Of a DNA stretch of 64,000 nucleotides, positions 1 to 64,000 are shown in pieces; the first letter of the stretch is position 1; each line of letters begins with the position of its first letter. The notes beneath the pieces were generated by a model that worked only from the letters and a program-made list of their open reading frames with translations, searched no databases and was not told the DNA's origin. The DNA is from Bacteroidetes bacterium GWF2_33_38 (GTDB lineage Bacteria > Bacteroidota > Bacteroidia > Bacteroidales > GWF2-33-38). The stretch is from NCBI GenBank assembly GCA_001769505.1, contig MEOF01000039.1, forward strand, positions 21,177 through 85,176, written 5' to 3'. A program made the position numbers and the translations under genes.

Positions 1-1602
1 TAATGTTTCTCGCTCATCAATGTCATATAAAGACAACATTCTTGCTTTGATAGAATTTTCATCGGCTCCTATGTGTTGTCCTCCGCCGTTGATGCAGCCG
101 CCAGGACAAGCCATTACTTCGATAAAATGAACGTCATTTTTCCCATTTTTAATTTCCTCAAGTAGCAGTCTTGCATTCGCAAGACCATTAACCACAGCAA
201 TGCCAAGTTCAATTCCGTTGACATTAATTTTGATTTCTTTTCTTCCATTTAGTCCTCTTATTGCGGGAATCTGAAACTGAATCAACTCATCTCCGGTTAT
301 CATGTTATAAGCCGTACGAATAGCTGCTTCCATAACCCCTCCCGATGCTCCGAAAAGTTTTCCAGCAGAGCTTCTAAATCCATGCGGAGAGTCTGCAGTT
401 TCGGGTTCAATCTGGTTCATATCTACGCCATACATTCGTATTAGTTGCCCTAATTCTCGGGTAGTAAGAACCGCATCAACATCAGAAATTCCTTCGCGGG
501 TCATTTCTTCTCGTTGAGCTTCAAATTTTTTAGCAGTACAAGGCATTATCGAAACCGAATATATATTTTCGGGTTTTATTCCTGATTTTTCAGACCAGTA
601 GGATTTAATTACAGCACCCAACATTTGTTGTGGAGATTTACAACTCGACAGATTAGGAATAAATTCGGGATAAAACTCTTCAGCGAATTTAATCCAGCCG
701 GGACAACAACTTGTTATCATAGGCAGAGTTCCGCTGTTTTGTATTCGATAAATAAGTTCTGAAGCTTCTTCCATAATGGTTAAATCGGCAGAAAATGTGG
801 TGTCGAAAACTTTATCAAAACCAATTTTGCGAAGTGCTGCATTCATGATTCCGTTTATATCTTTTCCTGCGGGCATATTAAATTCTTCGGCAAGTGATAC
901 TGATATTGCTGGAGCATATTGAACTACAACAGTTTTGATTGGGTTATTTAAAGCATCAATTACGCCTACAAAGTGACTTTTTTCGCTTAACGCTCCTGTA
1001 GGGCAAACAAGAATACATTGTCCACAATTAACACAACTTGAAGTATTTAGACCAGCGTTGAAGGTCGTTCCTATAATTGACTTACTGCCACGATTTATAA
1101 AATCAATTGCCGAAACACCCATAACCTCATCGCAAATTCGCACACATCTTCCACAAAGAATACATTTATCTGGGTCTCGAACAATGCTAGCTCCCGAATG
1201 ATCCATATAATATCCATTTTTCTTTCCTCGTATTTTCCGTTCACGAACCTGAAGTTCCTCTGAAAGACTCTGCAATTCACAATTTTTATTTCGAACACAA
1301 TACAAACAGTCGTCAGGGTGATTCGATAACAAAAGTTCAACAATTGTTTTTCGTGATTCGACCACTCTTGGCGAATGGGTCAAAACGTTCATTCCTTCTT
1401 CGACCGGACTTGAACAAGCTGTAATCAATTTCCCCGTTTTCAGGTTTTCGACAACGCACATACGACATGCTCCTGATGGAAACTTGTCTTTTATATAACA
1501 AAGCGTTGGAACTTTTATCCCGTTACGCTTCAGTACTTCGAGCAACATTTCGCCTTTTTGGGCATTTATTTGTTTATTATTTACATCTATTAAAAAGCTC
1601 AT
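1..1602 (-). CDS. hydA: [FeFe] hydrogenase catalytic subunit HydA (C-terminus outside window)
   Basis: Absent from the ORF track because it runs off the left edge; read by hand as 534 codons from the ATG at 1602 with no stop. Domain order: 2Fe-2S ferredoxin fold (Cys35, 46, 49, 63); His-ligated 4Fe-4S site (HPDDCLYC...C, about 95-108); two 4Fe-4S motifs (CILCGRCVRIC and CVNCGQCILVC, about 147-200); then the H-cluster domain with TSCCPGW (about 298), MPCTAKKFE (about 353) and MACPGGCINGGG (about 502). All three H-cluster signatures are intact, so it should be catalytic. It is the last visible gene of an operon after hydC and hydB (20-bp gap), the layout of cytoplasmic NAD-linked, often electron-bifurcating, hydrogenases. 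Bifurcation is inferred from family architecture, not shown. Confidence 0.95.
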   Translation of the reverse strand, partial: MSFLIDVNNKQINAQKGEMLLEVLKRNGIKVPTLCYIKDKFPSGACRMCVVENLKTGKLITACSSPVEEGMNVLTHSPRVVESRKTIVELLLSNHPDDCLYCVRNKNCELQSLSEELQVRERKIRGKKNGYYMDHSGASIVRDPDKCILCGRCVRICDEVMGVSAIDFINRGSKSIIGTTFNAGLNTSSCVNCGQCILVCPTGALSEKSHFVGVIDALNNPIKTVVVQYAPAISVSLAEEFNMPAGKDINGIMNAALRKIGFDKVFDTTFSADLTIMEEASELIYRIQNSGTLPMITSCCPGWIKFAEEFYPEFIPNLSSCKSPQQMLGAVIKSYWSEKSGIKPENIYSVSIMPCTAKKFEAQREEMTREGISDVDAVLTTRELGQLIRMYGVDMNQIEPETADSPHGFRSSAGKLFGASGGVMEAAIRTAYNMITGDELIQFQIPAIRGLNGRKEIKINVNGIELGIAVVNGLANARLLLEEIKNGKNDVHFIEVMACPGGCINGGGQHIGADENSIKARMLSLYDIDERETL

Positions 1603-1622
1603 GACTTCTGATTTTTTAATTA

Positions 1623-3575
1623 TTATACAACACTGATTGCATCAAACTTGCATGCTTCAGCACAAGAACCACAACCTATACAGTTATCTTCTATGATAAA
1701 ATGAGGCGTTTTTTTATTGCTAATGATGGCTCCTGTCGGACATTTTTTTGCACAAACGGTACAGCCGGTACATTTTTCTGCATTAATTTTAAATACTCGT
1801 AAGTTTGTGCAAACTCCAGCTGGACATTTTCTGTCAAAAATATGTGCTTCATATTCGTCCCTGAACCATTTCAATGTGCTTAATACGGGATTTGGAGCAG
1901 TTTGCCCAAGCCCACAAAGCGAAGTGTCTTTAATAATTCTTCCAAGTTTTTCAAGTTGCATTACTCCTTTAAATCGATCTAGCGCTTCGTTACTTTCTCC
2001 AGCCTTTGGTTTTCCGGTAATACTTTCAAGTATTTCGAGCATTCGTTTTGTCCCTTCGCGACAAGGGATGCATTTCCCACAACTTTCTCGCTGTATAAAA
2101 TCCATAAAGAATTTTGCAACATCAACCATACAAGTATCTTCATCCATTACGACCAATCCGCCCGAACCCATCATCGCTCCTACAGCTATAAGCGACTCAT
2201 AATCAATTTGAATATCTAGATTTTGCTCTGTGATACAGCCTCCTGATGGACCTCCAATTTGGACTGATTTGAATTTTTTATTGTTTTTAATTCCGCCAGC
2301 TATTTTAAATAAAATATCCCGAACAGTAGTTCCCATTGGAATTTCAATTAGTCCGGTTAAGGCTATTTTTCCAGATAAAGCGAAAACCTTAGTTCCTTTG
2401 CTGGTTTTTGTTCCTATTGAGGAAAACCATTCGTGTCCTTTTTCTATGATTCCCGATACATTGGCAAAGGTTTCTACGTTGTTGATTACTGTAGGTTTTC
2501 CGAATAACCCGCAGGTTGTTGGAAATGGTGGTCTTGGTCGAGGAGTTCCTCTTTTTCCTTCGATGCTGTGCATTAAGGCGGTTTCTTCGCCGCAAACAAA
2601 TGCTCCGGCTCCCATTTTTACTTTTATGTCGAAATCGACACCTGTTTCAAAAATATTTTTTCCTAGAAGTCCGTATTCTCTCGCTTGCTCTAATGCAATT
2701 TTTAAACGTTTGATAGCTAATGGATATTCGGCTCTTATATAAACGTATGCTTTAGTTGCACCTATGCCATAAGCCCCAATTGCCATTCCCTCAATAAGTC
2801 GATGAGGATCACCTTCAATTACAGCTCTGTCCATAAATGCACCAGGGTCGCCCTCGTCGGCATTGCAAATCAAGTATTTTTGATCGGCCTTCTCGGCATT
2901 GGCAAATTTCCATTTTCTTCCGGTTGGGAAGCCTCCTCCCCCTCGTCCACGTAATCCACTTTTTTCAATAATATCGCAAACATCAAGCGAAGAATAGGTA
3001 TTTAAGGCTTTTATAAAACTTTTGTATCCTCCACGGGCAATGTATTCGTTTATATCTATAGGATTTACAATACCACAGTTTTTTAAAACTAATCTTCGTT
3101 GTGGAGCGAAAAACGGATGCTCGTTAAAATTTTGAACATTGTCCCATTTATTTGTTTTTTCGTTAATAAATTGTCCCAAAATTTCAACAGCAGGTAATTC
3201 GAGTTTAAATATTTTATCGAAAATTTCAAACACTTTTTCTTCGGTAACGTGTTCAAAAGAAATTCGATTCATTCCTGGAATATGAACGTCTAAAATTGGC
3301 TCGGATGAACATAACCCGATGCACCCAACTTCAACAATTTCGGCTGATATATTTTTTTCGATGATATATTTTTTTGCCTCAGCAAGTGTTTTGTCAGCAC
3401 CGGCTCCTAATCCGCAGGTTCCGCAGCCCACATATATGATAGGCTTATTAATTTTTTCATTTCTGATTACAGAAAGTTTTTCGAGCGTTTCCTTGTCTTT
3501 TGAATTATTGGTGTAGTCTCTAAGAACCTCGTCGATTAAAAAATCTTTTACTGATATGTTTTCCTGTGTAGTCAT
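1623..3575 (-). CDS. hydB: NADH-oxidising NuoF-like hydrogenase subunit HydB
   Basis: 650 aa. An N-terminal thioredoxin-like 2Fe-2S domain (GCGTCGLG near 50, GCIGLC near 85) is followed by a NuoF core with the glycine-rich FMN/NADH motif GLRGRGGGGFPTGRKW (about 208-223) and the 4Fe-4S motif ESCGKCIPCREG (about 500). A C-terminal ferredoxin carries two 4Fe-4S sites (CTGCTVCAKKCP and CIGCGSCAEAC). This extended three-part form is typical of HydB of multimeric [FeFe] hydrogenases rather than complex I NuoF. It should bind NAD(H) and FMN and pass electrons between HydC and HydA. It starts 2 bp after the hydC stop codon, consistent with co-transcription. Confidence 0.95.
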   Translation of the reverse strand: MTTQENISVKDFLIDEVLRDYTNNSKDKETLEKLSVIRNEKINKPIIYVGCGTCGLGAGADKTLAEAKKYIIEKNISAEIVEVGCIGLCSSEPILDVHIPGMNRISFEHVTEEKVFEIFDKIFKLELPAVEILGQFINEKTNKWDNVQNFNEHPFFAPQRRLVLKNCGIVNPIDINEYIARGGYKSFIKALNTYSSLDVCDIIEKSGLRGRGGGGFPTGRKWKFANAEKADQKYLICNADEGDPGAFMDRAVIEGDPHRLIEGMAIGAYGIGATKAYVYIRAEYPLAIKRLKIALEQAREYGLLGKNIFETGVDFDIKVKMGAGAFVCGEETALMHSIEGKRGTPRPRPPFPTTCGLFGKPTVINNVETFANVSGIIEKGHEWFSSIGTKTSKGTKVFALSGKIALTGLIEIPMGTTVRDILFKIAGGIKNNKKFKSVQIGGPSGGCITEQNLDIQIDYESLIAVGAMMGSGGLVVMDEDTCMVDVAKFFMDFIQRESCGKCIPCREGTKRMLEILESITGKPKAGESNEALDRFKGVMQLEKLGRIIKDTSLCGLGQTAPNPVLSTLKWFRDEYEAHIFDRKCPAGVCTNLRVFKINAEKCTGCTVCAKKCPTGAIISNKKTPHFIIEDNCIGCGSCAEACKFDAISVV

Positions 3576-3577
3576 AA

Positions 3578-4039
3578 TTATTGCTGATTACGATAGTTTT
3601 CAATTATTTTGCGAATAGATTCCTTGCTTACTTTGGCGTGAAAATTTCCATTAACACAAATTACGGGAGCTAGTCCGCAAGCTCCGATACAAGCAACCAC
3701 CTCAATACTGAACATTCCATCTTTTGAGGTTTGACCAGCTTTGGTTTTAATTGTTTTTTCAAGTTCTTCAAGAACGGTTGCCGAGCCAAGTACGTGACAA
3801 GCTGTTCCTCGACAAACTTGAACATGATATTTTCCTACGGGCTGAAATCTGAATTGATTGTAAAATGTTGCGACTCCAAAAATTTTGCTTGTAGCAAGGT
3901 TCAAAAATCGCCCTATTTCAATAATCGATTCTTGTGAGATAAAACCTTCTTTTTCCTGAATATCCTGAAGAATAGGAATCAAGTTATCGCGACTTGCTTG
4001 AGGATATTTTTCGAATACTTCCTGTACTTGTGTGTTCAT
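3578..4039 (-). CDS. hydC: NuoE-like 2Fe-2S hydrogenase subunit HydC
   Basis: 153 aa from the ATG at 4039 (MNTQVQEVF). The ORF track extends 12 codons further, but those (MPPFLKNYKINT) lie in the short spacer and do not resemble the family, so the internal ATG is preferred. It is a thioredoxin-fold 2Fe-2S protein with the NuoE cysteine pattern CRGTACHVLGS ... CIGACGLAPVICV. Family members average 150-165 aa. It is the small electron-transfer subunit that sits with HydB. The order hydC-hydB-hydA with almost no spacing is the standard trimeric hydrogenase operon. Confidence 0.93.
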   Translation of the reverse strand: MNTQVQEVFEKYPQASRDNLIPILQDIQEKEGFISQESIIEIGRFLNLATSKIFGVATFYNQFRFQPVGKYHVQVCRGTACHVLGSATVLEELEKTIKTKAGQTSKDGMFSIEVVACIGACGLAPVICVNGNFHAKVSKESIRKIIENYRNQQ

Positions 4040-4108
4040 GGTATTAATTTTATAATTTTTTAAAAAAGGTGGCAAACGACAAGTTCGGCAACCACCTTTG
4101 AAGGAAAT

Positions 4109-4609
4109 TTATTTATTAAGCAATCGGTTGATTTCGGCAACAACGATTTTTCCATCTACAGGTTTTCTAATAAATCCGTGAACAGGAAACCAATGTGTTT
4201 TACCATTTTCAGAAAGGTAATCGATACCAGCATCTCCGGTGGTAATATTTTTAACCAACAAAACTTGTAATTCTTTGTAATTTGGATCTTTGCGGAATTC
4301 GCGAGCCATTTCCTGAACGGCGGCTTTAGTTGTTGTTAAAATGTCGATTGACGACTGAATTAAAAACGGAGTATTTTTAAACTCAGGATTATTCAATATT
4401 TCTTGTGCGAGTTCGAAACCTTCGTAATGAGTTGTCATCATTACATCTAAAATTGCAAGGTCGGGCTTTACCGATTTCATTTTCTCAATACCTTCTTTTT
4501 TATTGTTGGCTGAGAATACTTCGTAACCTTCTTTTTTTAAGATGGTTTCGATAATGGTGATTACATCGATGTCATCATCAACGATTAGAATTCTTTTTTG
4601 TGTTTTCAT
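4109..4609 (-). CDS. Single-domain response regulator leading the hydrogenase operon
   Basis: 166 aa, one receiver domain: acidic pocket VDDD at 10-13, phosphoacceptor Asp55 in AILDVMM, and a C-terminal lysine in FIRKPVDGK. It is longer than a minimal receiver (about 120 aa) because of an insert around residues 60-125 that includes EFRKDPNYKELQVL. There is no output domain. It lies 69 bp upstream of hydC on the same strand, so it is probably the first gene of the hydrogenase operon. A role in sensing or allosteric control of the hydrogenase is inference from position only; the partner kinase is not identified. Confidence 0.85.
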   Translation of the reverse strand: MKTQKRILIVDDDIDVITIIETILKKEGYEVFSANNKKEGIEKMKSVKPDLAILDVMMTTHYEGFELAQEILNNPEFKNTPFLIQSSIDILTTTKAAVQEMAREFRKDPNYKELQVLLVKNITTGDAGIDYLSENGKTHWFPVHGFIRKPVDGKIVVAEINRLLNK

Positions 4610-4910
4610 GGCTAAAGAGTTTTTGAATTAATACTTAATTTATTTTTAATTTACGGCTCAATTTTTTAATGAGCGTTTTGATGATGTAAAGGTATATCGA
4701 GCTCAACGACTGAAATAGGTTGCCGTTTCCTGATTTTTGATGTACAAAAAGGAAGTATTTTTTGAAAAAACCAGTACTTTTAGGAGGGGTGCTAATAGAA
4801 TCTATAACGATTTATTCACTTTTATTCGCAAGCGAAAAAAAGATTTGTAAATGTGAATTTTTGATTTGGGTATGTTTTTTTGCTATTTTCGGGTTTATGT
4901 ATCAAGAGTT

Positions 4911-5175
4911 TTATACCAATTGCCAATAGTATAAAGATTAGAAATAAGCCTCTAACTTTGTTTAGCAGTAAATAAGCCTAAAATACAAAATCGCAATCAA
5001 TTAATTATCAGTGGGTTATGCTTGTGTTAGATAGATTACGATTCAATGTGACCGACACAATTTAAAAATAAGATACCCGCTTTTGCGGGTATGTGGTAAT
5101 TTTTTGAGGCCTATTCCCTTGAAAAAGGGAATCTAAAAATCACATATGTGTCATATGGAAATAGAATTGGTATAA
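4911..5175. repeat. MITE-like non-coding element with 11-bp terminal inverted repeats
   Basis: TTATACCAATT at 4911-4921 and its exact reverse complement AATTGGTATAA at 5165-5175 bound 265 bp with no ORF. The interior carries a run of perfect hairpins. Size, perfect termini and lack of coding fit a miniature inverted-repeat element, but only one copy is in this window and no clear target-site duplication is visible. A chance pairing in AT-rich DNA is possible. Confidence 0.4.
5064..5092 (-). terminator. Rho-independent terminator (minus strand)
   Basis: Perfect 8-bp stem ATACCCGC/GCGGGTAT with a 4-nt loop (5073-5092), followed on the minus strand by a T-rich tract (CTTATTTTT). It lies about 120 bp downstream of the minus-strand gene block 5215-7051 and would stop transcription before the hydrogenase operon. 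Confidence 0.6.
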
Positions 5176-5214
5176 TGACAAAAGTAGTGTTAAGTTTCTC
5201 ATAATATGTTGGTT

Positions 5215-5839
5215 TTAATAGTTTATATAATAGTAAGTTGTGTCATGGGCTGGACAATAAACACTTATTTCAAAATCTTCCCAAACATTATTTTTATCAA
5301 CTGAATACAGTAATTTTTGTACATGATTCCCCCAAGTACGAGCAATCGTAAAGGTATCTATATTCATTCCATAAAATACCCCCCCCAGAGGGAATTCCTC
5401 CTCCATCTAGATATATCACATCATTTACATCATACGGATTTGTATTTTTAATAAACACCTTAAGAAAAGCTTCGGGGTGCATTTCTAAAGTCATATTGTT
5501 AACCTTTCCAATATCTTGAATGGTTCCATTATCAAAATCATCATTTTCATAGTAACCTTCGGCTTCGGCTGCAATTTCAAACCAACCATATTCATCAGGC
5601 GTAAACACAAAAGTACACTGCCCCGAAGCATTGGTTGTTTTATGGGTAACTACACTTGTGTTTTGAGGTCCGCTCCATGAGGTATTGTCTCGGTTTAATA
5701 AATAAACATCAGCATTTACAATAGGTTGTTTGGTACTAATATCAAGCAACGTAATATTTGCTGTTGTTTCGTATAGCATCTTTTTGCACGCCGTAAAGAG
5801 TAAGGCTAAAATTACAATGTAAAGTAGTTGTGTTTTCAT
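5215..5839 (-). pseudogene. Frameshifted secreted lipoprotein with carboxypeptidase-regulatory-like domain
   Basis: Two ORFs (5297-5839 and 5215-5406) join into one protein if one base is removed from an 8-G run on the minus strand (C8 at 5379-5386 on plus). In the long frame the protein begins MKTQLLYIVILALLFTACKK, a clear lipoprotein signal with Cys in LFTAC. It continues as a beta-rich domain with TANITLLDISTKQPIVNADV, like carboxypeptidase-regulatory or transthyretin-like repeats. After IPSGG the second frame supplies GVFYGMNIDTFTIARTWG and a tail ending TTYYYINY. The original would be about 207 aa. The break is either a sequencing error, a true lesion, or a slippage-prone homopolymer; sequence alone cannot decide. 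Function unknown. Confidence 0.7.
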
Positions 5840-5905
5840 GTGTTTGTTTTTTATAAATTTACAACAATTTCTGCCGATGTTTGAATCAATGAAATTTAAG
5901 TAAGC

Positions 5906-7051
5906 TTATTTTATTTTATCGTTTTTACCGTTAAAGCCAAACGAAGCACCAAGCCTAACACCGTTTTTGCCCGGACTTACATAAAAATTTATCGGCAAAT
6001 TTAATTTCCCCGATTTGAATGTTTTTCCTAATGCAAGCACAAAACCACCCGAAAAATATGAACGCCCTCTGATATCGAATCGTTCAATCCATTCAGGATC
6101 TGAAATCGTATTTGAATCCCATTCGTCTATTGTAATCCAATTGCTGTCGGAATCGTAAAAACCTTTTATTTTTTTCGATAATGAAAATGTTAAGCCGCAG
6201 GCAAATTCCCACCCATTTTTATTGCTTCTGATACCGTTCAAAATGGTTAAACTTGGCGATATTTTGTGGTCGTTAACCAATGTAATAATTGGAATAAACT
6301 CAAATAATGCTTGATAATATCCTTCGTTCAAATACTGTTTTTCGAACTGGTACCCAAATTGAAACAAAACGGGATAAGCCGAAAAGCCTCCCTTCGAATC
6401 GCTTCGCAATATTTCGCCTTCGAGTCCGGTTTGGTACGCAAAACCCATTCGCGGGCCCGACAAACTTAATCGATTTGCATAAGGAGTATTGATTGCATTT
6501 TCGTACGACGATTTTTGAGTTAAACTTTTAAACAACATTTCGTCAACCTTGCGATTGAACATTTTGCTTATCGAAAGGCGAATCATGGTTTGAATTTCTT
6601 CGGGCAAATTTAAAAATTCGTTCACGTAAGTTTTTTCAATTACATTTTTCTTTACATCAATTAATCGTAGCGTTAAAACAATGGTTTGAGCATACGACTC
6701 GATAGTTCCCGAAAGCATTTTGTCTGATTGTAAGGTAGTTCCGGCTTCTACCAGACCAATTTTTCCATAGCAATTTTCGACTTTTAATTCGTTTTTCTCC
6801 GACAGATAACGAACATCGTATCGATCCATAACTTCAAATGTGTCGAGTTTTTCAATTTCGATACGCACAATATTTCCCAATTGTTCGGGAGTAAAAGGCA
6901 CGTTTTGAGCATCAATATTTAAAACGGTTAAACTTTCACGTTCAGCGACTTGCGCATTTGAAACTTGATACACTCCAAATACAAACATCGAAGCAAAACA
7001 AACTATTTTTATTTCACTTCGCATTTTTCTAAAATTAAGTTGTGTTTTCAT
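5906..7051 (-). CDS. Secreted protein with CsgG-like N-terminal region
   Basis: 381 aa with an N-terminal signal peptide ending near VSNAQ. An alternative ATG at 7024 (MRSEIKIVC) would give a more typical signal length; the longer start shares MKTQL with the next gene. Residues about 40-180 (SLTVLNIDAQNVPF ... LSGTIESYAQTIVLTLRLID) resemble the CsgG/LpoB-type fold seen in many Bacteroidota envelope proteins. The C-terminal half is rich in aromatic beta-strands (GMAFYQTGLEGEI-like to RLGASFGFNGK) and could form an outer-membrane or surface domain. It is 66 bp upstream of the lipoprotein pseudogene. Specific function not recognised; the CsgG-like call is tentative. Confidence 0.7.
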   Translation of the reverse strand: MKTQLNFRKMRSEIKIVCFASMFVFGVYQVSNAQVAERESLTVLNIDAQNVPFTPEQLGNIVRIEIEKLDTFEVMDRYDVRYLSEKNELKVENCYGKIGLVEAGTTLQSDKMLSGTIESYAQTIVLTLRLIDVKKNVIEKTYVNEFLNLPEEIQTMIRLSISKMFNRKVDEMLFKSLTQKSSYENAINTPYANRLSLSGPRMGFAYQTGLEGEILRSDSKGGFSAYPVLFQFGYQFEKQYLNEGYYQALFEFIPIITLVNDHKISPSLTILNGIRSNKNGWEFACGLTFSLSKKIKGFYDSDSNWITIDEWDSNTISDPEWIERFDIRGRSYFSGGFVLALGKTFKSGKLNLPINFYVSPGKNGVRLGASFGFNGKNDKIK

Positions 7052-7211
7052 AACAATTTCTGTTTAATTATGAATCAAAGATATGCTGGCAAATAGCCCA
7101 ACACAAACTGATTTCCAAGCTCAAAATCTTAAACTTTTATTTTTTGCAACATTGCGATAGATAAACAAAAAGAAAAATGAGAATATTGGTAAATGTTGAA
7201 AGTGAAAAATG

Positions 7212-7219
7212 TATATTTG
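7212..7219 (+). promoter_or_regulatory. Possible Bacteroidota -7 box (TATATTTG)
   Basis: TATATTTG matches the TAnnTTTG -7 consensus and lies 50 bp before the HTH regulator start, in the divergent spacer with the minus-strand gene 5906-7051. TTG triplets exist upstream but their spacing (13 or 23 bp) is not ideal, so the -33 element is uncertain. Confidence 0.35.
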
Positions 7220-7269
7220 CATAAATCGCAAATTTATTTTGGCGGCATTTGCAAAAAACGCAATAGGAA

Positions 7270-8250
7270 ATGGATAAAAAAATCATTCAAAAAAAATTCT
7301 TGGGTATTGTAAAAGATGTTTCTCCTATTAACTCATCATACATTGAAGAATTGGCTGATTTGCTCGAAATAAGCACCGATAGTGTGTATCGTCGCTTGCG
7401 TGGCGAAACAGATTTAACAGCTCAAGAAACGGCTTTAATTTGCAAACATTATCACATTTCGTTCGATGGTTTAATTGATGTCGATAATAATTCGGTAAGT
7501 TTTAATTATAATGCCATTCACAGCGAAGATGATTTTATGATGTTTTTTCAACGAATGAAAAACAATCTTATCGCCATAAATAAAAGCGAAAAGCCATCGC
7601 TTACATATGCTGCTTTTGATATTCCATTATTTCATCATTTTTCGTATGATTTACTAACCGAATTCAAATTGTTTTCGTGGATGAATTCAATTCTCTGTTT
7701 GCCCAATTATGCAAATAAAGTATTTGAACCCAATTTGGTAAGTCGTGAAATGATGGCTGTTTGCAAAGATATTGGACTTGAATACCGAAAATTACAATCT
7801 CGTGAAATTTGGACAGAAAATACCATTAATAGCACGTTAAAACAATTTGTTTTTCATTGGGATTCGGGAAAAATTAAGAATAAAGAAATCGGTATTGCAT
7901 TGATTCAGGAGTTTAAAAAAGAGATTCGAGAAATTGAACAAATGGCTGAAAATAGTTCGAAATTTCAAACTGAGCATAAAATCGAAAATTATCAATTGTT
8001 TATTTCGGAAACCGAAATCGGGAACAATTGCATTCAAATAAACATGGGGAGCGAAAAAACGGTTTATTTAACTCACAACACATTTAATACACTTACAACC
8101 TTCAATCCAATGTTTAATTCAGAAACCGATGCTTGGCTTGAAAATTTGATTTGCAAATCGGAAAAAATCAGCGGAATTGCTCAAAAAAGAAGATATCAAT
8201 TTTTTAAACAAGCAACTGAAAAAGCCGATGCTTTTTTAGACCGCTTATGA
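7270..8250 (+). CDS. HTH transcriptional regulator (XRE-like, Bacteroidota type)
   Basis: 326 aa. Residues about 20-70 (YIEELADLLEISTDSVYRRL ... ALICKHYHISFDGLI) form an XRE/Cro-like helix-turn-helix with the recognition helix at STDSVYRRLRG. The remaining 250 aa have no catalytic motif and are mostly helical, probably a ligand-sensing or oligomerisation domain. This arrangement is common among uncharacterised Bacteroidota regulators. It is divergent from the secreted protein at 5906-7051, which could be a target. Ligand and regulon are unknown. Confidence 0.75.
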   Translation: MDKKIIQKKFLGIVKDVSPINSSYIEELADLLEISTDSVYRRLRGETDLTAQETALICKHYHISFDGLIDVDNNSVSFNYNAIHSEDDFMMFFQRMKNNLIAINKSEKPSLTYAAFDIPLFHHFSYDLLTEFKLFSWMNSILCLPNYANKVFEPNLVSREMMAVCKDIGLEYRKLQSREIWTENTINSTLKQFVFHWDSGKIKNKEIGIALIQEFKKEIREIEQMAENSSKFQTEHKIENYQLFISETEIGNNCIQINMGSEKTVYLTHNTFNTLTTFNPMFNSETDAWLENLICKSEKISGIAQKRRYQFFKQATEKADAFLDRL

Positions 8251-8264
8251 TACAGAAATGAGTG

Positions 8265-8588
8265 ATGTACAAAATTATTGAGTGGCTTGAATCTCACATG
8301 CTTCCCTGTCCTTGGAAACAATATTTAGGAATCGATTGTTTGGGTTGTGGTATGCAACGAGCCTTTATCGAATTACTCAAAGGAAACTTAATCGAAAGCA
8401 TTAACGCATATCCGGCTTTAATTCCAATTATATTTATGTTTAGCTTTCTTCCTTTGCATTTGAAATTTAAATTTAAACATGGTGCATTAGTTTTAAAAAT
8501 TTCGTTTATATTTATAATCTCAATCATTATAATTAATTACATTTATAAACTATTAAACAATAACATTATAAGTCATGGAAGTATCTAA
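8265..8588 (+). CDS. DUF2752 family small membrane protein
   Basis: 107 aa from the ATG at 8265; the ORF track used the GTG three bases earlier. It has the DUF2752 signature near the N-terminus: CPWKQYLGIDCLGCGMQRA, where CxGCGxxRA is diagnostic. Two hydrophobic segments follow (about 45-65 and 75-95). It lies 14 bp after the HTH gene and overlaps the next gene by 14 bp, so the two small membrane proteins are translationally coupled. The family has no established function. Confidence 0.8.
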   Translation: MYKIIEWLESHMLPCPWKQYLGIDCLGCGMQRAFIELLKGNLIESINAYPALIPIIFMFSFLPLHLKFKFKHGALVLKISFIFIISIIIINYIYKLLNNNIISHGSI

Positions 8589-8898
8589 TCAACAACAATT
8601 ACCCAATTCGACAACTGTTTTGGTATTGGGAATATTATCAATTGCAACTTGTTTTTGTTACGGAATTCCCGGTTTAGTTTTGGGAATAATCGCCTTAGTA
8701 ATGTCATCAAAAGGGAAAAAATTACACAAAGAAAATCCAGAAGCTTATTCCGAAGCCTCGTACAAAAATCTTAATGCGGGTCGTATTTGTGCAATTATTG
8801 GCACTTGCTTATCAGGCTTATATGCTTTAATTATTATATTTTATTTGTTGGTTTTGGGAGCAGCACTATCGTTTATCCCTTGGGAAACGCTCGGCTAA
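8575..8898 (+). CDS. DUF4190-like two-helix membrane protein
   Basis: 107 aa. Two long hydrophobic glycine-rich segments (TTVLVLGILSIATCFCYGIP at about 13-45; AIIGTCLSGLYALIIIFYLL at about 73-100) flank a lysine-rich cytoplasmic loop with SSKGKKLHKENPEAY. This resembles the DUF4190/'CCC motif' membrane proteins of Bacteroidota, with CFC in place of CCC. These are frequently adjacent to DUF2752 genes, as here. Start overlaps the DUF2752 gene. Followed by a strong terminator. Function unknown. Confidence 0.8.
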   Translation: MEVSNQQQLPNSTTVLVLGILSIATCFCYGIPGLVLGIIALVMSSKGKKLHKENPEAYSEASYKNLNAGRICAIIGTCLSGLYALIIIFYLLVLGAALSFIPWETLG

Positions 8899-8907
8899 AA
8901 TATATAT

Positions 8908-8930
8908 AAAGAGGATTTTTCCTCTTTTTT
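8908..8930 (+). terminator. Rho-independent terminator
   Basis: AAAGAGGA/TCCTCTTT stem with a 4-T loop followed by a T run, 10 bp after the DUF4190-like gene. It ends the HTH-DUF2752-DUF4190 unit; the next gene starts 8 bp later, so that gene may be expressed by read-through. Confidence 0.75.
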
Positions 8931-8937
8931 AGTTTTA

Positions 8938-9981
8938 ATGACATTAGAAACTCGCATATCGACTTTTGTTCAATTAGGAAACAGCATTGTTTCGTATTTG
9001 GAAAATGATAAAACGAATGAATTTTATCAACGAATAGCTCATTCTGTTTCCTTATCAGAACAGAACAATCCTTGGTTTACAAAAGAAAATGTATTGTTTT
9101 CGCTTAACGGAATATCACAATTTTTAAGCATCGAAAAAATTACAAAATGGTTGCAGCATTATCCCGAAATTTCACTCGACGACAGCAATAAACGAGTTGC
9201 GGTAATCATGGCAGGAAACATTCCTTTGGTCGGTTTTCACGATATGTTCTGCGTCTTAATTTCTGGAAACATTTTTATTGGTAAAGTTTCGTCGAAGGAC
9301 AATATTTTATTGAAAGCATTGTGTCAAATAATTGTATCGATTGAACCTTCGTTTAGCGAAAAAATAATTTTTACCGAATCGTTTTTAAAAGATTTTGACG
9401 CTGTTATAGCAACCGGAAGCAATAATACCTCTAGATATTTCGAATCGTATTTTAGTAAATACCCACATATTATTCGTCGCAACCGAAACTCTGTTGCAGT
9501 ACTTTCGGGAAATGAAACTGAAGAAGAACTCTCGAACTTAGGGCTTGATATTTTCACATATTTTGGACTTGGTTGTCGCAATGTATCTAAAATTTTTATT
9601 CCGAGTGAATATAAAATCGAGAAATTGATACAGCACTTTGAGAGCTTTAACTATGTGGCAAATCACAATAAATATTTGAACAATTACGAATATAACAAAG
9701 CAATTTATTTAGTTAACACAATCAAACATTACGACAACGGATTTATGCTTTTTACAGAAAATACAGCCATTGCATCGCCAATTTCTGTTATTTATTTCGA
9801 GTTTTATTCCGATATTTGTAAAGTGAAAGAAATTATAAATCAAGAAAAAAACAATATTCAATGCGTAGTATCATCTGTGGGAATCGATGGAGAAGTTGCT
9901 TTTGGACAGGCTCAGTTTCCTGAATTATGGGATTATTCCGACAGAATAGATACGTTGAAATTTTTAATAAACTTAACGTAA
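8938..9981 (+). CDS. Acyl-CoA reductase (LuxC-like family)
   Basis: 347 aa. It matches the aldehyde-dehydrogenase-fold acyl-CoA reductases common in Bacteroidota: a nucleotide-binding region RVAVIMAGNIPLVGFHD (about 83-100), DAVIATGSNNTSRYFE (about 154-168), and the presumed catalytic cysteine in FGLGCRNVSK (about 208). Family members would reduce an acyl-CoA or acyl thioester to aldehyde with NADPH. In many Bacteroidota this gene sits near ferredoxin and serC genes, which are not seen here. The natural substrate is unknown. Seven bases separate it from the next gene. Confidence 0.8.
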   Translation: MTLETRISTFVQLGNSIVSYLENDKTNEFYQRIAHSVSLSEQNNPWFTKENVLFSLNGISQFLSIEKITKWLQHYPEISLDDSNKRVAVIMAGNIPLVGFHDMFCVLISGNIFIGKVSSKDNILLKALCQIIVSIEPSFSEKIIFTESFLKDFDAVIATGSNNTSRYFESYFSKYPHIIRRNRNSVAVLSGNETEEELSNLGLDIFTYFGLGCRNVSKIFIPSEYKIEKLIQHFESFNYVANHNKYLNNYEYNKAIYLVNTIKHYDNGFMLFTENTAIASPISVIYFEFYSDICKVKEIINQEKNNIQCVVSSVGIDGEVAFGQAQFPELWDYSDRIDTLKFLINLT

Positions 9982-9987
9982 ATCAGT

Positions 9988-10581
9988 ATGATTTTAAAAT
10001 TTAGAATTACCTCTAACGAAGTTAAGAATTTTTTCAGAGACATTCAGGTAAAATCAAGCAATACATTTTTTGATTTGCACGATGCAATTCAATCAGAGGT
10101 TGAATTCGACAAAGCTCAATTAGCTTCCTTTTTTCTTACCGACGAAACTTGGCAAAAAGGTCGTGAAATCACTCTTTTATATTTAGGAAAAGGTTCGAAT
10201 TCGCCTCTAATTATGGACGAAACCATTATCGGAGATTATTTTAATGAGTTAAATCAAAAATTGATGTATGTTTTCGATTTTTTCTCTTCACGATTTTTTG
10301 CCATCGAATTAATTGAAATTACCAACGAACTTGATCGTCGCAAAAAATATCCTTTTTGTAGCGATGGAAAAGGCGACGGTCCGCAGCAAATAGTTTTTGA
10401 AAAGAAACGTGAAACAAAGCAAGTAATTTTTGAGGAAGAAATTATCGATGAATTAGACTTGGCTGAAGACGATGACGATGGCGAAGACAAAACAGAACAC
10501 GAAGAAGGGGAGGAATTTGGAATAGATCCCGAATTTCTTGAAAATGCTGATAATTTCGACGATGGAGGAACCGAACAGTAA
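9988..10581 (+). CDS. Plasmid pRiA4b ORF-3-like / IS1096-TnpR-like protein
   Basis: 197 aa. The N-terminal 135 aa (LKFRITSNEVKNFFRDIQV ... YVFDFFSSRFFAIELIEI ... KKYPFCSDGKGDGPQQ) match the pRiA4b ORF-3-like domain; in Bacteroidota such proteins are often named 'IS1096 element passenger TnpR'. The C-terminus is a highly acidic tail (LDLAEDDDDGEDKTEHEEGEE). The gene overlaps miaA by 20 bp, a pairing typical of this phylum, so the name should not be read as evidence for a mobile element. Function unknown. Confidence 0.8.
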   Translation: MILKFRITSNEVKNFFRDIQVKSSNTFFDLHDAIQSEVEFDKAQLASFFLTDETWQKGREITLLYLGKGSNSPLIMDETIIGDYFNELNQKLMYVFDFFSSRFFAIELIEITNELDRRKKYPFCSDGKGDGPQQIVFEKKRETKQVIFEEEIIDELDLAEDDDDGEDKTEHEEGEEFGIDPEFLENADNFDDGGTEQ

Positions 10582-11482
10582 AGCAAAAAAATATCTGTTT
10601 ATTGTGTTGGGTCCAACAGGAATAGGAAAGACAGACCTAACAATCCATCTTGCAAAACATTTCAAAACATCAATTATTTCATGCGATTCTCGACAGTTCT
10701 ACAAAGAACTCAAAATTGGCGTTGCTGCTCCCGATAATGACCAGTTAGCACGAGTAACACATCATTTTATAGGCAATATTTCTATTCACGATTATTATAA
10801 TGTGAGCAGATTTGAAAATGATGTTCTTGAAAAATTAGATTCCTTATTTCAGCATGTTGATATTGTTTTTATGACTGGAGGCTCTGGTTTGTATATCGAT
10901 GCTGTGTGTAATGGTATTGATGATTTGCCCGATATTGATGAAGAAATCAGAAATAACCTTATTCATAAAGCCGAAACTGAAGGTGTCGAGAGTTTGCGAT
11001 TTGAATTAAAACGGCTAGACCCCGAATTTTACAATATTGTGGATTTAAAAAATAAAAATAGAATTTTGCGAGCTCTTGAAGTTTGCATCACGACAGGAAA
11101 ACCATATTCAGCATTACGAACAAATCAACATAAAAAACGCGAATTCGAGGTTGTGAAAATCGGTTTGAATATGGAACGAAAAATGCTTTACGAGCGAATA
11201 GACAGACGCGTAGATATTATGCTAGAGTCGGGTTTAATTGACGAAGCAAAAAGTTTTTATTCGTTTAGAACATTAAATGCACTGAATACAGTTGGGTATA
11301 AAGAACTTTTCGAACATTTCGATGGTAATTATTCCTTAGACGAAGCTATTCGATTGATTAAACGAAATTCGAGACATTACGCAAAACGCCAACTATCATG
11401 GTTTGGACGTTACAACGATATAACGTGGTTCTTGCCAAGTCAGGAATGTGAAATAATTAGTTTTATAAAACAAAAAATGTAA
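10562..11482 (+). CDS. miaA: tRNA dimethylallyltransferase MiaA
   Basis: 306 aa from the ATG at 10562 (MEEPNSKAKKYLF); the ORF-track start at 10538 would add eight residues and lengthen the overlap with the upstream gene. P-loop LGPTGIGKT near the N-terminus, CDSRQFYKELKIGVAAP (substrate DMAPP/tRNA contact region), TGGSGLYIDAV, and RNSRHYAKRQLSWF near the C-terminus are the MiaA signatures. It transfers a dimethylallyl group to A37 of tRNAs reading UNN codons. Length is normal. Overlap with the upstream gene implies one transcript. Confidence 0.96.
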   Translation: MEEPNSKAKKYLFIVLGPTGIGKTDLTIHLAKHFKTSIISCDSRQFYKELKIGVAAPDNDQLARVTHHFIGNISIHDYYNVSRFENDVLEKLDSLFQHVDIVFMTGGSGLYIDAVCNGIDDLPDIDEEIRNNLIHKAETEGVESLRFELKRLDPEFYNIVDLKNKNRILRALEVCITTGKPYSALRTNQHKKREFEVVKIGLNMERKMLYERIDRRVDIMLESGLIDEAKSFYSFRTLNALNTVGYKELFEHFDGNYSLDEAIRLIKRNSRHYAKRQLSWFGRYNDITWFLPSQECEIISFIKQKM

Positions 11483-11486
11483 CATT

Positions 11487-14400
11487 ATGTACTACTTTGC
11501 AATACTTGCTTTTTTAACAGGAATGCTAAATTTGTTTTTGGGAGTGTATAGTTTTTCGGTAAGTGCAAAAAAAGCAGTAAATACATTATTCCTCATTTTT
11601 AGTTCATTATTGGCAGTATGGTCGCTGTTTTATGCCTTTGTTTATATTGCTCCCACAAAAGAGTACGCTTGGATTTTTTACGATATATCTTCAATTGGCT
11701 GGGTGTTTTTTCCATCGGTTTTACTACACTTTTCGATTTTATTACGAGATAGACGATATCAATATAATAGCTCGTTAAATCTGCTGATGTACATTCCTCC
11801 TTTGGTATTTCAGTTCAGAATATTAACCGATTATTTATTAACAGTTGACATGACTCATACAAAATTGGGCTGGATTCATGTTTTCAATAAAAACGACAAT
11901 ATTTGGGTTTATTCGTTTTTAGTTTATATGGTATTTTATGTTGTAGTGTCAATTTACAATATATACATGTATGGGCGAAAATCTTTGTACAAATCTCAAA
12001 AAAACCAATCGAATATTTTGCTCGCTTCTGTTGTGCTTGTAACTATAGTTGGAACATTGAGCGACATTTTAATTCCTCGTTTTCTCGAAAATCAAACAGT
12101 TCCGGCAATTGCCAATATTTTTACATCCGTTTGGGTTATTGGAGCAAGCATTGCGGTTGTTCGATATAAATTAATGGTTCTTACCGCATCTATTGCCTCA
12201 GAAGCAATTCTTGAAAAAATTAAAGACATGCTAATATTGCTAAATCCAGCGTATCGAATTTTGGAAGTTAACAAGCAAGTCGAAAAATTACTAGCCTATT
12301 CGGTCGAGGAGCTTGTAGGAGAGAAAGTAAATATCTTATTCGAAAAAAACTCACTGATTGATTTTGAGTTAGTTAAATTACATAGTCGCGAAATTGAAGA
12401 GTCAAGTTTTGAATCAAATATTGTTACCAAAAACAAACAGATTATTCCTGCCGAAGTTTCTATTTCGGTAGTTCGAGATAAAAAGTTGGATATAATCGGG
12501 TATGTACTCATTGCTCAAGATTTAAGAGATGTATATCAACTTAAAACTGAAATAAAAGAAAAAAATATTGTAACCGAAGCGTTGAAAAATAGCGAGTTTA
12601 AATTTCGAGCATTTCTTGAATTTTTACCCATCTCGGTGGCTGAGGTTTCGCTGAGACGAAAGATTGTTTACGTAAACGAAACGGTACTTAAATTATTCGG
12701 ATACAAAAGAGAAGAACTGGACGAGAATTTTAATGTTTTAGATGTTATTCACCCAAAAGATCATTATCGGTTGCGATTCAATTACTCTCGGTCAATTATT
12801 GGTGAGAAAAAAGAAGATGAAATCAACGAATACCTTGCCGTTAAAAAAGATGGAACAAGTTTTCCGGCAAAAATATATACAAATACTATTTTTGAAAATA
12901 ATGTGATTGTGGGTCTTCGAGTTATATTTATTGATATCTCGGAACAAAAAGAGTATGAAGAAAGTTTAACCAACGCCAAAGAAATTGCCGAACTTGCTGA
13001 TAAAGCAAAATCGACATTTATTGCGAACACCAGTCACGAAATTAGAACTCCTCTAAATGCTATTATTGGGTACACAAATTTGTTGCTTAATCAGGATTTA
13101 AGTGAAAACCAGCGGAGGTACATTAAAAATATCAAAACTTCGGGCGACAATCTATTGGGGATAATAAACGACATTCTCGAATATTCGAAAATTAAATCGG
13201 TGAAATTAGAAATTCAAAGTATTGCATTTGAAATTAAAAAAGAAGTTGAAAAACTTATAAACGCAATTTCAGTCAAAGCCGATGAAAAAAATATTTCAAT
13301 AATTTTGTATATCGACCACAAAATCCCCGACGTTCTTATAGGAGACCCAGTGAGAATCAATCAGATATTGAACAATTTGATTGCAAATGCCATTAAATTT
13401 ACCAATTCGGGAGGTGTAGTAAATGTTAATGTTTTTCTATCAAGAGAAATCATAGGAGAAGTTGAACTTCGATTTATAGTTGAGGATACTGGTATAGGAA
13501 TACCCGAAGATAAACTCCAATCTATATTCGAATCGTTTAATCAAGCCGATTACAACACAACTCGAAAATATGGTGGAACAGGACTTGGGCTTTCAATCGT
13601 AAAACATATTCTGGAAGCACACAATAGCAATATTGAAGTTCAAAGCGAAGTAAATAAAGGATCTAAGTTTTCATTTAATATCGTTTTTAGAAAAAGTCAG
13701 TCAGAATTTATAAAAAAACATGTTGATTCAAAAAATATTATTTTGTGCAAAAATCATCCTCAAATAATAAAAATATTGCTTGCCGAAGACAACCCAACAA
13801 ATCGAGAAATAGCGATTGATATTATTCGTGCGTGGAAAGAAAATATTGAAATAGATACAGCTGAAAATGGTAAAATTGCCATTGAAAAACTAAAACTGAA
13901 CTTCTACGACTTATTGCTTTTAGATATGCAAATGCCCGAAATGGACGGATACGATGTGGCTAAATATATCAGAACTGAAATGTCGACGCCGCAAAATTCC
14001 ATTCCGATTTTTGCCATGACTGCAAATGCCATGAAAGAGGAAATTAAAAAATGCCTAGATTTAGGAATGAACGAATATTTTTCAAAACCCTTTATCCCCG
14101 AAGATTTATACAGTAAAATTCGACTTTATACCTGCAGCGATATAGTTGAAAAGAGAAGACGAAACGAGCAAATCGATTATACGTGTTTGTATTGCAAAAC
14201 CGACTTTACAAGCATGAAGGAAATAAAGAAAAATATTACTTTCGAATTTAATAAATCGTCGACTAAAATGCTTGATTTAAGTCATCTCGAAAAAATTTAC
14301 AAAAACGACGCTGTCAAAATACAAAACATTATCAATCAGATTCTTGATGAAATTCCACGAGAACTTGCCGATTTGATTAAAGGTCTTGACCTTGACGATT

Positions 14401-14603
14401 TGAAAAAAGTTAGAGGGCATGCACATACTATAAAAACCAAAATGCTATACATCGGAGCGGCTACATCACACGAAATATCGAAAGAAATTGAACAGTTATG
14501 TGTTTCTGAAGAAGGACACGAAAAAATTTCATTTTTGATAAGTCAGCTAAACGAAGACTGGAATCAAGTAGAAAAAGAGTTGAAAATACTTAATTCGTTT
14601 TGA
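11487..14603 (+). CDS. Hybrid histidine kinase: 7TM-PAS-PAS-HK-REC-Hpt
   Basis: 1038 aa. Residues 1-230 hold seven hydrophobic segments like the histidine-kinase N-terminal 7TM region. Two PAS domains follow (about 238-350 and 368-490). The dimerisation box FIANTSHEIRTPLNAIIGY has phosphoacceptor His517. The ATPase domain shows LIANAIKFTNSGG, EDTGIGIPEDK and YGGTGLGLSIV. The receiver has Asp813 in LLLLDMQMPEMDG. The C-terminal Hpt carries His980 in HAHTIKTK. It therefore has a full internal His-Asp-His relay. It begins 4 bp after miaA. A receiver-only protein follows at 14653 and could be the final acceptor. The signal is unknown; the 7TM and PAS domains suggest membrane or redox/ligand sensing. 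Confidence 0.92.
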   Translation: MYYFAILAFLTGMLNLFLGVYSFSVSAKKAVNTLFLIFSSLLAVWSLFYAFVYIAPTKEYAWIFYDISSIGWVFFPSVLLHFSILLRDRRYQYNSSLNLLMYIPPLVFQFRILTDYLLTVDMTHTKLGWIHVFNKNDNIWVYSFLVYMVFYVVVSIYNIYMYGRKSLYKSQKNQSNILLASVVLVTIVGTLSDILIPRFLENQTVPAIANIFTSVWVIGASIAVVRYKLMVLTASIASEAILEKIKDMLILLNPAYRILEVNKQVEKLLAYSVEELVGEKVNILFEKNSLIDFELVKLHSREIEESSFESNIVTKNKQIIPAEVSISVVRDKKLDIIGYVLIAQDLRDVYQLKTEIKEKNIVTEALKNSEFKFRAFLEFLPISVAEVSLRRKIVYVNETVLKLFGYKREELDENFNVLDVIHPKDHYRLRFNYSRSIIGEKKEDEINEYLAVKKDGTSFPAKIYTNTIFENNVIVGLRVIFIDISEQKEYEESLTNAKEIAELADKAKSTFIANTSHEIRTPLNAIIGYTNLLLNQDLSENQRRYIKNIKTSGDNLLGIINDILEYSKIKSVKLEIQSIAFEIKKEVEKLINAISVKADEKNISIILYIDHKIPDVLIGDPVRINQILNNLIANAIKFTNSGGVVNVNVFLSREIIGEVELRFIVEDTGIGIPEDKLQSIFESFNQADYNTTRKYGGTGLGLSIVKHILEAHNSNIEVQSEVNKGSKFSFNIVFRKSQSEFIKKHVDSKNIILCKNHPQIIKILLAEDNPTNREIAIDIIRAWKENIEIDTAENGKIAIEKLKLNFYDLLLLDMQMPEMDGYDVAKYIRTEMSTPQNSIPIFAMTANAMKEEIKKCLDLGMNEYFSKPFIPEDLYSKIRLYTCSDIVEKRRRNEQIDYTCLYCKTDFTSMKEIKKNITFEFNKSSTKMLDLSHLEKIYKNDAVKIQNIINQILDEIPRELADLIKGLDLDDLKKVRGHAHTIKTKMLYIGAATSHEISKEIEQLCVSEEGHEKISFLISQLNEDWNQVEKELKILNSF

Positions 14604-14652
14604 ATTTAAGTTCAAAAAACCTATATTTAAACCGAAATATTTATTATAAACT

Positions 14653-15054
14653 ATGACTATGAACAAAAGTAAAACCTATACTGTTTTTTTAGTCGACGAC
14701 GATGCTATTTTTATGGATATGCTCAAAGAATCTTTTTCTGACAAAGCAAACATGATAATTCATTCGTTTTATTCAGGAGAAGATTGCTTAGCAAATCTTA
14801 ACCTAAATCCCGACGTAATTGTTTTAGATTATTTTTTCAGCAAAGCCGGCGAAAAAGCCATCGACGGAATGGAAACGCTTAAAAAAATAGTAGCCGCCAA
14901 TCCTAAAATAAATGTTGTTATGCTCACAGCACAAAATGAGGGAGACAAAGTTTACGAATTTATCCACGAAGGTGCGAAAGACTACGTAATTAAAGACTTA
15001 GATGCCTTCGAAAATGTTTTGTCTGCTGTTACCGGAATTTTAGAAGAGTTGTAA
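14653..15054 (+). CDS. Receiver-only response regulator
   Basis: 133 aa with a canonical receiver: VDDD at 14-17, phosphoacceptor Asp59 in VIVLDYFF, Thr in MLTAQN and Lys in YVIKDLDAF. No output domain. The start could be ATG 14653 or the second ATG two codons on. It lies 49 bp after the hybrid kinase, making it the likely target of that kinase's Hpt domain (inference from position). Such stand-alone receivers usually act by protein contact or as phosphate sinks. Confidence 0.88.
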   Translation: MTMNKSKTYTVFLVDDDAIFMDMLKESFSDKANMIIHSFYSGEDCLANLNLNPDVIVLDYFFSKAGEKAIDGMETLKKIVAANPKINVVMLTAQNEGDKVYEFIHEGAKDYVIKDLDAFENVLSAVTGILEEL

Positions 15055-15060
15055 AATAAT

Positions 15061-15080
15061 CAACAAATCTTTTGTTGTTG
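15061..15080 (+). terminator. Weak AT-rich terminator hairpin
   Basis: CAACAAA/TTTGTTG stem (15061-15067 with 15071-15077, 3-nt loop) followed by TTG TATTT. It is 7 bp after the receiver gene. The stem has little GC, so its strength is doubtful. Confidence 0.4.
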
Positions 15081-15191
15081 TATTTAATTGATAGTTAAAC
15101 ATATTAAATACAATATCGAGATTAGCAATGGTTAGAATTATGCTTAACAAAATTTAATTTAAAAATTTAAACAACCTCTAATGTAATTCTC

Positions 15192-15199
15192 TAACTTTG
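15192..15199 (+). promoter_or_regulatory. Possible -7 box (TAACTTTG) giving a leaderless or very short leader
   Basis: TAACTTTG fits TAnnTTTG and ends 4 bp before the ATG of the FAD oxidoreductase. If real, transcription would start at or next to the start codon. No convincing -33 TTTG is visible. Confidence 0.3.
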
Positions 15200-15203
15200 T
15201 CAT

Positions 15204-16760
15204 ATGATATTAGAAGTTGACATTGTAACTACGCCTTTAGAATCATCCGACGAGAAATTTTATGTTCCAATTGCCGCAAAATCGGCAAAAGTTTCAGTTT
15301 CACAAGTCTATTTTGCTAAAATCATTCGTCGCTCTGTCGATGCTCGCTCAAGAAACATAAAGATTAATCTAAAAATATTATTAGCTGTTGATGAACCAAA
15401 CTATAGCTACAAAGCAACTGAATTTGACTATCAAAATGTTGCAGGAAAAGAAGAAATTGTTGTTATTGGTTCGGGTCCTGCCGGTTTATTTGCTGCCTTA
15501 CGATTAATAGAACTTGGTTTTAAACCTATTGTATTAGAACGCGGAAAAGAAATAAGTAAACGAAAAAAAGATGTTGCGATATTGAATCGAGAACATTTGC
15601 TTGACGAAAATTCTAATTATTGTTTTGGAGAAGGAGGAGCGGGAACTTTTTCCGATGGTAAATTATATACTCGTTCAAAAAAAAGAGGAAATATTCGACG
15701 CATTCTCGAAATTTTGCACTTTCATGGGGCATCTGAAGATATTTTAGTAGATACACAAGCTCATATAGGAACTGATAAATTGCCTGGGATTATTCAAAAT
15801 ATACGTAAAACTATTTTAAATTCGGGTGGCGAAATTCATTTTGAAACTCGACTTGTTGATATTGTTATAAAAGATGAATTGATTAAATCGCTTATTACTG
15901 ACAAGGGAGACAAGATAAAACCCCAAGCAGTGGTTCTAGCGACAGGCCATTCGGCAAGAGATATTTACGATTTGTTTCAAAAAAAGAATGTTTTATTAGA
16001 ATTTAAACCTTTTGCGGTTGGAGTCAGGGTTGAGCACCCACAAGCAATGATTGACGAAATTCAGTATCATGGAGCAAAGAATGATTATTTACCGACGGCT
16101 TCTTATGGACTGGTTGCTCAAGTTAATGGCAGGGGTGTTTATTCTTTTTGTATGTGTCCAGGCGGAATTATTGTTCCATCGGCAACATCTTTGAATGAAG
16201 TAGTTGTAAATGGAATGTCGGCTTCAAAAAGAAATTCACCGTATGCAAATTCAGGAATTGTTGTTGAAACGCGATTTGAAGATTTAAAAAAATATCATCA
16301 ATACGGAGCATTAGCAGGATTAATGTTTCAAAAGGAAATCGAACAATTGGCATTTCAGAACGGCGATAATGGAAAGCATGCTCCAGCACAAGCTTTAGCT
16401 GATTTTGTAAAAGGAAAAACTTCGAATAAACTCCCGAAATGTTCGTATAATCCAGGAGTTATTCCCTCATCATTACATATTTGGCTTCCCGAACAAATTG
16501 GAAAACGATTACAATACGGATTTAACGATTTTTCAAAAAAGATGAAAGGATTTGTTACCAACGAAGCAATAATTCTCGGGGTTGAATCCCGCACCTCTTC
16601 CCCAGTTAGAATTCCTCGAGACAAAGAACAACTGAATCATATCCAGATTAGAAATTTATTTCCTTGTGGCGAAGGAGCTGGCTATGCTGGAGGAATTGTT
16701 TCGTCGGCATTAGATGGGGAAAATGTTGTTGAAGCTCTTGTTCGCACTATTAAAATTTAA
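15204..16760 (+). CDS. FAD-dependent NAD(P)-type oxidoreductase (COG2509-like)
   Basis: 518 aa. An N-terminal region of about 80 aa (MILEVDIVTTPLESSDEKF ... SVDARSRNIKINLKILL) precedes a Rossmann FAD site VVIGSGPAGLFAALRLIELG (about 90-110) with LERGKEISKRK. Other family motifs are CFGEGGAGTFSDGKLYTRSK (about 145-165), VLATGHSARDIYDLF, and a C-terminal FPCGEGAGYAGGIVSSALDG. This matches the widespread uncharacterised FAD-dependent dehydrogenases of the COG2509 group. No partner enzyme is evident; 6 bp separate it from the histidine kinase gene, so they may be co-expressed. Physiological substrate unknown. Confidence 0.85.
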   Translation: MILEVDIVTTPLESSDEKFYVPIAAKSAKVSVSQVYFAKIIRRSVDARSRNIKINLKILLAVDEPNYSYKATEFDYQNVAGKEEIVVIGSGPAGLFAALRLIELGFKPIVLERGKEISKRKKDVAILNREHLLDENSNYCFGEGGAGTFSDGKLYTRSKKRGNIRRILEILHFHGASEDILVDTQAHIGTDKLPGIIQNIRKTILNSGGEIHFETRLVDIVIKDELIKSLITDKGDKIKPQAVVLATGHSARDIYDLFQKKNVLLEFKPFAVGVRVEHPQAMIDEIQYHGAKNDYLPTASYGLVAQVNGRGVYSFCMCPGGIIVPSATSLNEVVVNGMSASKRNSPYANSGIVVETRFEDLKKYHQYGALAGLMFQKEIEQLAFQNGDNGKHAPAQALADFVKGKTSNKLPKCSYNPGVIPSSLHIWLPEQIGKRLQYGFNDFSKKMKGFVTNEAIILGVESRTSSPVRIPRDKEQLNHIQIRNLFPCGEGAGYAGGIVSSALDGENVVEALVRTIKI

Positions 16761-16766
16761 CAAAAA

Positions 16767-17711
16767 ATGATTGAATACATAAGTTTAATTCTCTCCATTT
16801 TATTACAGTTTGTTGCTGCATTTTTTGCAATACGGTTAATCAAACGTACTAAATATTCGCTTGCTTGGATTTTGCTGTCATCTGGTTTTTTTTTCATGGC
16901 AATTCGACGTGTTTTTGAGTTGATTTATTTTGAATACGATCAACTTCCGTATTTTTTTTCAACCTTGAATAGCTGGATAGGAATTTTAATATCGATTTTA
17001 ATTACAGTTGGTGTTTTCTTGATGAGAAAAATATTTCAATTTATGAAAAAAACGGAAGAAGACAGAGTTGAAGCCGATTTAAAAGAATTAAACGCAACCA
17101 TTAGAACCGAAGAAAAAGAACGACGCAGGTTTGCAAAAGATTTACACGATGATTTAGGACCATTACTTTCGACTATAAAAATGTCTATTTCTGCTCTTTC
17201 GAATCAAAAAAATTTAGAAAATAAAAACGAAATTATTCAAAACCTTGATTTAGTTGTTGACGAAGCGATTTCCAGTATAAAAAATATTTCGAACAATTTA
17301 AGTCCTCATATTTTGAACAACTTCGGATTAGAACGAGCGTTGAAATCATTTATCAATAAAATAAATTTATCGAAAAGTATCGTAATAAATTACACGTCAA
17401 ACGTCGAAAATTTAAAATTGGATGAAACCGTTGAAGTTGTAGTTTATAGAACTGTTTGTGAGCTGATTAATAACACTATTAAATACGCAGATGCAAGCAA
17501 AATAGAAATAATTGTAACACAAAATGATAAAATTCTAGACATTATATATCGAGATAATGGAAAAGGTTTTGATGCAGAAATTCTAAATATAGAGAAAAAA
17601 GGGATGGGCTTGAATAATATTCAAAATAGAATTAAATCAATAAAAGGAATTTTTGAAATCAAGAGTTCAGAAAATCAAGGAGTTGAAGTAAAAATTCAAA
17701 TAAAAATTTGA
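16767..17711 (+). CDS. Membrane histidine kinase, NarX/DesK-like (HisKA_3)
   Basis: 314 aa. Three hydrophobic helices (about 4-24, 30-50, 68-90) with very short external loops, then a coiled linker and the HisKA_3 box RRRFAKDLHDDLGPLLSTIK (phospho-His in DLHDD), followed by a C-terminal HATPase with VCELINNTIKYA, YRDNGKGFD and KGMGLNNIQNRI. There is no PAS or periplasmic sensor, so sensing is likely within or near the membrane. Its stop codon nearly abuts the response regulator at 17714, so the two form a two-component pair. Confidence 0.9.
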   Translation: MIEYISLILSILLQFVAAFFAIRLIKRTKYSLAWILLSSGFFFMAIRRVFELIYFEYDQLPYFFSTLNSWIGILISILITVGVFLMRKIFQFMKKTEEDRVEADLKELNATIRTEEKERRRFAKDLHDDLGPLLSTIKMSISALSNQKNLENKNEIIQNLDLVVDEAISSIKNISNNLSPHILNNFGLERALKSFINKINLSKSIVINYTSNVENLKLDETVEVVVYRTVCELINNTIKYADASKIEIIVTQNDKILDIIYRDNGKGFDAEILNIEKKGMGLNNIQNRIKSIKGIFEIKSSENQGVEVKIQIKI

Positions 17712-17713
17712 AA

Positions 17714-18364
17714 ATGAATACTTGTAATATTACGATTGTTGACGATCATCATTTATTCCGCAATGGACTTAAACTGTTATTGAATGGGATTGAAAATTTC
17801 AAGGTTGTAAACGAGGCTGAAAATGGATTAGAATTGCTCAAAATTTTATTGAAAGAGGGAATTCCTGATGTAATTCTATTAGACATTGAAATGCCAATAA
17901 TGAACGGAATCGAAGCTGCTGAAAAGGTTTTGTCATTGTATCCTGATGCTAAAATAATTGTACTATCGATGTATAGTGACGAAGAGTATTATTACAAATT
18001 GATAAACATAGGGGTTAAGGGATTTTTACTTAAAAATTCAAACATCAATGATGTTGAAACGGCTATTGTAAGTATTTGTAATGGAGGTAATTATTTTTCG
18101 GCTGAATTGTTATTAAACACGATAAAAAATATCAAAAAAATAAACAAACAGCCCGATATAGACAGCGGTTTATCTGAACGTGAAATCGAAATATTAATTG
18201 ATATTTGTAAAGGATTTTCAAATCAAGAAATTGCCAACAAACTATTCATTAGCAAACGCACCGTAGATAAGCATCGTGCTAATATTATGGAAAAAACAGA
18301 TTCGAAAAATACCGCAAATTTGATAATGTACAGCATCAAAAATAATATAATTCAACTGCCATAA
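17714..18364 (+). CDS. NarL/LuxR-type response regulator
   Basis: 216 aa from the ATG at 17714; the ORF track used a TTG (17708) that lies inside the kinase gene. Receiver: VDDHH at 9-13, Asp57 in VILLDIEMP, Ser in VLSMYSD, Lys in FLLKNSN. The C-terminal LuxR helix-turn-helix is LSEREIEILIDICKGFSNQE ... FISKRTVDKHRANIMEKT. Paired with the kinase at 16767-17711. A perfect 12-bp palindrome ATAAGTACTTAT, which contains a NarL-type heptamer, lies 10 bp after its stop and before the TauE/Hdr genes, which are plausible targets (inference). Confidence 0.92.
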   Translation: MNTCNITIVDDHHLFRNGLKLLLNGIENFKVVNEAENGLELLKILLKEGIPDVILLDIEMPIMNGIEAAEKVLSLYPDAKIIVLSMYSDEEYYYKLINIGVKGFLLKNSNINDVETAIVSICNGGNYFSAELLLNTIKNIKKINKQPDIDSGLSEREIEILIDICKGFSNQEIANKLFISKRTVDKHRANIMEKTDSKNTANLIMYSIKNNIIQLP

Positions 18365-18373
18365 AGCATACAA

Positions 18374-18385
18374 ATAAGTACTTAT
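18374..18385. promoter_or_regulatory. Candidate operator palindrome ATAAGTACTTAT
   Basis: Perfect 12-bp palindrome between the NarL-type regulator and the TauE gene. TACTTAT fits the NarL heptamer consensus TACYYMT on both strands. A similar inverted pair lies at 19181-19200. Confidence 0.35.
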
Positions 18386-18420
18386 AATGCTTAATTTTGA
18401 AGTCTTCTAAATTTGCAAAA

Positions 18421-19182
18421 ATGGATATTCAATTTACCGTTTTACTTCTAATTATTTTAGCCTTATATTGGGAATATATTGACTCTGCTTTCGGAATGCT
18501 TTATGGAACAGCCTTGACGCCGATTTTATTAATTATGGGATATACTCCAACCGAAGTTGTTCCTTCCATATTAATTTCTCAAGCTATTGGTGGGAGTGTC
18601 GCATCTTGGCGTCATCACGACAAAAGAAATGCTATTTTTAACAAAAATTCTAAAGATTTTAGAATTGCATTATTAATTTTTATATCGGGGATTATTGCTG
18701 TAGTTATTGGAGCGATCATAGGCAAGGTTATTCCTGCAAAAGTTTTAGCTATATATATCGGATTTCTCGTAATAGTCATGGGAATCATAATTTTATTAAA
18801 ACAACATTTTAAATTTTCGTGGAAAAAAGTTGCCTTGATTGGCTTTATAAGCTCTTTTAATAAAGCGATTTCTGGAGGTGGTTTTGGACCGTTGGTTGCA
18901 AGCGGATTGGTAATTTCAGGAAAATCGGGAAAGAGTTCGATTGGAATTACTGATTTTGCAGAGGCTCCTATTTGTTTTGCTGGGTTTATTGTCTGGATAT
19001 TCTTAAATAAAGTTCCAGATTATTATTTGTTCATTCCACTTTGTGTAGGTGCTGCTATCGGCGGATTTTTCGGACCATCAACATTAGCTAGAATTAAATC
19101 AAACGCCACTATCGTTAAAATACTTGGTTTTACTTCCATTTTTCTAGGAATTTGGACACTTCTTAAAACGTTTGCCGAATAA
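18421..19182 (+). CDS. Sulfite exporter TauE/SafE family permease
   Basis: 253 aa from the ATG at 18421; the ORF-track TTG start adds eight hydrophilic residues with no support. About seven to eight transmembrane helices with the duplicated TauE glycine-rich motifs: GMLYGTALTPILLIMGYTP (about 22-40) and FNKAISGGGFGPLVASGLV (about 145-163). The family exports sulfite, sulfoacetate or other organosulfur anions. It lies between a NarL-type two-component system and the Hdr-like cluster, and all are on the same strand. That context favours a role in exporting a sulfur product of the Hdr pathway (inference). Confidence 0.85.
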   Translation: MDIQFTVLLLIILALYWEYIDSAFGMLYGTALTPILLIMGYTPTEVVPSILISQAIGGSVASWRHHDKRNAIFNKNSKDFRIALLIFISGIIAVVIGAIIGKVIPAKVLAIYIGFLVIVMGIIILLKQHFKFSWKKVALIGFISSFNKAISGGGFGPLVASGLVISGKSGKSSIGITDFAEAPICFAGFIVWIFLNKVPDYYLFIPLCVGAAIGGFFGPSTLARIKSNATIVKILGFTSIFLGIWTLLKTFAE

Positions 19183-19200
19183 TAAGTACAAATACTTATT
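19181..19200. promoter_or_regulatory. Inverted repeat AATAAGTA-CAAA-TACTTATT
   Basis: Perfect 8-bp inverted repeat with a 4-nt loop, overlapping the tauE stop codon and 70 bp before the first Hdr gene. It has no T-tail, so a terminator is less likely than an operator. It shares the ATAAGTA half-site with 18374-18385. Confidence 0.35.
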
Positions 19201-19269
19201 CATTTGCAGTATAAAAACTAATGAAAATTTTGTAGTCAGAACATACTTTTGTTAAACAAAATATTGTTT

Positions 19270-19971
19270 ATGGCTACAACTAAAAATCTATACAATTTAT
19301 TAGAAACCGACATCCGTTTTCAAGAAGCAATGAATTCTTGTATGAATTGTGGTGTATGCACGGCAATTTGTCCTGCATCAGAGTTTTATGATTACGACCC
19401 ACGCCAAATAGTTGTTTTAGTAAAATCTCGTGACGAAGAAGCAATTGAAAATTTGCTAAAAAGCAACACAATTTGGTATTGCGGACAATGTATGTCGTGC
19501 AAAATGCGATGCCCACGTGGAAATTTTCCTGGTTTATTGATTAACGTTTTACGACGATTTTCACAAGAATTGGGATATTTTACTGAAAACGAAAAAGGTC
19601 GGCAACAATATGCTTTGAAAACATCAATCGGACACAATATTTTGAAATACGGATATTGTATTCATCCTGAAATTGTAAAACCCGAAATGCATCCCGAACA
19701 AGGTCCAATTTGGAAATGGGTTTACGATAATTTACAAGAAGTTTATGGTCGTTTGGGAGCAAATCTCGATGGAGAAGGAAACGGAACTTTGCGAAAAATT
19801 TCAAAACAAACTTTAGACGAATTAGCAAAAATATTTTTAGAAACTGGAGCTTTAGATTTATGGCAAAACATTGAGACTTATTCACATCAAAAAGCAAAAG
19901 AAATGAATATGACAATGGAAGAATATTTTGAACATATTTATAACGATACCAACGAATTACATTCGTGTTAA
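19270..19971 (+). CDS. HdrC-like 4Fe-4S protein
   Basis: 233 aa from the ATG at 19270 (MATTKNLYNLLE); the TTG at 19249 in the ORF track is unlikely. Two ferredoxin-type motifs typical of HdrC: CMNCGVCTAICP (Cys24, 27, 30, 34) and CGQCMSCKMRCPRG (about 72-84), followed by a helical C-terminal extension of about 140 aa that is longer than in classical HdrC (about 190 aa). It would pass electrons between the flavin subunit and the HdrB-like subunit. It is the first gene of the Hdr cluster; a 137-bp heptamer-repeat spacer separates it from the next gene. Confidence 0.85.
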   Translation: MATTKNLYNLLETDIRFQEAMNSCMNCGVCTAICPASEFYDYDPRQIVVLVKSRDEEAIENLLKSNTIWYCGQCMSCKMRCPRGNFPGLLINVLRRFSQELGYFTENEKGRQQYALKTSIGHNILKYGYCIHPEIVKPEMHPEQGPIWKWVYDNLQEVYGRLGANLDGEGNGTLRKISKQTLDELAKIFLETGALDLWQNIETYSHQKAKEMNMTMEEYFEHIYNDTNELHSC

Positions 19972-20108
19972 GTGAAAAACTAAAAACTAAAAGTGAAAAA
20001 TATTGAGAGATAAAGATAATTTGGATTTTAACTTTAGGCACTCCAAACTTCAAACTTTAGGCACTTTTCACGTTACAAACTTTATGAACTTTAAAACTTT
20101 ACAAACTA
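19972..20108. repeat. Heptamer-periodic spacer 1 of the Hdr operon
   Basis: The whole spacer parses into degenerate 7-bp units, for example gtgaaaa/actaaaa/actaaaa/gtgaaaa at its start and variants of aaacttt and taggcac later. It ends exactly at the HdrB-like ATG. The minus-strand ORF 19580-20053 that crosses it is a shadow. Confidence 0.6.
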
Positions 20109-21143
20109 ATGAGTAATTGGAAAAACTATCAAAAAGAAATTTGCGACGATAATTTTTATTATGCAAGAAGTTGTATTCGTCAGAATTTTTTTCCTGGTTC
20201 AGAAAATATTTTTGTAAAAATATTGCGTGAAGTTTTGAATAAAAATGTTTACGACGATGCTGAACATACAACCTGCACTGGAATTGGATATCATTCTGAT
20301 GTTGTTCCATTTGAAACAATTCAAACCGTTGTAGCTCGAAATTTTAGTTTAATGTCGAACAAAGGATTTGAAAATTTGGCAATTTCTTGCGTTACATCTT
20401 TCGGAATTTATACCGAAATAACCGAAACATGGAAACATTTTCCTGAAGAAGAACAAAAAATTCGTGGATTTTTGAAAAAATCTACCAATCGAGAATTTAT
20501 TCAACCGCTAATAATGTCACACTGCAGTGATATTTTTTACAAATTTAGAAACGAAATTTTCGAAAAAGCAAAATATTCATTGGTTAACAAAAACACAGGA
20601 AAACCGCTAAAAGTTGTTGAACATATTGGATGTCATTATGCAAAAATGTTTCCCGAAAAAGGAGTTGGTGGAGCAGAATTTCCTCAAGTTTTAGCTGGAA
20701 TGATTACTGCTTGGGGTGGCGAAGTTGTTGATTATCCTGAACGCAGACACTGTTGTGGCTTTGGTTTTCGACAATATTTGGTAAAAGCAAATCGTGGATA
20801 TTCAATTTCAAATTCGATTAAAAAGTTTGAAGCAATGAAACCTTACAAACCCGATTTTATTGTTGCAAATTGTCCTGGTTGTGCAATGTTTATGGATAAA
20901 TGGCAATACACAGCAAAAGAAATGAACGGCGAAACTTATGGCGAAAACGGCGAACAAATTCCTGTTTTAACTTACGAAGAAATGGCTGGTTTGGTTCTTG
21001 GATATAATCCTTGGGATTTAGGTTTACAAATGCATCAAATTGATTGTGAACCACTTTTGAAAAAAATGCATTATGAATATAATCCTGAAGATAAATTTAG
21101 AAATTTGAAGGGCGAAAAAATTGGAGAAGAGGCAAAAGGTTAA
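20109..21143 (+). CDS. HdrB-like CCG-domain protein with degenerate first motif
   Basis: 344 aa. The second CCG cluster motif is complete: CHYAKMF (about 176), RHCCGFG (about 218) and NCPGCAMF (about 257), the five cysteines that bind a non-cubane 4Fe-4S cluster in HdrB. The first motif is eroded: Cys in ARSCIRQNFFPG, TTCTGIGYHS where CC is expected, and ISCVTSF where CxxC is expected, so two of five ligands are gone. It should form the disulfide- or thiol-reactive subunit with HdrC- and HdrA-like partners. Substrate unknown; methanogen CoM-S-S-CoB is not expected in this lineage. Confidence 0.83.
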   Translation: MSNWKNYQKEICDDNFYYARSCIRQNFFPGSENIFVKILREVLNKNVYDDAEHTTCTGIGYHSDVVPFETIQTVVARNFSLMSNKGFENLAISCVTSFGIYTEITETWKHFPEEEQKIRGFLKKSTNREFIQPLIMSHCSDIFYKFRNEIFEKAKYSLVNKNTGKPLKVVEHIGCHYAKMFPEKGVGGAEFPQVLAGMITAWGGEVVDYPERRHCCGFGFRQYLVKANRGYSISNSIKKFEAMKPYKPDFIVANCPGCAMFMDKWQYTAKEMNGETYGENGEQIPVLTYEEMAGLVLGYNPWDLGLQMHQIDCEPLLKKMHYEYNPEDKFRNLKGEKIGEEAKG

Positions 21144-21267
21144 AGGCATAAGGCAAAAGAGAGAATTCAGAATTCAGGAGACAGAAGTCAGAAGTTGGAA
21201 ATTAGAAGTTGGAAAATAGAATTCAGAATAAAATTGCTAATTGATAATTATTAATTGATAATTGAGG
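21144..21267. repeat. Heptamer-periodic spacer 2 of the Hdr operon
   Basis: From 21163 to 21267 the DNA reads as 15 consecutive 7-mers in one register: gaattca, gaattca, ggagaca, gaagtca, gaagttg, gaaatta, gaagttg, and so on to attgata, attatta, attgata, attgagg. The plus strand is strongly purine-biased. The last unit contributes a GAGG ribosome-binding site for the HdrA-like gene. Confidence 0.75.
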
Positions 21268-21277
21268 GGCTAAAAAA

Positions 21278-22300
21278 ATGAAAAGCGTAATTGTAATTGG
21301 TGGCGGTATTGCAGGAGTTGAAACAGCAAATCAACTTTCGATGTTTGGACACAAAGTTTTGTTGCTCGAAAAAGATGCAGAATTGGGTGGAAAAATAAAT
21401 AATTGGCATTGTTTATTTCCAAATTTGAGAGATGCAAGCGAAATAAAATCGTACATAAATAAAATTGCTGACGAAAATCGTTTTGCAATAAATAGAAACA
21501 CCGAAATTGTAAAATTCACAAAAAATAATCAACTTCATCCAATTGACCAAAATGGCGATGAATACGAAGCTGATGCTGTAGTTTTAGCAACAGGTTTTAA
21601 ACTTTTTAGAGCCGAACGAAAAGAAGAATATGGTTACAATATTTACAAAAATGTAATCACATCTGCTGATTTGGAACGAAAATTCAACGAAAAAAGTTTA
21701 GATACAAAAAATCCGCCAAGGCGAATTGCCATTGTGCATTGCGTAGGTTCTCGTGACGAAAAATCGGGAAACCACTATTGTTCAAAAGTTTGTTGCATTA
21801 CAGGCGTGAAACAAGCCATAGAATTAAAAAAAACATTTCCTGACGCTGAAATAATTTGCTTTTATATGGATTTGCGTATGCACGGAAAAGGCTACGAAGA
21901 ATTGTATCGTGAAGCACAAGAAAAATATTTCGTGCAATTTATTCGTGGACGAGTTTCTGAAGCATCAGAAAATATTGATAAATCAATTCAAATTAAAGCT
22001 GAAGATACACTTTCGGGAAAACCGTTAAAAATGACTGTTGATATGATGGTTTTGTTGGTTGGAATGGAAATGGAAAAAACATCAGTTTCGTTGGTTTCTG
22101 GTTGCAATGTTGAATTTGGAAACAATCGTTTTTTCAACGTAAAAGACGAATTTACACAACCAAATAGCACTTTAGAAAAAAATATTTTTGTTGCAGGAGC
22201 TTGTTCATCGCCAATGAATATTTCGGAAGCAATTTTGAGTGCAAGATCAACAGCTGTGGAAGTAAATAAATATCTAGGTAATATGGAAATAAAGGTATAA
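21278..22300 (+). CDS. HdrA-like FAD subunit (short form)
   Basis: 340 aa with a GAGGGG ribosome-binding site 8 bp before the ATG. FAD site VIVIGGGIAGVETANQLSMFG at 4-24, LLEKDAELGGKINNW, and the HdrA hallmark HCVGSRDEKSGNHYCSKVCC (about 148-167). It ends with the FAD-binding motif FVAGACSSPMNISEAILSARS. It lacks the N-terminal and C-terminal ferredoxin domains found in methanogen HdrA and QmoB, so its 4Fe-4S partners must be the separate HdrC-like proteins. It would be the flavin hub of the complex; whether it bifurcates cannot be judged from sequence. Confidence 0.88.
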   Translation: MKSVIVIGGGIAGVETANQLSMFGHKVLLLEKDAELGGKINNWHCLFPNLRDASEIKSYINKIADENRFAINRNTEIVKFTKNNQLHPIDQNGDEYEADAVVLATGFKLFRAERKEEYGYNIYKNVITSADLERKFNEKSLDTKNPPRRIAIVHCVGSRDEKSGNHYCSKVCCITGVKQAIELKKTFPDAEIICFYMDLRMHGKGYEELYREAQEKYFVQFIRGRVSEASENIDKSIQIKAEDTLSGKPLKMTVDMMVLLVGMEMEKTSVSLVSGCNVEFGNNRFFNVKDEFTQPNSTLEKNIFVAGACSSPMNISEAILSARSTAVEVNKYLGNMEIKV

Positions 22301-22417
22301 GGATATAAGGGAATAAGTAGAGAAATTCATCGTTGATTTTCCTTATTTCCTCTATAACCCTATTTCCCTATATCCTTTTACTCATAACTTTTCACTCATA
22401 ACTCTTAACTTAACAAA
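22301..22417. repeat. Heptamer-periodic spacer 3 of the Hdr operon
   Basis: Between 22341 and 22417 eleven 7-mers run in register up to the next ATG: ccttatt, tcctcta, taaccct, atttccc, tatatcc, ttttact, cataact, tttcact, cataact, cttaact, taacaaa. The plus strand is pyrimidine-biased here. The first part (ggatata, agggaat) is its imperfect inverse and could fold back on it. Confidence 0.7.
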
Positions 22418-22750
22418 ATGGATTTCGGATTTGCACCAATAAAAACACGAGCAATAAATTACGACAAAAACGATGATAGAATTATTCATTATGTTTTGTC
22501 GCACGATGCATCGTTTAATGTTTGTCTTTCGTGTGGAAGTTGCACTGCGACTTGCATTGCAGGAAGTTTGACAAATTTCAATATTCGCAAAATGAACACT
22601 TTACTTCGTCGTGGCGAACCCGAAGGTTTGGAAATTGAAGTGAACAAATGTATGTTGTGCGGAAAATGTCATTTGGTTTGCCCACGTGGAATTAACACAC
22701 GAAATGTAATTATGCTGATTAAGAAAGCAATTTCTGAAATGAAAAAATAA
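22418..22750 (+). CDS. Second HdrC-like 4Fe-4S protein
   Basis: 110 aa. Two 4Fe-4S motifs: CLSCGSCTATC (about 31-41) and CMLCGKCHLVCPRG (about 78-91), with the short helical region between them that is typical of HdrC. About half the length of the first HdrC-like protein in this cluster. It sits directly before the membrane subunit (6-bp gap) and after HdrA, so it probably wires the flavin subunit to the membrane subunit. An isolated ferredoxin role is less likely given the context. Confidence 0.85.
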   Translation: MDFGFAPIKTRAINYDKNDDRIIHYVLSHDASFNVCLSCGSCTATCIAGSLTNFNIRKMNTLLRRGEPEGLEIEVNKCMLCGKCHLVCPRGINTRNVIMLIKKAISEMKK

Positions 22751-22756
22751 AAAACT

Positions 22757-24511
22757 ATGTATTTCAACTATTTCATAATACCATTTTTTATCGGATTGTT
22801 AATTTTATTAGCAATTGTTTTTGTTCGATTTTCAGTTTGGATTGGAAGTCTTTCGAGATTGGAACACAAACGAATTTTGAAAAATATTTTCACTACAAAA
22901 ACACTTTCAGCCATTAAAGAAAGCTTTGTTGAAGGCTTGTTGCATCGCAAAATTTTCAAAACAAATCCTGTTTTGGGATATATGCACATGAGTTTGGCAT
23001 TTGGTTGGTTTTTATTGATTGTAGTTGGTCATATCGAAGCATTTGTACATTTCAATTCCGTTTTAGTTTCATCGCATATTCCAATTTTTTATCGATTTTT
23101 TATTACCGACGACCATTCAACATTTTTTCCATTTCTAATGGATTTACTTTTGCTGATGGTGCTTTCGGGCGTGGCTTTGGCGTATTTCAAACGTTTCAAT
23201 AAAAAAGCATTTGGAATGAAAAAAACTACCAAACTTAAAGCTCACGATTACATTGCTTTATCGTTTTTGTGGTTCGTTTTTCCATTGCGATTTTTAGCCG
23301 AAAGTTTCTCGGCAGGAATTCATCACAATGGAAGTTTTTTGACACAAACCGCAGGAAATTTTTTCGCAAATTTTCTTCCTTTAGATACACTTGCTTTGCC
23401 AACTTGGTGGGCATATTCGTTCGCTTTGGGCGGATTTTTTGTTGCACTTCCAACATCGAGATATATGCACATCCCGACAGAAATTTTGTTCATTTTCTTG
23501 AAACATTACGGAATAAAACTCAAAAAATCGTACAACGCATATTCACGAGTTCAAGTAAATTCGTGTTCGCGATGCGGAATTTGCATAAACAAATGTCCAT
23601 TATTGGATGCAAATATTACCACAACGCAATCGGTTTATATGCTTACAAAATTGCGTAAAAACGATTTGAGCGACGAAACTTTGTTCAATTGTTTGTTGTG
23701 CGGACAATGTCAAAATGCTTGTCCGGTTGACATCGGCTTGAACGATATTAGAACTTCTCGACGAATTCTTACCACCAAAGAATACAATTCTACCTACGAT
23801 TATTTAGAAAATAAAATTCACAAAAAAGCCGATGTAATCTACTTTGCAGGATGTATGACGCACTTAACTCCTGCCATAAAAAAATCGATGGTCGATATTT
23901 TTAACCACGTTGGTGCAAATTATTGGTTTATGGACGAAAACGAAGCTGCTTGTTGCGGACGACCGCTGATGACTGCTGGACAAAACCAAGCAGCACAAAA
24001 ATTAATTATTCAAAATCAACAAGATATTTTGGCTTCGGGAGCTAAAACTTTGGTTTTATCTTGCCCAATATGTTACAAAACTTTTAACGAAGATTATAAT
24101 TTGGGCGATATTAGAATTTTACATCATTCTGAATATATTTTGGAACTAATAAATGCAAATAAATTGCCAATAAATCAAACATTTACATCGGCTATTTATC
24201 ACGACCCTTGCGAGTTAGGACGTGGAAGCGGAATTTACGAACAACCACGCGAAGTGCTAAAAAATTATGTGAATTTGGTTGAACCAAATCGTGAAAAAGA
24301 AGACGCTTTTTGCTGTGGAGGAAGTCTTTCTAACATAAAAATTCAAATGAACGAACGCAACGATATTCGCGATAAAGTTTTAGATAATTATGCCAAAACT
24401 CCAAGCGATTTGCTCATTACCGCTTGCCCATTGTGCAAAAAAACTTTCACCAAAGGAAAAGACATTGAAGTTAAAGATATTGCCGAAGTTGTTGCGATGG
24501 ATTTGAATTAG
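22757..24511 (+). CDS. Fused cytochrome b (NarI/HdrE-like) - HdrD-like membrane subunit
   Basis: 584 aa. The N-terminal 240 aa contain five or six membrane helices with histidines suited to heme b (MHMSLAFGW, VVGHIEAFVH), like NarI, HdrE and DsrM. A ferredoxin domain follows: CSRCGICINKCP (about 272) and CLLCGQCQNACP (about 312). The C-terminal HdrD part has two CCG motifs: GCMTHLTP...ACCGRPLM...SCPICYK, and DPCELGRGS...FCCGGSLS...CPLCKK, both complete. It thus joins membrane heme b to two non-cubane clusters on one chain. Likely role: exchange of electrons between the membrane quinone pool and the soluble Hdr subunits. A REP-like inverted repeat follows the stop codon. Confidence 0.88.
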   Translation: MYFNYFIIPFFIGLLILLAIVFVRFSVWIGSLSRLEHKRILKNIFTTKTLSAIKESFVEGLLHRKIFKTNPVLGYMHMSLAFGWFLLIVVGHIEAFVHFNSVLVSSHIPIFYRFFITDDHSTFFPFLMDLLLLMVLSGVALAYFKRFNKKAFGMKKTTKLKAHDYIALSFLWFVFPLRFLAESFSAGIHHNGSFLTQTAGNFFANFLPLDTLALPTWWAYSFALGGFFVALPTSRYMHIPTEILFIFLKHYGIKLKKSYNAYSRVQVNSCSRCGICINKCPLLDANITTTQSVYMLTKLRKNDLSDETLFNCLLCGQCQNACPVDIGLNDIRTSRRILTTKEYNSTYDYLENKIHKKADVIYFAGCMTHLTPAIKKSMVDIFNHVGANYWFMDENEAACCGRPLMTAGQNQAAQKLIIQNQQDILASGAKTLVLSCPICYKTFNEDYNLGDIRILHHSEYILELINANKLPINQTFTSAIYHDPCELGRGSGIYEQPREVLKNYVNLVEPNREKEDAFCCGGSLSNIKIQMNERNDIRDKVLDNYAKTPSDLLITACPLCKKTFTKGKDIEVKDIAEVVAMDLN

Positions 24512-24538
24512 ATTCAAATTATTCAATGTTGTTCGGTT

Positions 24539-24609
24539 GTCATTTCGACCAAAGGGAGAAATCTCAAACTTTAAGAAAAAATTAGATTTCTCACATACGT
24601 TCGAAATGA
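24539..24609. repeat. REP-like imperfect palindrome in a convergent terminus
   Basis: TGTCATTTCGAC...GGGAGAAATCT (24539-24564) pairs with AGATTTCTC...GTTCGAAATGA (24584-24609), leaving a short loop. This 'GTCATTTCGAC ... GAGAAATCT' pattern resembles palindromic repeats dispersed in many Bacteroidota genomes. It lies between the convergent ends of the Hdr operon and the minus-strand gene 24684-26219 and may act as a two-way transcription end or mRNA-stabilising stem. Confidence 0.55.
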
Positions 24610-24683
24610 TAAAAATAGTGTAAGGTTCTAAGCAATCTTAAAATATTTGATTTTGAAAAATATGAATGAACAAGCGTATAAAA

Positions 24684-26219
24684 TTACTCCAGCTTTAATC
24701 CGCCAAATTTTGATGTTTTCCCCATTATACCTTCAACAAGGAACAAATTATTTAGTCTATAAAATGTTTTGGGAGAAAACATATATTTTATGTTTTCAGA
24801 ATCATACAAACGAACTTTGTCAACCGTTCCGTCCATATAAATGGTTAAAAGGGTAGCAACACCTTTTGCCGGGCGTTTCATTTCTTTAACATCGGCAACA
24901 GAGTTTATGGTTAAATTCGAAGGATTGTCCATGAAAAGCACTTTAACTTTATCGCCGTATGGAGTCGAAGCAGCAGCAAACGATAGGTAAAACTCGTTAT
25001 CGTTTATGCTTTGCTGATTTTTAGGAATACGAGATGACCATAATACTTTTCCATCTTTGTCGGCACAAGCAGCAATAATATCGTTTTGATTGTAGTAGAA
25101 TATTTTTTCTTCTGCCTTTGTTTTTGGATCAATCAATACTTTTGTTGTGTTAAAATGCTGTTCGGCTAAAAATACAGTGTATCCATTTTGGGTGAAGAGA
25201 ATATTCTTAAGATTAAATCTGTAATAATCTTCTAAGTTTTCTCCATTGCGGGGATCGGCAAATTCAGCAATCATCTCACGCGAAAACAATGCCGATGTGT
25301 TTTTTTCTACCTTCAAGGTTTTAGGGTCAATTTTATTGTAAAAAACACCAGTATAGTTTGGAGAAGATTTTGGAATAATAAACCCGAATGCAATAAGATT
25401 TTCTTGTGCGTCAACCGAAATCATAAAGTCTGATGCAATATATTTTTCAATTAAAATGGTAATTGTTTCGAATGCTTCGGTATGTTTGTTATAAATCAAA
25501 ATCAAATCATCGTATTTTTTAACTCTCGCAGCCTTAGTTGATACTTGTTCGGCTTTAATGGCAAAAAACAATCGTCCACTTTTTCCGTATTCAATTTGAG
25601 TAATCGAAAAATTTCGCCCAGTCAATGGAAGTTCTAACGATTTGTCAAGAACCAAATTCAAACTTGAGTCAAAAATTTTAATTTTTACGGCTTGTCCGCT
25701 GTATTTTTCAAAAGAGTTTAATGCAGTAACCATAATTTGGTTATCGGCTAAAAGTTTAACATCAAATTTTTCGGTATCGGAATTAGCTAACGATAAACTT
25801 CCTATCAAAATAGGCTGACCATCAAGAGTTCCGTCTTCTTTTAATTTTTGAATGTAAGCCGAACGCATTTTTTTCTTGGTATCGGTTACGGTTGTTATAA
25901 GAACTAATTTACTGTTTATGTAAAATAAATCTAAAAATTCAGAAAACATTCCATCAACTGTAGGCAAAAATACTTGAACCGAAGTTTCGTATTCGTAGTT
26001 TAAACTTGCATAATAATCTAAAAAGATATTTCCGTTATCAATTGTATAGTTTCCTGTAGTTTTTAAAACATAAAAGCCATCGGCATCATGTCCAATAACT
26101 CGATTGTTATATTCTCCTTTCGAATATTCGGTAATAGGACCCCATTCAATTTCGGGCGATTGAGCAAAAGCTAACGAACTTAAAAGAGTGATACAAAGTA
26201 TAAAACAGATAGTTTTCAT
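24684..26219 (-). CDS. Secreted protein of unknown function, beta-propeller-like
   Basis: 511 aa from the ATG at 26219 (MKTICFILCITLLSSLAFAQ), an ideal signal peptide; the track's 26246 start adds nine residues before it. The mature protein is rich in beta-strand pairs with repeated 'yyxxxDxxxLvL' segments (FYINSKLVLITTVTD, DSSLNLVLDKSLELPL, NKHTEAFETITIL) that suggest a beta-propeller-like fold. No catalytic motif, lipobox or T9SS tail. It is a member of a Bacteroidota family I cannot name. It faces the Hdr operon tail to tail. Confidence 0.7.
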   Translation of the reverse strand: MKTICFILCITLLSSLAFAQSPEIEWGPITEYSKGEYNNRVIGHDADGFYVLKTTGNYTIDNGNIFLDYYASLNYEYETSVQVFLPTVDGMFSEFLDLFYINSKLVLITTVTDTKKKMRSAYIQKLKEDGTLDGQPILIGSLSLANSDTEKFDVKLLADNQIMVTALNSFEKYSGQAVKIKIFDSSLNLVLDKSLELPLTGRNFSITQIEYGKSGRLFFAIKAEQVSTKAARVKKYDDLILIYNKHTEAFETITILIEKYIASDFMISVDAQENLIAFGFIIPKSSPNYTGVFYNKIDPKTLKVEKNTSALFSREMIAEFADPRNGENLEDYYRFNLKNILFTQNGYTVFLAEQHFNTTKVLIDPKTKAEEKIFYYNQNDIIAACADKDGKVLWSSRIPKNQQSINDNEFYLSFAAASTPYGDKVKVLFMDNPSNLTINSVADVKEMKRPAKGVATLLTIYMDGTVDKVRLYDSENIKYMFSPKTFYRLNNLFLVEGIMGKTSKFGGLKLE

Positions 26220-26376
26220 GATGACGTTTTTTATTTTAAATAGCAAAATAAAGTAAAATTTTTATTAAAAAAAATATAATCTAACATGTGTTAACGGAAA
26301 CATGATGAAATTTAGTATAGCAACGATTTGATATTTAAGTAAATAATCTCGAAAATATAACAAATTCTCGCAAAAA

Positions 26377-27399
26377 TCAAAAAAGTAAACCTTGTTTGTT
26401 TGGGTCGGTTAATCCTAAGTGTTTATATGCAAATTCAGTAACTTCTCTTCCCCGAGGAGTTCGCTTAATGTATCCTTCTTTAATTAAAAAAGGTTCGTAA
26501 ACTTCCTCAATTGTTCCGGCTTCTTCACCAACGGCGGTTGCAATGGTTGTAAGTCCAACGGGACCACCTTTAAACTTGTCGATAATGGTCGAAAGAATTT
26601 TATTGTCCATTTCGTCGAGTCCGTGTTGGTCGATTTGCAATGCATTGAGCGAATATTTTGCAATTTCAACATCAATGGTTCCACTTCCTTTTACTTGAGC
26701 AAAGTCTCGAACACGTCGTAAAAGAGCATTGGCAATACGAGGCGTTCCTCGACTTCGTGATGCTATTTCGTAAGCTGCATTATCGTTGATAGGCACATTC
26801 AGAATTTTGGCCGAACGTTTAACAATTTTATTTAAAATTTCGGTATCGTAATATTCGAGATTTAAGTTTATTCCAAATCTTGCTCTTAGTGGGCTTGTGA
26901 GAAGTCCGGCACGAGTTGTTGCCCCAATCAAGGTAAATGGATTCAGTGTAAGTTGAAGTGAACGAGCATTGGGTCCTTTATCAATCATTATATCGATGCG
27001 ATAATCTTCCATTGCTGAATACAAATACTCTTCGACAATCGGGCTTAAGCGATGAATTTCGTCGATAAATAAAACGTCGCCCGATTCAAGATTTGTAAGC
27101 AAACCAGCTAAGTCGCCCGGTTTGTCGAGAACAGGACCTGATGTTAGTTTCAAACTAACGGCCATTTCGTTTGCGATAATATTTGCTAAGGTCGTTTTTC
27201 CAAGCCCTGGAGGGCCATGAAGTAAAACATGATCGAGTGATTCGCCTCGTTGTTTTGCCGCTTCGACAAATATTTTAAGATTGTCGGTAATTTTTGTTTG
27301 TCCTGAAAAATCAGAGAATTCAAGCGGGCGGAGTTGTTTTTCAAGCTCCTTATCTTTTTCTGACCAATCTTCTTCTCTTACATTTATATCTTCGCTCAT
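26377..27399 (-). CDS. ruvB: Holliday junction branch migration helicase RuvB
   Basis: 340 aa, normal length. [12 protein letters not shown] at the start, Walker [13 protein letters not shown] (about 61-72), Walker [10 protein letters not shown], sensor motif [18 protein letters not shown], and [18 protein letters not shown] in the C-terminal part, all RuvB-specific. It is the hexameric AAA+ motor that drives branch migration with RuvA. Its ATG overlaps the stop of the upstream gene (27396-28064) by 4 bp (ATGA), so the two are translationally coupled. Confidence 0.97.
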
Positions 27400-28064
27400 T
27401 TTGTTTCTTTTTTTCGAAATACTCCTCTATAAATCTCGCCCAAAAATATTTTCAATTTAAAAATAATAATCGGAGAATTAAAATTTTCGGAGATTAATTT
27501 ATTGTTTATCAACATTAGCCTATATCCGACTCCTGCACCAATTCCAACATAGGGAATTATTTTGTAATGCCCCTCGAAATTGGTTTCGTAAATTAACACA
27601 TTTCTTTTCGATATTTGGCTGGTAACATTTGTTGCAAATGGTAAAAATCCATCTTTTCCACCAATATCGTATCGCGAATTTCCGTACCCTATTTGCATTG
27701 GGATACTAAATTCCCATTTTCGAGTTTTATAAACAACATATTCGACAAAAACAGCAAGATATGACATTCGCAGAAATGACGGAAGCGTATCAATGACGAT
27801 TCCCATGCTATCGACAAAATAATTTTCTTTTACGCTTGATTCTAACGAATGCCAGCCAGCTCCAAATCTGTATTTATCGCCAAAGTCAATTCCTATTTTT
27901 AATCCTAAAATTCGAGCACTATTGTTTGAAACGTATGAATATCGATTGTCAAATTTAAAAACCAATTTTGGCTTTTTATGTAAGCACGATTTTAATGTAT
28001 CGAAAAATTGTGCTTGAGAAAGTAGAACTTGAAAAACAAACAACAACACAATTAAAAATCTCAT
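27396..28064 (-). CDS. Secreted/outer-membrane protein of unknown function, coupled to ruvB
   Basis: 222 aa with a signal peptide ([20 protein letters not shown]). The rest is amphipathic beta-strand ([64 protein letters not shown]) with a final basic tail. This looks like a small outer-membrane beta-barrel of 8 to 10 strands. Coupling to ruvB (4-bp overlap) is probably accidental operon structure; no functional link is evident. The family is not recognised by name. Confidence 0.72.
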
Positions 28065-28079
28065 CGTTTACTCTCGGTT

Positions 28080-29618
28080 TTAGTTGTCCAATCCTCTTAT
28101 TTTCATTCCGTCGATTCTTTTTTCAATTCCGTTTTCGTAGGTAATAATTACCTTTATGTTGCCTTCGTCGTCGTATTTTTTCCAATTTCCGTTTTTGATT
28201 CCCATGTTATAATTGCCTTCCTCTTGTATTTTCCCGCTATCGAAATAAAATTTATGTTTTCCGTCGGCTTCGCCAAAATTATAGTTTCCTTGAAATTTCA
28301 ACTTCCCATTTGCATAATAATGTTTCCAGATTCCATCGGGTTGCCCGCCTTTATATTCACCTTCTTCGGTGTGGTCGCCGACATTATAAAACCAAATTCC
28401 TTCTTCCAATCCGTCGAAAAACTCTCCTTTGGTCATAATCTTTCCGGTTTCTGAGTATTCTATCATCATTCCTTCTTCTTTTCCGTTTACAAATGTTTCT
28501 TCTCGTTCGATATTTCCATTTTCGAAATACCAATTCCATAAACCTTCGGGATTTCCTTTTTTGTAACTTCCTTTTTGTTCGAGTTTCCCGCTTTTAAAAT
28601 AAAATCTCCACTCGCCAGTTTTCTTATCGTTTAGGTATTTACCCTCCGATTTTTTTTCGCCAGTTTCATAATAGTGTATCCAATCGCCTTGTCGTTTTCC
28701 TGTTTCATCAACAATTCCTGAGCCTAGTAATATTCCTATTTCGTTGTATTCTTCTGAGGCAACAATTATTCCTTCTTCGCTATATTCGCGATGGAAACCA
28801 ACGGGCTTGTTATCAATATAACTACCATTTTTTTTAACTTTTCCATTATCGAAATACGTATTTTTTATTTCTACTGTAATTGATTCTGCTTGTGCATTTT
28901 CTTCAATTACAACTCCATTTTGATAGCGTTGTAGTTTTATAACTTTCCCATTTTCGTTGTATTCGCGATAATATCCGTGAAGTTTTCCGTTGAGGTAATT
29001 TTCTTCAACCTTGAGTTTTAGCCCTGAGTAGAACGATTTCCATGTGCCTTGTTTAAGACCTCTTGAGCAAGTTCTGTTTATCTCTTCACGATTAATCGGA
29101 AAATCGTTTTTGTATTCAAGTATGGTAATAATTGTACTATCTTTTGAGAACTCAAGCCCTAAACCATTTTTTCGCCCTTTTTCAAATCGAAATTTTTTGT
29201 ATAACTTTCCATCGGGGTAATAGTAAAATGCGTCACCTTCCTTCGAATCGTTTACATAAAGCTCTTTTGAATCGAGCCAGCCAATAATGCTATCGTTTTC
29301 GGTTGGCTCATATTTATAGATGAAGTAATACCCGTTTTTTTTGCCAAAATAATAACTGATTCTTTCGGTAATATTTCCTTTTTCGTTGTAGAAGTTCCAA
29401 ATGCTGTCGAGCTGTTGATTTTTTCGAAGCCCTTCCGACTTAATTGTTCCGTTAACATAATAGGTTTTCCAATAACCATCGGGTTTTCCGTTAATCATAT
29501 TCCCCTCACTCGAAATTTGTCCATTGCCATAGTAAAAAATATTGTATCCATTAGGTACAATGTCTTGAGCAAAAATGCTTTGAAATGCGAAAATTAATAT
29601 GATTGTGAGTTTTTTCAA
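28080..29618 (-). CDS. MORN-variant (YwqK-like) repeat protein, secreted
   Basis: 512 aa. The start is TTG at 29618, chosen because it directly precedes a signal peptide (MKKLTIILIFAFQSIFAQ) and no ATG fits. The mature protein is about 15 copies of a 23-residue repeat with the consensus 'GxYxNGxxxGxWxxYYxxGxxxxE', for example GDWIHYYETGEKKSEGKYLN and GEWRFYFKSGKLEQKG. This is the MORN-like YwqK repeat often misannotated as a toxin-antitoxin component in Bacteroidota. It lies 15 bp before the 27396-28064 gene. Probably an envelope protein; binding partner unknown. Confidence 0.85.
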   Translation of the reverse strand: MKKLTIILIFAFQSIFAQDIVPNGYNIFYYGNGQISSEGNMINGKPDGYWKTYYVNGTIKSEGLRKNQQLDSIWNFYNEKGNITERISYYFGKKNGYYFIYKYEPTENDSIIGWLDSKELYVNDSKEGDAFYYYPDGKLYKKFRFEKGRKNGLGLEFSKDSTIITILEYKNDFPINREEINRTCSRGLKQGTWKSFYSGLKLKVEENYLNGKLHGYYREYNENGKVIKLQRYQNGVVIEENAQAESITVEIKNTYFDNGKVKKNGSYIDNKPVGFHREYSEEGIIVASEEYNEIGILLGSGIVDETGKRQGDWIHYYETGEKKSEGKYLNDKKTGEWRFYFKSGKLEQKGSYKKGNPEGLWNWYFENGNIEREETFVNGKEEGMMIEYSETGKIMTKGEFFDGLEEGIWFYNVGDHTEEGEYKGGQPDGIWKHYYANGKLKFQGNYNFGEADGKHKFYFDSGKIQEEGNYNMGIKNGNWKKYDDEGNIKVIITYENGIEKRIDGMKIRGLDN

Positions 29619-29781
29619 TAGCTTAAGTATTTAATTATTTCGTATTTACACTATCATTTTTAACATTGGATGTTTTTCATTTCTTTTTTCACCTCCTCGT
29701 CCCGTATTTGACGGATAGTTCTCCAAATTCCCAAACCTATATGACTTATGTATATTTGCAGGTATTTTTTGAGTTTAATTT

Positions 29782-32571
29782 TTACACAATTTTTATACAA
29801 AGCACTGTTACATCGTCGATTTGGTCGTTTTTGCCTTTCCAATGTTCAAAATGCTGATTCAATAATATTTGTTGCTCAGTCATAGGTTTGTCGCAAATGG
29901 TAAGCAATATTTTTTTGAAATGTTTGATTTTAAATTTTTTATTGCTGTCGCCACCAAATTGGTCGGCAAAACCATCAGAGAACATATAAATAACATCGGA
30001 TTTTTGTAATTGGAATTCTTTTACCGAAAATTTATCCATTTTTTCGTAAATGCCCACAGGCATTTTATCGCCTTTAAGTTCAATAAGTTCAACATCATTA
30101 CGAGCGCTATTCTCATCATGAGATTGTTTTATTTCACTTGCACCTAATTTCCGGAGAATTATAAGTGAATTATTTGCCCCAGCAAATTCGAGCATTTTTG
30201 TTGAATTGTCAATTGAGCAAACCACGATGTCCATTCCATCTTTATTCGCACTATCTTTTTCATTTTGCTGAAGTGATTTTACGATTTCTTTTCTAAGTCG
30301 GTTCAGAATTATTCCGGGATTTGTCATGTACTCTTTGGTAACAATTTCTTTCAAAAAAGCGATTCCCAACATACTCATAAATGCTCCCGGAACACCGTGT
30401 CCGGTGCAATCGGAAACGGCAATTACTTTTTTATTTTCGACTTCGCTCATCCAATAAAAATCGCCACTAACTATGTCGCGGGGTTTAAAAACTATAAAAT
30501 GCTCAGGAAACAAATTGGTAAATATTTCTTGTGTTGGCAATATTGCAGATTGAATACGCTTAGCATAATTTATACTGTCAACAATTTCTTTTTGTTGTCC
30601 TTTTATCTGTTCGTTGCTTCGCATGGCTTCGGCAAACAGAATTTGAATTTTTTCTTTTGCTTTTTTCTTTTGACGGTTTTCTTTGAGAATTATAACAAGC
30701 AATATTAAAAACAAAATCAAGCCTGCAACAAGTAAATAGATGATGTTTTTTTGTGCTTTTGCATCCTTGTCTTTTTCAACAATTTCTTGATTTTTTAACT
30801 CAAGTTGTAGTTTTTGGCTCTGCTCTTTGAATTGCATCATTATTTTTTGTCTTTCGATTTCGTTTTTTAATTCTGAAATCAACCCAGATTTTGAGGCGCC
30901 TTCAACATCGGCTCGGTCTATCATTTCAGATAATTGTTTGCCGTCTGAATCGGAAAATGCACCCAAATCGCGTAATTTAATCGAATATTCGTAAGCATTT
31001 TTACAATCGTTCAAGGCAAAGTATATTTTCGACAGTTCGTCGTAGTTGCGTTGCAAAAGGTTTAAAAGCGACAGTTCTTTCGCCAAATCGGCTGATTTAG
31101 TATAATATTCTAAGGCTTCTTTGTAGTGTTCCATTACTTTGTGAACGTTTCCAATATTATGAAGCGTAAAAGCAAGTCCTTTGTTATAATCAATGTCTTC
31201 TTTTATTTTTAACGACTGCATATAATATTCCAATGCTTTGTTGTATTTATTCCAGTCGTAGTTTATGTTTCCAAGATTGTTGAGTGAAACTGAAACGCCT
31301 TTTTGATTACCTAGGGCTTCGTTTACATCTATCGATTTTTCGTACGATTCAACAGCTTTGTCGAAGTTTCCGATTCCTTGATAAGCAATCCCTATATTAT
31401 TCAATGCAGCTGCTGTATTTTCTTTATTTTGAAGATTTTGGTCGAGAGCTAAGGATTGGTTGAAATAATTTAAGGCATTATTATAATCTCCCTTTTCGTA
31501 ATAAATGTTTCCGATGTTATTCAATAGATTTGAAACAGCTGGTTTATTATCTTCGGTTTTCATTAATTCGAGTGCGAGTTGGAAGTTTTCCAATGCATTG
31601 TCGAGTCGAAATAAATCGTTATTAATTAATGCAATATCGTTGTAAGCGTAAGCCGCACCTTCGTTGTCGCCTGTTTGGAGCTTTAAACTTGCAGCATCGT
31701 CGAAATTTCGAATTGCTTTATCGAAATTACCTTCGTCGAATTCTATGGCTGCTAAATCTTTAAGCACATCGGCGGAGCCAGATTTATCTTTAAATTTTTG
31801 ATTAATTTTTAGAGCTTCGTTTAAATTTTCTTTTGCTTTTTCAAGGTCGTTATCAATATATTGCTGTTTTGCAATTTTTTTGAGTAAGTGAGCTTTTTCC
31901 AAATCATCGTTTTGCAATTTGTTTAATTCCGAAAGATTTTCTTTTAACGATTTTGTCTCATTATTTTTAGCTTTGTTTTCAACAATATTAGCTGGTTTTT
32001 GAGTTGAAATTTCTTTATTTTCAGAATTGTCGGTAACCGTTTGTTTTTGTTCTTCGATTTTATCCGCCGTTTCTTTTTCAGAGTCGGCTACTTTGTCGGC
32101 TTTATTATTCAACGCAAGAAGTTTTGCTTCGAATTGTTTCTTATAATCTTGATCGTATTCAAATTTTTTAATAGCCTGATTATATTTAATTTTTGCAATC
32201 GGACTACTGTATATCGAATAGTCGGTATTGGGAACAATTTCAACCAGAGTTAGAGTTCCCATGTCGAATTCGGGGAAAGAAACTTTGCTGTCAGATTCAG
32301 GGACAACTGTTGAAATGCTGTATTTCATGGTTACAAAGCCTGGTTTTGAGATTTCGATTACATAAGGAGCATTAATTTCGAGCGAAATAATAAAACCAAA
32401 GTCTTTTACACTTGTAGCAAGAATTACGTCTCCATTGTTGATTACATTAACTTTAGCTCCAATTGCTTGTTTTCCGTTTGCTTTAACATCTCCCACGAAC
32501 TTTGCAGGAAATTTTTCTGAAAATGCGTTGATAGAAAAAAAGATAAATATCCCGATTATTATGTTTTTCAT
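29782..32571 (-). CDS. TPR sensor with SpoIIE/PP2C serine phosphatase domain
   Basis: 929 aa. Signal peptide (to about 20), a carboxypeptidase-regulatory-like domain (about 22-105), a charged linker, then at least eight tetratricopeptide repeats (about 210-550, e.g. ALNNIGIAYQGIGNFDKAVE and SLNNLGNINYDWNKYNKALE). A coiled coil, one transmembrane helix (IIYLLVAGLILFLILLVIIL, about 630), and a cytoplasmic SpoIIE domain (GDFYWMSEVENKKVIAVSDCTGHGVPGAFMS, ...MYMFSDGFADQFGG-like end) follow. The SDCTGHGVPGA and SDGFADQ metal motifs are intact. This is a common Bacteroidota sensor architecture. Its targets, probably anti-sigma or partner-switching proteins, are not in the window. Confidence 0.92.
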   Translation of the reverse strand: MKNIIIGIFIFFSINAFSEKFPAKFVGDVKANGKQAIGAKVNVINNGDVILATSVKDFGFIISLEINAPYVIEISKPGFVTMKYSISTVVPESDSKVSFPEFDMGTLTLVEIVPNTDYSIYSSPIAKIKYNQAIKKFEYDQDYKKQFEAKLLALNNKADKVADSEKETADKIEEQKQTVTDNSENKEISTQKPANIVENKAKNNETKSLKENLSELNKLQNDDLEKAHLLKKIAKQQYIDNDLEKAKENLNEALKINQKFKDKSGSADVLKDLAAIEFDEGNFDKAIRNFDDAASLKLQTGDNEGAAYAYNDIALINNDLFRLDNALENFQLALELMKTEDNKPAVSNLLNNIGNIYYEKGDYNNALNYFNQSLALDQNLQNKENTAAALNNIGIAYQGIGNFDKAVESYEKSIDVNEALGNQKGVSVSLNNLGNINYDWNKYNKALEYYMQSLKIKEDIDYNKGLAFTLHNIGNVHKVMEHYKEALEYYTKSADLAKELSLLNLLQRNYDELSKIYFALNDCKNAYEYSIKLRDLGAFSDSDGKQLSEMIDRADVEGASKSGLISELKNEIERQKIMMQFKEQSQKLQLELKNQEIVEKDKDAKAQKNIIYLLVAGLILFLILLVIILKENRQKKKAKEKIQILFAEAMRSNEQIKGQQKEIVDSINYAKRIQSAILPTQEIFTNLFPEHFIVFKPRDIVSGDFYWMSEVENKKVIAVSDCTGHGVPGAFMSMLGIAFLKEIVTKEYMTNPGIILNRLRKEIVKSLQQNEKDSANKDGMDIVVCSIDNSTKMLEFAGANNSLIILRKLGASEIKQSHDENSARNDVELIELKGDKMPVGIYEKMDKFSVKEFQLQKSDVIYMFSDGFADQFGGDSNKKFKIKHFKKILLTICDKPMTEQQILLNQHFEHWKGKNDQIDDVTVLCIKIV

Positions 32572-32598
32572 ATCGTATTTTTTAAACGTTCAAATTTA

Positions 32599-33432
32599 CT
32601 ATATATCAATCTCAATCCAATTATTTTTGCATAAAACCGTATGAGATGTAATTCCGATTTTTTTCAATAATTCAAAAACCTCTTGTCGCCCTTTTGATAA
32701 TTCATCTACATGATGTGTATCGGAATTAACTACAATCGGAATTCTGTGTTCTTTACACAAATTTAAAATATACGTTGATGGATAAAATTCTTCGGTTAGC
32801 TTTTTATAATATCCTCGAGTATTAATTTCGATTAAACATTGACTTTCTTTAACAATTTCGATTGTTTTTTCAATCTCGGCTTTATACCAATTGTCGTTTT
32901 CGTTGAAGTAACAATTATTTTTATTGAATTTTTTTACCAAATCTAAATGTCCGATAATGTTAGGTTTTTCGACTTGAAGCATTTGTCGAATAGCTTCAAA
33001 ATAGGTTTTAACAGCATTTTCAACATTAGAATTGAATAAAGAACGAACCCCTTTTTCGAAAACTTCGGGAGAGGCATCAATGGTCAAAAACTGTTGTTGA
33101 AAAATGTTGCTTTCTACGTAATGCACCGAGCCAATAATGTAATCGAGCTTGTCGTTTTTGAAATTCGACGCTCCAGCAATGTTGGGAATGAAATCAGCTT
33201 CGACTCCTAAATAGATTTCAATTTCTGCGACATACTGTTTTTGTAATTCTCTAATTTTTTGTTTGTATTCAACAAATCCTTCTTTGCTCATTTGCCATTT
33301 AGCACAGAGCGATGTTGGTGCATGTCCCGAAAATCCGATAGCCTTATAGTTCAACGATATTGCTTTTTTTACAATATCATCAGCCGTGCTTTTGCCGTCG
33401 CACCAATTTGTATGTGTGTGATAATTATACAT
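32599..33432 (-). CDS. PHP-family histidinol-phosphatase-like protein
   Basis: 277 aa. PHP metal-site motifs are visible: HTHTNWCDG at residues 5-13, GFSGHAP near 38, GVEADF near 75, GSVHY near 100, GHLDLVKKF near 160, and NSDTHH near 235. This is the HisJ/HisK-type histidinol-phosphate phosphatase family (about 270 aa). In Bacteroidota many members are annotated as histidinol-phosphatase; because there are no his genes nearby, another phosphoester substrate is possible. The gene is 27 bp upstream of the SpoIIE gene on the same strand. Confidence 0.85.
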   Translation of the reverse strand: MYNYHTHTNWCDGKSTADDIVKKAISLNYKAIGFSGHAPTSLCAKWQMSKEGFVEYKQKIRELQKQYVAEIEIYLGVEADFIPNIAGASNFKNDKLDYIIGSVHYVESNIFQQQFLTIDASPEVFEKGVRSLFNSNVENAVKTYFEAIRQMLQVEKPNIIGHLDLVKKFNKNNCYFNENDNWYKAEIEKTIEIVKESQCLIEINTRGYYKKLTEEFYPSTYILNLCKEHRIPIVVNSDTHHVDELSKGRQEVFELLKKIGITSHTVLCKNNWIEIDI

Positions 33433-33477
33433 TCGAGTTAAAAGCTTTTTAAGTTCATAAAGTTAAAAGTAGAATGT

Positions 33478-34056
33478 TTATTTTATATAATATTCATGTA
33501 AATAAAAAGTATCTAAATTCTCAAATGAAACATACTGAATCAATCCAACATTAGGGGCAAACCAATACTTACTATTATGAAAAACAACATCTTTATATTG
33601 TAGAGAACTGTCACTATTTAAGTAAAATATTGGGATAGTGGTTCCTGATATTAATGTATCTGAATCATATGTTGAAGCCATTCTTATTAAATAACTAGCA
33701 ATACCACTTATAATGAACCTACCGCCTTCACATTCCATATTATTATTATATTGTGCATTAGCACTATCTTTTTCTCCAATATAATTTGAAAACATTGTAA
33801 ATGATATTTCATCCCACTCTCTACAGTACTCCTGCCTATCTTTTCCTTTATTGTTTTCATAATTTGATATATAGACACTATCTTTTTTCGTAAGGTTTTT
33901 ATTATAGTAAATCCAATAATTTCCATCTTTGAATACTGAAAAATATTTTTCTCCAGTTTCAGGCATTGGACAATAATCTAGTGTTTTACACCTTTTGCAA
34001 CTATAAAATGATGTAAAGAATAGTGCTATAACAAAAATGATATAATATTTTTTCAA
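33478..34056 (-). CDS. Lipoprotein of unknown function, tandem copy B
   Basis: 192 aa with a lipoprotein signal (MKKYYIIFVIALFFTSFYSCKRC); start is TTG. A cysteine-rich start of the mature part (CKRCKTLDYCPMPETGEKYF) is followed by WIYYNKNLTKKDSVYISNYE and a C-terminus DTFYLHEYYIK. It shares about half its residues with the upstream gene 34053-34631 over the full length. Both are 192 aa, so they are a tandem duplicate. Overlap is 4 bp (TTGA), meaning coupled translation. Function unknown; likely anchored at the outer membrane. Confidence 0.75.
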   Translation of the reverse strand: MKKYYIIFVIALFFTSFYSCKRCKTLDYCPMPETGEKYFSVFKDGNYWIYYNKNLTKKDSVYISNYENNKGKDRQEYCREWDEISFTMFSNYIGEKDSANAQYNNNMECEGGRFIISGIASYLIRMASTYDSDTLISGTTIPIFYLNSDSSLQYKDVVFHNSKYWFAPNVGLIQYVSFENLDTFYLHEYYIK

Positions 34057-34631
34057 TGTATATAATATTCGTGTAAATAAAAAGTATCTAAACTATTCTT
34101 TGAGACATATTGAACGATACCGATATTGGGTGTAAACCAATATTTATCATTGTACTTTATCGTTTTTGAATATTCAAATGTAGAATCATAATTCCAAAAA
34201 CCAGATAGAATTTCCTGATTTAGCAGGGTGTCAACATCATTTGCAGAATTAATTTCAACTATAACTCCTTCTGTATAGTTTTTAATTCTAAATACACCTC
34301 CATTTCCCATTGTATTTCCAGTAAAAGTACCAATCAAATAATCGCCGTCATACATAAATGACGAATTTAAATGAAATCTTAAATTATCCCATTCTATACA
34401 AAATTCCATTCCATCTTTTTCACGTGTTATTTCATAATTAGAAATGTAAACGCTATCTTTTTTTGTAAGGTCTTTATTGTAATAAATCCAATAATTATCT
34501 TCGTTGAACACAGAAAAATATTTTTCGGTAGCTTCTGGCATCGGACAATAATCTAAATTTTTACAATGGTAACAACTTGTAAACGAAACAGAGAACATAA
34601 AAACAAAAAATGGTATGATTGATAATTTCAT
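34053..34631 (-). CDS. Lipoprotein of unknown function, tandem copy A
   Basis: 192 aa, lipoprotein signal MKLSIIPFFVFMFSVSFTSCYHC with lipobox Cys in FTSC. It contains CKNLDYCPMPEATEKYF and WIYYNKDLTKKDSVYISNYE, almost identical to copy B; the middle parts have diverged (residues 75-150), and the ends match again (QYVSKNSLDTFYLHEYYIH). Conserved cysteines near the mature N-terminus could form a disulfide. No domain recognised. Lies 32 bp after the alanine dehydrogenase stop on the same strand. Confidence 0.75.
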   Translation of the reverse strand: MKLSIIPFFVFMFSVSFTSCYHCKNLDYCPMPEATEKYFSVFNEDNYWIYYNKDLTKKDSVYISNYEITREKDGMEFCIEWDNLRFHLNSSFMYDGDYLIGTFTGNTMGNGGVFRIKNYTEGVIVEINSANDVDTLLNQEILSGFWNYDSTFEYSKTIKYNDKYWFTPNIGIVQYVSKNSLDTFYLHEYYIH

Positions 34632-34663
34632 TATAATCTTTCAACTTTACAAACTTTCCACTC

Positions 34664-35887
34664 CTAAAACGCTGCCATCAATAAATCAATATCTTTTGAG
34701 CGAATTCCGAATAATTGACCAATATAATCGTTAGTTAAAATTCCGCGATAAACATAAACTCCATTTCGAGTACCATTGTCTTTTTTGAGCAATTGATTCA
34801 ATCCTCCCGCTTCGCCAACTTGAATGACTACATGAGATAAGATATTGCTTAATGCGTATGAAGCTGTCCGAGCCACGCGTGATGCCGTATTTGGAACGCA
34901 ATAATGAACAACTCCGTGCTTTCTGAATACTGGATTTTTGTGAGTGGTAAGTTCAGATGTTTCGAAACAACCACCTTGGTCGATGCTTATGTCAATAATT
35001 ACCGAACCATTTTTCATGTTTTTAACCATTTCTTCGGTTACAACAAATCGAGGACCTTGGTCGATTAAACGAATGGCTCCAATAACTACATCTGCTGATT
35101 TTAGAGCATTGTTTAACACTTTAGGATGAATTAATGAGGTAAATATTCGCTGTCCCAAATTGCTTTGAATTCGGCGGAGTTTATACACCGAATTGTCGAA
35201 AACACGAACCATTGCACCTAAACCGAGTGCTGTTCTTGCAGCTGATTCTCCGGCAGTTCCAGCTCCAATAATCACAACTTCGGTTGGATTAACTCCAGTA
35301 ATTCCTCCAAGCATTTCGCCTTTTCCTCCATGTTGATTGCTTAAATATTCGGCAGCAATTAGCACCGATGTGCTTCCAACAATTTCGCTCATGGAACGAA
35401 CAATCGGGAAACTATTATTCTCATCTTTAAGCGATTCAAATGAAATGGCAGTAATCTTTTTTTCGACTAGTTTTTCGATATATTCTCTTGTTTGTTGAGT
35501 TATGTGTAATGAGGAAATTAAAATTTGGTCGCCTACTAAAAAATCCAATTCGTCCAAAGTCATTGGTGCGATTTTAAGTACAATATCGGCTTTATATACG
35601 TCCTCTTTTTTGTCGGCAATTATAGCTCCATACTCACTATAGTGCAAATCAGAAAAATTTGCTACAATTCCGGCGTCTTTTTCAACAATAATTTGATGTC
35701 CGTTATTGACAAGAAGCTCAACTCCGAGTGGAGTTATTGCAACCCGACCTTCATTTGGGTCAATTTCTTTTGGAACACCAATGATATATTTTTTGTTTTT
35801 TCTACCGGTTTCCAGTTTTTCTTCTTGTGGCAATAAGCCTTCTTTGTGTAATGTTATCAGCTTTTGCGACGATTCGTATTTTTCCAT
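34664..35887 (-). CDS. ald: Alanine dehydrogenase-like NAD-dependent enzyme
   Basis: 407 aa from the ATG at 35887 (MEKYESSQKLI); the track start five codons upstream adds nothing recognisable. GVPKEIDPNEGRVAITPLGV, VVIIGAGTAGESAARTALGLGA (Rossmann NAD site, about 200-222), DVVIGAIRLIDQGP, and GGCFETSELTTHKNPVF match the AlaDH/pyridine-nucleotide transhydrogenase family. It is longer than Bacillus Ald (about 370 aa) because of a roughly 35-aa N-terminal extension, as in Bacteroidota homologues. It would interconvert L-alanine and pyruvate plus ammonia. In Bacteroidota ald is often next to porX and tsaE; here those are 11 kb away. Confidence 0.88.
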   Translation of the reverse strand: MEKYESSQKLITLHKEGLLPQEEKLETGRKNKKYIIGVPKEIDPNEGRVAITPLGVELLVNNGHQIIVEKDAGIVANFSDLHYSEYGAIIADKKEDVYKADIVLKIAPMTLDELDFLVGDQILISSLHITQQTREYIEKLVEKKITAISFESLKDENNSFPIVRSMSEIVGSTSVLIAAEYLSNQHGGKGEMLGGITGVNPTEVVIIGAGTAGESAARTALGLGAMVRVFDNSVYKLRRIQSNLGQRIFTSLIHPKVLNNALKSADVVIGAIRLIDQGPRFVVTEEMVKNMKNGSVIIDISIDQGGCFETSELTTHKNPVFRKHGVVHYCVPNTASRVARTASYALSNILSHVVIQVGEAGGLNQLLKKDNGTRNGVYVYRGILTNDYIGQLFGIRSKDIDLLMAAF

Positions 35888-35998
35888 AATCTTGTTTTTC
35901 AATTAACAATTTTATTATGATGAATTAATTCACAAATTACAAAAAAGATGAAGATATTCAAACAGAATCTGTACAAAAAATAATAACTTGCAGCCTTT

Positions 35999-37723
35999 AT
36001 GAAAATTTCTAAGAAAATATTGTACTGTAATAGTCTTGTAAATTATTCGAGATTCGACACTCGAGTTGTGAAAGTTGGCGAGATTGAAATGGGTGGAGGA
36101 AATATCATCAGAATTCAATCAATGACCAACACAAATACGCTTGACACAATTAAAACGGCAGAACAATCTATTCGAATTTTTGAAGCTGGAGGCGAATTAA
36201 TACGAATTACAGCTCCCGGAATAAAAGATGCCGAAAACTTATTGAAAATTAAAAATCACATTCGAAACAAAGGGTTTACATTTCCGTTAGTTGCCGACAT
36301 TCACTTCAATCCATTGGCGGCTGAAATTTCGGCAAAACATGTTGAAAAAATCAGAATTAATCCGGGTAATTTTGCTGAACGAAAACTTGGAAAAAGCACA
36401 TATTCAGAAACGGAATTTGAGTTAGGTCTAAAAAGTATAAATGAAAAATTTATTCCACTTTTAAACATTTGTAAAGAACACAAGACAGCTTTACGAATCG
36501 GCATCAATCATGGTTCGCTTTCGGAGCGAATTATGAGTAAATATGGCGATACGCTTTTGGGAATGGTTGAGTCGGCAATGGAATATATTCGTGTTTGTAA
36601 AAACGAAAACTTCTTTAATATAGTTCTTTCGATTAAGTCGAGCAACACTCAAGTTATGGTTCAGTCTTACAGAATGTTGGCACAGCAAATGAAAAGCGAA
36701 GGAATGAATTTTCCTCTACACTTGGGCGTGACCGAAGCCGGAGATGCAGAAGATGGAAGAATTAAATCGGCTGTGGGAATAGGAGCTTTGCTTGCCGATG
36801 GCTTGGGCGATACCATTCGGGTTTCGCTTACCGAAGATCCTGAAAAAGAAATTCCAATTGCCAAAATACTTGTCGAAAAATATGAAAATCGTACAAATTT
36901 AATCACATTTTCAGAGCCGAAAACAATCAATTACAATCCCTTTGAATTTAAGCGAAGAGAAAGTTATTCGGTGAAAAATATTGGAAGTAAGCATTCGCCT
37001 ATTGTAGTTTCAAAAGAAGAATCTCAAAATGAAACTATTGTTGCAGACTATATTTTATCTCATAATCATGACATAAGTTTTATTGAGATTGACGCCGATT
37101 CGGGAGTTGATTTTAATAAACTAAAACAACTTCCCGATTCCTCGGTATTGCTTGTAAAAACGCACCATAAAAATTACACGGGAAGTATTCGAAATTTCTT
37201 TTTCAATTTGGAAAATCACAACATAAAAATTCCTATAATTTTAAAATATTCGGACAATTGTAAAACAAAAGATGAATTTATTGTAAATGCCGCCGCCGAT
37301 TTAGGTTCCATTTTGATTGATGGATTTGGCGATGGAATTTTACTGGAATCATCAAAACTTTCAAACGATTTTGCGGTTCAAACCGCATTTGGTATTTTGC
37401 AGGCTTGTCGGTTACGCTTTTCAAAAACCGAATACATTATGTGTCCTTCGTGCGGAAGAACTTTGTTTGATATTCAAGAGGTTGCCGCTAAAGTTAAAGA
37501 AAAGACAGGTCATCTAAAGAATTTAAAAATTGCAGTTATGGGCTGCATTGTAAACGGACCAGGTGAAATGGCAGACGCCGATTATGGTTACATTGGTTCA
37601 GGAAACAAAAAGGTAAATCTTTACAAAAAGAAAGATCTTGTGAAAAAAGGACTTGCCGAAGAAAATGCAGTTGACGAACTCATCGATTTAATTAAAGAAT
37701 TTGGCGATTGGGTTAATCCATAG
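35999..37723 (+). CDS. ispG: IspG (GcpE), long form with insert domain
   Basis: 574 aa. TIM-barrel start VVKVGEIEMGGGNIIRIQSMTNTNTLDT, VADIHFNPLAA, RINPGNF. C-terminal 4Fe-4S domain with MCPSCGRTLFD and the third ligand in MGCIVNGPGEMADADYGYIG. Bacterial IspG is usually about 370-400 aa; this one has an extra domain of about 200 residues in the middle (roughly 290-480), the three-domain form known in plants, Bacteroidota and Chlamydiae. It reduces MEcPP to HMBPP in the MEP isoprenoid pathway. It starts after a 111-bp divergent spacer from ald. Confidence 0.95.
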   Translation: MKISKKILYCNSLVNYSRFDTRVVKVGEIEMGGGNIIRIQSMTNTNTLDTIKTAEQSIRIFEAGGELIRITAPGIKDAENLLKIKNHIRNKGFTFPLVADIHFNPLAAEISAKHVEKIRINPGNFAERKLGKSTYSETEFELGLKSINEKFIPLLNICKEHKTALRIGINHGSLSERIMSKYGDTLLGMVESAMEYIRVCKNENFFNIVLSIKSSNTQVMVQSYRMLAQQMKSEGMNFPLHLGVTEAGDAEDGRIKSAVGIGALLADGLGDTIRVSLTEDPEKEIPIAKILVEKYENRTNLITFSEPKTINYNPFEFKRRESYSVKNIGSKHSPIVVSKEESQNETIVADYILSHNHDISFIEIDADSGVDFNKLKQLPDSSVLLVKTHHKNYTGSIRNFFFNLENHNIKIPIILKYSDNCKTKDEFIVNAAADLGSILIDGFGDGILLESSKLSNDFAVQTAFGILQACRLRFSKTEYIMCPSCGRTLFDIQEVAAKVKEKTGHLKNLKIAVMGCIVNGPGEMADADYGYIGSGNKKVNLYKKKDLVKKGLAEENAVDELIDLIKEFGDWVNP

Positions 37724-37747
37724 CTCACGGCTCTAATCTGTACATAC

Positions 37748-38326
37748 ATGACGAAACTTTTATTTGCTACAAACAACAAACACAAAATCGAGGAAATTCA
37801 AAAATTGATTGGAAATAAGTACGATATTCTTTTTTTGAAAGATGTGAACATAACAGAAGATATTCCCGAAAACCAACCTACGATTGAAGGAAATGCATCG
37901 GAAAAGTCACATTTTATTTACCTTAAAACTAAGTTTAATTGCTTTGCCGACGATACCGGATTAGAAATTGAAGCTTTGAATGGAGAACCTGGAGTATTCT
38001 CGGCTCGTTACGCAGGAAACCATAAAGATTCCAATGCGAATATGAGGAAAGTATTGGAGAAAATGGAAGGTGTTTCGAATCGAAAAGCTCGTTTTAAAAC
38101 AGTTATTTCATTAATTATCGATGGAAATGAACATTTGTTCGAAGGAGTCATAAACGGAAATATTATTGAATCACCACGAGGAAAAGACGGCTTTGGATAC
38201 GATCCAATTTTTCAACCGATTGGTTATCACGAAACCTTTGCAGAAATGAGTATGGAACTTAAAAATGAAATCAGTCATCGAGGCTTGGCAACAAAAAAAC
38301 TAATTGAGTTTTTGAAAAAAATGTAA
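37748..38326 (+). CDS. rdgB: Non-canonical purine NTP pyrophosphatase (RdgB/HAM1)
   Basis: 192 aa, normal length. [17 protein letters not shown] at the start, [26 protein letters not shown] (about 57-82), [13 protein letters not shown] (about 145-157), and [12 protein letters not shown] at the end are the HAM1/RdgB signatures. It hydrolyses ITP, dITP and XTP to monophosphates, preventing their incorporation in nucleic acids. It is 24 bp downstream of ispG and probably in the same transcript. Confidence 0.96.
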
Positions 38327-38363
38327 AATGCGGTTTTTAGTAATTCTAGCAAAATAAACATTC

Positions 38364-39215
38364 ATGACAAAACTGTTTTTATTCTTGTTTACAATTTATT
38401 TTTTTACCTCTTGTGTTCAATTCAAAAAGGTGGCTACAAGTTTTAATGGTAATTGTCGACAACTTAAAAAGTATTCAAATTATGAATCAAATTCAATTGG
38501 TCAACAATCAAAATATATTTTTGAAAGTAGCGAATTGACAATGTTAAAGCAAGTATATGAGCTGGACAAGCTTGTTGACAAAGACGAATTAGTAACAATA
38601 ATTAATCTTTTGGAATGGACTCATAAGACAATTCCTTACAGTTATGGTTTTAGTGGTGATAAAACAAAATCATTCAGTAATCCAAGAAATGCTTTAACAA
38701 TGCTAAAAAACAAAGACGACAAAAATATGGTATTTGTTTGCAGAGACATGGCTACAGCATTAACAGAAATATATTTATCAATTGGTTTCAAAGCAAGAAC
38801 TGTAACTTGCATATCACGTTATTTCAATGACAATGACGTTCATGTTGTGACTGAAGTATATTGCAAGAAATTAAAAAAATGGATTATGGTTGACCCTTCA
38901 TTTAATGCTTACTTTATAGACAACAATAATCAAATATTAAATCTTTGTGAAATTCGCGATCATTTTGCAAATAAACTTGACTTAAAAACCAATTCAAATG
39001 TAAATATAAATAATCTTGCTTTTAATTCACATAAATATTTAAAGTATATGTCAAGAGTTTGTTTTGACTTTGAAAGAGCGATTGATATTGAATTTGGAAT
39101 TGAAAATAAATCGGTAAAAAGAATGATACTTAATCCAAAAGGTTACTCAAAGAAAAAATATACAGACTCTGAATATTTGCAAATAACAAATAATACAGAC
39201 TTATTTTGGAATTAG
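38364..39215 (+). CDS. Transglutaminase-like lipoprotein, cassette-like
   Basis: 283 aa with a lipoprotein signal (FLFLFTIYFFTSCVQ). The middle holds a transglutaminase-type papain-fold core with the triad in order: Cys in FVCRDMATALTEIYLSIGFKA, His in NDVHVVTEVYCK, and Asp in WIMVDPSFN. The rest has no recognised domain. The composition (many asparagines, lysines and TTA/AAT codons) is more AT-rich than ispG and rdgB before it. An attC-like stem starts 29 bp after its stop. That layout is the one expected for an integron gene cassette, so it may have been acquired. Substrate unknown; peptidase or crosslinking are both possible. Confidence 0.75.
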   Translation: MTKLFLFLFTIYFFTSCVQFKKVATSFNGNCRQLKKYSNYESNSIGQQSKYIFESSELTMLKQVYELDKLVDKDELVTIINLLEWTHKTIPYSYGFSGDKTKSFSNPRNALTMLKNKDDKNMVFVCRDMATALTEIYLSIGFKARTVTCISRYFNDNDVHVVTEVYCKKLKKWIMVDPSFNAYFIDNNNQILNLCEIRDHFANKLDLKTNSNVNINNLAFNSHKYLKYMSRVCFDFERAIDIEFGIENKSVKRMILNPKGYSKKKYTDSEYLQITNNTDLFWN

Positions 39216-39526
39216 TAAATTATAAAACAATTTGACACAAATTGCTAACAATAAGCAAAAACAACTGCCGAAAAAGTTGGCTCTTGACTCAAAAGTTGAA
39301 GGTTGGGCAGTGTGTTTCTGCTTGTCGCCGTTAACAGAAATAGGTATAGTTATGGACTTTATTAATTTGAAAACCTCGGTATATTCGATATATTTGTATA
39401 GTAAAATTTTAAAAGATAGTTGGCTAATATCAGAATATTCCGAAGAAGTGGATTACTGAAAAAACCTATTATCAAAAAATCATCCAACAAGGATTATATT
39501 ATAAGCTTTTCAAAAAAAAGATATTT
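39216..39526. other. 311-bp spacer after the transglutaminase-like gene
   Basis: Contains the attC-like stem (39244-39336). The rest is AT-rich with no supported gene. The 75-aa ORF at 39232-39459 starts with TTG inside the stem and has no recognisable domain; it is not called. Confidence 0.6.
39244..39336. repeat. attC-like imperfect stem-loop (integron recombination-site-like)
   Basis: The outer TAAC (39246-39249) pairs with GTTA (39330-39333). An asymmetric unpaired block follows (AAT versus GTCGCC). Then AAGCA...AAACA.ACTGCC (39253-39269) pairs with GGCAGTGTGTTTCTGCTT (39306-39323) with one mismatch and one extra-helical base. R box, unpaired spacer, L box, bulge, and a 36-nt loop is the plan of attC sites. 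No integrase or second site is seen in the window, so this would be a lone cassette. Confidence 0.45.
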
Positions 39527-40570
39527 ATGTTAGATTTTAGCGAAGTGTGTTTGCAGAATATTGTGGTTCACAATGTTGGAAATAAAAGTGCAGAAAGCGG
39601 AATCCGATTTTCAAAGTCGGAGTTTAATATCGAAAATCAAGCCGTAAAAGATATTTTGCTTAAATACTTTTTGTCGTCGTTTAACGCTGATAATTTTTAC
39701 AATTTTTTTCACGATACTGACATCAATCTTAACGAGATTTTTTCGTACACGAGTAAAATTTTTGAAAATTCCGAGAATTTGTACGAACAGTCGGTAAATA
39801 TAGCCAAACATTTGTACGAAAATTCGAATCATCCTAAAATAAAGGGTGGCGAATTTTATATTGTTTATTTCAGCAATTGCGTGGTTGAAGGAGAGTTGGT
39901 TGATGCCTTGGGTTTCTTCAAGTCGGAAAACAAAGATACTTACATTCGTGTTTATCAACGAGGCGAAAATTTTGAAGTCGATTACGAAAATGGAATCAAT
40001 ATTAACAAACTCGACAAAGGTTGTTTGATTTACAATACCGAAAAAAATCACGGATATAAAATCAGCATTGTTGACTCGTATAACAAAGGAAATGAAGCTG
40101 TTTACTGGCGAGAAGATTTTTTAAAAATAAAGCCTCGTGAAGACAATTTCTACAGTACCAAAAATACCTTAGAAATGGTGAAAAAATTCAGTAAACACAT
40201 TGTGAAATCGAACGACGCTGATAAAAAAGAACAAGTTGAGTTAATAAAACGAACCGAAGAATATTTTACCGAAAAAGAGGAGTTCAATATGGGCGAATTT
40301 ACTCAAGAAGTAATGCTTAAACCTGAAATTATTGAAGCGTTTAACGACTACAAACATGTTTACGAAGAAAATCACAATATAAACTCTGAAGAATCGTTTG
40401 AAATTTCGGAAAATGCCGTAAAAAAATCGAAGCAATATTTCAGAAGCATTCTGAAGCTTGATAAAAATTTTCATGTTTATGTACATTCAAAACCCGAATT
40501 TTTAGAAAAAGGCTATGATAACGAAAAACGCATGAAGTTTTACAAACTTTATTTCGACGAAGAGAAATAG
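39527..40570 (+). CDS. Nucleoid-associated protein (NdpA-like, 37-kDa family)
   Basis: 347 aa. Starts MLDFSEVCLQNIVVHNVGNK and contains LSSFNADNFYNFFHDTDINLN and GEFYIVYFSNCVVEGELVDALGFFKSE, the family pattern of the NdpA/YejK nucleoid-associated proteins. A C-terminal helical region (SKHIVKSNDADKKEQVELI ... MKFYKLYFDEEK) completes the family length. These bind DNA, but their physiological role in Bacteroidota is little known. It lies 16 bp upstream of the outer-membrane protein gene at 40587. Confidence 0.82.
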   Translation: MLDFSEVCLQNIVVHNVGNKSAESGIRFSKSEFNIENQAVKDILLKYFLSSFNADNFYNFFHDTDINLNEIFSYTSKIFENSENLYEQSVNIAKHLYENSNHPKIKGGEFYIVYFSNCVVEGELVDALGFFKSENKDTYIRVYQRGENFEVDYENGININKLDKGCLIYNTEKNHGYKISIVDSYNKGNEAVYWREDFLKIKPREDNFYSTKNTLEMVKKFSKHIVKSNDADKKEQVELIKRTEEYFTEKEEFNMGEFTQEVMLKPEIIEAFNDYKHVYEENHNINSEESFEISENAVKKSKQYFRSILKLDKNFHVYVHSKPEFLEKGYDNEKRMKFYKLYFDEEK

Positions 40571-40586
40571 AATTTTTAGAATTTGG

Positions 40587-42287
40587 ATGAAATTATACCC
40601 CATCATAGTTTGCTTTTTATTTTTTTCGACTACGGTATTTTCTCAGAAAAATATCGAGTTATTCATTGAGTATTCCGACTCGTCGATTGTAAAGCATGGT
40701 GGAAAGAAAGTCTTTTTTCTCGATAGTCTCAAGCTTAATTCGTATTTGGACAATTTCATTGTTGAACAAAAAGCAGAAGGTTATTTAACTTCATCAATTG
40801 ATCAAATTTCGATAGATTCGACAAAGGCAACAGTCCAACTATTTACCGGAAATAAGTACACTTGGAAAAATATTTATACAGACTCGATTGAACAGGTATT
40901 TTTGAAAAAAAATGGAATACAACTATCTCGTTACAATAATAAGTTTTTTGAACAGAATTCATTTTATAATTTAATGAATAAAATTGTTGGTGTGTATGAA
41001 AATAATGGTTATCCTTTTACAAAAATCCAACTCAATAAAACAACTTTTTATGATAACAAAATCTCGACATTTATCGATATTAAAAAAGATAATCTTTATC
41101 GTATTGATAGTGTTAATGCTATTGGAAATGCAAAAATATCGTCTTCGATTTTATATCATTTAATCGACATTCATCCACACGATATTTACAATGAAACTAA
41201 AATCAGAGAAATAGACAAGAAAATTAAAAATGTTCCTTACTTGAGGCTGGCAAAATCGGTCGAGGTTTTTTATTCTGACGATGAAGCAAAAATTTTGCTG
41301 GAACTCGAAAAACAAAAAGCCAATCAGTTTAACGGAATTATTGGTTTTATTCCAAATGCGAATCTCAGCAATAAATTGCTTTTAACAGGCGATTTAAAGC
41401 TTTTGATTTATAATCAATTAACATTAGGCGAAAAGCTGGATTTCAATTGGCAAAAAATTGATCAGTATTCGCAAAAAGTCGATGCAGGAGTTAATGTTCC
41501 TTACTTTTTCAATATCCCAATTGGTTTTGCCGGAAATTTAAACTTGAACAAGAAAGATACTTCATATTTGAATGTAAATGCCAATTTAGCTGTGCTTTTT
41601 CATGTTTCAACCAATAGTTCGATTGATATTTTTTATCAAAACAAATCGTCAAACGTGTTAAGCGACTACGTGCAAAATATTTCGAATGTTAGCACAAGCT
41701 TATTTGGCTTTGGACTAAGTATTCAAAACCTAGATTACATATACAATCCATCGAACGGAGTTGAGGTAAACATGAAAATAGGAGCAGGCAATAAGAAAGG
41801 CGACTCAGAATTGTTGACCGAAAAACAACAAACGCAGATTGAAAGTGTAAGCGAAATTCAATTTTACAAAACCATTGTCGGAAATTTGATTTTTAGAGTC
41901 CGAAATCAATCGGCATTTATAAAACTTTATAACGAAACAAATTATAATTTTTACGAGAATGAAGCTTTTCGTGTAGGAGGACTTAAATCGCTGAGGGGAT
42001 TCGACGAAGAGGCGATTTTTGCAACATCGTATTCGATTTTTACCACCGAGTTAAGATATTTGTTTGAAGAAAATTCGGCTATTTACTTATTCTCAGATGG
42101 AGGATATGTAGAAAAAAACTTAATCTCCGGATTTGAGTCTGACATGCCTATTGGAATTGGAGCAGGAATTGACTTTGAAACAAAAGCTGGAATTTTTACT
42201 CTCAATTATGCATTAGGAAAACAATTAGGAAATCCGTTTTCGATACGTTCGGCTAAAATTCATTTAGGCTTTATCAGTAGATTTTAA
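40587..42287 (+). CDS. BamA/TamA-type outer-membrane protein (Omp85 superfamily)
   Basis: 566 aa. Signal peptide (MKLYPIIVCFLFFSTTVFSQ), then two or three POTRA-like segments (about 30-250, e.g. IFYDSKISTFIDIKKDNLYRIDSVNAIGNAKISSS with the beta-alpha pattern) and a C-terminal 16-strand barrel. The barrel carries the Omp85 signature FRVGGLKSLRGFDEEAI (about 470) and ends RSAKIHLGFISRF with a terminal aromatic. Shorter than BamA (about 800 aa), so more like a two-partner or TamA-type transporter of the FhaC/ShlB family. The last 34 bp, including the stop, are repeated perfectly at 43669-43702. Confidence 0.85.
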   Translation: MKLYPIIVCFLFFSTTVFSQKNIELFIEYSDSSIVKHGGKKVFFLDSLKLNSYLDNFIVEQKAEGYLTSSIDQISIDSTKATVQLFTGNKYTWKNIYTDSIEQVFLKKNGIQLSRYNNKFFEQNSFYNLMNKIVGVYENNGYPFTKIQLNKTTFYDNKISTFIDIKKDNLYRIDSVNAIGNAKISSSILYHLIDIHPHDIYNETKIREIDKKIKNVPYLRLAKSVEVFYSDDEAKILLELEKQKANQFNGIIGFIPNANLSNKLLLTGDLKLLIYNQLTLGEKLDFNWQKIDQYSQKVDAGVNVPYFFNIPIGFAGNLNLNKKDTSYLNVNANLAVLFHVSTNSSIDIFYQNKSSNVLSDYVQNISNVSTSLFGFGLSIQNLDYIYNPSNGVEVNMKIGAGNKKGDSELLTEKQQTQIESVSEIQFYKTIVGNLIFRVRNQSAFIKLYNETNYNFYENEAFRVGGLKSLRGFDEEAIFATSYSIFTTELRYLFEENSAIYLFSDGGYVEKNLISGFESDMPIGIGAGIDFETKAGIFTLNYALGKQLGNPFSIRSAKIHLGFISRF

Positions 42288-42288
42288 A
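42255..42288 (+). repeat. 34-bp direct repeat, copy 1 (3' end of the Omp85 gene)
   Basis: Begins AAAATTCATTTAGGC and ends with the gene's TAA plus one A. The second identical copy is at 43669-43702. The two bracket the T9SS cargo gene. Confidence 0.95.
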
Positions 42289-42367
42289 TTCAAAAACGTC
42301 TTAAAAATCTTAATCTTTTGTCGATTTAGATTACTTGGAGGAAAATATGAATAATCTTCAAATCAAA

Positions 42368-43528
42368 TTATGTATCTGATTTTATGATGATTTCGGAGAA
42401 AATATTTTCTGAATTTTCTAAAATATTCAAATAATAAATTCCTGTTTTGGGAATTTCGGTCGAATATATTTTGGATTCGCTTATTTGGGAGTCAAGTTTT
42501 TTAATTAAAATTATTCGACCTAAGTTATCGGTAATAATAACTTGAATATTCGTTAAATTATTATCATTGAAAATAATTTTGAAATCATCGAAAAATGGAT
42601 TTGGAGAAATTGTAATTTCAGTTTCTTGAGCATCAACAATAGTTACAGATTCTTTTAATAAAGTTGTTATTCCATTAAAATCAACATTCCACAAACGATA
42701 ATAATTTATTCCTATTTTAGCATATTCATCACAATATTTGTACTCAGAATTTGATTGATTTGTAGCACTAATTTCCGCAATTTTCGAGTAATTATTTGCA
42801 TCAAAACTTCGTTCAATAAAATAATAATTGTTGTTAATTTCAGTTTTCGAAATCCACGATATATTTACAGTCGATTTTTCTGCAACACAATTAAAAATAC
42901 TCAATTTTACAGGAAGCGTTGAATAAATAGTTGTATTTGCAGGAATTGAACTCGTGGGATTTATTCCAAAAGTTTCGCCAGCTCCAAAATACGAACCGCT
43001 TGTTGTAATAATTCCAACTCCTTTAATAATTCCGCCAAATCCGTTATCGAAATTTCCTCCAACAATCATTATTCCATCAACCACCACATTTATTGTGTTA
43101 TTTTTATTTTTAAAATCGCTTGAAATTGCCAAAACACCCGATGCTCGAACGTGTAATGTGCTTCCATTACTTAAAGTTAAGTTGCTCATATTCATAGTTC
43201 CATAAATATCGAGTGTTGCTCCATTTTGAACATCTATATCCAACGTTGTTAAAACTCCAGAACTATCAATTTGTAAAAAACCGTTCAAATTTGAACTTGT
43301 GAAATTTACCACGCTATGTTTTATTCTAATATTATCAGAAAAACTTGGAACTACGGGCGACCAAATTGATGCATTTGTCCAATTTCCATTTTGCAAACTT
43401 GTTACATTTGTTGAAAAAATTGATTTTGTGATTATTGTGAAGATAAAAAAAATACAAATACCTATGGAATTAATATTCTTCGTACTAGCAGGCTTGCTAT
43501 GAACTTCTATATAATTTATTGAGTTCAT
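42368..43528 (-). CDS. T9SS-sorted secreted protein, cargo with SPNP tail
   Basis: 386 aa. The N-terminus is unusual: about 20 hydrophilic residues before the hydrophobic signal (SIGICIFFIFTIITKSIFS). Residues 60-190 form a repeated beta-helix-like domain (GTLDIYGTMNMSNLTLSNGSTLHV-type strands with GG...FG spacing) as in G8-like surface proteins. Residues 205-290 look like a fibronectin/Ig-like domain (LSIFNCVAEKSTVNISWISKTE, DYYRLWNVDFNGITTL). The C-terminus ITISPNPFFDDFKIIF...SEIIIK is the type A T9SS sorting domain, about 80 aa. Extracellular or cell surface. It lies reversed relative to its neighbours inside a segment bracketed by a 34-bp direct repeat, so it may be an insertion. Confidence 0.82.
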   Translation of the reverse strand: MNSINYIEVHSKPASTKNINSIGICIFFIFTIITKSIFSTNVTSLQNGNWTNASIWSPVVPSFSDNIRIKHSVVNFTSSNLNGFLQIDSSGVLTTLDIDVQNGATLDIYGTMNMSNLTLSNGSTLHVRASGVLAISSDFKNKNNTINVVVDGIMIVGGNFDNGFGGIIKGVGIITTSGSYFGAGETFGINPTSSIPANTTIYSTLPVKLSIFNCVAEKSTVNISWISKTEINNNYYFIERSFDANNYSKIAEISATNQSNSEYKYCDEYAKIGINYYRLWNVDFNGITTLLKESVTIVDAQETEITISPNPFFDDFKIIFNDNNLTNIQVIITDNLGRIILIKKLDSQISESKIYSTEIPKTGIYYLNILENSENIFSEIIIKSDT

Positions 43529-43910
43529 AATATTTGTTGGTTTTTGTTATATTAATTTACGACTTTTAATCAGCGATAAATACAGCAAAAACACGTATTT
43601 CTTTCGTTAATTTTTAATTTTCATTTAATTATTAGAAATAGACGAAGGCATCGAGGTCAGAAATCAGAAAAATTCATTTAGGCTTTATCAGTAGATTTTA
43701 AAGGTAAATGTTTTTGTAAAAACAATCTCTTTAATGATATGCTCATTTCAAATTACTTTTCGGTTTAATTTTTGGTTATATGGTAATTTATTCATCTGAT
43801 TATCAACAAATAAGCAAATAAACGAATAAGCAAAATTTTCTGGTTTCTAAATAATTTGAGTATTAAAAAGCGAAAATTTCCACCGCACTAAATATCAAAA
43901 GTCAGGAAAA
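43529..43910. other. 382-bp spacer with repeat copy 2 and short periodic runs
   Basis: No ORF. It holds the second 34-bp repeat copy (43669-43702), immediately preceded by ggtcaga/aatcaga-type heptads, and an 8-mer run caaataag/caaataaa/cgaataag near 43807-43835. The sequence between 43703 and 43910 is AT-rich with no further feature seen. Confidence 0.6.
43669..43702 (+). repeat. 34-bp direct repeat, copy 2 (orphan duplicate of the Omp85 3' end)
   Basis: Identical to 42255-42288, same orientation, but here not attached to any ORF. Distance between copies is 1414 bp start to start. The flanking bases beyond 34 bp differ. Confidence 0.95.
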
Positions 43911-45233
43911 TTATTTCTTTTTTCCTCTGGTAGTAAAAGGTTTTTTATATTTTTTCATTTTTTTGGAAGGACCGCCTAAATTTACCTTTTTATTTTTGTC
44001 CTTTTTCTCATGAAATGCTCCTTTTGAGTCTGTATTTGATGTTTTTTTTAAATAATCTTTGTCGAAAAGTTTTGGTTTTTCTTCGTCGGTATATATATCC
44101 GAAATTTTCAGATTTTGAGGTAGCGGTTCCAACGAAATAGCTTTTTTCATCATTTTTTCAATTCGCATTTGAAATTCCAATTCGGCTTCGTTTACAAATG
44201 TTATCGATATTCCGCCTTTATCGGCTCGACCGGTTCGACCAATTCTGTGAATATAGTCTTCGGGCAATTCAGGAGTGTCGAAATTTACGACATGTGTAAC
44301 ATTATCGACATCGATTCCTCGCGAAATTAAATCGGTTGCTATCAAAACTCTAAGAGCTTCTTCTTGGAATCGTTTCAACGAATTAAATCGTTGATTTTGT
44401 GATTTATTGGAATGTATAACTCCTATTTGCTCAGGAAATTTTGCATTTATTTGTTCAAAAAGTCTATCGGCTAACTTTTTATTATCAACAAATACCAACA
44501 CTTTTTGCATTTCTAAGTCGTTGGCAAGAATATATTCGAGTAAATTAACTTTTGTGTAAAAATTAGGAACATGATAGACTTTTTGAATAATTTTTTCGAT
44601 TGGTGTACCGTGTTCTGTTATTTCGATTTTAAGTGGGTTGTAAAAATATTCGTCGATTAATTTTTTTACATCTTCGGTAAGTGTTGCAGAGAACATTAGA
44701 TTTTGGCGCTTTGGGGGCAACGAATCCATCAAGTCGATTAATTGCTGACGAAAACCAAGATTTAACATTTCATCAACTTCATCAATAACTAGCTTTTGTA
44801 CCATTTTTAATCGTAAAACACCCGACAATGCCAAATCGACTAGTCGTCCAGGTGTTGCAATTAAGATATCTATTCCATTGTAAACCAATTGTTTTTGAGT
44901 TTTGATATTAGCTCCTCCATACACTCCCTCAACTCGAACTGTAATGTACTTTGAGAGTTTTTGGAGTTCACCTAATACTTGCTTCACCAACTCACGAGTT
45001 GGAACAACAATCAACACTCGCGGATGTTTGTCGTCAGAATATTTTAATTGTCGTAAAATAGGCAACAAATAAGCGATTGTTTTTCCTGTCCCGGTTTGTG
45101 CAATTCCCACTAAGTCTTTGCCTGACATGATTACTGGAAATGCTTCTTTTTGAATAGGAGTAGGCATTACAAAATCAATATCGTTAAGAGCATTGATTAA
45201 GGGGGGCGAAAGGTTTAAATCGTTAAAAGTCAC
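43911..45233 (-). CDS. DEAD-box RNA helicase with DEVD motif II
   Basis: 440 aa; start is GTG at 45233. Q motif FVMPTPIQKEAFPVIM, Walker A GIAQTGTGKTIAYLLP, PTRELVKQV, motif II IDEVDEML (DEVD instead of DEAD), SAT in MFSATLTEDV, and HRIGRTGRADKGG near the end. A lysine-rich unstructured tail (KKDKNKKVNLGGPSKKMKK) can bind RNA. It belongs to the RhlE/DbpA-like group that remodels ribosomal or mRNA structure, often at low temperature. One of two DEAD-box genes here. The spacing to gldA is 103 bp. Confidence 0.93.
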   Translation of the reverse strand: MTFNDLNLSPPLINALNDIDFVMPTPIQKEAFPVIMSGKDLVGIAQTGTGKTIAYLLPILRQLKYSDDKHPRVLIVVPTRELVKQVLGELQKLSKYITVRVEGVYGGANIKTQKQLVYNGIDILIATPGRLVDLALSGVLRLKMVQKLVIDEVDEMLNLGFRQQLIDLMDSLPPKRQNLMFSATLTEDVKKLIDEYFYNPLKIEITEHGTPIEKIIQKVYHVPNFYTKVNLLEYILANDLEMQKVLVFVDNKKLADRLFEQINAKFPEQIGVIHSNKSQNQRFNSLKRFQEEALRVLIATDLISRGIDVDNVTHVVNFDTPELPEDYIHRIGRTGRADKGGISITFVNEAELEFQMRIEKMMKKAISLEPLPQNLKISDIYTDEEKPKLFDKDYLKKTSNTDSKGAFHEKKDKNKKVNLGGPSKKMKKYKKPFTTRGKKK

Positions 45234-45336
45234 AGATGTTAAATTTATTTTTACAAAAGTAATGCGAATAAACCATTATGCAACTCAAATGGAGGTAATT
45301 AAGTTAAAATTTCTATTTGGTATCCGTATTTTCGGC

Positions 45337-46248
45337 TTATTTCGTCAGTTCATGAAAAACGTCTTCTAATCGTTTTTCTCGTTTTTGCATCGAAAGTACT
45401 GTGATTTTTTGGCGTACAGCTAAATCGAATATTTTAGGTCTTACATCAATGTTATCTTCGGTTTGAATTAACCAGTTTTGCTCATCAATATTTTTTACTT
45501 TTACAACGCCTTCAAGTTTCTCAAGTAGCTGAAAATCAATTTTTTTATCGAATTCAACAATAATTGTTTGAAATTTATCGTCGGTATATTTATGAATATT
45601 TTTGGTTGTATCGTCGGCAACAATAACCCCATTTTTTATAATAATGGTTCGGTCACAAATAGCTTCAACTTCTTGCATAATGTGCGTTGAAAGCATAACC
45701 GTTTTTTCTTTTCCGATTTTAGTAATCAAATTTCTAATTTCTATAATTTGATTGGGATCTAAACCAGAGGTTGGCTCGTCCAATATAAGTACGTTGGGAT
45801 CGTGAATAAGAGCTTGTGCAAGCCCTACTCGTTGGCGATAGCCTTTCGACAATTCGCCAATTTTTTTCTTTTGTTCAATTGCCAAACCTGTAATGTCGAT
45901 AATATCGTCGATTCGGCTTTTGGTTTGTTTTCCCAATTTGTATATTCCGGCAACATAATTAAGATACTCTTTCACGTACATTTCGTGATATAGGGGATTG
46001 TTTTCGGGTAAATATCCAATCATTTCACGAACTTCGAGTGAATTTTCGACAACATCTAATTCATTTACAAAAACTTCGCCTTGAGATGGGGGAATAAAAC
46101 CGGTAATAATTTTCATCATCGTAGATTTTCCAGCTCCGTTAGGACCTAAAAAACCGACAATTTCGCCAGTATTTATTTTAAATGAAACATTGTTCAACGC
46201 TTTTTGCGTTCCATATATTTTTGTGATATTTTTTACTTCGATTGACAT
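45337..46248 (-). CDS. gldA: ABC transporter ATPase GldA-like
   Basis: 303 aa. Walker A GPNGAGKST, Q-loop, ABC signature LSKGYRQRVGLAQAL (about 135), Walker B VLILDEPTSGLDP (about 155), switch His in STHIMQE. The C-terminal 80 aa (IVEFDKKIDFQLLEKLEGVV ... RLEDVFHELTK) is the extension typical of GldA. In Flavobacterium GldA works with GldF and GldG in gliding and type IX secretion. Those permease genes are not in this window. The order porW-porX-tsaE-gldA on one strand supports the T9SS/gliding assignment; a generic ABC-2 exporter is the alternative. Confidence 0.85.
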   Translation of the reverse strand: MSIEVKNITKIYGTQKALNNVSFKINTGEIVGFLGPNGAGKSTMMKIITGFIPPSQGEVFVNELDVVENSLEVREMIGYLPENNPLYHEMYVKEYLNYVAGIYKLGKQTKSRIDDIIDITGLAIEQKKKIGELSKGYRQRVGLAQALIHDPNVLILDEPTSGLDPNQIIEIRNLITKIGKEKTVMLSTHIMQEVEAICDRTIIIKNGVIVADDTTKNIHKYTDDKFQTIIVEFDKKIDFQLLEKLEGVVKVKNIDEQNWLIQTEDNIDVRPKIFDLAVRQKITVLSMQKREKRLEDVFHELTK

Positions 46249-46268
46249 AATTAATTTTTGTTTGCATT

Positions 46269-46685
46269 TTACAAATTAAATTCGACAACTCTTTTTCCGT
46301 TTTCTTCAAATAAATTTACCCTTAAACAATCTTCGGGTAGAATATCTTCTATCATTTCTGGCCACTCGATAAAACAATAATTTCCACTGTCGAAATATTC
46401 AAGCGTACCAATATTTACAGCATCGGTAACTTTTTCAATTCGATACATATCAAAATGAAAAACCGATTCGTCTTTAGTTATCTCGTATTCATTTATGATG
46501 GCAAAGGTAGGACTTACGGCTATATCTTTTGTATTTAGTTGTTCGCAAATAGCTTTTATGAAGGTAGTTTTTCCAGCTCCCATGCTTCCATAAAATGCAA
46601 TTACTCGTTTATTCCCAATATAAGTTAGGAACTCATTTGCAATCGTTGAGATTATAGATATATCGTTAATTACTAGGCGTTTCAT
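46269..46685 (-). CDS. tsaE: tRNA threonylcarbamoyladenosine biosynthesis ATPase TsaE
   Basis: 138 aa. P-loop FYGSMGAGKTTFIKAIC (about 28-44), SPTFAIINEYE (about 58-68), VFHFDMYRIEK (about 75-85), and CFIEWPEMIEDILPEDCL are the TsaE (YjeE) signatures. It assists TsaB/TsaD in forming t6A37 in tRNA. Length is at the low end of the family. It lies 3 bp after the porX stop and 21 bp before gldA, so it is in one operon. The tsaE-porX neighbourhood is conserved in Bacteroidota. Confidence 0.95.
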   Translation of the reverse strand: MKRLVINDISIISTIANEFLTYIGNKRVIAFYGSMGAGKTTFIKAICEQLNTKDIAVSPTFAIINEYEITKDESVFHFDMYRIEKVTDAVNIGTLEYFDSGNYCFIEWPEMIEDILPEDCLRVNLFEENGKRVVEFNL

Positions 46686-46687
46686 TA

Positions 46688-48238
46688 TTACTTGGGGCTA
46701 AGTGTAATTATTGGAATCAACATTTCTTCGAGCGAAACTCCGCCATGTTGAAATGTATCTTTATAATATTTTACATAATGGTTATAATTATTCGGATACG
46801 CAAAAAAATCGTTATTTATACTAAAAATATAAGTCGAACTAATGTTTGTTAATGGCAAAAATGCTTTTCCGGGTTGCGTTATTTCGAATACTTCTTTAGG
46901 ATTGTAATTTAAACTTCGTCCTTGCTTGTAGCGAAGGTTTGTGGTTGTATTTCTGTCGCCAATAACTTTTATTGGATTGTTAACTCTAACGGTTCCGTGG
47001 TCGGTGGTGATGATAACTTTAATTTTTTCTTGAGATAATATTTTCATCAAATCGAAAATTGGGGAATGCTCAAACCACGACACAGTTAGCGAGCGATATG
47101 CCGACTCATCTTCTGCAAGTTGGCGAATCATATCCATTTCTGTGCGTGCATGTGACAACATATCAACAAAATTGAACACGCATACCATTAAATCGTTCTC
47201 AAGAACATTTTTGATGTTCTCAACCAATTTTTTGGCATCTTTATTATTATTTATTTTATTGTAATATGATTTTTTGTGTATTCCAAAACGTTGCATTTGT
47301 TTTGTGAGCATTTCTTCTTCATACAAATTTTTGCCACCATCATCTTCGTCGTTTAACCAAATATCCGGATATAATTTTTGAATTTCTGAAGGCATAAGTC
47401 CTGAGAACATGGCATTACGAGCATATTGTGTGGCTGTGGGTAAAATACTGCAAAATATTCCGTCTTCGTCAACATTAAACATTTCACGAATGCTTGGTTG
47501 TATAACTTTCCATTGGTCGTATCGGAGGTTGTCAATTATTAAAACAAACACTTTATTATTGCTTAAATGCGGAAATATTTTGTTTTTAAAAATAGATGGA
47601 GAAAGGAGTGGCTTATTCTCATTTTTTTGCTCAAACCATGAGAAATAATTACGTTTAATAAATTTTGCAAAAGCATTATTTGCTTCTGTCTTTTGCATTT
47701 TTATAATGTCGATTATTGTTTCGTCGCTCGATTTTTCGAGCTCTAATTCCCAATAAACTAATTTTTTATATATGTCAATCCAATCATTAAACGACATCGA
47801 ATCGTTAATTTGTAAGGTCAAACTTCTAAAATCAATTTGATAATCCTGAGTGGTTTTTTCAGAAATTAGGCGATTTTTATCAATATGTTTTTTGATAGTA
47901 AGCAAAACTTGATTCGGATTTACTGGCTTAATCAAATAATCGGAAATTTTTGATCCGATTGCTTTATCCATTATGTTTTCTTCTTCGCTTTTGGTAATCA
48001 TCACAATAGGAAGCGAAGGAAGTATTTTTTTTATGGCACTCAACACTTCAAGCCCACTAATTCCTGGCATATTTTCATCTAAAAATACAAGGTCGAAATG
48101 AGATGTTTTTACCAATTCAATAGCATCGCTTCCATTATTTGCGGTTTCAACTTCGTAGCCTTTTTCTCGCAAAAAAATGATATGGGGCATTAACAAATCA
48201 ATTTCGTCGTCGGTCCAAAGAATTCTAATTTTTCTCAT
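46688..48238 (-). CDS. porX: T9SS response regulator PorX (REC-PglZ)
   Basis: 516 aa. N-terminal receiver: WTDDE at 8-12, Asp54 in LVFLDENMPGISG, Thr in VMITKSE, Lys in YLIKPVNP. A helical linker (about 120-210) leads to a PglZ/alkaline-phosphatase-like domain: VFVLIIDNLRYDQW, ILPTATQYARNAMFSGLMP, FNFVDMLSHAR and ITTDHGTVR (zinc-site residues). This is the exact architecture of PorX, the regulator of type IX secretion genes in Porphyromonas and Flavobacterium. PorX is also a nucleotide-cleaving phosphodiesterase. The partner kinase PorY is not seen here. Co-transcribed with porW upstream (56-bp gap). Confidence 0.96.
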   Translation of the reverse strand: MRKIRILWTDDEIDLLMPHIIFLREKGYEVETANNGSDAIELVKTSHFDLVFLDENMPGISGLEVLSAIKKILPSLPIVMITKSEEENIMDKAIGSKISDYLIKPVNPNQVLLTIKKHIDKNRLISEKTTQDYQIDFRSLTLQINDSMSFNDWIDIYKKLVYWELELEKSSDETIIDIIKMQKTEANNAFAKFIKRNYFSWFEQKNENKPLLSPSIFKNKIFPHLSNNKVFVLIIDNLRYDQWKVIQPSIREMFNVDEDGIFCSILPTATQYARNAMFSGLMPSEIQKLYPDIWLNDEDDGGKNLYEEEMLTKQMQRFGIHKKSYYNKINNNKDAKKLVENIKNVLENDLMVCVFNFVDMLSHARTEMDMIRQLAEDESAYRSLTVSWFEHSPIFDLMKILSQEKIKVIITTDHGTVRVNNPIKVIGDRNTTTNLRYKQGRSLNYNPKEVFEITQPGKAFLPLTNISSTYIFSINNDFFAYPNNYNHYVKYYKDTFQHGGVSLEEMLIPIITLSPK

Positions 48239-48294
48239 GATGCTGAGTCCGTTTCTTGTTTAAGAAAGTAAATTTTTGTTTGCTAAAGCCTTGT

Positions 48295-50991
48295 TTATTT
48301 GAAATAGAATTTATTGAAAAATCGAATGTATTTTTCTACATTTTTATCGTTGTAAAAAATGCCATAATTATCTTTCGAAATCAAAAATATTTCGTGCTTA
48401 ATTCCCTCAAGTTTTTTGAACACGTCTTTTTGCAACAGGATTGTGTCGTAATAGGTTTTTGCTTGTACAACATCGTCAAAGCTTTTAATAGTAACCAGTT
48501 GATAATTATCGTTTAATAACACATCGCTGACGTTAAAATCATTCATGCTAAAAAAATCGGTATTAAAATTAACGATATCAAATTCCAATCGGTTTACATC
48601 GACCTTCTTATTGGGAACAACGACAACAATGTATTGCACAATTTTTTCGTCGTATTTATAAATATTCAAGTCTGTATCGTCTTGTTTTACAGTGTCTTCG
48701 ACAAAAATGATTGGAGTACCTAAGCTGTCTGCTATTCCAGAGTCTTTAAGTTTCGTTAAAATATCTTTTGCCAAGCCTATAATTTCGCTATTAGGGTATT
48801 TTGCAATCAATTCTTGTAGCCCTTGAGCAAGAAGTGCAACTCCTTGTGTTCTGCCTTGAGCAATTGCCTTTAAAAATTTGAATTTTGGAACCAAAACTCC
48901 ATCGTTTTTATAAAGATTCATCGATTCGGCTTTCTCGACAAATTCAATCACTTTTAGATAATTTCCTTTTTCATGAGCCTCATAAGCTTCTTCGTAATAC
49001 GATTGCATTTGTACAATATCTTGTTCGCTTTCTTTTAAGAAATTTGGGTCAAGAAGTATTTTTGCGTATTTCGAATCGGGATATTTGCTCAATATCAAAT
49101 TTTTGTAAAAATCGGCTTTTGTTTGATTTTTCTCAATCGTATTTAACTGATATAAATAATAATACGTTGTTGGAATGTAGCTATTTTCAGGATATTTTTT
49201 GTTCATATCTTCAAAAATCCTAATTGACTCTTTGTAATCTAAAAATCGTTCTTTGTAAACCGTTCCTGCGTTGTAGTAAGCTTCTACCATCAAAGCATGA
49301 GAAGCCTCCATCATTGAATCCGTCAACGGAATTTCAGACAAATAGTATTCTCGGCTTTTATTGTCGATTTTTTTGGTATCTGCGTTTTTACCATCTTCTC
49401 CAGCTTCAATATTTTCGGCAACATCTTCAATGGCAACAATAGCTTTATTTTTACGCCTCCAGTTGTCTTCCAATTTTCGAGTTCCCCATTTTCGTTTAAA
49501 CTCCGACATTCCTGAAGCAATCATTCCTTGATTATAAAAATACCAGCCTCCTCCAGAACTACTTGCATTGTTATTTGTTTGATTTTGAGTATTTTGATTA
49601 AACAACATTGAATTCATTTGCTGCATTTGCAATTCTTCCTGTTGACGTTGTTCTTCTTCCTTGATTTTTTCGATGATTGCATCAATAATCTTGTTTCTGT
49701 CGGCAGCATTCATTTTGGCTAATGTTTGCAAACTGTCTTGCAACTGAATTGTTTTCAAAGGTTCAACAAGAGCCGTAAGATTTCTAGTTTTTTCTTCAAT
49801 CTCTCGATAATTAGGATAATCTTTTCTTAAAAATGTCATTGCACTGTCGAAAAACATTTGAGCTTCAATATATTTAGGTTTCCCAAAATATATATTTCCT
49901 AAAGCTAAATAAGATAAGGCTTTTTGATTATCGTTGCTCACACTTTTTTGTGCCGATAAACGATAATTTTTAATCGCATCACTTTCGTTTCCTTCTTTAA
50001 ATGCGATATTGGCTAGAGCAAAATATATTTGGTCGAGATATTCAGTGTTTTTATCGTCGTGAAGCATTTTAGCTAACTCTTTTTTCATTGCTTTTCCGCT
50101 ACCCGACGAAGCATCGAAAGCCGCTGCACGGTTGATCATTGCATTGAAAGTCATTTCGTAAGGAGGATTCATTTTCACCACATCGCGGTAAAGCTTGGCT
50201 GCTTTATTTCCCTCGCCTAGGTTTTGATAAATTTGAGCAAGTATGAATTTATAACGAGCTTTTACTTTTCGTTTTTTCGTTTTTTCAATTGCCAAATTTA
50301 GTTTTGGAATTGCATCGTTGTATTTTCCTTGTTTTATGAAATGGTCGGCATAAACAGCATTAAATTCAGGCTTGAGTTTTCGTGGAAAATTTTTCTCCCC
50401 GTCGATTTGTTCAAGTAATTCTCTCGATTTATCGAATTTCTTTTGTTCGCAATAATTTCGGGTAAGCCAAAGCATTGCATTATACTTTATCGGGTCGTAA
50501 TTGTATTCTGAAATTACAAATTGAAAAGTTTCGGCAGAAGAATAAAAGTCGTGTTTGTAAAACTTTGCTTTTCCCAACATCAACCAACTATTATCAATCC
50601 ATTTGCAATATTCATTTTGTTTTAGAAATTCTTTTTGCTTTTTGGTAGTGGCTCGGTTTTTTCGATTGGGTTTTACTTTAATCGAATGAAGCGATATTAC
50701 TTTCGATGCTTTTTTTATAACCTCATCCATATCGGGATACGACGATTTTGCAATATTTTCGTCGCCAGATGTAAACATCGGAAGAGTTAGACTATAATCG
50801 TCTTTAAACGAATTATTTATTTTTTTTACCCCCGATTTTAATTTTTCGTTTCCGTTAAAATAAGCGTTATACTTCGATGTAATATTATGGTAGGTTCTCG
50901 AAACAATCGTATTTTTTTTGGTTGAACAACCATAAATCAAGCTAATTATAATAGCTGTCAGCAGTATTTTTGTATATATCTTTTTATTCAA
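48295..50991 (-). CDS. porW: T9SS-associated TPR lipoprotein PorW/SprE
   Basis: 898 aa if started at the TTG at 50991, which sits after an AGAAGG ribosome-binding-like site and gives a compact lipoprotein signal (MNKKIYTKILLTAIIISLIYGC). The track's GTG at 51030 gives 911 aa but lies within a possible TATTTTTG -7 box. The mature part opens YHNITSKYNAYFNGNEKLKSG, the PorW/SprE signature, then multiple TPRs (about 140-460) and a long helical region with a Gln/Asn-rich patch (EEEQRQQEELQMQQ...NQNTQNQTNNN) and more repeats toward the end. PorW links PorX regulation to the T9SS outer-membrane machinery. It heads the porW-porX-tsaE-gldA operon. Confidence 0.92.
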   Translation of the reverse strand: MNKKIYTKILLTAIIISLIYGCSTKKNTIVSRTYHNITSKYNAYFNGNEKLKSGVKKINNSFKDDYSLTLPMFTSGDENIAKSSYPDMDEVIKKASKVISLHSIKVKPNRKNRATTKKQKEFLKQNEYCKWIDNSWLMLGKAKFYKHDFYSSAETFQFVISEYNYDPIKYNAMLWLTRNYCEQKKFDKSRELLEQIDGEKNFPRKLKPEFNAVYADHFIKQGKYNDAIPKLNLAIEKTKKRKVKARYKFILAQIYQNLGEGNKAAKLYRDVVKMNPPYEMTFNAMINRAAAFDASSGSGKAMKKELAKMLHDDKNTEYLDQIYFALANIAFKEGNESDAIKNYRLSAQKSVSNDNQKALSYLALGNIYFGKPKYIEAQMFFDSAMTFLRKDYPNYREIEEKTRNLTALVEPLKTIQLQDSLQTLAKMNAADRNKIIDAIIEKIKEEEQRQQEELQMQQMNSMLFNQNTQNQTNNNASSSGGGWYFYNQGMIASGMSEFKRKWGTRKLEDNWRRKNKAIVAIEDVAENIEAGEDGKNADTKKIDNKSREYYLSEIPLTDSMMEASHALMVEAYYNAGTVYKERFLDYKESIRIFEDMNKKYPENSYIPTTYYYLYQLNTIEKNQTKADFYKNLILSKYPDSKYAKILLDPNFLKESEQDIVQMQSYYEEAYEAHEKGNYLKVIEFVEKAESMNLYKNDGVLVPKFKFLKAIAQGRTQGVALLAQGLQELIAKYPNSEIIGLAKDILTKLKDSGIADSLGTPIIFVEDTVKQDDTDLNIYKYDEKIVQYIVVVVPNKKVDVNRLEFDIVNFNTDFFSMNDFNVSDVLLNDNYQLVTIKSFDDVVQAKTYYDTILLQKDVFKKLEGIKHEIFLISKDNYGIFYNDKNVEKYIRFFNKFYFK

Positions 50992-51274
50992 CCTTCTTGT
51001 TATTTCTTTACAAATTAACTCAATTTTCACAAAAATATTTTATTTCGTCGAAAAAACTTCAAAAAACCTACGAATTCATACAAAAACAGGCAAAAAATAT
51101 TAGAATAAAGACTTAATAATATTTTTTTGACTAATTGAAATGTAAATTTATATGAACTTATTCAAATGCAAAAACCTCAATTCTTTTCTTTCAAAACGAG
51201 ATTAGGAGGGTTGTTTATTTTTAATTTCCTTAGCCCCGTTCTCTTAGAGGGATTTGAGTTCGTTACAAAATATA

Positions 51275-52594
51275 CTAATTAAACCAACGTTTTTTATTTC
51301 CGTTTGTTTCTTTTGACTGTCGATAAGGTCGATTGTTCGAATTTGGTTTATTGGTGTTCGTGTCCGAAGAGTTTCTTTGTGTCCGACTTTCGTTGGTTGA
51401 ACTTGCCGGTTTTCGCTGTGGTCTAGCACCACGTTGTGGAGTTTTTTCAGGGTTGTGATTCATTAATGGAAAAGGGTGATTGTCGATTACCGGAATTTTT
51501 TTTCCAATTAGTTTTTCAATATCTCTCAAATATTCTTTTTCTTCGGCATCGCAAAACGAAAATGCCGTACCTTTTGCTCCTGCTCTACCTGTTCGCCCAA
51601 TTCGGTGAACATACGTTTCGGCAATATTCGAAATTTCGAAATTGATAACAAATTCCATATCTTCAACATCTATTCCGCGAGCAGCAATATCGGTTGCAAC
51701 TAAAATTCGGGTAGTTTGTGCTTTGAAATTCTCCAACGCTCGTTGGCGGTTGTTTTGCGATTTATTTCCATGAATAGCTTCGGCCGAAATTCTATTTTTT
51801 TGCAGAATTTTAACCACTTTATCAGCTCCGTGTTTGGTTCGAGTGAAAACTAAGGCAGTTTTTATGTTTGGGTCTTTCAAAACATCAATCAGCAATTCGG
51901 GTTTGTTTTCTTTATCAACAAAATAAATAAATTGCTTAATAATGTCAACCGTTGAAGCCGACGGCGTAACCTCCACTTTTTGTGGATTATTCAAAATAGT
52001 ATTCGAAAGCTTTACAATTTCAGGAGGCATAGTTGCCGAGAAAAAAAGCGATTGTCTTTTTCGAGGCAACACAGCCAATACCTTTTTCACATCGTGAATA
52101 AAACCCATATCCAACATACGGTCGGCTTCGTCTAATACAAAAATTTCGACATCTCTCAACGAAACAAATCCTTGATTCATCAAATCGAGTAATCTGCCGG
52201 GGGTTGCCACCAAAATTTCAACTCCGGCTTTTAAACTTGCTACTTGCGGATTTTGATTCACCCCGCCAAAAATTACGGTACTTGTTATACCTGTAAATCG
52301 TCCGTAAGCTTTTATGCTTTCGTTTATTTGAATGGCTAATTCACGAGTTGGTGTGAGAATTAAACTGCGAATTTTTCGTTTTTTATCGTAGGCTTTCGAT
52401 GCGTGTAATAATTGTAAAATTGGAATTGAAAATGCTGCAGTTTTTCCGGTTCCCGTTTGTGCACAACCTAATAAATCAATCCCGCGTAATACGATTGGAA
52501 TTGCTTCTTGTTGAATGGGGGTTGGGATTGTGTAACCTTCTTGTGCTATAGATTTAAGAATTGGTTCAATAATGTTTAATGACTGAAATGACAT
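51275..52594 (-). CDS. DEAD-box RNA helicase, RhlE-like
   Basis: 439 aa. Q motif YTIPTPIQQEAIPIV, GCAQTGTGKTAAFSIPILQ, PTRELAIQI, GGVNQNPQ, motif II VLDEADRMLDMGF, SATMPPE, and HRIGRTGRAGAKG. The C-terminal tail of about 70 aa is rich in Arg, Asn and Ser (RGARPQRKPASSTNES...NNRPYRQ), typical of RhlE-type helicases in Bacteroidota. It unwinds short RNA duplexes in ribosome assembly or decay. It lies 244 bp before porW, separated by an AT-rich spacer. Confidence 0.95.
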   Translation of the reverse strand: MSFQSLNIIEPILKSIAQEGYTIPTPIQQEAIPIVLRGIDLLGCAQTGTGKTAAFSIPILQLLHASKAYDKKRKIRSLILTPTRELAIQINESIKAYGRFTGITSTVIFGGVNQNPQVASLKAGVEILVATPGRLLDLMNQGFVSLRDVEIFVLDEADRMLDMGFIHDVKKVLAVLPRKRQSLFFSATMPPEIVKLSNTILNNPQKVEVTPSASTVDIIKQFIYFVDKENKPELLIDVLKDPNIKTALVFTRTKHGADKVVKILQKNRISAEAIHGNKSQNNRQRALENFKAQTTRILVATDIAARGIDVEDMEFVINFEISNIAETYVHRIGRTGRAGAKGTAFSFCDAEEKEYLRDIEKLIGKKIPVIDNHPFPLMNHNPEKTPQRGARPQRKPASSTNESRTQRNSSDTNTNKPNSNNRPYRQSKETNGNKKRWFN

Positions 52595-52772
52595 ATCTTT
52601 TTTAATGTAAATTTTTTGAGAACCAAAACCGGACTATCGTTGGGCAGGAAATGTTCGTAATTAATATTTTTTACAAAGGTACAATTTTAATTCAATTTAT
52701 TGGCATTTGATTTTTCTGTAAAATATTTCAATTTGAATCGGCTAATAATGTAATTATAATCTTAGATATTTG

Positions 52773-52780
52773 TAAGTTTG
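52773..52780 (+). promoter_or_regulatory. Possible -7 box (TAAGTTTG)
   Basis: TAAGTTTG lies 18 bp before the start of the Ig-like lipoprotein gene; the -33 element is not clear. In the divergent spacer with the RhlE-like gene. Confidence 0.3.
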
Positions 52781-52798
52781 CAAAAATAATTCGAAAAA

Positions 52799-54526
52799 TT
52801 GAAAGCGTTTAATCGGAATATCGGAATCTTATTTTTTCTGTTTCTATTCTACTCTTGTGCCAATGTTGTTGCTCCAACCGGTGGTCCGAAGGATATTGAG
52901 TCTCCGAAAATCGAATCAAGTATTCCCTTAAACAAATCAACAAACTTCAATACTAATGAAGTGCTTATTTATTTCGATGAATTTGTTCAATTAAAAAATT
53001 TACAAGCCGAACTGGTCGTTTCGCCACCCATGGAAGAAACACCTGAAATTAAATCGCTGGGGAAGAAAATTTCGATTAAAATTCTTGATAGTTTAAGCCA
53101 AGACCAAACCTATACACTTAATTTCGGTGAAGCCATTATTGATATTACTGAAAGTAATACCTTAAAAAATTTCGCCTACATTTTTTCTACCGGAAGCAAT
53201 CTCGACTCAATTCAAATGAGCGGAAAAGTGCTAAAAGCGTTTTCATTTGCTGCTCCCGAAAAAGCATTTGTGCTACTATACTCAAATTTAAATGATACAG
53301 CTCCCTTGACCACAATACCTGATTATATTGCAAAATGCAATAAAAATGGGGATTTTAAAATCCAAAACATAAAACCATCGGTCTATAAAATTTATGCAAT
53401 AGCCGACGCAAACAATAATTATAAATTTGATTTACCCAACGAACTTTTTGCTTTCAACGACAGTATTTATACTTTGAATTACGATTATTTAAAAGATTCG
53501 CTTTCAAAAGCAGTCAACGATATTGAACTTATTCTTTTTGAAGAAGAACCGATAAAACGGTATGTAAAAGAAAAAAAACGAGAAACTCGCAACTTATGTC
53601 TTGCCGTATTTAATTTACCATTAGAGGAAAAGGTCAAAATTAAGTTTTTAAAATCCGATTTAAGTAACAATTATGTTTTTGAGTTTAACAAGTCGAACGA
53701 TTCGCTAAAAATTTGGCTTACCGATTCGGTTCAAATCAAAAAAGACACAACAAGTTTTGTGTTTAATTATTTCTATTTCGATAATCAGGATAGTGTTGTA
53801 GAAGTATTGGATACTGTTCATTTTACATATAAAGAAACCAAAGATTCGAAAACAAAATTTTCGATGGAAAGTTTGCTTCACAAAACAGGAAATGTCAGCG
53901 AACACATACCTATTCAATTTATATTTTCTTCTCCCTTATCAAAAATTGATACAAGCATGATTCACTTGGTTGAGCTTGTTGATTCAATCAAAAAACCGAT
54001 ACCGTTCAGCATCAATCCCGATTCTATAAAATTGACAAAATATACGCTTGATTTTTCTCGAAAAGTTAAATCTACATATTTGTTCACCGCCGATTCGGGG
54101 GCTTTTAAAAGCATCAATAACCAAGAGCTCGACTCGCTGAAATTTTTATTTAAAATTGTACCTAACGAAAAAACTGGGAATTTGTTTGTTACACTAAGCA
54201 ATGTAAATCCAAACGTTATTATTCAATTGGTTTCGGATAAGGATAAAATTATTTCAGAAAAAATTGTTTCGAAATCACAAAAGATTGAATTCAAAAATCT
54301 TAGTGAAGGAAGCTATAAGCTTAAAGCTATTTTCGACGAAAATAAAAATGGTCGATGGAATTCGGGGAAATATATTAAAAAACAGCAGGTCGAAGATGTT
54401 AAAATATATTCGACAGATATAACTTTGAAACTGAATTGGGATTTTGAAATACAATGGGATTTAAACGAAAAAACTGAACGAAAATCAATTGTTCCTGAAA
54501 TAAAACCTTTAAAAGACAAAAAATAA
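52799..54526 (+). CDS. Large lipoprotein with N-terminal Ig-like (Big_5) domain
   Basis: 575 aa; TTG start at 52799, used because the lipoprotein signal (IGILFFLFLFYSCANV) follows within 20 residues and no ATG is available. Residues about 25-130 (PTGGPKDIESPKIESSIPLNKST ... YIFSTGSNLD) form the Ig-like domain seen in a conserved Bacteroidota lipoprotein family. The rest has several beta-sandwich-like modules, with YKIYAIADANNNYKFDLPNE resembling a carboxypeptidase-regulatory linker. It lies 17 bp upstream of the M16 peptidase. Probably outer-membrane anchored. Function unknown; co-occurrence with a peptidase suggests a role in the envelope. Confidence 0.8.
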   Translation: MKAFNRNIGILFFLFLFYSCANVVAPTGGPKDIESPKIESSIPLNKSTNFNTNEVLIYFDEFVQLKNLQAELVVSPPMEETPEIKSLGKKISIKILDSLSQDQTYTLNFGEAIIDITESNTLKNFAYIFSTGSNLDSIQMSGKVLKAFSFAAPEKAFVLLYSNLNDTAPLTTIPDYIAKCNKNGDFKIQNIKPSVYKIYAIADANNNYKFDLPNELFAFNDSIYTLNYDYLKDSLSKAVNDIELILFEEEPIKRYVKEKKRETRNLCLAVFNLPLEEKVKIKFLKSDLSNNYVFEFNKSNDSLKIWLTDSVQIKKDTTSFVFNYFYFDNQDSVVEVLDTVHFTYKETKDSKTKFSMESLLHKTGNVSEHIPIQFIFSSPLSKIDTSMIHLVELVDSIKKPIPFSINPDSIKLTKYTLDFSRKVKSTYLFTADSGAFKSINNQELDSLKFLFKIVPNEKTGNLFVTLSNVNPNVIIQLVSDKDKIISEKIVSKSQKIEFKNLSEGSYKLKAIFDENKNGRWNSGKYIKKQQVEDVKIYSTDITLKLNWDFEIQWDLNEKTERKSIVPEIKPLKDKK

Positions 54527-54543
54527 AACCTAAACAAATCAAT

Positions 54544-57483
54544 ATGAAAAAAAGTCTGAATTATTTAGTAATTGTGTTGCTTATTTTCATTTCGGCATGT
54601 TCGCAAAAAAACGAAGGAAAATATCAATCACTCACAGCAAAGGACACAAATGGTGAAACATACGAATATGTTACCAACGACCCGTTTGGTGCTAGAATTT
54701 ACACCTTAGACAATGGATTAAAAGTTTATATGTCGGTAAACAAAGATGTGCCACGTGTTCAAACGTTTATTGCGGTTAAAGCAGGAGCAACCTATGATCC
54801 AACCGAAACTACCGGATTAGCTCATTATCTCGAACATATGATGTTTAAAGGGAGCAGTAAAATCGGGACGATGAATTGGACAGAAGAAAAGAAAATTATT
54901 GATCAAATTGCCGAAAAATACGAATTACACAAAAATACCTCAGACCCTATCGCAAAAAAAACAATTTACGCACAAATCGATAGCCTTTCGGCAATAGCAG
55001 CACAATATGCTATTGCAAACGAATACGATAAGCTTATTGCAACTATCGGTGGTGACAAAACCAATGCTTGGACATCGTACGAAGAAACAGTGTATATGAA
55101 TGAAATTCCAAGCAATGAAATTGAACGCTGGTTAATGATTGAAAGTGAGCGTTTTGACACATTGGTTTTAAGATTATTCCACACCGAACTCGAAACGGTT
55201 TACGAAGAATTTAACATGGGACAAGATAGCGATAATGACAAGTTATATAAAGCTTTTTATGCAAGTTTATTTAACAAGCATCCCTACGGAACTCAAACTG
55301 TTATTGGAAAAGCCGAACATTTAAAAAATCCTTCAATGGTAAATATTCACAAATATTTTAATACATATTATGTTCCGAACAATATGGCAATTTGTTTGGC
55401 AGGAGATTTCGATTTCGATGAAACATACCAACTTATTAAGAAACATTGGGGAAATAAAGCAAAACACGAAGTCGCTCCAATAACACACCCAACCGAAGAT
55501 CCGATTACTGCTCCAATCGAGACCGAAGTTTTCGGACCTGAAGCAGAAATGTTAATGTTAGGATTTCGTTTTAATGGAGAAACACATTCTGATGATAAAA
55601 AATATGTTACGTTAATCAACTCGCTTCTTTATAATGGGAAAGCAGGTTTAATTGATTTGAATTTGAATCAAAAACAAACCGTTCTGCAAGCCTATTCTTA
55701 CCCTTCGTTCATGAAAGATTACGGCATTCACATGTTTTATGCACAGCCACGTGAAGGACAAAAATTGGAAGACGCTAAAAAATTATTACTGGAACAAGTC
55801 GAAAAAATTAAAAAAGGAGAATTTGAAGATTGGATGTTAGAAGCAGCTATCAATAATTTTAGATTAAATGAAATTAAAAGACAAGAATCGAATTTCAAAG
55901 CCAATACTTTTGTCGACGCATTTATTGTATCGAAAGATTGGAAAGATTATGTCAAATTTGTCGATGATTTAGAAGGCATCAGCAAACAAGAATTAATAGA
56001 TTTTGCTAATAAAAATTACGGGGATAATTATGCCGTAACGTATAAACGAATTGGTGTTGATAGCTCGATTGTGAAAGTCGAAAAACCACAAATTACTCCA
56101 ATCAACATCAATCGAGACACATCGTCAACTTTCTATAAAGAAATAGCCTCGACTGAGTCAAAAAAAATATCACCTGTGTTTGTAGATTTTGAAAAAGAAC
56201 TTTCGTTTGATAAACTTAACGAAGTAGAATTTGCATATCTCCCAAATAAAACAAACGAGATTTTTACCTTGCAGTATGTTGTTGAGATGGGACAAGACCA
56301 TAATGTAAAACTTCCTTTGGCCGTCAATTATTTAACTTATTTGGGTACAGATAAATATTCGCCCGAAGATTTTCAAAAAGAATTGTATAAACTAGGATTA
56401 AGTCTTGGTGTTAGCTCTTCTGATGACCGCTCATATGTGTATATTTCAGGACTTGATAAATCGTATGAAAAAGGAATCGAATTAATTGAACATTTACTGG
56501 CAAATGCAAAACCCGACCAAAAGGCTTACGACGATTATATCGACGGAATTTTAAAAGATCGTCAAAATGCTAAGCTTGATAAGGATCAAATTTTATGGAG
56601 CGGATTGTATGCCTACGGAAAATATGGGAAAGTTAATTCGAATACAAACATTTTGTCAGAAGAAGATTTAAAATCTATTAAGCCCGAAGAATTAACAAAT
56701 TTGTTAAAAGAATTTTTAAGCTATAAACACGAAATTTTTTACTACGGACAAAAATCCTTAGACGACGCCAGAAACATTTTAGCAAATTATCACAAACCTT
56801 CAAATTTGAAAGATATCCCAGCAAAAATCGAATTTATAGAACAAGAAACCAATTCAAATAAAATTTATTTTGTTGATTATGACATGGTTCAAACAAATAT
56901 TGTATTGCTATCGAAAGGTAAAAAATTGGATAATTCGTTAAATTCAGACATTACTCTTTTCAATGAGTATTTTGGTGGAAATATGTCGTCGATTGTATTC
57001 CAAGAAATTCGTGAAGCTAAAGCTCTTGCTTATTCTGCTTACGCAAATTTTTCAACCCCTTCGAAACTTGATAAATCGCATTATTTGTTTGCTTTCATTG
57101 CAACTCAAGCTGATAAATTAAAAATTGCAACCGATGCAATGTTGGGATTATTAAACGATATGCCAAAACTTCAGAAAAATTTTGACGAAGCTCGTGAAAA
57201 TATTATGAAACGAATTGAAACAGACAGAATTACAAAGAAAATTATTTATTGGACATATAAAAATAATCTAGAAGTTGGAATAACTCACGATACTCGTAAA
57301 GATGTTTACGAACGAATGAAGACATTTACAATTGCTGATTTTGATAAATTTTATCTAGAAAATATTAAAGATAAAAATTACACTTTTCTTGTAATTGGAA
57401 ACAAGAAAAACTTAAATATCGAAGTACTTAAGAAATTGGGCAACGTTGAGGAGCTCACTCTTGAAGACGTTTTTAATTATTAA
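54544..57483 (+). CDS. M16 family zinc metallopeptidase (pitrilysin-like) lipoprotein
   Basis: 979 aa. Lipoprotein signal with FISACSQKN. The zinc motif HxxEH is in GLAHYLEHMMFKGS (about 95-108), with the third ligand in ETVYEEFNMGQD about 75 residues later. The four-lobe M16 fold is complete (M16, M16_C twice): a second, inactive half starts around residue 530 (SFDKLNEVEFAYLPNKT) and ends in EIREAKALAYSAYANF. Such double-length clamshell peptidases degrade peptides in the periplasm or at the outer membrane. It ends at a strong terminator. Upstream partner is the Ig-like lipoprotein. Confidence 0.95.
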   Translation: MKKSLNYLVIVLLIFISACSQKNEGKYQSLTAKDTNGETYEYVTNDPFGARIYTLDNGLKVYMSVNKDVPRVQTFIAVKAGATYDPTETTGLAHYLEHMMFKGSSKIGTMNWTEEKKIIDQIAEKYELHKNTSDPIAKKTIYAQIDSLSAIAAQYAIANEYDKLIATIGGDKTNAWTSYEETVYMNEIPSNEIERWLMIESERFDTLVLRLFHTELETVYEEFNMGQDSDNDKLYKAFYASLFNKHPYGTQTVIGKAEHLKNPSMVNIHKYFNTYYVPNNMAICLAGDFDFDETYQLIKKHWGNKAKHEVAPITHPTEDPITAPIETEVFGPEAEMLMLGFRFNGETHSDDKKYVTLINSLLYNGKAGLIDLNLNQKQTVLQAYSYPSFMKDYGIHMFYAQPREGQKLEDAKKLLLEQVEKIKKGEFEDWMLEAAINNFRLNEIKRQESNFKANTFVDAFIVSKDWKDYVKFVDDLEGISKQELIDFANKNYGDNYAVTYKRIGVDSSIVKVEKPQITPININRDTSSTFYKEIASTESKKISPVFVDFEKELSFDKLNEVEFAYLPNKTNEIFTLQYVVEMGQDHNVKLPLAVNYLTYLGTDKYSPEDFQKELYKLGLSLGVSSSDDRSYVYISGLDKSYEKGIELIEHLLANAKPDQKAYDDYIDGILKDRQNAKLDKDQILWSGLYAYGKYGKVNSNTNILSEEDLKSIKPEELTNLLKEFLSYKHEIFYYGQKSLDDARNILANYHKPSNLKDIPAKIEFIEQETNSNKIYFVDYDMVQTNIVLLSKGKKLDNSLNSDITLFNEYFGGNMSSIVFQEIREAKALAYSAYANFSTPSKLDKSHYLFAFIATQADKLKIATDAMLGLLNDMPKLQKNFDEARENIMKRIETDRITKKIIYWTYKNNLEVGITHDTRKDVYERMKTFTIADFDKFYLENIKDKNYTFLVIGNKKNLNIEVLKKLGNVEELTLEDVFNY

Positions 57484-57487
57484 AACA

Positions 57488-57514
57488 AAAAGCGGTTTTT
57501 ACACCGCTTTTTTT
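57488..57514. terminator. Bidirectional Rho-independent terminator
   Basis: AAAAGCGGT/ACCGCTTTT stem with a 6-nt loop; A run before and T run after, so it works in both directions. It separates the M16 gene from the convergent gene 57554-58534. Confidence 0.85.
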
Positions 57515-57553
57515 ATTTCAATTGAGAAAATATAATTTTTAAGAATAAAGTAG

Positions 57554-58534
57554 TTATTTTTTAGCTTTATTGATAACCCAGTTTCCCATTTTTTCCGATA
57601 AAGCAGTCATTACGTTTCCAACATTATCGTAGCTTGTAACATTTGACTTAGAGTCTGAAAACAGTAATTGTTTTGCAAAAAAGCGAGTTCCACAATAAAA
57701 TTGACCTCTATTTTTATCTTCAGAATTGCTTGATACAGGATTAGGTCCAAACATGAACAAGTTCACGGCATCAACAACATAATCTTCTTTTTTCTTGCTT
57801 GGTTTGCGTGTTACAATGTAACAAACTACGACAGCATCAACACCTAAACCTTTTGCTAGTTCATACCCCAAACTTGAAGTCATTTTTCGGTTAGCTCCTC
57901 CAATTCCTGTGTTAATATAATTCGACGATTGGCATTCGCTAACAGGTTCGTTATCAACAAAAAAGGGTCTATAGCCTTCGTCAGTAGGACAAATCTTTAT
58001 CGTTGAAACAGTTGCTTGTACGTAGCCTCCTATTTGAGTTCTTTCGGTTTTTTCTTTTTTCCCAGACTCTTGATTAAACTCATAGTAAAAATCCTTTTTT
58101 TCGTCTGTATTTAGAAATTCAGAAGGTGTTAGCAAATCAATCCCATATTCTTTAAATCCTTTTTTTAAAGATTCAATACTATTTTTGTAGAAACCATCAA
58201 TATGGGTTTGAGCTAATGCATCGGGGGTTCTCCATATGGCCGCTGAATAAGTTGCAGTTACTCCATTATTTGATTTTGAAGCATCGCCACAAGCTGGGTC
58301 GTAGAGATAAAAACTTATCAAAGCTACTTTTTTAGGTTTAGGATTTATCAAATCAACATTTGCACTATATCCCGTTCCATTTTTAGAAGTTCTACCTTCG
58401 GCAGGAAAATCTAAAATAGTTTTTATTTTACTGATGTCTGCTGTTTTTTCAGTAAAAGGAGTTGGTTTTTGAGCGATTGCACTAATACTTACAAATAGAG
58501 CAATAATGCTTAACGAGAAATTTAGTTTATTCAT
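57554..58534 (-). CDS. Secreted protein of unknown function
   Basis: 326 aa with a signal peptide (MNKLNFSLSIIALFVSISAIAQ). The mature protein has no recognised domain; it contains KKVALISFYLYDPACGDASKSN, QTHIDGFYKNSIESLKKGFKEYGIDL, GYELAKGLGVDAVVVCYIVTRK and NVMTALSEKMGNWVINKAKK. The 'GVDAVVVCYI' strand followed by helices is reminiscent of the alpha/beta fold of GNA1162/LpoB-like lipoproteins, but this is weak. No lipobox. Monocistronic, downstream of nothing on its strand and closed by the terminator at 57488. Confidence 0.7.
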   Translation of the reverse strand: MNKLNFSLSIIALFVSISAIAQKPTPFTEKTADISKIKTILDFPAEGRTSKNGTGYSANVDLINPKPKKVALISFYLYDPACGDASKSNNGVTATYSAAIWRTPDALAQTHIDGFYKNSIESLKKGFKEYGIDLLTPSEFLNTDEKKDFYYEFNQESGKKEKTERTQIGGYVQATVSTIKICPTDEGYRPFFVDNEPVSECQSSNYINTGIGGANRKMTSSLGYELAKGLGVDAVVVCYIVTRKPSKKKEDYVVDAVNLFMFGPNPVSSNSEDKNRGQFYCGTRFFAKQLLFSDSKSNVTSYDNVGNVMTALSEKMGNWVINKAKK

Positions 58535-58685
58535 AATTCAAGGTTTAAATTAAATATTTAGTTTATTTTATTAATTGATTATTTAAACAAATGTACTTTC
58601 TGTTATAGTGTATTCGAATAGGTATGATTTCATATTTTATATCAGTAATGGTACTTACTTGTTGTGATTTTACCCAAATACGATA

Positions 58686-59333
58686 TTATGTATCAATTAT
58701 TGAATTTCGAATAGCAAATTTTATAAGACCAACAATTGATTTCAATTTAGTTTTTTCGATAATGTGTTGTCTATGTGTATCAACTGTTCGTCTGCTGATA
58801 AAAAGTTTTTCAGCAATTTCTTGACTTGAAAACTCTTGACAGATTAATTTTAATATTTGAAATTCCCTGTTTGATAATATGCTTAATACGTCGGCTTTTT
58901 TATGATTGAGTTTAAATTTTTGTACAATCAATTGAAGAACGTCTTTGCTATAAAATGTATTATTTATTAATACCTCATTAACAGCTGTCAAAAACTCCTC
59001 TTTACTTGAATTTCGTAAAATAATTCCAGTAGCTTCGTTAAAAAGAGACTCGTTTAAAATTCCATCATAATTGAGATGAAGTAAGAGTAAAATTTTTAAG
59101 TGAGGCGAGTTGCTTTTTAAATGTGTAATAAGATTGTTTACTTTTTCGTGGTTTTTTATAATTTCAACAATTATTAAATTGATTCGTTTGTTTTTTGTTT
59201 GTTCTATTGCCATATCAACATCACATTCGTCAGCAATAATATACACATCTTTTAAATTTTGAAACACAGTTCGTATTCCTTCTACAAATATTGGATGGCT
59301 ATCAACAATAAGAATATTATTTTTGTTATTCAT
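58686..59333 (-). CDS. NarL-type regulator with degenerate (pseudo-)receiver
   Basis: 215 aa. The LuxR helix-turn-helix is intact (LSNREFQILKLICQEFSSQE ... ISRRTVDTHRQHIIEKT). The receiver is not: the acidic pair is VDSHP (DS, not DD), the phosphoacceptor position 57 is Glu (LIIVEIIKNH), the Ser/Thr is Leu (ILLLLHLNYD), and the conserved Lys is Arg (GIILRNSSK). The neighbouring paralogue 59488-60135 has all four in canonical form and the same length. So this protein probably does not take phosphate in the usual way; it may be constitutively active or controlled by dimerising with its partner. Confidence 0.88.
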   Translation of the reverse strand: MNNKNNILIVDSHPIFVEGIRTVFQNLKDVYIIADECDVDMAIEQTKNKRINLIIVEIIKNHEKVNNLITHLKSNSPHLKILLLLHLNYDGILNESLFNEATGIILRNSSKEEFLTAVNEVLINNTFYSKDVLQLIVQKFKLNHKKADVLSILSNREFQILKLICQEFSSQEIAEKLFISRRTVDTHRQHIIEKTKLKSIVGLIKFAIRNSIIDT

Positions 59334-59487
59334 ATTTTGTTTCTATAACGAAAGGTTATATAAATAGCTATGCAAGAATTATTACAAGCTGATTTATCGA
59401 CTTTTACATTACAAAACTACATTCTGAAACCCAACAATAAATAAGTATTGATTCTGATTTTACATGGGTATTAGTACGGATTCCTTG

Positions 59488-60135
59488 CTATATTTTAACA
59501 AGGTCGTTACGAACGGCAAATTTAATTAGTCCAATAATGGTTTTTGCTTTTGTTTTCTCCATTATGTGAAATCGGTGTGTATCAACCGTTCTTCTGCTAA
59601 TAAATAGTTTATCTGCTATTTGTTGGCTTGAAAAATCATCGCAAATAAGACATAGAATTTCTATTTCTCTTTCGGTAAACATTACTATTTCTTTACAAAT
59701 TTTCTTTTCCTTTTTAACTTTTTGCATCATAATCGATAGAACTTCGTGACTATAGAATGTTCCGTTGTCTGAAATCTTTTCTAATGCAGAAATTAATTCT
59801 TGTTTTCCAGTATTTTTAAGTATAAATCCATCGGCTTCGCACATAATTGCATCACTTACAATCTCATAATCGTTGTGCATTGATAAGAGCAAGACTTTAA
59901 TTTCGGAGAACTCATTTTTAATTAAACGTGTCAACTCTATTCCGTTCATCCCAATCATGCTTATATCAGTAATTACTATGTCGATTCCTCCTTTTTTGAT
60001 TCTTTCTAAGGCCGCTTCGGCACAAAGTTCTTCGGCAACAACATTAAAATTATTTTGTTTTCTTAGTAATGCCTTTAAACCATCAATAAACATTTGATGG
60101 TCATCAACAATCAATATTTTTTTTTCGTTTTCCAT
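59488..60135 (-). CDS. NarL/LuxR-type response regulator (canonical)
   Basis: 215 aa. Receiver VDDHQ at 10-14, Asp57 in IVITDISMIGMNG, Ser in LLLSMHND, Lys in FILKNTGK. DNA-binding part FTEREIEILCLICDDFSSQQ ... FISRRTVDTHRFHIMEKT. It starts 2 bp after the TPR kinase stop (60138), so the two are a pair. The helix-turn-helix shares most residues with the degenerate regulator at 58686, suggesting they bind the same or overlapping sites. Confidence 0.93.
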   Translation of the reverse strand: MENEKKILIVDDHQMFIDGLKALLRKQNNFNVVAEELCAEAALERIKKGGIDIVITDISMIGMNGIELTRLIKNEFSEIKVLLLSMHNDYEIVSDAIMCEADGFILKNTGKQELISALEKISDNGTFYSHEVLSIMMQKVKKEKKICKEIVMFTEREIEILCLICDDFSSQQIADKLFISRRTVDTHRFHIMEKTKAKTIIGLIKFAVRNDLVKI

Positions 60136-60137
60136 AT

Positions 60138-62195
60138 TTAATATGCGATATCAATGTTTATAATTGTTCCTTTTCCGAGTTGAGATTGAATATTTAGTTT
60201 TCCGTTAATCATTGATATGCGAGAATATATGTTTTTCCAACCGATTCCCGTGCTTTTTTCTATTTGACTAGTATCAAAACCTTTTCCGTTATCGGTAATT
60301 TTAAGTTGTAAGCGTTCGCCTGATTTAGTTAAATTTATATAAATATTTTTTGCCTGCGAATGTTTTATCGTATTGTTTATTACCTCTTGTATTACCCTAT
60401 ATAGTGCAATTTCTGTACTTTGTTCCAGACGATTTTCCATACCCTCAAAGTGTGTTTCAAAACTAACAAGTTTCGTTTCATTTATTTTTGATGCTAATGC
60501 TTCAATTGCTGAAACTAAGCCGTATTCCATAAGAGCAACAGGCATCATTTTATGCGAAATGTTTCGGACTTCTGTAACGGCCTCGTCTATGAGTTTCATT
60601 GAGTTGCTAACTAAAATTTTATCTTCGTCCTGCACTTCGCCTTCCAGTCCTGCAACATTTAGTTTTGTGGTAGAAAGCAATTGTCCCAAGCCGTCGTGTA
60701 GTTCTTTTGCAATACGAATTCGCTCTTTTTCTTCGGCTTCCATCATTGCTTTAAATCTGAGTTTATCTTGTTTTTGTTTTTCGGCAGATGCTTTAATTTT
60801 TGAGCGAAATTCAAATAATATAATTAGAAATAATAATAAACCGCATAAAATGATAAAGATTAACAAATATTGCTTTTTTTCTAATTTTTCTTTTGTAATT
60901 GCTAAAGCAAGTTTTTCATTTTTATTTTCTTCTTCTAACTTTTCGCTTCTGTATTTTTCTACTTCATAACGAGTTTGCATTTCTGCAATTGCTTCAGAAT
61001 TTTCTTTGTTCCTTAATGTATCTTCAATAGCAAACTTCTTTTCGAGATAATCAAAAGCTCTTTTATGCTCTCCCATTTTGTAATAACACTCGGCAAATGT
61101 TCCAAAAGAATTTGCAACAACATCACGTTGACCTGTTTGCTCGGCTGTTTGAATTGCCTTTTCGGCATGAAAAATGGCTAGATTATAGTTGTTTAAACGA
61201 GAATAATTGTGTGCAATATTAAAATTCACAATTGAGATGTTAGAATAATCACCAAGTTCTACAAAAACATCTAAAGCTTTAAATAAATACTTTAATGCCG
61301 TTGTGTAATCGTTCAGTTTTTCATACACATTTCCTATATTCATATTCAATAATGCTATTCCGAGCTTATCGCCCAACTCTTCTGCTATAACAAGTCCATC
61401 ATTATAATAAGTCATTGCAGAATCTATTTTTCCTATAAATTCATATGCATTTCCAATGTTTCCTTTTCTAATCTCAATTCCTAATTTATTTCCTGATTTT
61501 ATACTATACTCAAGCGATTTTTGATAATAATTGAGAGCTTTTCGATATTCCTTTCGATTAAAATGAATAATTCCAATGTTATTATTTCCACTCTCAAGAC
61601 CTCTCGTAAAATCTAATTCTTTTGAAAGAGAGAGAACTCTCAGATATAACTCAATAGCCTCAACATCTTTACGTTGTTGTTCATATACTAACCCAAGATT
61701 ATTACAAGCCTTTAATTCCCCCATTTTATCACCAATTTCTTTAAATGAGGATATTGCGAGATTATGGGAATTAACAGCATTTTCAAACTCTCCTTTTCTG
61801 AAATAACATACTCCAAGATTTGTATAAGATGTTGCACAGCCTTGTATGCTCCCTAATTTTTGAAAAATCTTCAATGCTTCTTTGCCAGATTTTATGGCTT
61901 TGTCATACTCTCCTTTGTCTTTATATATTGTGCCTATTAAATCGATAGACTTAGCAAATCCAAATACATAATTGATTTTTTGGGCTATTAATTTTCCTTT
62001 ATTGGCATAATCAAGAGCCGCATCAAAATCGCTACTAACAAGTTTAAGCGAAATATCGTTTAATAGCTTCACTTTTAAAGTATCATCGGGCATATTTCGC
62101 GAAACAATAATCATACTATCAACAGAATTTTGTCCATAAATGAAAGGACAAATAAATAATAACATGATTTGTAAAAACGTTACATATATTTTCAT
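60138..62195 (-). CDS. TPR-containing histidine kinase (HisKA_3)
   Basis: 685 aa. Signal peptide (MKIYVTFLQIMLLFICPFIYGQ), about nine tetratricopeptide repeats in the periplasm (about 40-390, e.g. ATSYTNLGVCYFRKGEFENA), a coiled coil, one membrane helix (YLLIFIILCGLLLFLIILFEF, about 445), a second coiled coil, the phospho-His box RIRIAKELHDGLGQLLSTTK, and a C-terminal HATPase with VIQEVINNTIKHS, ITDNGKGFD and STGIGWKNIYSRI. A common Bacteroidota sensor. Partner regulators are the two NarL-type genes downstream. The signal is unknown. Confidence 0.93.
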   Translation of the reverse strand: MKIYVTFLQIMLLFICPFIYGQNSVDSMIIVSRNMPDDTLKVKLLNDISLKLVSSDFDAALDYANKGKLIAQKINYVFGFAKSIDLIGTIYKDKGEYDKAIKSGKEALKIFQKLGSIQGCATSYTNLGVCYFRKGEFENAVNSHNLAISSFKEIGDKMGELKACNNLGLVYEQQRKDVEAIELYLRVLSLSKELDFTRGLESGNNNIGIIHFNRKEYRKALNYYQKSLEYSIKSGNKLGIEIRKGNIGNAYEFIGKIDSAMTYYNDGLVIAEELGDKLGIALLNMNIGNVYEKLNDYTTALKYLFKALDVFVELGDYSNISIVNFNIAHNYSRLNNYNLAIFHAEKAIQTAEQTGQRDVVANSFGTFAECYYKMGEHKRAFDYLEKKFAIEDTLRNKENSEAIAEMQTRYEVEKYRSEKLEEENKNEKLALAITKEKLEKKQYLLIFIILCGLLLFLIILFEFRSKIKASAEKQKQDKLRFKAMMEAEEKERIRIAKELHDGLGQLLSTTKLNVAGLEGEVQDEDKILVSNSMKLIDEAVTEVRNISHKMMPVALMEYGLVSAIEALASKINETKLVSFETHFEGMENRLEQSTEIALYRVIQEVINNTIKHSQAKNIYINLTKSGERLQLKITDNGKGFDTSQIEKSTGIGWKNIYSRISMINGKLNIQSQLGKGTIINIDIAY

Positions 62196-62534
62196 GTGTT
62201 TATTTTTTTATATGCATTTTATTTTCAAAATTGATTTAAAAACATATTTAAATTCGTGATGTTCAAATCCGTTTTACCAAGAATTATCATTTTGCATGTT
62301 GTAATCTTTTTCCTATGGTTATTTCATGAATGCATATATTATTTTTCATAAAAATAAGAATAAACTACTGATTTACAAATATTCTACTGATTATTGATTT
62401 TTTAAATATTATTGATTTTTTTAAACAAACGAACTATAAATAAGTACAACTACCGATAAAGAATAAGATGTAATACCGATTTATCTGGACGTTGTGATTT
62501 ATAAATTTGTTGAGGAATCATAAAAATTAAACGC
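62196..62534. other. 339-bp divergent regulatory spacer
   Basis: Between the TPR kinase and the T9SS cargo gene. Contains short direct repeats (ctactgatt twice; ttattgattttt twice near 62391-62421), a NarL-like half-site ATAAGTA at 62440-62446, and a possible -7 box TAAATTTG at 62502-62509 for the rightward gene. No ORF. Confidence 0.5.
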
Positions 62535-63725
62535 ATGAAAAAAAATTACATTTTAATGGTTTTACTGATTACAATTATCATAAAACTTAACGCACAAGTT
62601 TGGACAACTGTGACAACGCCTTCGACAACAGGTATAGAAGATATGGCTGTTGCAAATAATAAACTGTATATTGCAGCAAGTAACGGTGTTTATTCTTCTA
62701 CCGACGGAGTTACATGGACTGGCACTTATACTGGTATGACAGTAACTGCTGGTTATACCTTCAGTTCATGTATTTACAATTATAACAATATCATGTATTC
62801 TGGTGCAATGGGCAAATCGTATAAATCTGTTGATTTTGGTGCAAATTGGACGATAATGACTGATGCATCACCTTCTGCCTCTGCATATAACACTTCCACA
62901 TATGCAAATGGTGATACAATATACACAGGATGGGGAAGTTCTACAGGAATAAAAACATCTATTGATGGTGGATTATCGTGGACTTTTAAAGCACTACCTG
63001 TAATAGATAAAGATATTGTTACATTTAACGGAGCTGTATATGTAAAAACTCAAAGTGGAGTTTTTAAATCAATCGATAACGCTACAAATTTCACTCAACT
63101 TGCGGGAGGTCTTCCTACATTTAGTGGCGTTGTCGGTGCACTTACATTAAGTAACGGTGTTCTTTTATGTGCGATATACACGTATGGATTGTACGTCTCA
63201 AGCGACGAAGGAACAACTTGGACACAAATCTCAACTGCAAGTGGATTAACATCTAATAATGTTGGGAGTTTTCACGTTGAAGGGGGGAGTGTATATTTAG
63301 GTTGTTCAACAGGTGAAATTTTTCAATCATTAAACAATGGGACAACATGGACTGAAATAACGGGTATTAATAATGGAAGTCCGAAAAAATGCTTTGCAAT
63401 CTTTAATGGTGAATTATATGCAGGAGGCACATATGGTTTGTATAAAACAACTTTAGGAACTTCAATTAATGAAAATGTTCAGGCAATTGATGTTTTTTCT
63501 ATTTCTCCAAATCCTGCTAATAACGATGTTACAATTACATCACAGGAAATATTCAATAACGCAACATTTAAAATATATAGTGTTACAGGGAAATTATTCA
63601 TTGAAAAAAGATTAGATGGAAGTAAACAACAAACAATCAGCGTAACAAATCTTTCAAATGGGATTTATGTTGTTGAAATTAATCAAAATGGAATCACTTT
63701 AAGACAAAAAATAATAAAAAATTAG
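62535..63725 (+). CDS. T9SS-sorted secreted protein with BNR/propeller repeats
   Basis: 396 aa. Signal peptide (MKKNYILMVLLITIIIKLNAQ). Residues 22-310 hold about six beta-propeller blades with BNR-type signatures 'SxDxGxxWT': SSTDGVTWTG, KSVDFGANWTI, TSIDGGLSWTF, VSSDEGTTWTQ, QSLNNGTTWTE. The C-terminus (about 318-396) is a type A T9SS domain: VFSISPNPANNDVTIT ... NGIYVVEINQNGITLRQKIIKN. It would be exported and anchored or released. Propellers of this type may bind glycans or protein; catalysis is not supported. Divergent from the TPR kinase system, which could control it. Confidence 0.9.
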   Translation: MKKNYILMVLLITIIIKLNAQVWTTVTTPSTTGIEDMAVANNKLYIAASNGVYSSTDGVTWTGTYTGMTVTAGYTFSSCIYNYNNIMYSGAMGKSYKSVDFGANWTIMTDASPSASAYNTSTYANGDTIYTGWGSSTGIKTSIDGGLSWTFKALPVIDKDIVTFNGAVYVKTQSGVFKSIDNATNFTQLAGGLPTFSGVVGALTLSNGVLLCAIYTYGLYVSSDEGTTWTQISTASGLTSNNVGSFHVEGGSVYLGCSTGEIFQSLNNGTTWTEITGINNGSPKKCFAIFNGELYAGGTYGLYKTTLGTSINENVQAIDVFSISPNPANNDVTITSQEIFNNATFKIYSVTGKLFIEKRLDGSKQQTISVTNLSNGIYVVEINQNGITLRQKIIKN

Positions 63726-64000
63726 ATAGTAGCACTTAAACGATAAATACAATTTTTTAAAATAAATTCATTCCTATATCCACTATGTGAAGCTCATTTC
63801 TTTACATTATTCACAATCTTAAAGAAAAGAGATTTAGAGTATTTATGTCGATATCATTTTGCCGATTTTCTATTTCGTATAATTAAAACTAATAATACTT
63901 CGGACAACTTTGACAAAGCCCCTATAAAAACGATTTAAAATGATAATATCATATAACTTTGTAAATCGCAAGCAAAAGCCGTTCGAACTTTGGAGTCATA
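63726..64000. other. Right-edge spacer (275 bp)
   Basis: No ORF. There is a possible -7 box TAACTTTG at 63954-63961, preceded by a short palindrome tgataatatca, which may serve a gene beyond the edge. Nothing else seen. Confidence 0.4.

Follow-up and report, generated by a model that had tools for sequence, protein, structure and literature searches.

Periodic spacers in an Hdr operon of Bacteroidetes bacterium GWF2_33_38 as probable insertions of small mobile elements related to 23S rRNA intervening sequences

Three of the four gene junctions in the Hdr operon of Bacteroidetes bacterium GWF2_33_38 are long and periodic, and this DNA was probably added by a family of small mobile elements related to the intervening sequences (IVSs) of 23S rRNA. 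The operon lies in a 64,000-nucleotide stretch of contig MEOF01000039.1 (the window) and has the gene order HdrC1-HdrB-HdrA-HdrC2-HdrD; the host genes from HdrB to HdrD and the features between the genes are described on the plus strand. Spacer 1 (19972–20108) separates HdrC1 from the gene for an HdrB-like CCG-domain protein (20109–21143, PF02754), and the array of spacer 2 (21124–21267) leads to the gene for an HdrA-like flavoprotein (21278–22300, PF07992). Spacer 3 contains a left arm (22276–22313) that overlaps the 3′ end of HdrA, an inverted right arm of pyrimidine-rich octamers (22338–22376), located by a hairpin test and RNA folding, and heptamers of the ACTCATA/ACTTTTC type (22376–22417), located by TRF and parsing, that run up to the HdrC2 ATG. 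The genes for the HdrC2-like 4Fe-4S protein (22418–22750, Fer4 matches) and the HdrD-like CCG/Fe-S membrane protein (22757–24511, PF02754) are separated by a 6-bp junction without an array.

Spacer periodicity was measured by autocorrelation, as identity at a given lag compared with 2,000 dinucleotide shuffles. In spacer 1, identity at lag 7 was 0.469 versus 0.309 in the shuffles (z 3.9, 0/2000), with further excess at lags 8, 9, and 16; a purine-type array, GTGAAAAACTAAAAACTAAAAGTGAAAAA, is followed by pyrimidine-type 7/9-mers (AACTTTATG type). Spacer 2 gave 0.622 versus 0.320 (z 7.6, 0/2000), and lags 14 and 21 were raised too; the full array begins at 21124, still within the final codons of HdrB, ends at approximately 21267, and comprises ~20 heptamers in a single register (lag 7 0.657, z 8.6). 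Several words (GGCAAAA, GAATTCA, GAAGTCA, GAAGTTG, and ATTGATA) are chained in that one register, and an RBS-like GAGGGG adjoins the end of the spacer. Spacer 3 gave 0.418 versus 0.296 (z 3.0, 7/2000), but with the array start at 22276 included, lag 8 was the strongest (z 5.0, 0/2000). The earlier note had read all three spacers as consecutive heptamers in register. The lag-7 excess over shuffles was recovered in each of them, strongly in spacer 2 and moderately in spacer 1; the register of spacer 2 was confirmed over an array longer than the 15 units first counted, whereas the 11 heptamers attributed to spacer 3 hold only near the ATG, the remainder being mainly octamers. As direct 7-bp intergenic repeats above chance, the Hdr spacers are of the heptamer STRR type, with spacer 3 mainly of 8-bp period. 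Both HdrB and HdrA are also overrun by the arrays at their 3′ ends, and their terminal residues (IGEEAKG and GNMEIKV, respectively) are missing in orthologs; GNMEIKV is partly array encoded.

Of the three spacers, only spacer 3 has two inverted arms that exceed shuffles. The purine-rich octamers of the left arm (AGGATATA and AGGGAATA) form an imperfect hairpin with the right arm (22276–22313 with 22338–22376) that was reached by 0/300 dinucleotide shuffles and 0/300 heptamer shuffles, and the RNA fold of the spacer, at −29.3 kcal/mol, was matched by 5/200 shuffles. The purine/pyrimidine flip previously placed between spacers 2 and 3 in fact sits within spacer 3, between the hairpin arms. No significant hairpin was found in spacers 1 and 2 when arm pairing was compared with shuffles, and their RNA folding was no better than that of shuffles.

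In at least 10 relatives with the HdrC1-B-A-C2-D order, the junctions are mostly 10–45 bp (C1-B), 1–45 bp (B-A), and 0–26 bp (A-C2) and free of arrays, whereas those of GWF2_33_38 are 137, 134, and 117 bp. It is because the junctions of relatives are short and array free that we regard the Hdr spacers as added DNA; the comparison is between Hdr proteins only ~40–70% identical, and the genome collections contain no congener that could show an empty Hdr site. The suggestion in the earlier note that the arrays may mark old insertions is supported by these junctions and by plasmid pairs, described below, in which arrays arrive with an inserted unit. Long junctions among the relatives were found in L012 (302 bp, B-A), L019 (650 bp, B-A), L022 (189 bp, C1-B), and L043 (94 and 145 bp). 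The L012 and L019 HdrB-HdrA spacers have no called 7-, 8-, or 9-bp array.

Genome statistics were taken on 0.41–0.77 Mb of GWF2_33_38 stretches. Within 411 kb of this genome, 33 lag-7 segments were found versus 6 in shuffles and 0 in coding DNA; the corresponding counts were 25, 7, and 3 for lag 8 and 18, 4, and 2 for lag 9, and lags 14, 16, and 21 were raised as well. The words GAATTCA/GGAGTCA/GAAGTTG, AGTTATG/AGTGAAA, TAATGTGA, and AACTTTATG recur in many spacers. Because arrays occur genome-wide, an outcome that the earlier note itself had named as refuting, the proposal of a feature specific to the whole Hdr operon is unsupported; a regulatory device particular to Hdr was ruled out on the same grounds and by the absence of arrays from orthologous operons. 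Spacers with an array alone had significant hairpins in 6/39 cases, a rate like that of other spacers, which rules out that every one of them is an intact two-armed hairpin. A purine-then-pyrimidine order was found in 31/42 such spacers compared with 136/262 other spacers. The window has another intergenic array at 43397–43910, made of 8-bp units (CAAATAAG), which is less pronounced than those of the Hdr spacers. Elsewhere in the genome, one long intergenic region (L055:1273–2205) holds two near-identical direct copies of roughly 300 bp each, and two spacers (L062:13557–13793 and L062:15021–15168) share the insert CTAATTCCCTCTTGGCGAAGAGGGTTAGGGAGATTG, preceded in both by the same heptamer block; this insert is a candidate for the loop of an element without an open reading frame (ORF). 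An Rfam search of the window and three elements returned no match.

When spacer 2 was compared with 72,556 plasmids, 19 records matched, all of them cyanobacterial, so the likening of these spacers to the repeats of filamentous cyanobacteria was apt; several of the matches overlap an annotated four-helix-bundle/S23 gene. PF05635 is named after the ORFs found in 23S rRNA intervening sequences. Genes of this family (23S rRNA-intervening-sequence or four-helix-bundle protein; 4HB) number 14 in GWF2_33_38 and were found in 55/80 relatives and 0/14 control genomes. Five of the proteins were confirmed by Pfam (PF05635, 115–136 bits), and their matches to bAvd (PF22296, 27–39 bits) fell below the cut-off. 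Among solved structures, 2gsc (XCC0516 of Xanthomonas) is the nearest; it is a homopentameric ring (PMC4990558).

The 4HB loci were collected by profile search, and an arm score was calculated for each upstream flank against the reverse-complemented downstream flank. Scores of at least 16 were obtained for 13/14 4HB genes of GWF2_33_38 compared with 23/535 other genes (Fisher 5e-16). A wider set of 59 4HB loci covered Bacteroidota, cyanobacterial plasmids, Riemerella, Azospirillum, and Gemmatirosa; 41 of these scored higher than every one of 100 shuffles, and in 45 the arm's own partner ranked third or better. The arm-4HB-arm layout is also shared by the majority of copies in other Bacteroidota, in cyanobacteria, and in one Gemmatimonadota. 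Full elements have the PF05635 ORF and the complementary ends of an S23 IVS-like element. Among 60 loci, the best arm period was 7 in 38 and 8 in 13, with none assigned for 9, and the upstream flank was purine-richer than the downstream flank in 40/46. Arm words vary by element and agree inside one (AGTAGATG, TAGGGAG, AAGGCACT, TCAGAAG, and GGGTGTA), and words of spacer 2 also occur in 4HB arms of its own genome, e.g., L087. Array-only spacers matched own-genome 4HB arms better than the arms of other genomes (20.5 versus 16.1, p = 8e-5). Similarity between 4HB proteins did not correlate with arm word beyond close pairs (Mantel 44/300), which argues against a protein that reads one specific word; recognition, if any, is therefore likelier to be of the stem. 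The 4HB genes were in sense orientation in 36/40 cases, as often as operon genes in general (238/270), and this orientation was dropped as a sign of RNA targeting. An IVS proper is located in a 23S rRNA helix, and its stem is excised from the transcript by RNase III. The 4HB elements lie between protein-coding genes, not in a 23S rRNA helix, and are therefore called IVS-like. A PF05635 search found no 4HB gene in the window, so the Hdr spacers can only be ORF-less derivatives.

Arrays and 4HB genes co-occur across genomes. The density of lag-7 arrays per 10 kb of intergenic DNA was 0.21 in 12 4HB-negative order-mates versus 2.8 in 4HB-rich genomes, the latter taken from arbitrary contigs without a called 4HB gene; the counts are small (one and five arrays, respectively), and the two sets also differ in lineage and GC. 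With lags 7 and 8 combined, 10 arrays were found in the 4HB-rich set and 2 in the 4HB-negative set (p = 1e-4), with the same differences in lineage and GC.

In near-identical Nostocales plasmids with and without the unit, the arms and the 4HB gene arrive together in array-free junctions. Eight related Nostoc plasmids have one operon in common, with the genes g4-g3-g2-g1. In L096 and L145, an arm-4HB-arm unit separates g3 from g2, which in five other plasmids are 3–4 bp apart, and TTCTA is present at both ends of the unit as a 5-bp duplication. A different 4HB element is inserted between g2 and g1 in L146, with a duplication that is only approximate, and in L145 an ORF-less arm-loop-arm insert breaks the 4HB gene. 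The g4-g3 spacer is 15–16 bp in some plasmids and ~120–290 bp of nested arms in others. At the trb site, the empty plasmid L210 (97.9% identical flanks) reads AAAAAGTAATTAACAAATA in the context AAAAAGTAATTAAC, without an array, whereas the filled plasmids L133 and L213 read AAAAAGTAAT-element-GTAATTAAC, i.e., GTAAT-arm-4HB-arm-GTAAT with a 5-bp duplication; a decayed remnant is present in L212. Units with 4HB also split cas10/cmr3 and nrdB/nrdA, for which related plasmids have versions without 4HB; the cas6/cas4 case is less clean because its version without 4HB holds other DNA there. Filled and empty sites with a clean target duplication were thus found for Nostocales plasmid elements at two sites only (GTAAT and TTCTA). 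None was readable at L135, L097, or the nested insert of L145, and target duplications at L135 and L097 were dropped because the flanks are too diverged. The loops of the ORF-less elements in L142 and L145 contain CCCCCACT-type palindromes, and the enclosed loop differs from plasmid to plasmid where the arms are the same.

A full element of ~430–560 bp consists of a purine-rich array of degenerate 7- or 8-bp units, a PF05635 ORF, and an inverted, pyrimidine-rich copy of the array; the inverted arms allow the two ends to form one long stem that has the ORF in its loop. We propose that such elements enter gene junctions, including tight operons, and gene 3′ ends with a 5-bp target duplication; operons would survive because a stop codon or ribosome-binding site can be provided by the arms, which looks like a by-product of their purine richness. 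ORF-less arm-loop-arm elements and decayed or solo arms would be left as 7/8-bp periodic spacers throughout the genome, the Hdr three included. The unit would be transcribed with its arms paired, the 4HB protein would recognize the structure of the stem and not its word, and integration would most probably proceed via a 5-bp staggered cut made by an enzyme in trans. We know of no catalytic activity for the 4HB protein. We assign the Hdr spacers by inference to this IVS-like family, as members that lack the ORF or have decayed, most strongly for spacer 3 and more weakly for spacers 1 and 2.

The 23S IVS of Coxiella is 428 nt long with complementary ends, has GACAGAT heptamers immediately 5′ of its S23 ORF, and has been proposed to be what is left of a transposition event, though no mechanism was offered (PMC4990558). 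The IVSs of Leptospira and Coxiella resemble our elements in protein family (PF05635), in an ORF between complementary ends, and in size, and in Coxiella also in the tandem heptamers upstream of the ORF (PMC4990558). IVSs have been described inside rRNA genes, whereas our elements occur in many copies in protein-coding operons of chromosomes and plasmids, have ORF-less derivatives, and show 5-bp target duplications at two sites. Heptamer STRR and TAACTGA arrays are, like the Hdr spacers, intergenic 7-bp direct repeats with several words; in the available part of PMC4679880, STRRs are described as single-word repeats, without inverted arms around a 4HB gene. The same paper reports that heptamer arrays of cyanobacteria, Beggiatoaceae, and some Bacteroidetes adjoin start codons and lie, where longer, in spacers whose counterparts in relatives are shorter, and it gives translational, slippage, or rearrangement roles. 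The bAvd/Avd proteins of diversity-generating retroelements belong to the same four-helix-bundle fold family as 4HB (PF22296 below cut-off), but no reverse transcriptase or variable repeat was found in association with the 4HB elements, and six 4HB-rich genomes have no reverse transcriptase. MITEs and REPINs are likewise short non-coding inverted-repeat elements in gene junctions, and REPINs with RAYTs co-exist in the same genomes; the arms described here differ in being degenerate 7/8-bp arrays that change with each element, and no transposase with matching ends was found when RAYT flanks were compared. Our literature search, which left most subscription journals outside and priority therefore uncertain, found nothing that links heptamer arrays with S23 IVSs. 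Heptamer arrays and S23-bearing rRNA IVSs have both so far been without a clear origin or function. We tentatively suggest, as a possibility, that a distinct class of mobile element, with a PF05635 protein and freely evolving 7/8-bp arms read as stem and not as sequence, is the common source of rRNA IVSs and of the heptamer STRRs of cyanobacteria, Bacteroidota, and other phyla. Should the two be one and the same element, periodic spacers would be the marks of a widespread selfish element that inserts into operon junctions and leaves them intact, and the mechanism would be open to testing, as near-identical sites occur both filled and empty on plasmids of cultivable Nostocales. Ends that change freely yet remain complementary to each other would set a mobile unit apart from known transposable elements.

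Degenerate heptamer arrays could also arise in non-coding DNA through replication slippage that favors 7-nt steps, and 4HB genes would then merely happen to sit in them. Heptamers are the most abundant 5–11 nt repeats in many bacteria, for which slippage was proposed (Mrazek 2007, as summarized in PMC4679880), and most array-only spacers are not hairpins, so that most would have to be decayed or one-armed elements. Spacer 2 holds one register while its words change; this counts against the element model, and growth by slippage would predict it. Set against this, the empty sites of 4HB insertions are array free, arms and 4HB form one unit with a 5-bp duplication, the arms match as element-specific inverted partners where slippage yields direct copies, and 4HB-negative relatives are nearly free of arrays. 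We consider slippage unlikely as the origin, but it may have contributed later to spacer 2 and may lengthen arms after insertion. A regulatory origin, in which the arrays are repeated binding sites or ribosome standby/RBS sequences that tune downstream translation, as proposed for TAACTGA repeats, is far less probable. Arrays often abut a start codon, upstream arms are purine rich, spacer 2 ends beside its RBS-like motif, and a translational role was put forward in PMC4679880; however, the words change between junctions of one operon and are missing in orthologous operons, arrays precede genes of unrelated function and one interrupts a gene in L145, and spacer 3 is pyrimidine rich directly before the ATG. 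We find no support for translation tuning as the main cause of the Hdr spacers.

The search for a partner enzyme for the 4HB elements covered reverse transcriptases and RAYTs and found none. Reverse transcriptase (PF00078) was present in 9/15 4HB-rich and 8/15 4HB-negative genomes; RT-dependent spread is disfavored because this distribution does not follow that of the elements. HUH enzymes act on hairpins, and Y1_Tnp was present in 15/15 4HB-rich versus 5/15 4HB-negative genomes; the heptamer elements could then be non-autonomous substrates of RAYT (Y1_Tnp/HUH) transposases, like REPINs, with 4HB as mere cargo. This co-occurrence may instead reflect repeat-permissive genomes, and most RAYT genes from relatives (L214–L233) have classical GC-rich REP palindromes at their flanks instead of heptamer arms. 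To our knowledge, single-strand HUH transposition leaves no target duplications. RAYT is therefore disfavored as the mobilizer, and we think it highly improbable that the elements are its substrates; the IVS-like family remains our preferred source of the Hdr spacers. The REP palindromes of L214–L233 represent a second hairpin-element system beside the heptamer-armed one. A 1266-aa ORF of GWF2_33_38 (contig C15, L058:10173–13973) resembles a restriction-modification methylase and contains an embedded Y1_Tnp/RAYT-like stretch and the repeated peptides KGINPLV and RGLIPLS, as if REP-like palindromes had been inserted in frame. More ORFs of >1100 aa with a Y1 match were seen in G002, G018, G042, G054, and G055.

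Follow-up and report, generated by a model that had tools for sequence, protein, structure and literature searches.

The 1.38-kb T9SS segment that follows an Omp85 gene has, in our estimate, rather better than an even chance of being acquired DNA that entered by recombination in the 3′ end of that gene, with no dedicated integrase needed. Many small acquired bacterial genes sit outside recognisable mobile elements, and their route of arrival can seldom be told; from a displaced gene tail one can read where the insertion took place, which gene served as anchor, in which direction the event ran and, by the tail's decay, roughly how old the event is. The locus lies in the window (the whole 64-kb stretch of DNA that was analysed), and its features are given in Table 1 with those of comparable loci.

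The duplicated Omp85 gene end

A perfect 34-bp direct repeat (AAAATTCATTTAGGCTTTATCAGTAGATTTTAAA), first reported in a sequence-only reading of the window, is present there in two identical copies. The left copy comprises codons 557–566 of the Omp85 gene (KIHLGFISRF), the TAA stop codon, and one further nucleotide, the repeat ending one base past the stop. No other exact direct repeat in the window is as long (the runner-up measures 21 bp); in 20 order-3 Markov simulations of the window, the maximal repeat was 16–20 bp. Its edges are sharp, with 60-bp flanks only 23% and 32% identical. With up to three mismatches allowed, the 34-mer has only two copies in the 3.93-Mb genome; it is absent from 392 other genomes of the order, and its central 24 bases have no match in viral contigs. 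A dispersed repeat, which the earlier reading had itself raised as the danger to its interpretation, is rejected on these counts. The right copy is an isolated gene end, because its in-frame reading is TAG-TKASRSEIRKIHLGFISRF-stop. A terminator or hairpin role for the repeat was also rejected: no terminator was found, and the fold energy of the 34-mer is 0 kcal/mol (no stable fold). By our own calculation, 34 unchanged neutral sites allow a divergence of up to about 8%, so the age is only loosely bounded.

Table 1. Features of the Omp85 locus (window coordinates) and of other loci with displaced gene tails (L numbers are our locus labels)
Feature	Location	Strand	Basis or repeat
Target gene, Omp85/BamA-like 566-aa outer-membrane protein with POTRA domain	40587..42287	+	Pfam Omp85 48.2 bits, POTRA 26.2 bits
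Left 34-bp copy, intact Omp85 3′ end (10 codons, stop, 1 nt)	42255..42288	+	sequence identity with right copy
Presumed insert of 1,380 bp, without a donor or second copy in the genome	42289..43668	.	genome and plasmid searches
Cargo, 386-aa T9SS type A sorted secreted protein	42368..43528	-	Pfam/NCBIfam profiles, composition
Right 34-bp copy, presumed displaced native Omp85 3′ end	43669..43702	+	copy search, in-frame reading
DEAD-box RNA helicase (RhlE-like), presumed original convergent neighbour of Omp85	43911..45233	-	
bioA, reversed DUF2442/DUF4160 pair	L082 (G001)		28-bp identical block
glmM-like, type I specificity subunit (HsdS)	L228		30/31 bp
pepA, reversed Fic protein	L206		33/34 bp
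Rubrerythrin-like gene, reversed RloB and RloA-like genes	L217		near-identical 38-bp block within 91 bp at 85%
Phosphohexomutase, AbiH and T9SS protein	L219		diverged tail copy
Fe-S protein, secreted protein and ankyrin protein	L163		114 bp at 76%
Diadenylate-cyclase-like gene, only about 240 bp from its displaced tail	L116		
kdpE tail and displaced copy	L238 (E. coli K-12) 16721-16870 and 21056-21733		

Between the copies lies one reversed gene, as had been read from the sequence, and its product is a T9SS protein by both profiles for the C-terminal sorting domain (Por_Secre_tail, 28.0 bits against a cut-off of 27; TIGR04183, 32 against 23). The absence of an integrase also held on inspection, with no recombinase and no second open reading frame of at least 100 aa between the copies. 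The cargo gene has a GC content of 0.287 and a GC3 of 0.199, at the 8th and 10th percentiles among host genes. The segment shows no similarity to Omp85. A search of the rest of the genome yielded no donor copy (other matches are at most 43.7 bits, at chance level or from a paralogue) and no second occurrence of the segment's inner end. Plasmids gave no match, phage proteins gave weak partial matches only, and the central 24-mer is without a viral match; a mobile element common to viruses or plasmids was rejected on this basis. Two distant paralogues of the cargo, on contigs C43 and C14 (32% and 30% identity), have no flanking repeats, and bracketing as a property of the cargo's gene family is therefore rejected.

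The host is the sole member of its genus in the genome set, which includes two relatives from the same family (G001 and G002). The Omp85 gene has matches in 33 of 60 related genomes. In G001 and G002, its counterparts are 42% and 40% identical and are followed by a gene that we take, from reading its sequence, to be malate-dehydrogenase-like; these loci are not empty sites for the insert, because Omp85 is only 40–42% identical and the neighbours are different. At about 30 other Omp85 orthologues, no duplicated gene tail was seen (the best downstream matches, 17–21 of 34 bases, are at chance level) and no cargo homologue adjoins the gene, in a sparse sampling of possible donors. No genome with an empty Omp85 site or a donor arrangement occurs among the relatives compared, none of them of the same genus. 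If the segment was inserted, the earlier junction would have been Omp85 with a single 34-bp copy, followed directly by GGTAAATGTTTTTGTAAAAACA.

Displaced gene tails at other loci

Isolated direct repeats and displaced gene tails were surveyed in 2.3 Mb, covered as stretches rather than whole genomes (1.37 Mb of the host's own genome, 0.62 Mb of G001, and 0.31 Mb of G002). At least seven further genes have a downstream orphan copy of their own 3′ end, a frequency of about one scar per 0.3 Mb. At six of the seven, the gene and its displaced tail enclose 0.6–2.6 kb of cargo, in which defence genes (HsdS, Fic, RloAB/AbiL, and AbiH) are frequent; the names glmM, rubrerythrin, phosphohexomutase, Fe-S, and diadenylate cyclase are presumptive, taken from reading the sequences rather than from a family search. 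All seven copies extend to a stop codon that coincides with the gene's own or lies close to it, beyond which similarity is lost. The inserts at the surveyed loci contain no recombinase, and target genes and repeats differ in every case (eight with Omp85, the repeats being unrelated). Cargo genes of four inserts in the host's own genome fall at percentiles 0–18 for GC and 3–26 for GC3; such low values agree with acquired DNA and are not proof of it. Of other T9SS genes, the C43 and C14 paralogues are unbracketed; one T9SS protein is encoded within the phosphohexomutase insert in the three-genome survey.

As a control, the last, first, and middle 150 bp of 1,483 genes of at least 150 aa were compared with 6 kb on either side, after removal of paralogues and dispersed repeats. 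Strong orphan matches (E < 1e-10) numbered six for tails downstream and none upstream, none for heads downstream and two upstream, and none for mid-gene segments on either side; the excess is specific to displaced 3′ ends, in small numbers. We rely on this DNA-level control because a protein-level tail search was unspecific, upstream head fragments being equally frequent. Part of the signal may be ordinary pseudogene debris. A SpoIIE-like tail (L160) was left out as possibly paralogous, and two tails at L089 were rejected as paralogue tails.

The direction of the event can be read at bioA. G002, of the same genus as G001, has a bioA gene with no insert, and its protein is 83% identical to that of G001. 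Of the 26 bases that follow the shared block in G002, the displaced G001 tail matches 21 and the present G001 tail 16, the latter still more than in shuffles (p 0.003); the displaced tail is thus the native one, and the gene has taken a foreign but homologous tail along with its cargo. The Fe-S gene has the same cargo on its 3′ side in both G001 and G002, so that event predates their split. These two cases argue against plain local duplication as a general explanation, and a simple staggered-break duplication is unlikely for either. With the same architecture at other genes and a relative that has an empty bioA site, the proposal of an insertion that leaves the gene intact is likely right for Omp85, the observation itself being confirmed; its further claim of site-specific integration fares badly against the differing targets and repeats and the lack of a recombinase.

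Displaced gene tails are not unique to this Bacteroidota family, since one occurs in E. coli K-12, where it was the only case in 400 kb scanned once full paralogues were set aside. There, the final 144 bp of kdpE have a copy of 90% identity 4.2 kb downstream, past speF-potE, as the pseudogene ybfI, with no integrase. Unlike the Omp85 scar, this displaced tail is older and longer, and its insert is close to fixation, with 80% or more of speF-potE present in 5,025 of 5,426 E. coli genomes. About 300 of the 5,426 have no match to it, and these may include empty sites or deletions.

At two of the survey loci, further duplications were seen. Inside the glmM insert, a 72-bp copy of the HsdS gene start (98.6% identical) lies upstream of that gene (L228 7013-7084 and 5735-6883), which suggests a second rearrangement there. 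Near bioA, a duplication of roughly 145 bp lies upstream of two different G001 genes (L082 1944-2088 and 3045-3189).

Possible routes of entry and comparison with known systems

Entry by homology would require incoming DNA that bore a homologous Omp85 gene end adjoining the T9SS gene. Recombination at the Omp85 tail could then be a single crossover, or a homologous crossover on one side with an illegitimate join on the other; the former would suit a circle, and homology-facilitated illegitimate recombination would suit linear DNA. The Omp85 frame would stay open, and its old end would persist as a short scar on the downstream side, ahead of the helicase gene. By analogy with bioA, we infer that the locus arose by homologous pairing rather than through a recombinase, because the targets and repeats all differ and the inserts are without a recombinase, and because the genome has only three tyrosine recombinases that pass the family threshold and the 34-mer and its core are absent from other genomes and from viral contigs, respectively. 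The repeat ends at the stop codon, where homology between species would end, and this counts for homology-directed entry; its 34 bp are short for RecA pairing, and this counts against. The repeat, its uniqueness, the missing recombinase, and the recurrence of tails are direct observations, and native and foreign tails are told apart for bioA only; the Omp85 tails are identical, so that a foreign tail is not distinguishable there, which also weighs against the homology model. The genome encodes a ComEC-type competence protein; proteins of this type are widespread.

Site-specific integration would involve an att site resembling the Omp85 3′ end on a non-autonomous element, moved by a tyrosine recombinase acting in trans, as for a CIME or an integrase-less island. 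The repeat coincides exactly with the gene's 3′ end, which it restores, as is classically seen for e14 in icd with its icdC remnant beyond the prophage, and e14, ICEs, IMEs, and CIMEs likewise duplicate a gene end on both sides of the insert and leave the gene intact. All of those have an integrase and a fixed att site or descend from elements that do; neither an integrase nor an integrase-bearing element with the same att site was found here. Three proteins of this genome pass the family cut-off for tyrosine recombinases: two are Xer-like, and the third, which is XerA/integron-integrase-like and encoded on another contig, counts in favour of this route. Against this route stand eight different targets with unrelated repeats, inserts that all lack an integrase, an inner end that recurs nowhere else, and the failure to find another element with the 34-mer in the host genome or the 392 others, or its core in viral contigs. 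We regard site-specific integration as unlikely; the non-autonomous cassette of the sequence-only reading, with no recombinase in or beside the inserts, is not supported. Homology-directed acquisition better explains the variable targets and the homologous replacement tails. An integron gene cassette was rejected as well, since the unfolded 34-mer and unrepeated insert end do not resemble attC, a folded imperfect palindrome shared by cassettes.

A staggered break, filled in and joined to foreign DNA, could have produced a 34-bp target-site duplication with no donor homology. For restriction-modification genes of Helicobacter pylori, PMC1643837 and PMC3031569 report insertion with long target duplication, citing Nobusato et al. 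2000. The likeness is considerable: the events are integrase-less, with direct repeats of variable length that exceed IS target duplications, and defence cargo is typical (compare HsdS at glmM); at Omp85, the edges are sharp, the 34-bp repeat is 100% identical, and the insert has no transposase or integrase. An uninterrupted single-copy target in a related genome was found for bioA. Known cases come from closely related strain pairs, whereas Omp85 has no such pair and its cargo is a T9SS protein. Moreover, some tails here are homologous but diverged: those of bioA and rubrerythrin continue in this way past the identical block and need a foreign homologous tail, and a filled-in break gives no reason for a repeat that ends at the stop codon. 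For Omp85, we consider this origin decidedly improbable.

Very little probability attaches to a rearrangement of native DNA in which the Omp85 tail and cargo were duplicated together and the remainder was lost or converted. The two distant cargo paralogues in the genome could be taken to favour it, but it requires several precise events, and there is no donor copy, no residual similarity beside the copies, and a compositional shift in the cargo; the alternative of local duplication with later divergence, offered in the earlier reading, gains nothing from an insert unlike Omp85 and repeat edges that are sharp. An assembly artefact, from joined strain variants or a duplicated short stretch, is extremely improbable. 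The assembly is fragmented (70 contigs), yet 34 bp is well below usual assembly k-mers, the copies lie 1.4 kb apart with distinct flanks, and both independent assemblies and the finished E. coli K-12 genome show the same architecture.

Homology-directed entry has parallels elsewhere. For T6SS, Rhs, and CDI loci, homology-facilitated illegitimate recombination has been proposed as the source of orphan genes and gene ends (PMC5361080). These share with the present cases a conserved upstream anchor, a new 3′ end with a new downstream gene, and an old end orphaned downstream. Their tail is a polymorphic toxin domain under selection, in contrast to the housekeeping targets and apparently functionally equivalent new tails seen here; the displaced Omp85 tail is the last 10 codons of a barrel, not a toxin domain with an immunity gene. 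Single crossovers between partly homologous DNAs during E. coli conjugation duplicated 109–950 bp of the target locus (PMC3240628). The topology is the same, circular DNA with partial homology integrating and duplicating part of the locus, but those were laboratory duplications that carried plasmid DNA, compared with 34 bp and a 1.4-kb insert at Omp85.

We advance only tentatively the possibility that, in this Bacteroidota family, the 3′ ends of housekeeping genes are recurrent integrase-free docking points for defence and surface-protein genes, with displaced native tails as datable scars. If so, gene-tail scars would serve in general to locate defence genes that were newly acquired and lie outside known mobile elements. 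That one family has several scars, many of them next to anti-phage genes, points to a simple search, applicable to any genome, for integrase-free, homology-acquired genes. The Omp85 locus is itself of moderate interest, mainly in that the scar is common in the family and often adjoins defence genes; the kind of event is already known.

Other repeats and a recombinase

The XerA/integron-integrase-like recombinase (contig C56) is a 536-aa protein with a long N-terminal extension; it adjoins a 41-bp repeat spaced 359 bp apart and a PHA-depolymerase-like gene (L145 2156-3766 and 3884-4283 for the group). A motif near it (L145, about 4180) is related to TTGTTGGTGATAACACCAACAA, palindromes of which form a local array, about 0.3–1.2 kb apart, at L104 17300-19280.

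Several other repeats were observed. In the window, two tandem 192-aa genes (33478-34631) look paralogous, and 21 bp at their 3′ ends are identical. An intergenic repeat about 125 bp long, which contains palindromes such as ATACCCGCTTTTGCGGGTAT, is dispersed over several sites of the genome, among them window positions 5051-5175, L076 9507-9632, and L103 (about 6205 and 11661). REP-like dispersed intergenic repeats (TGTCATTTCGA...GAGAAATCT) are found at window positions 24584-24609 and in L087 and L100, clustered in the last at 15500-18250. A 120-bp repeat with AACTTTGTCAAAGTT palindromes is common to L077 (8889-9008) and a matching stretch of L078, and the same palindrome recurs in L097.
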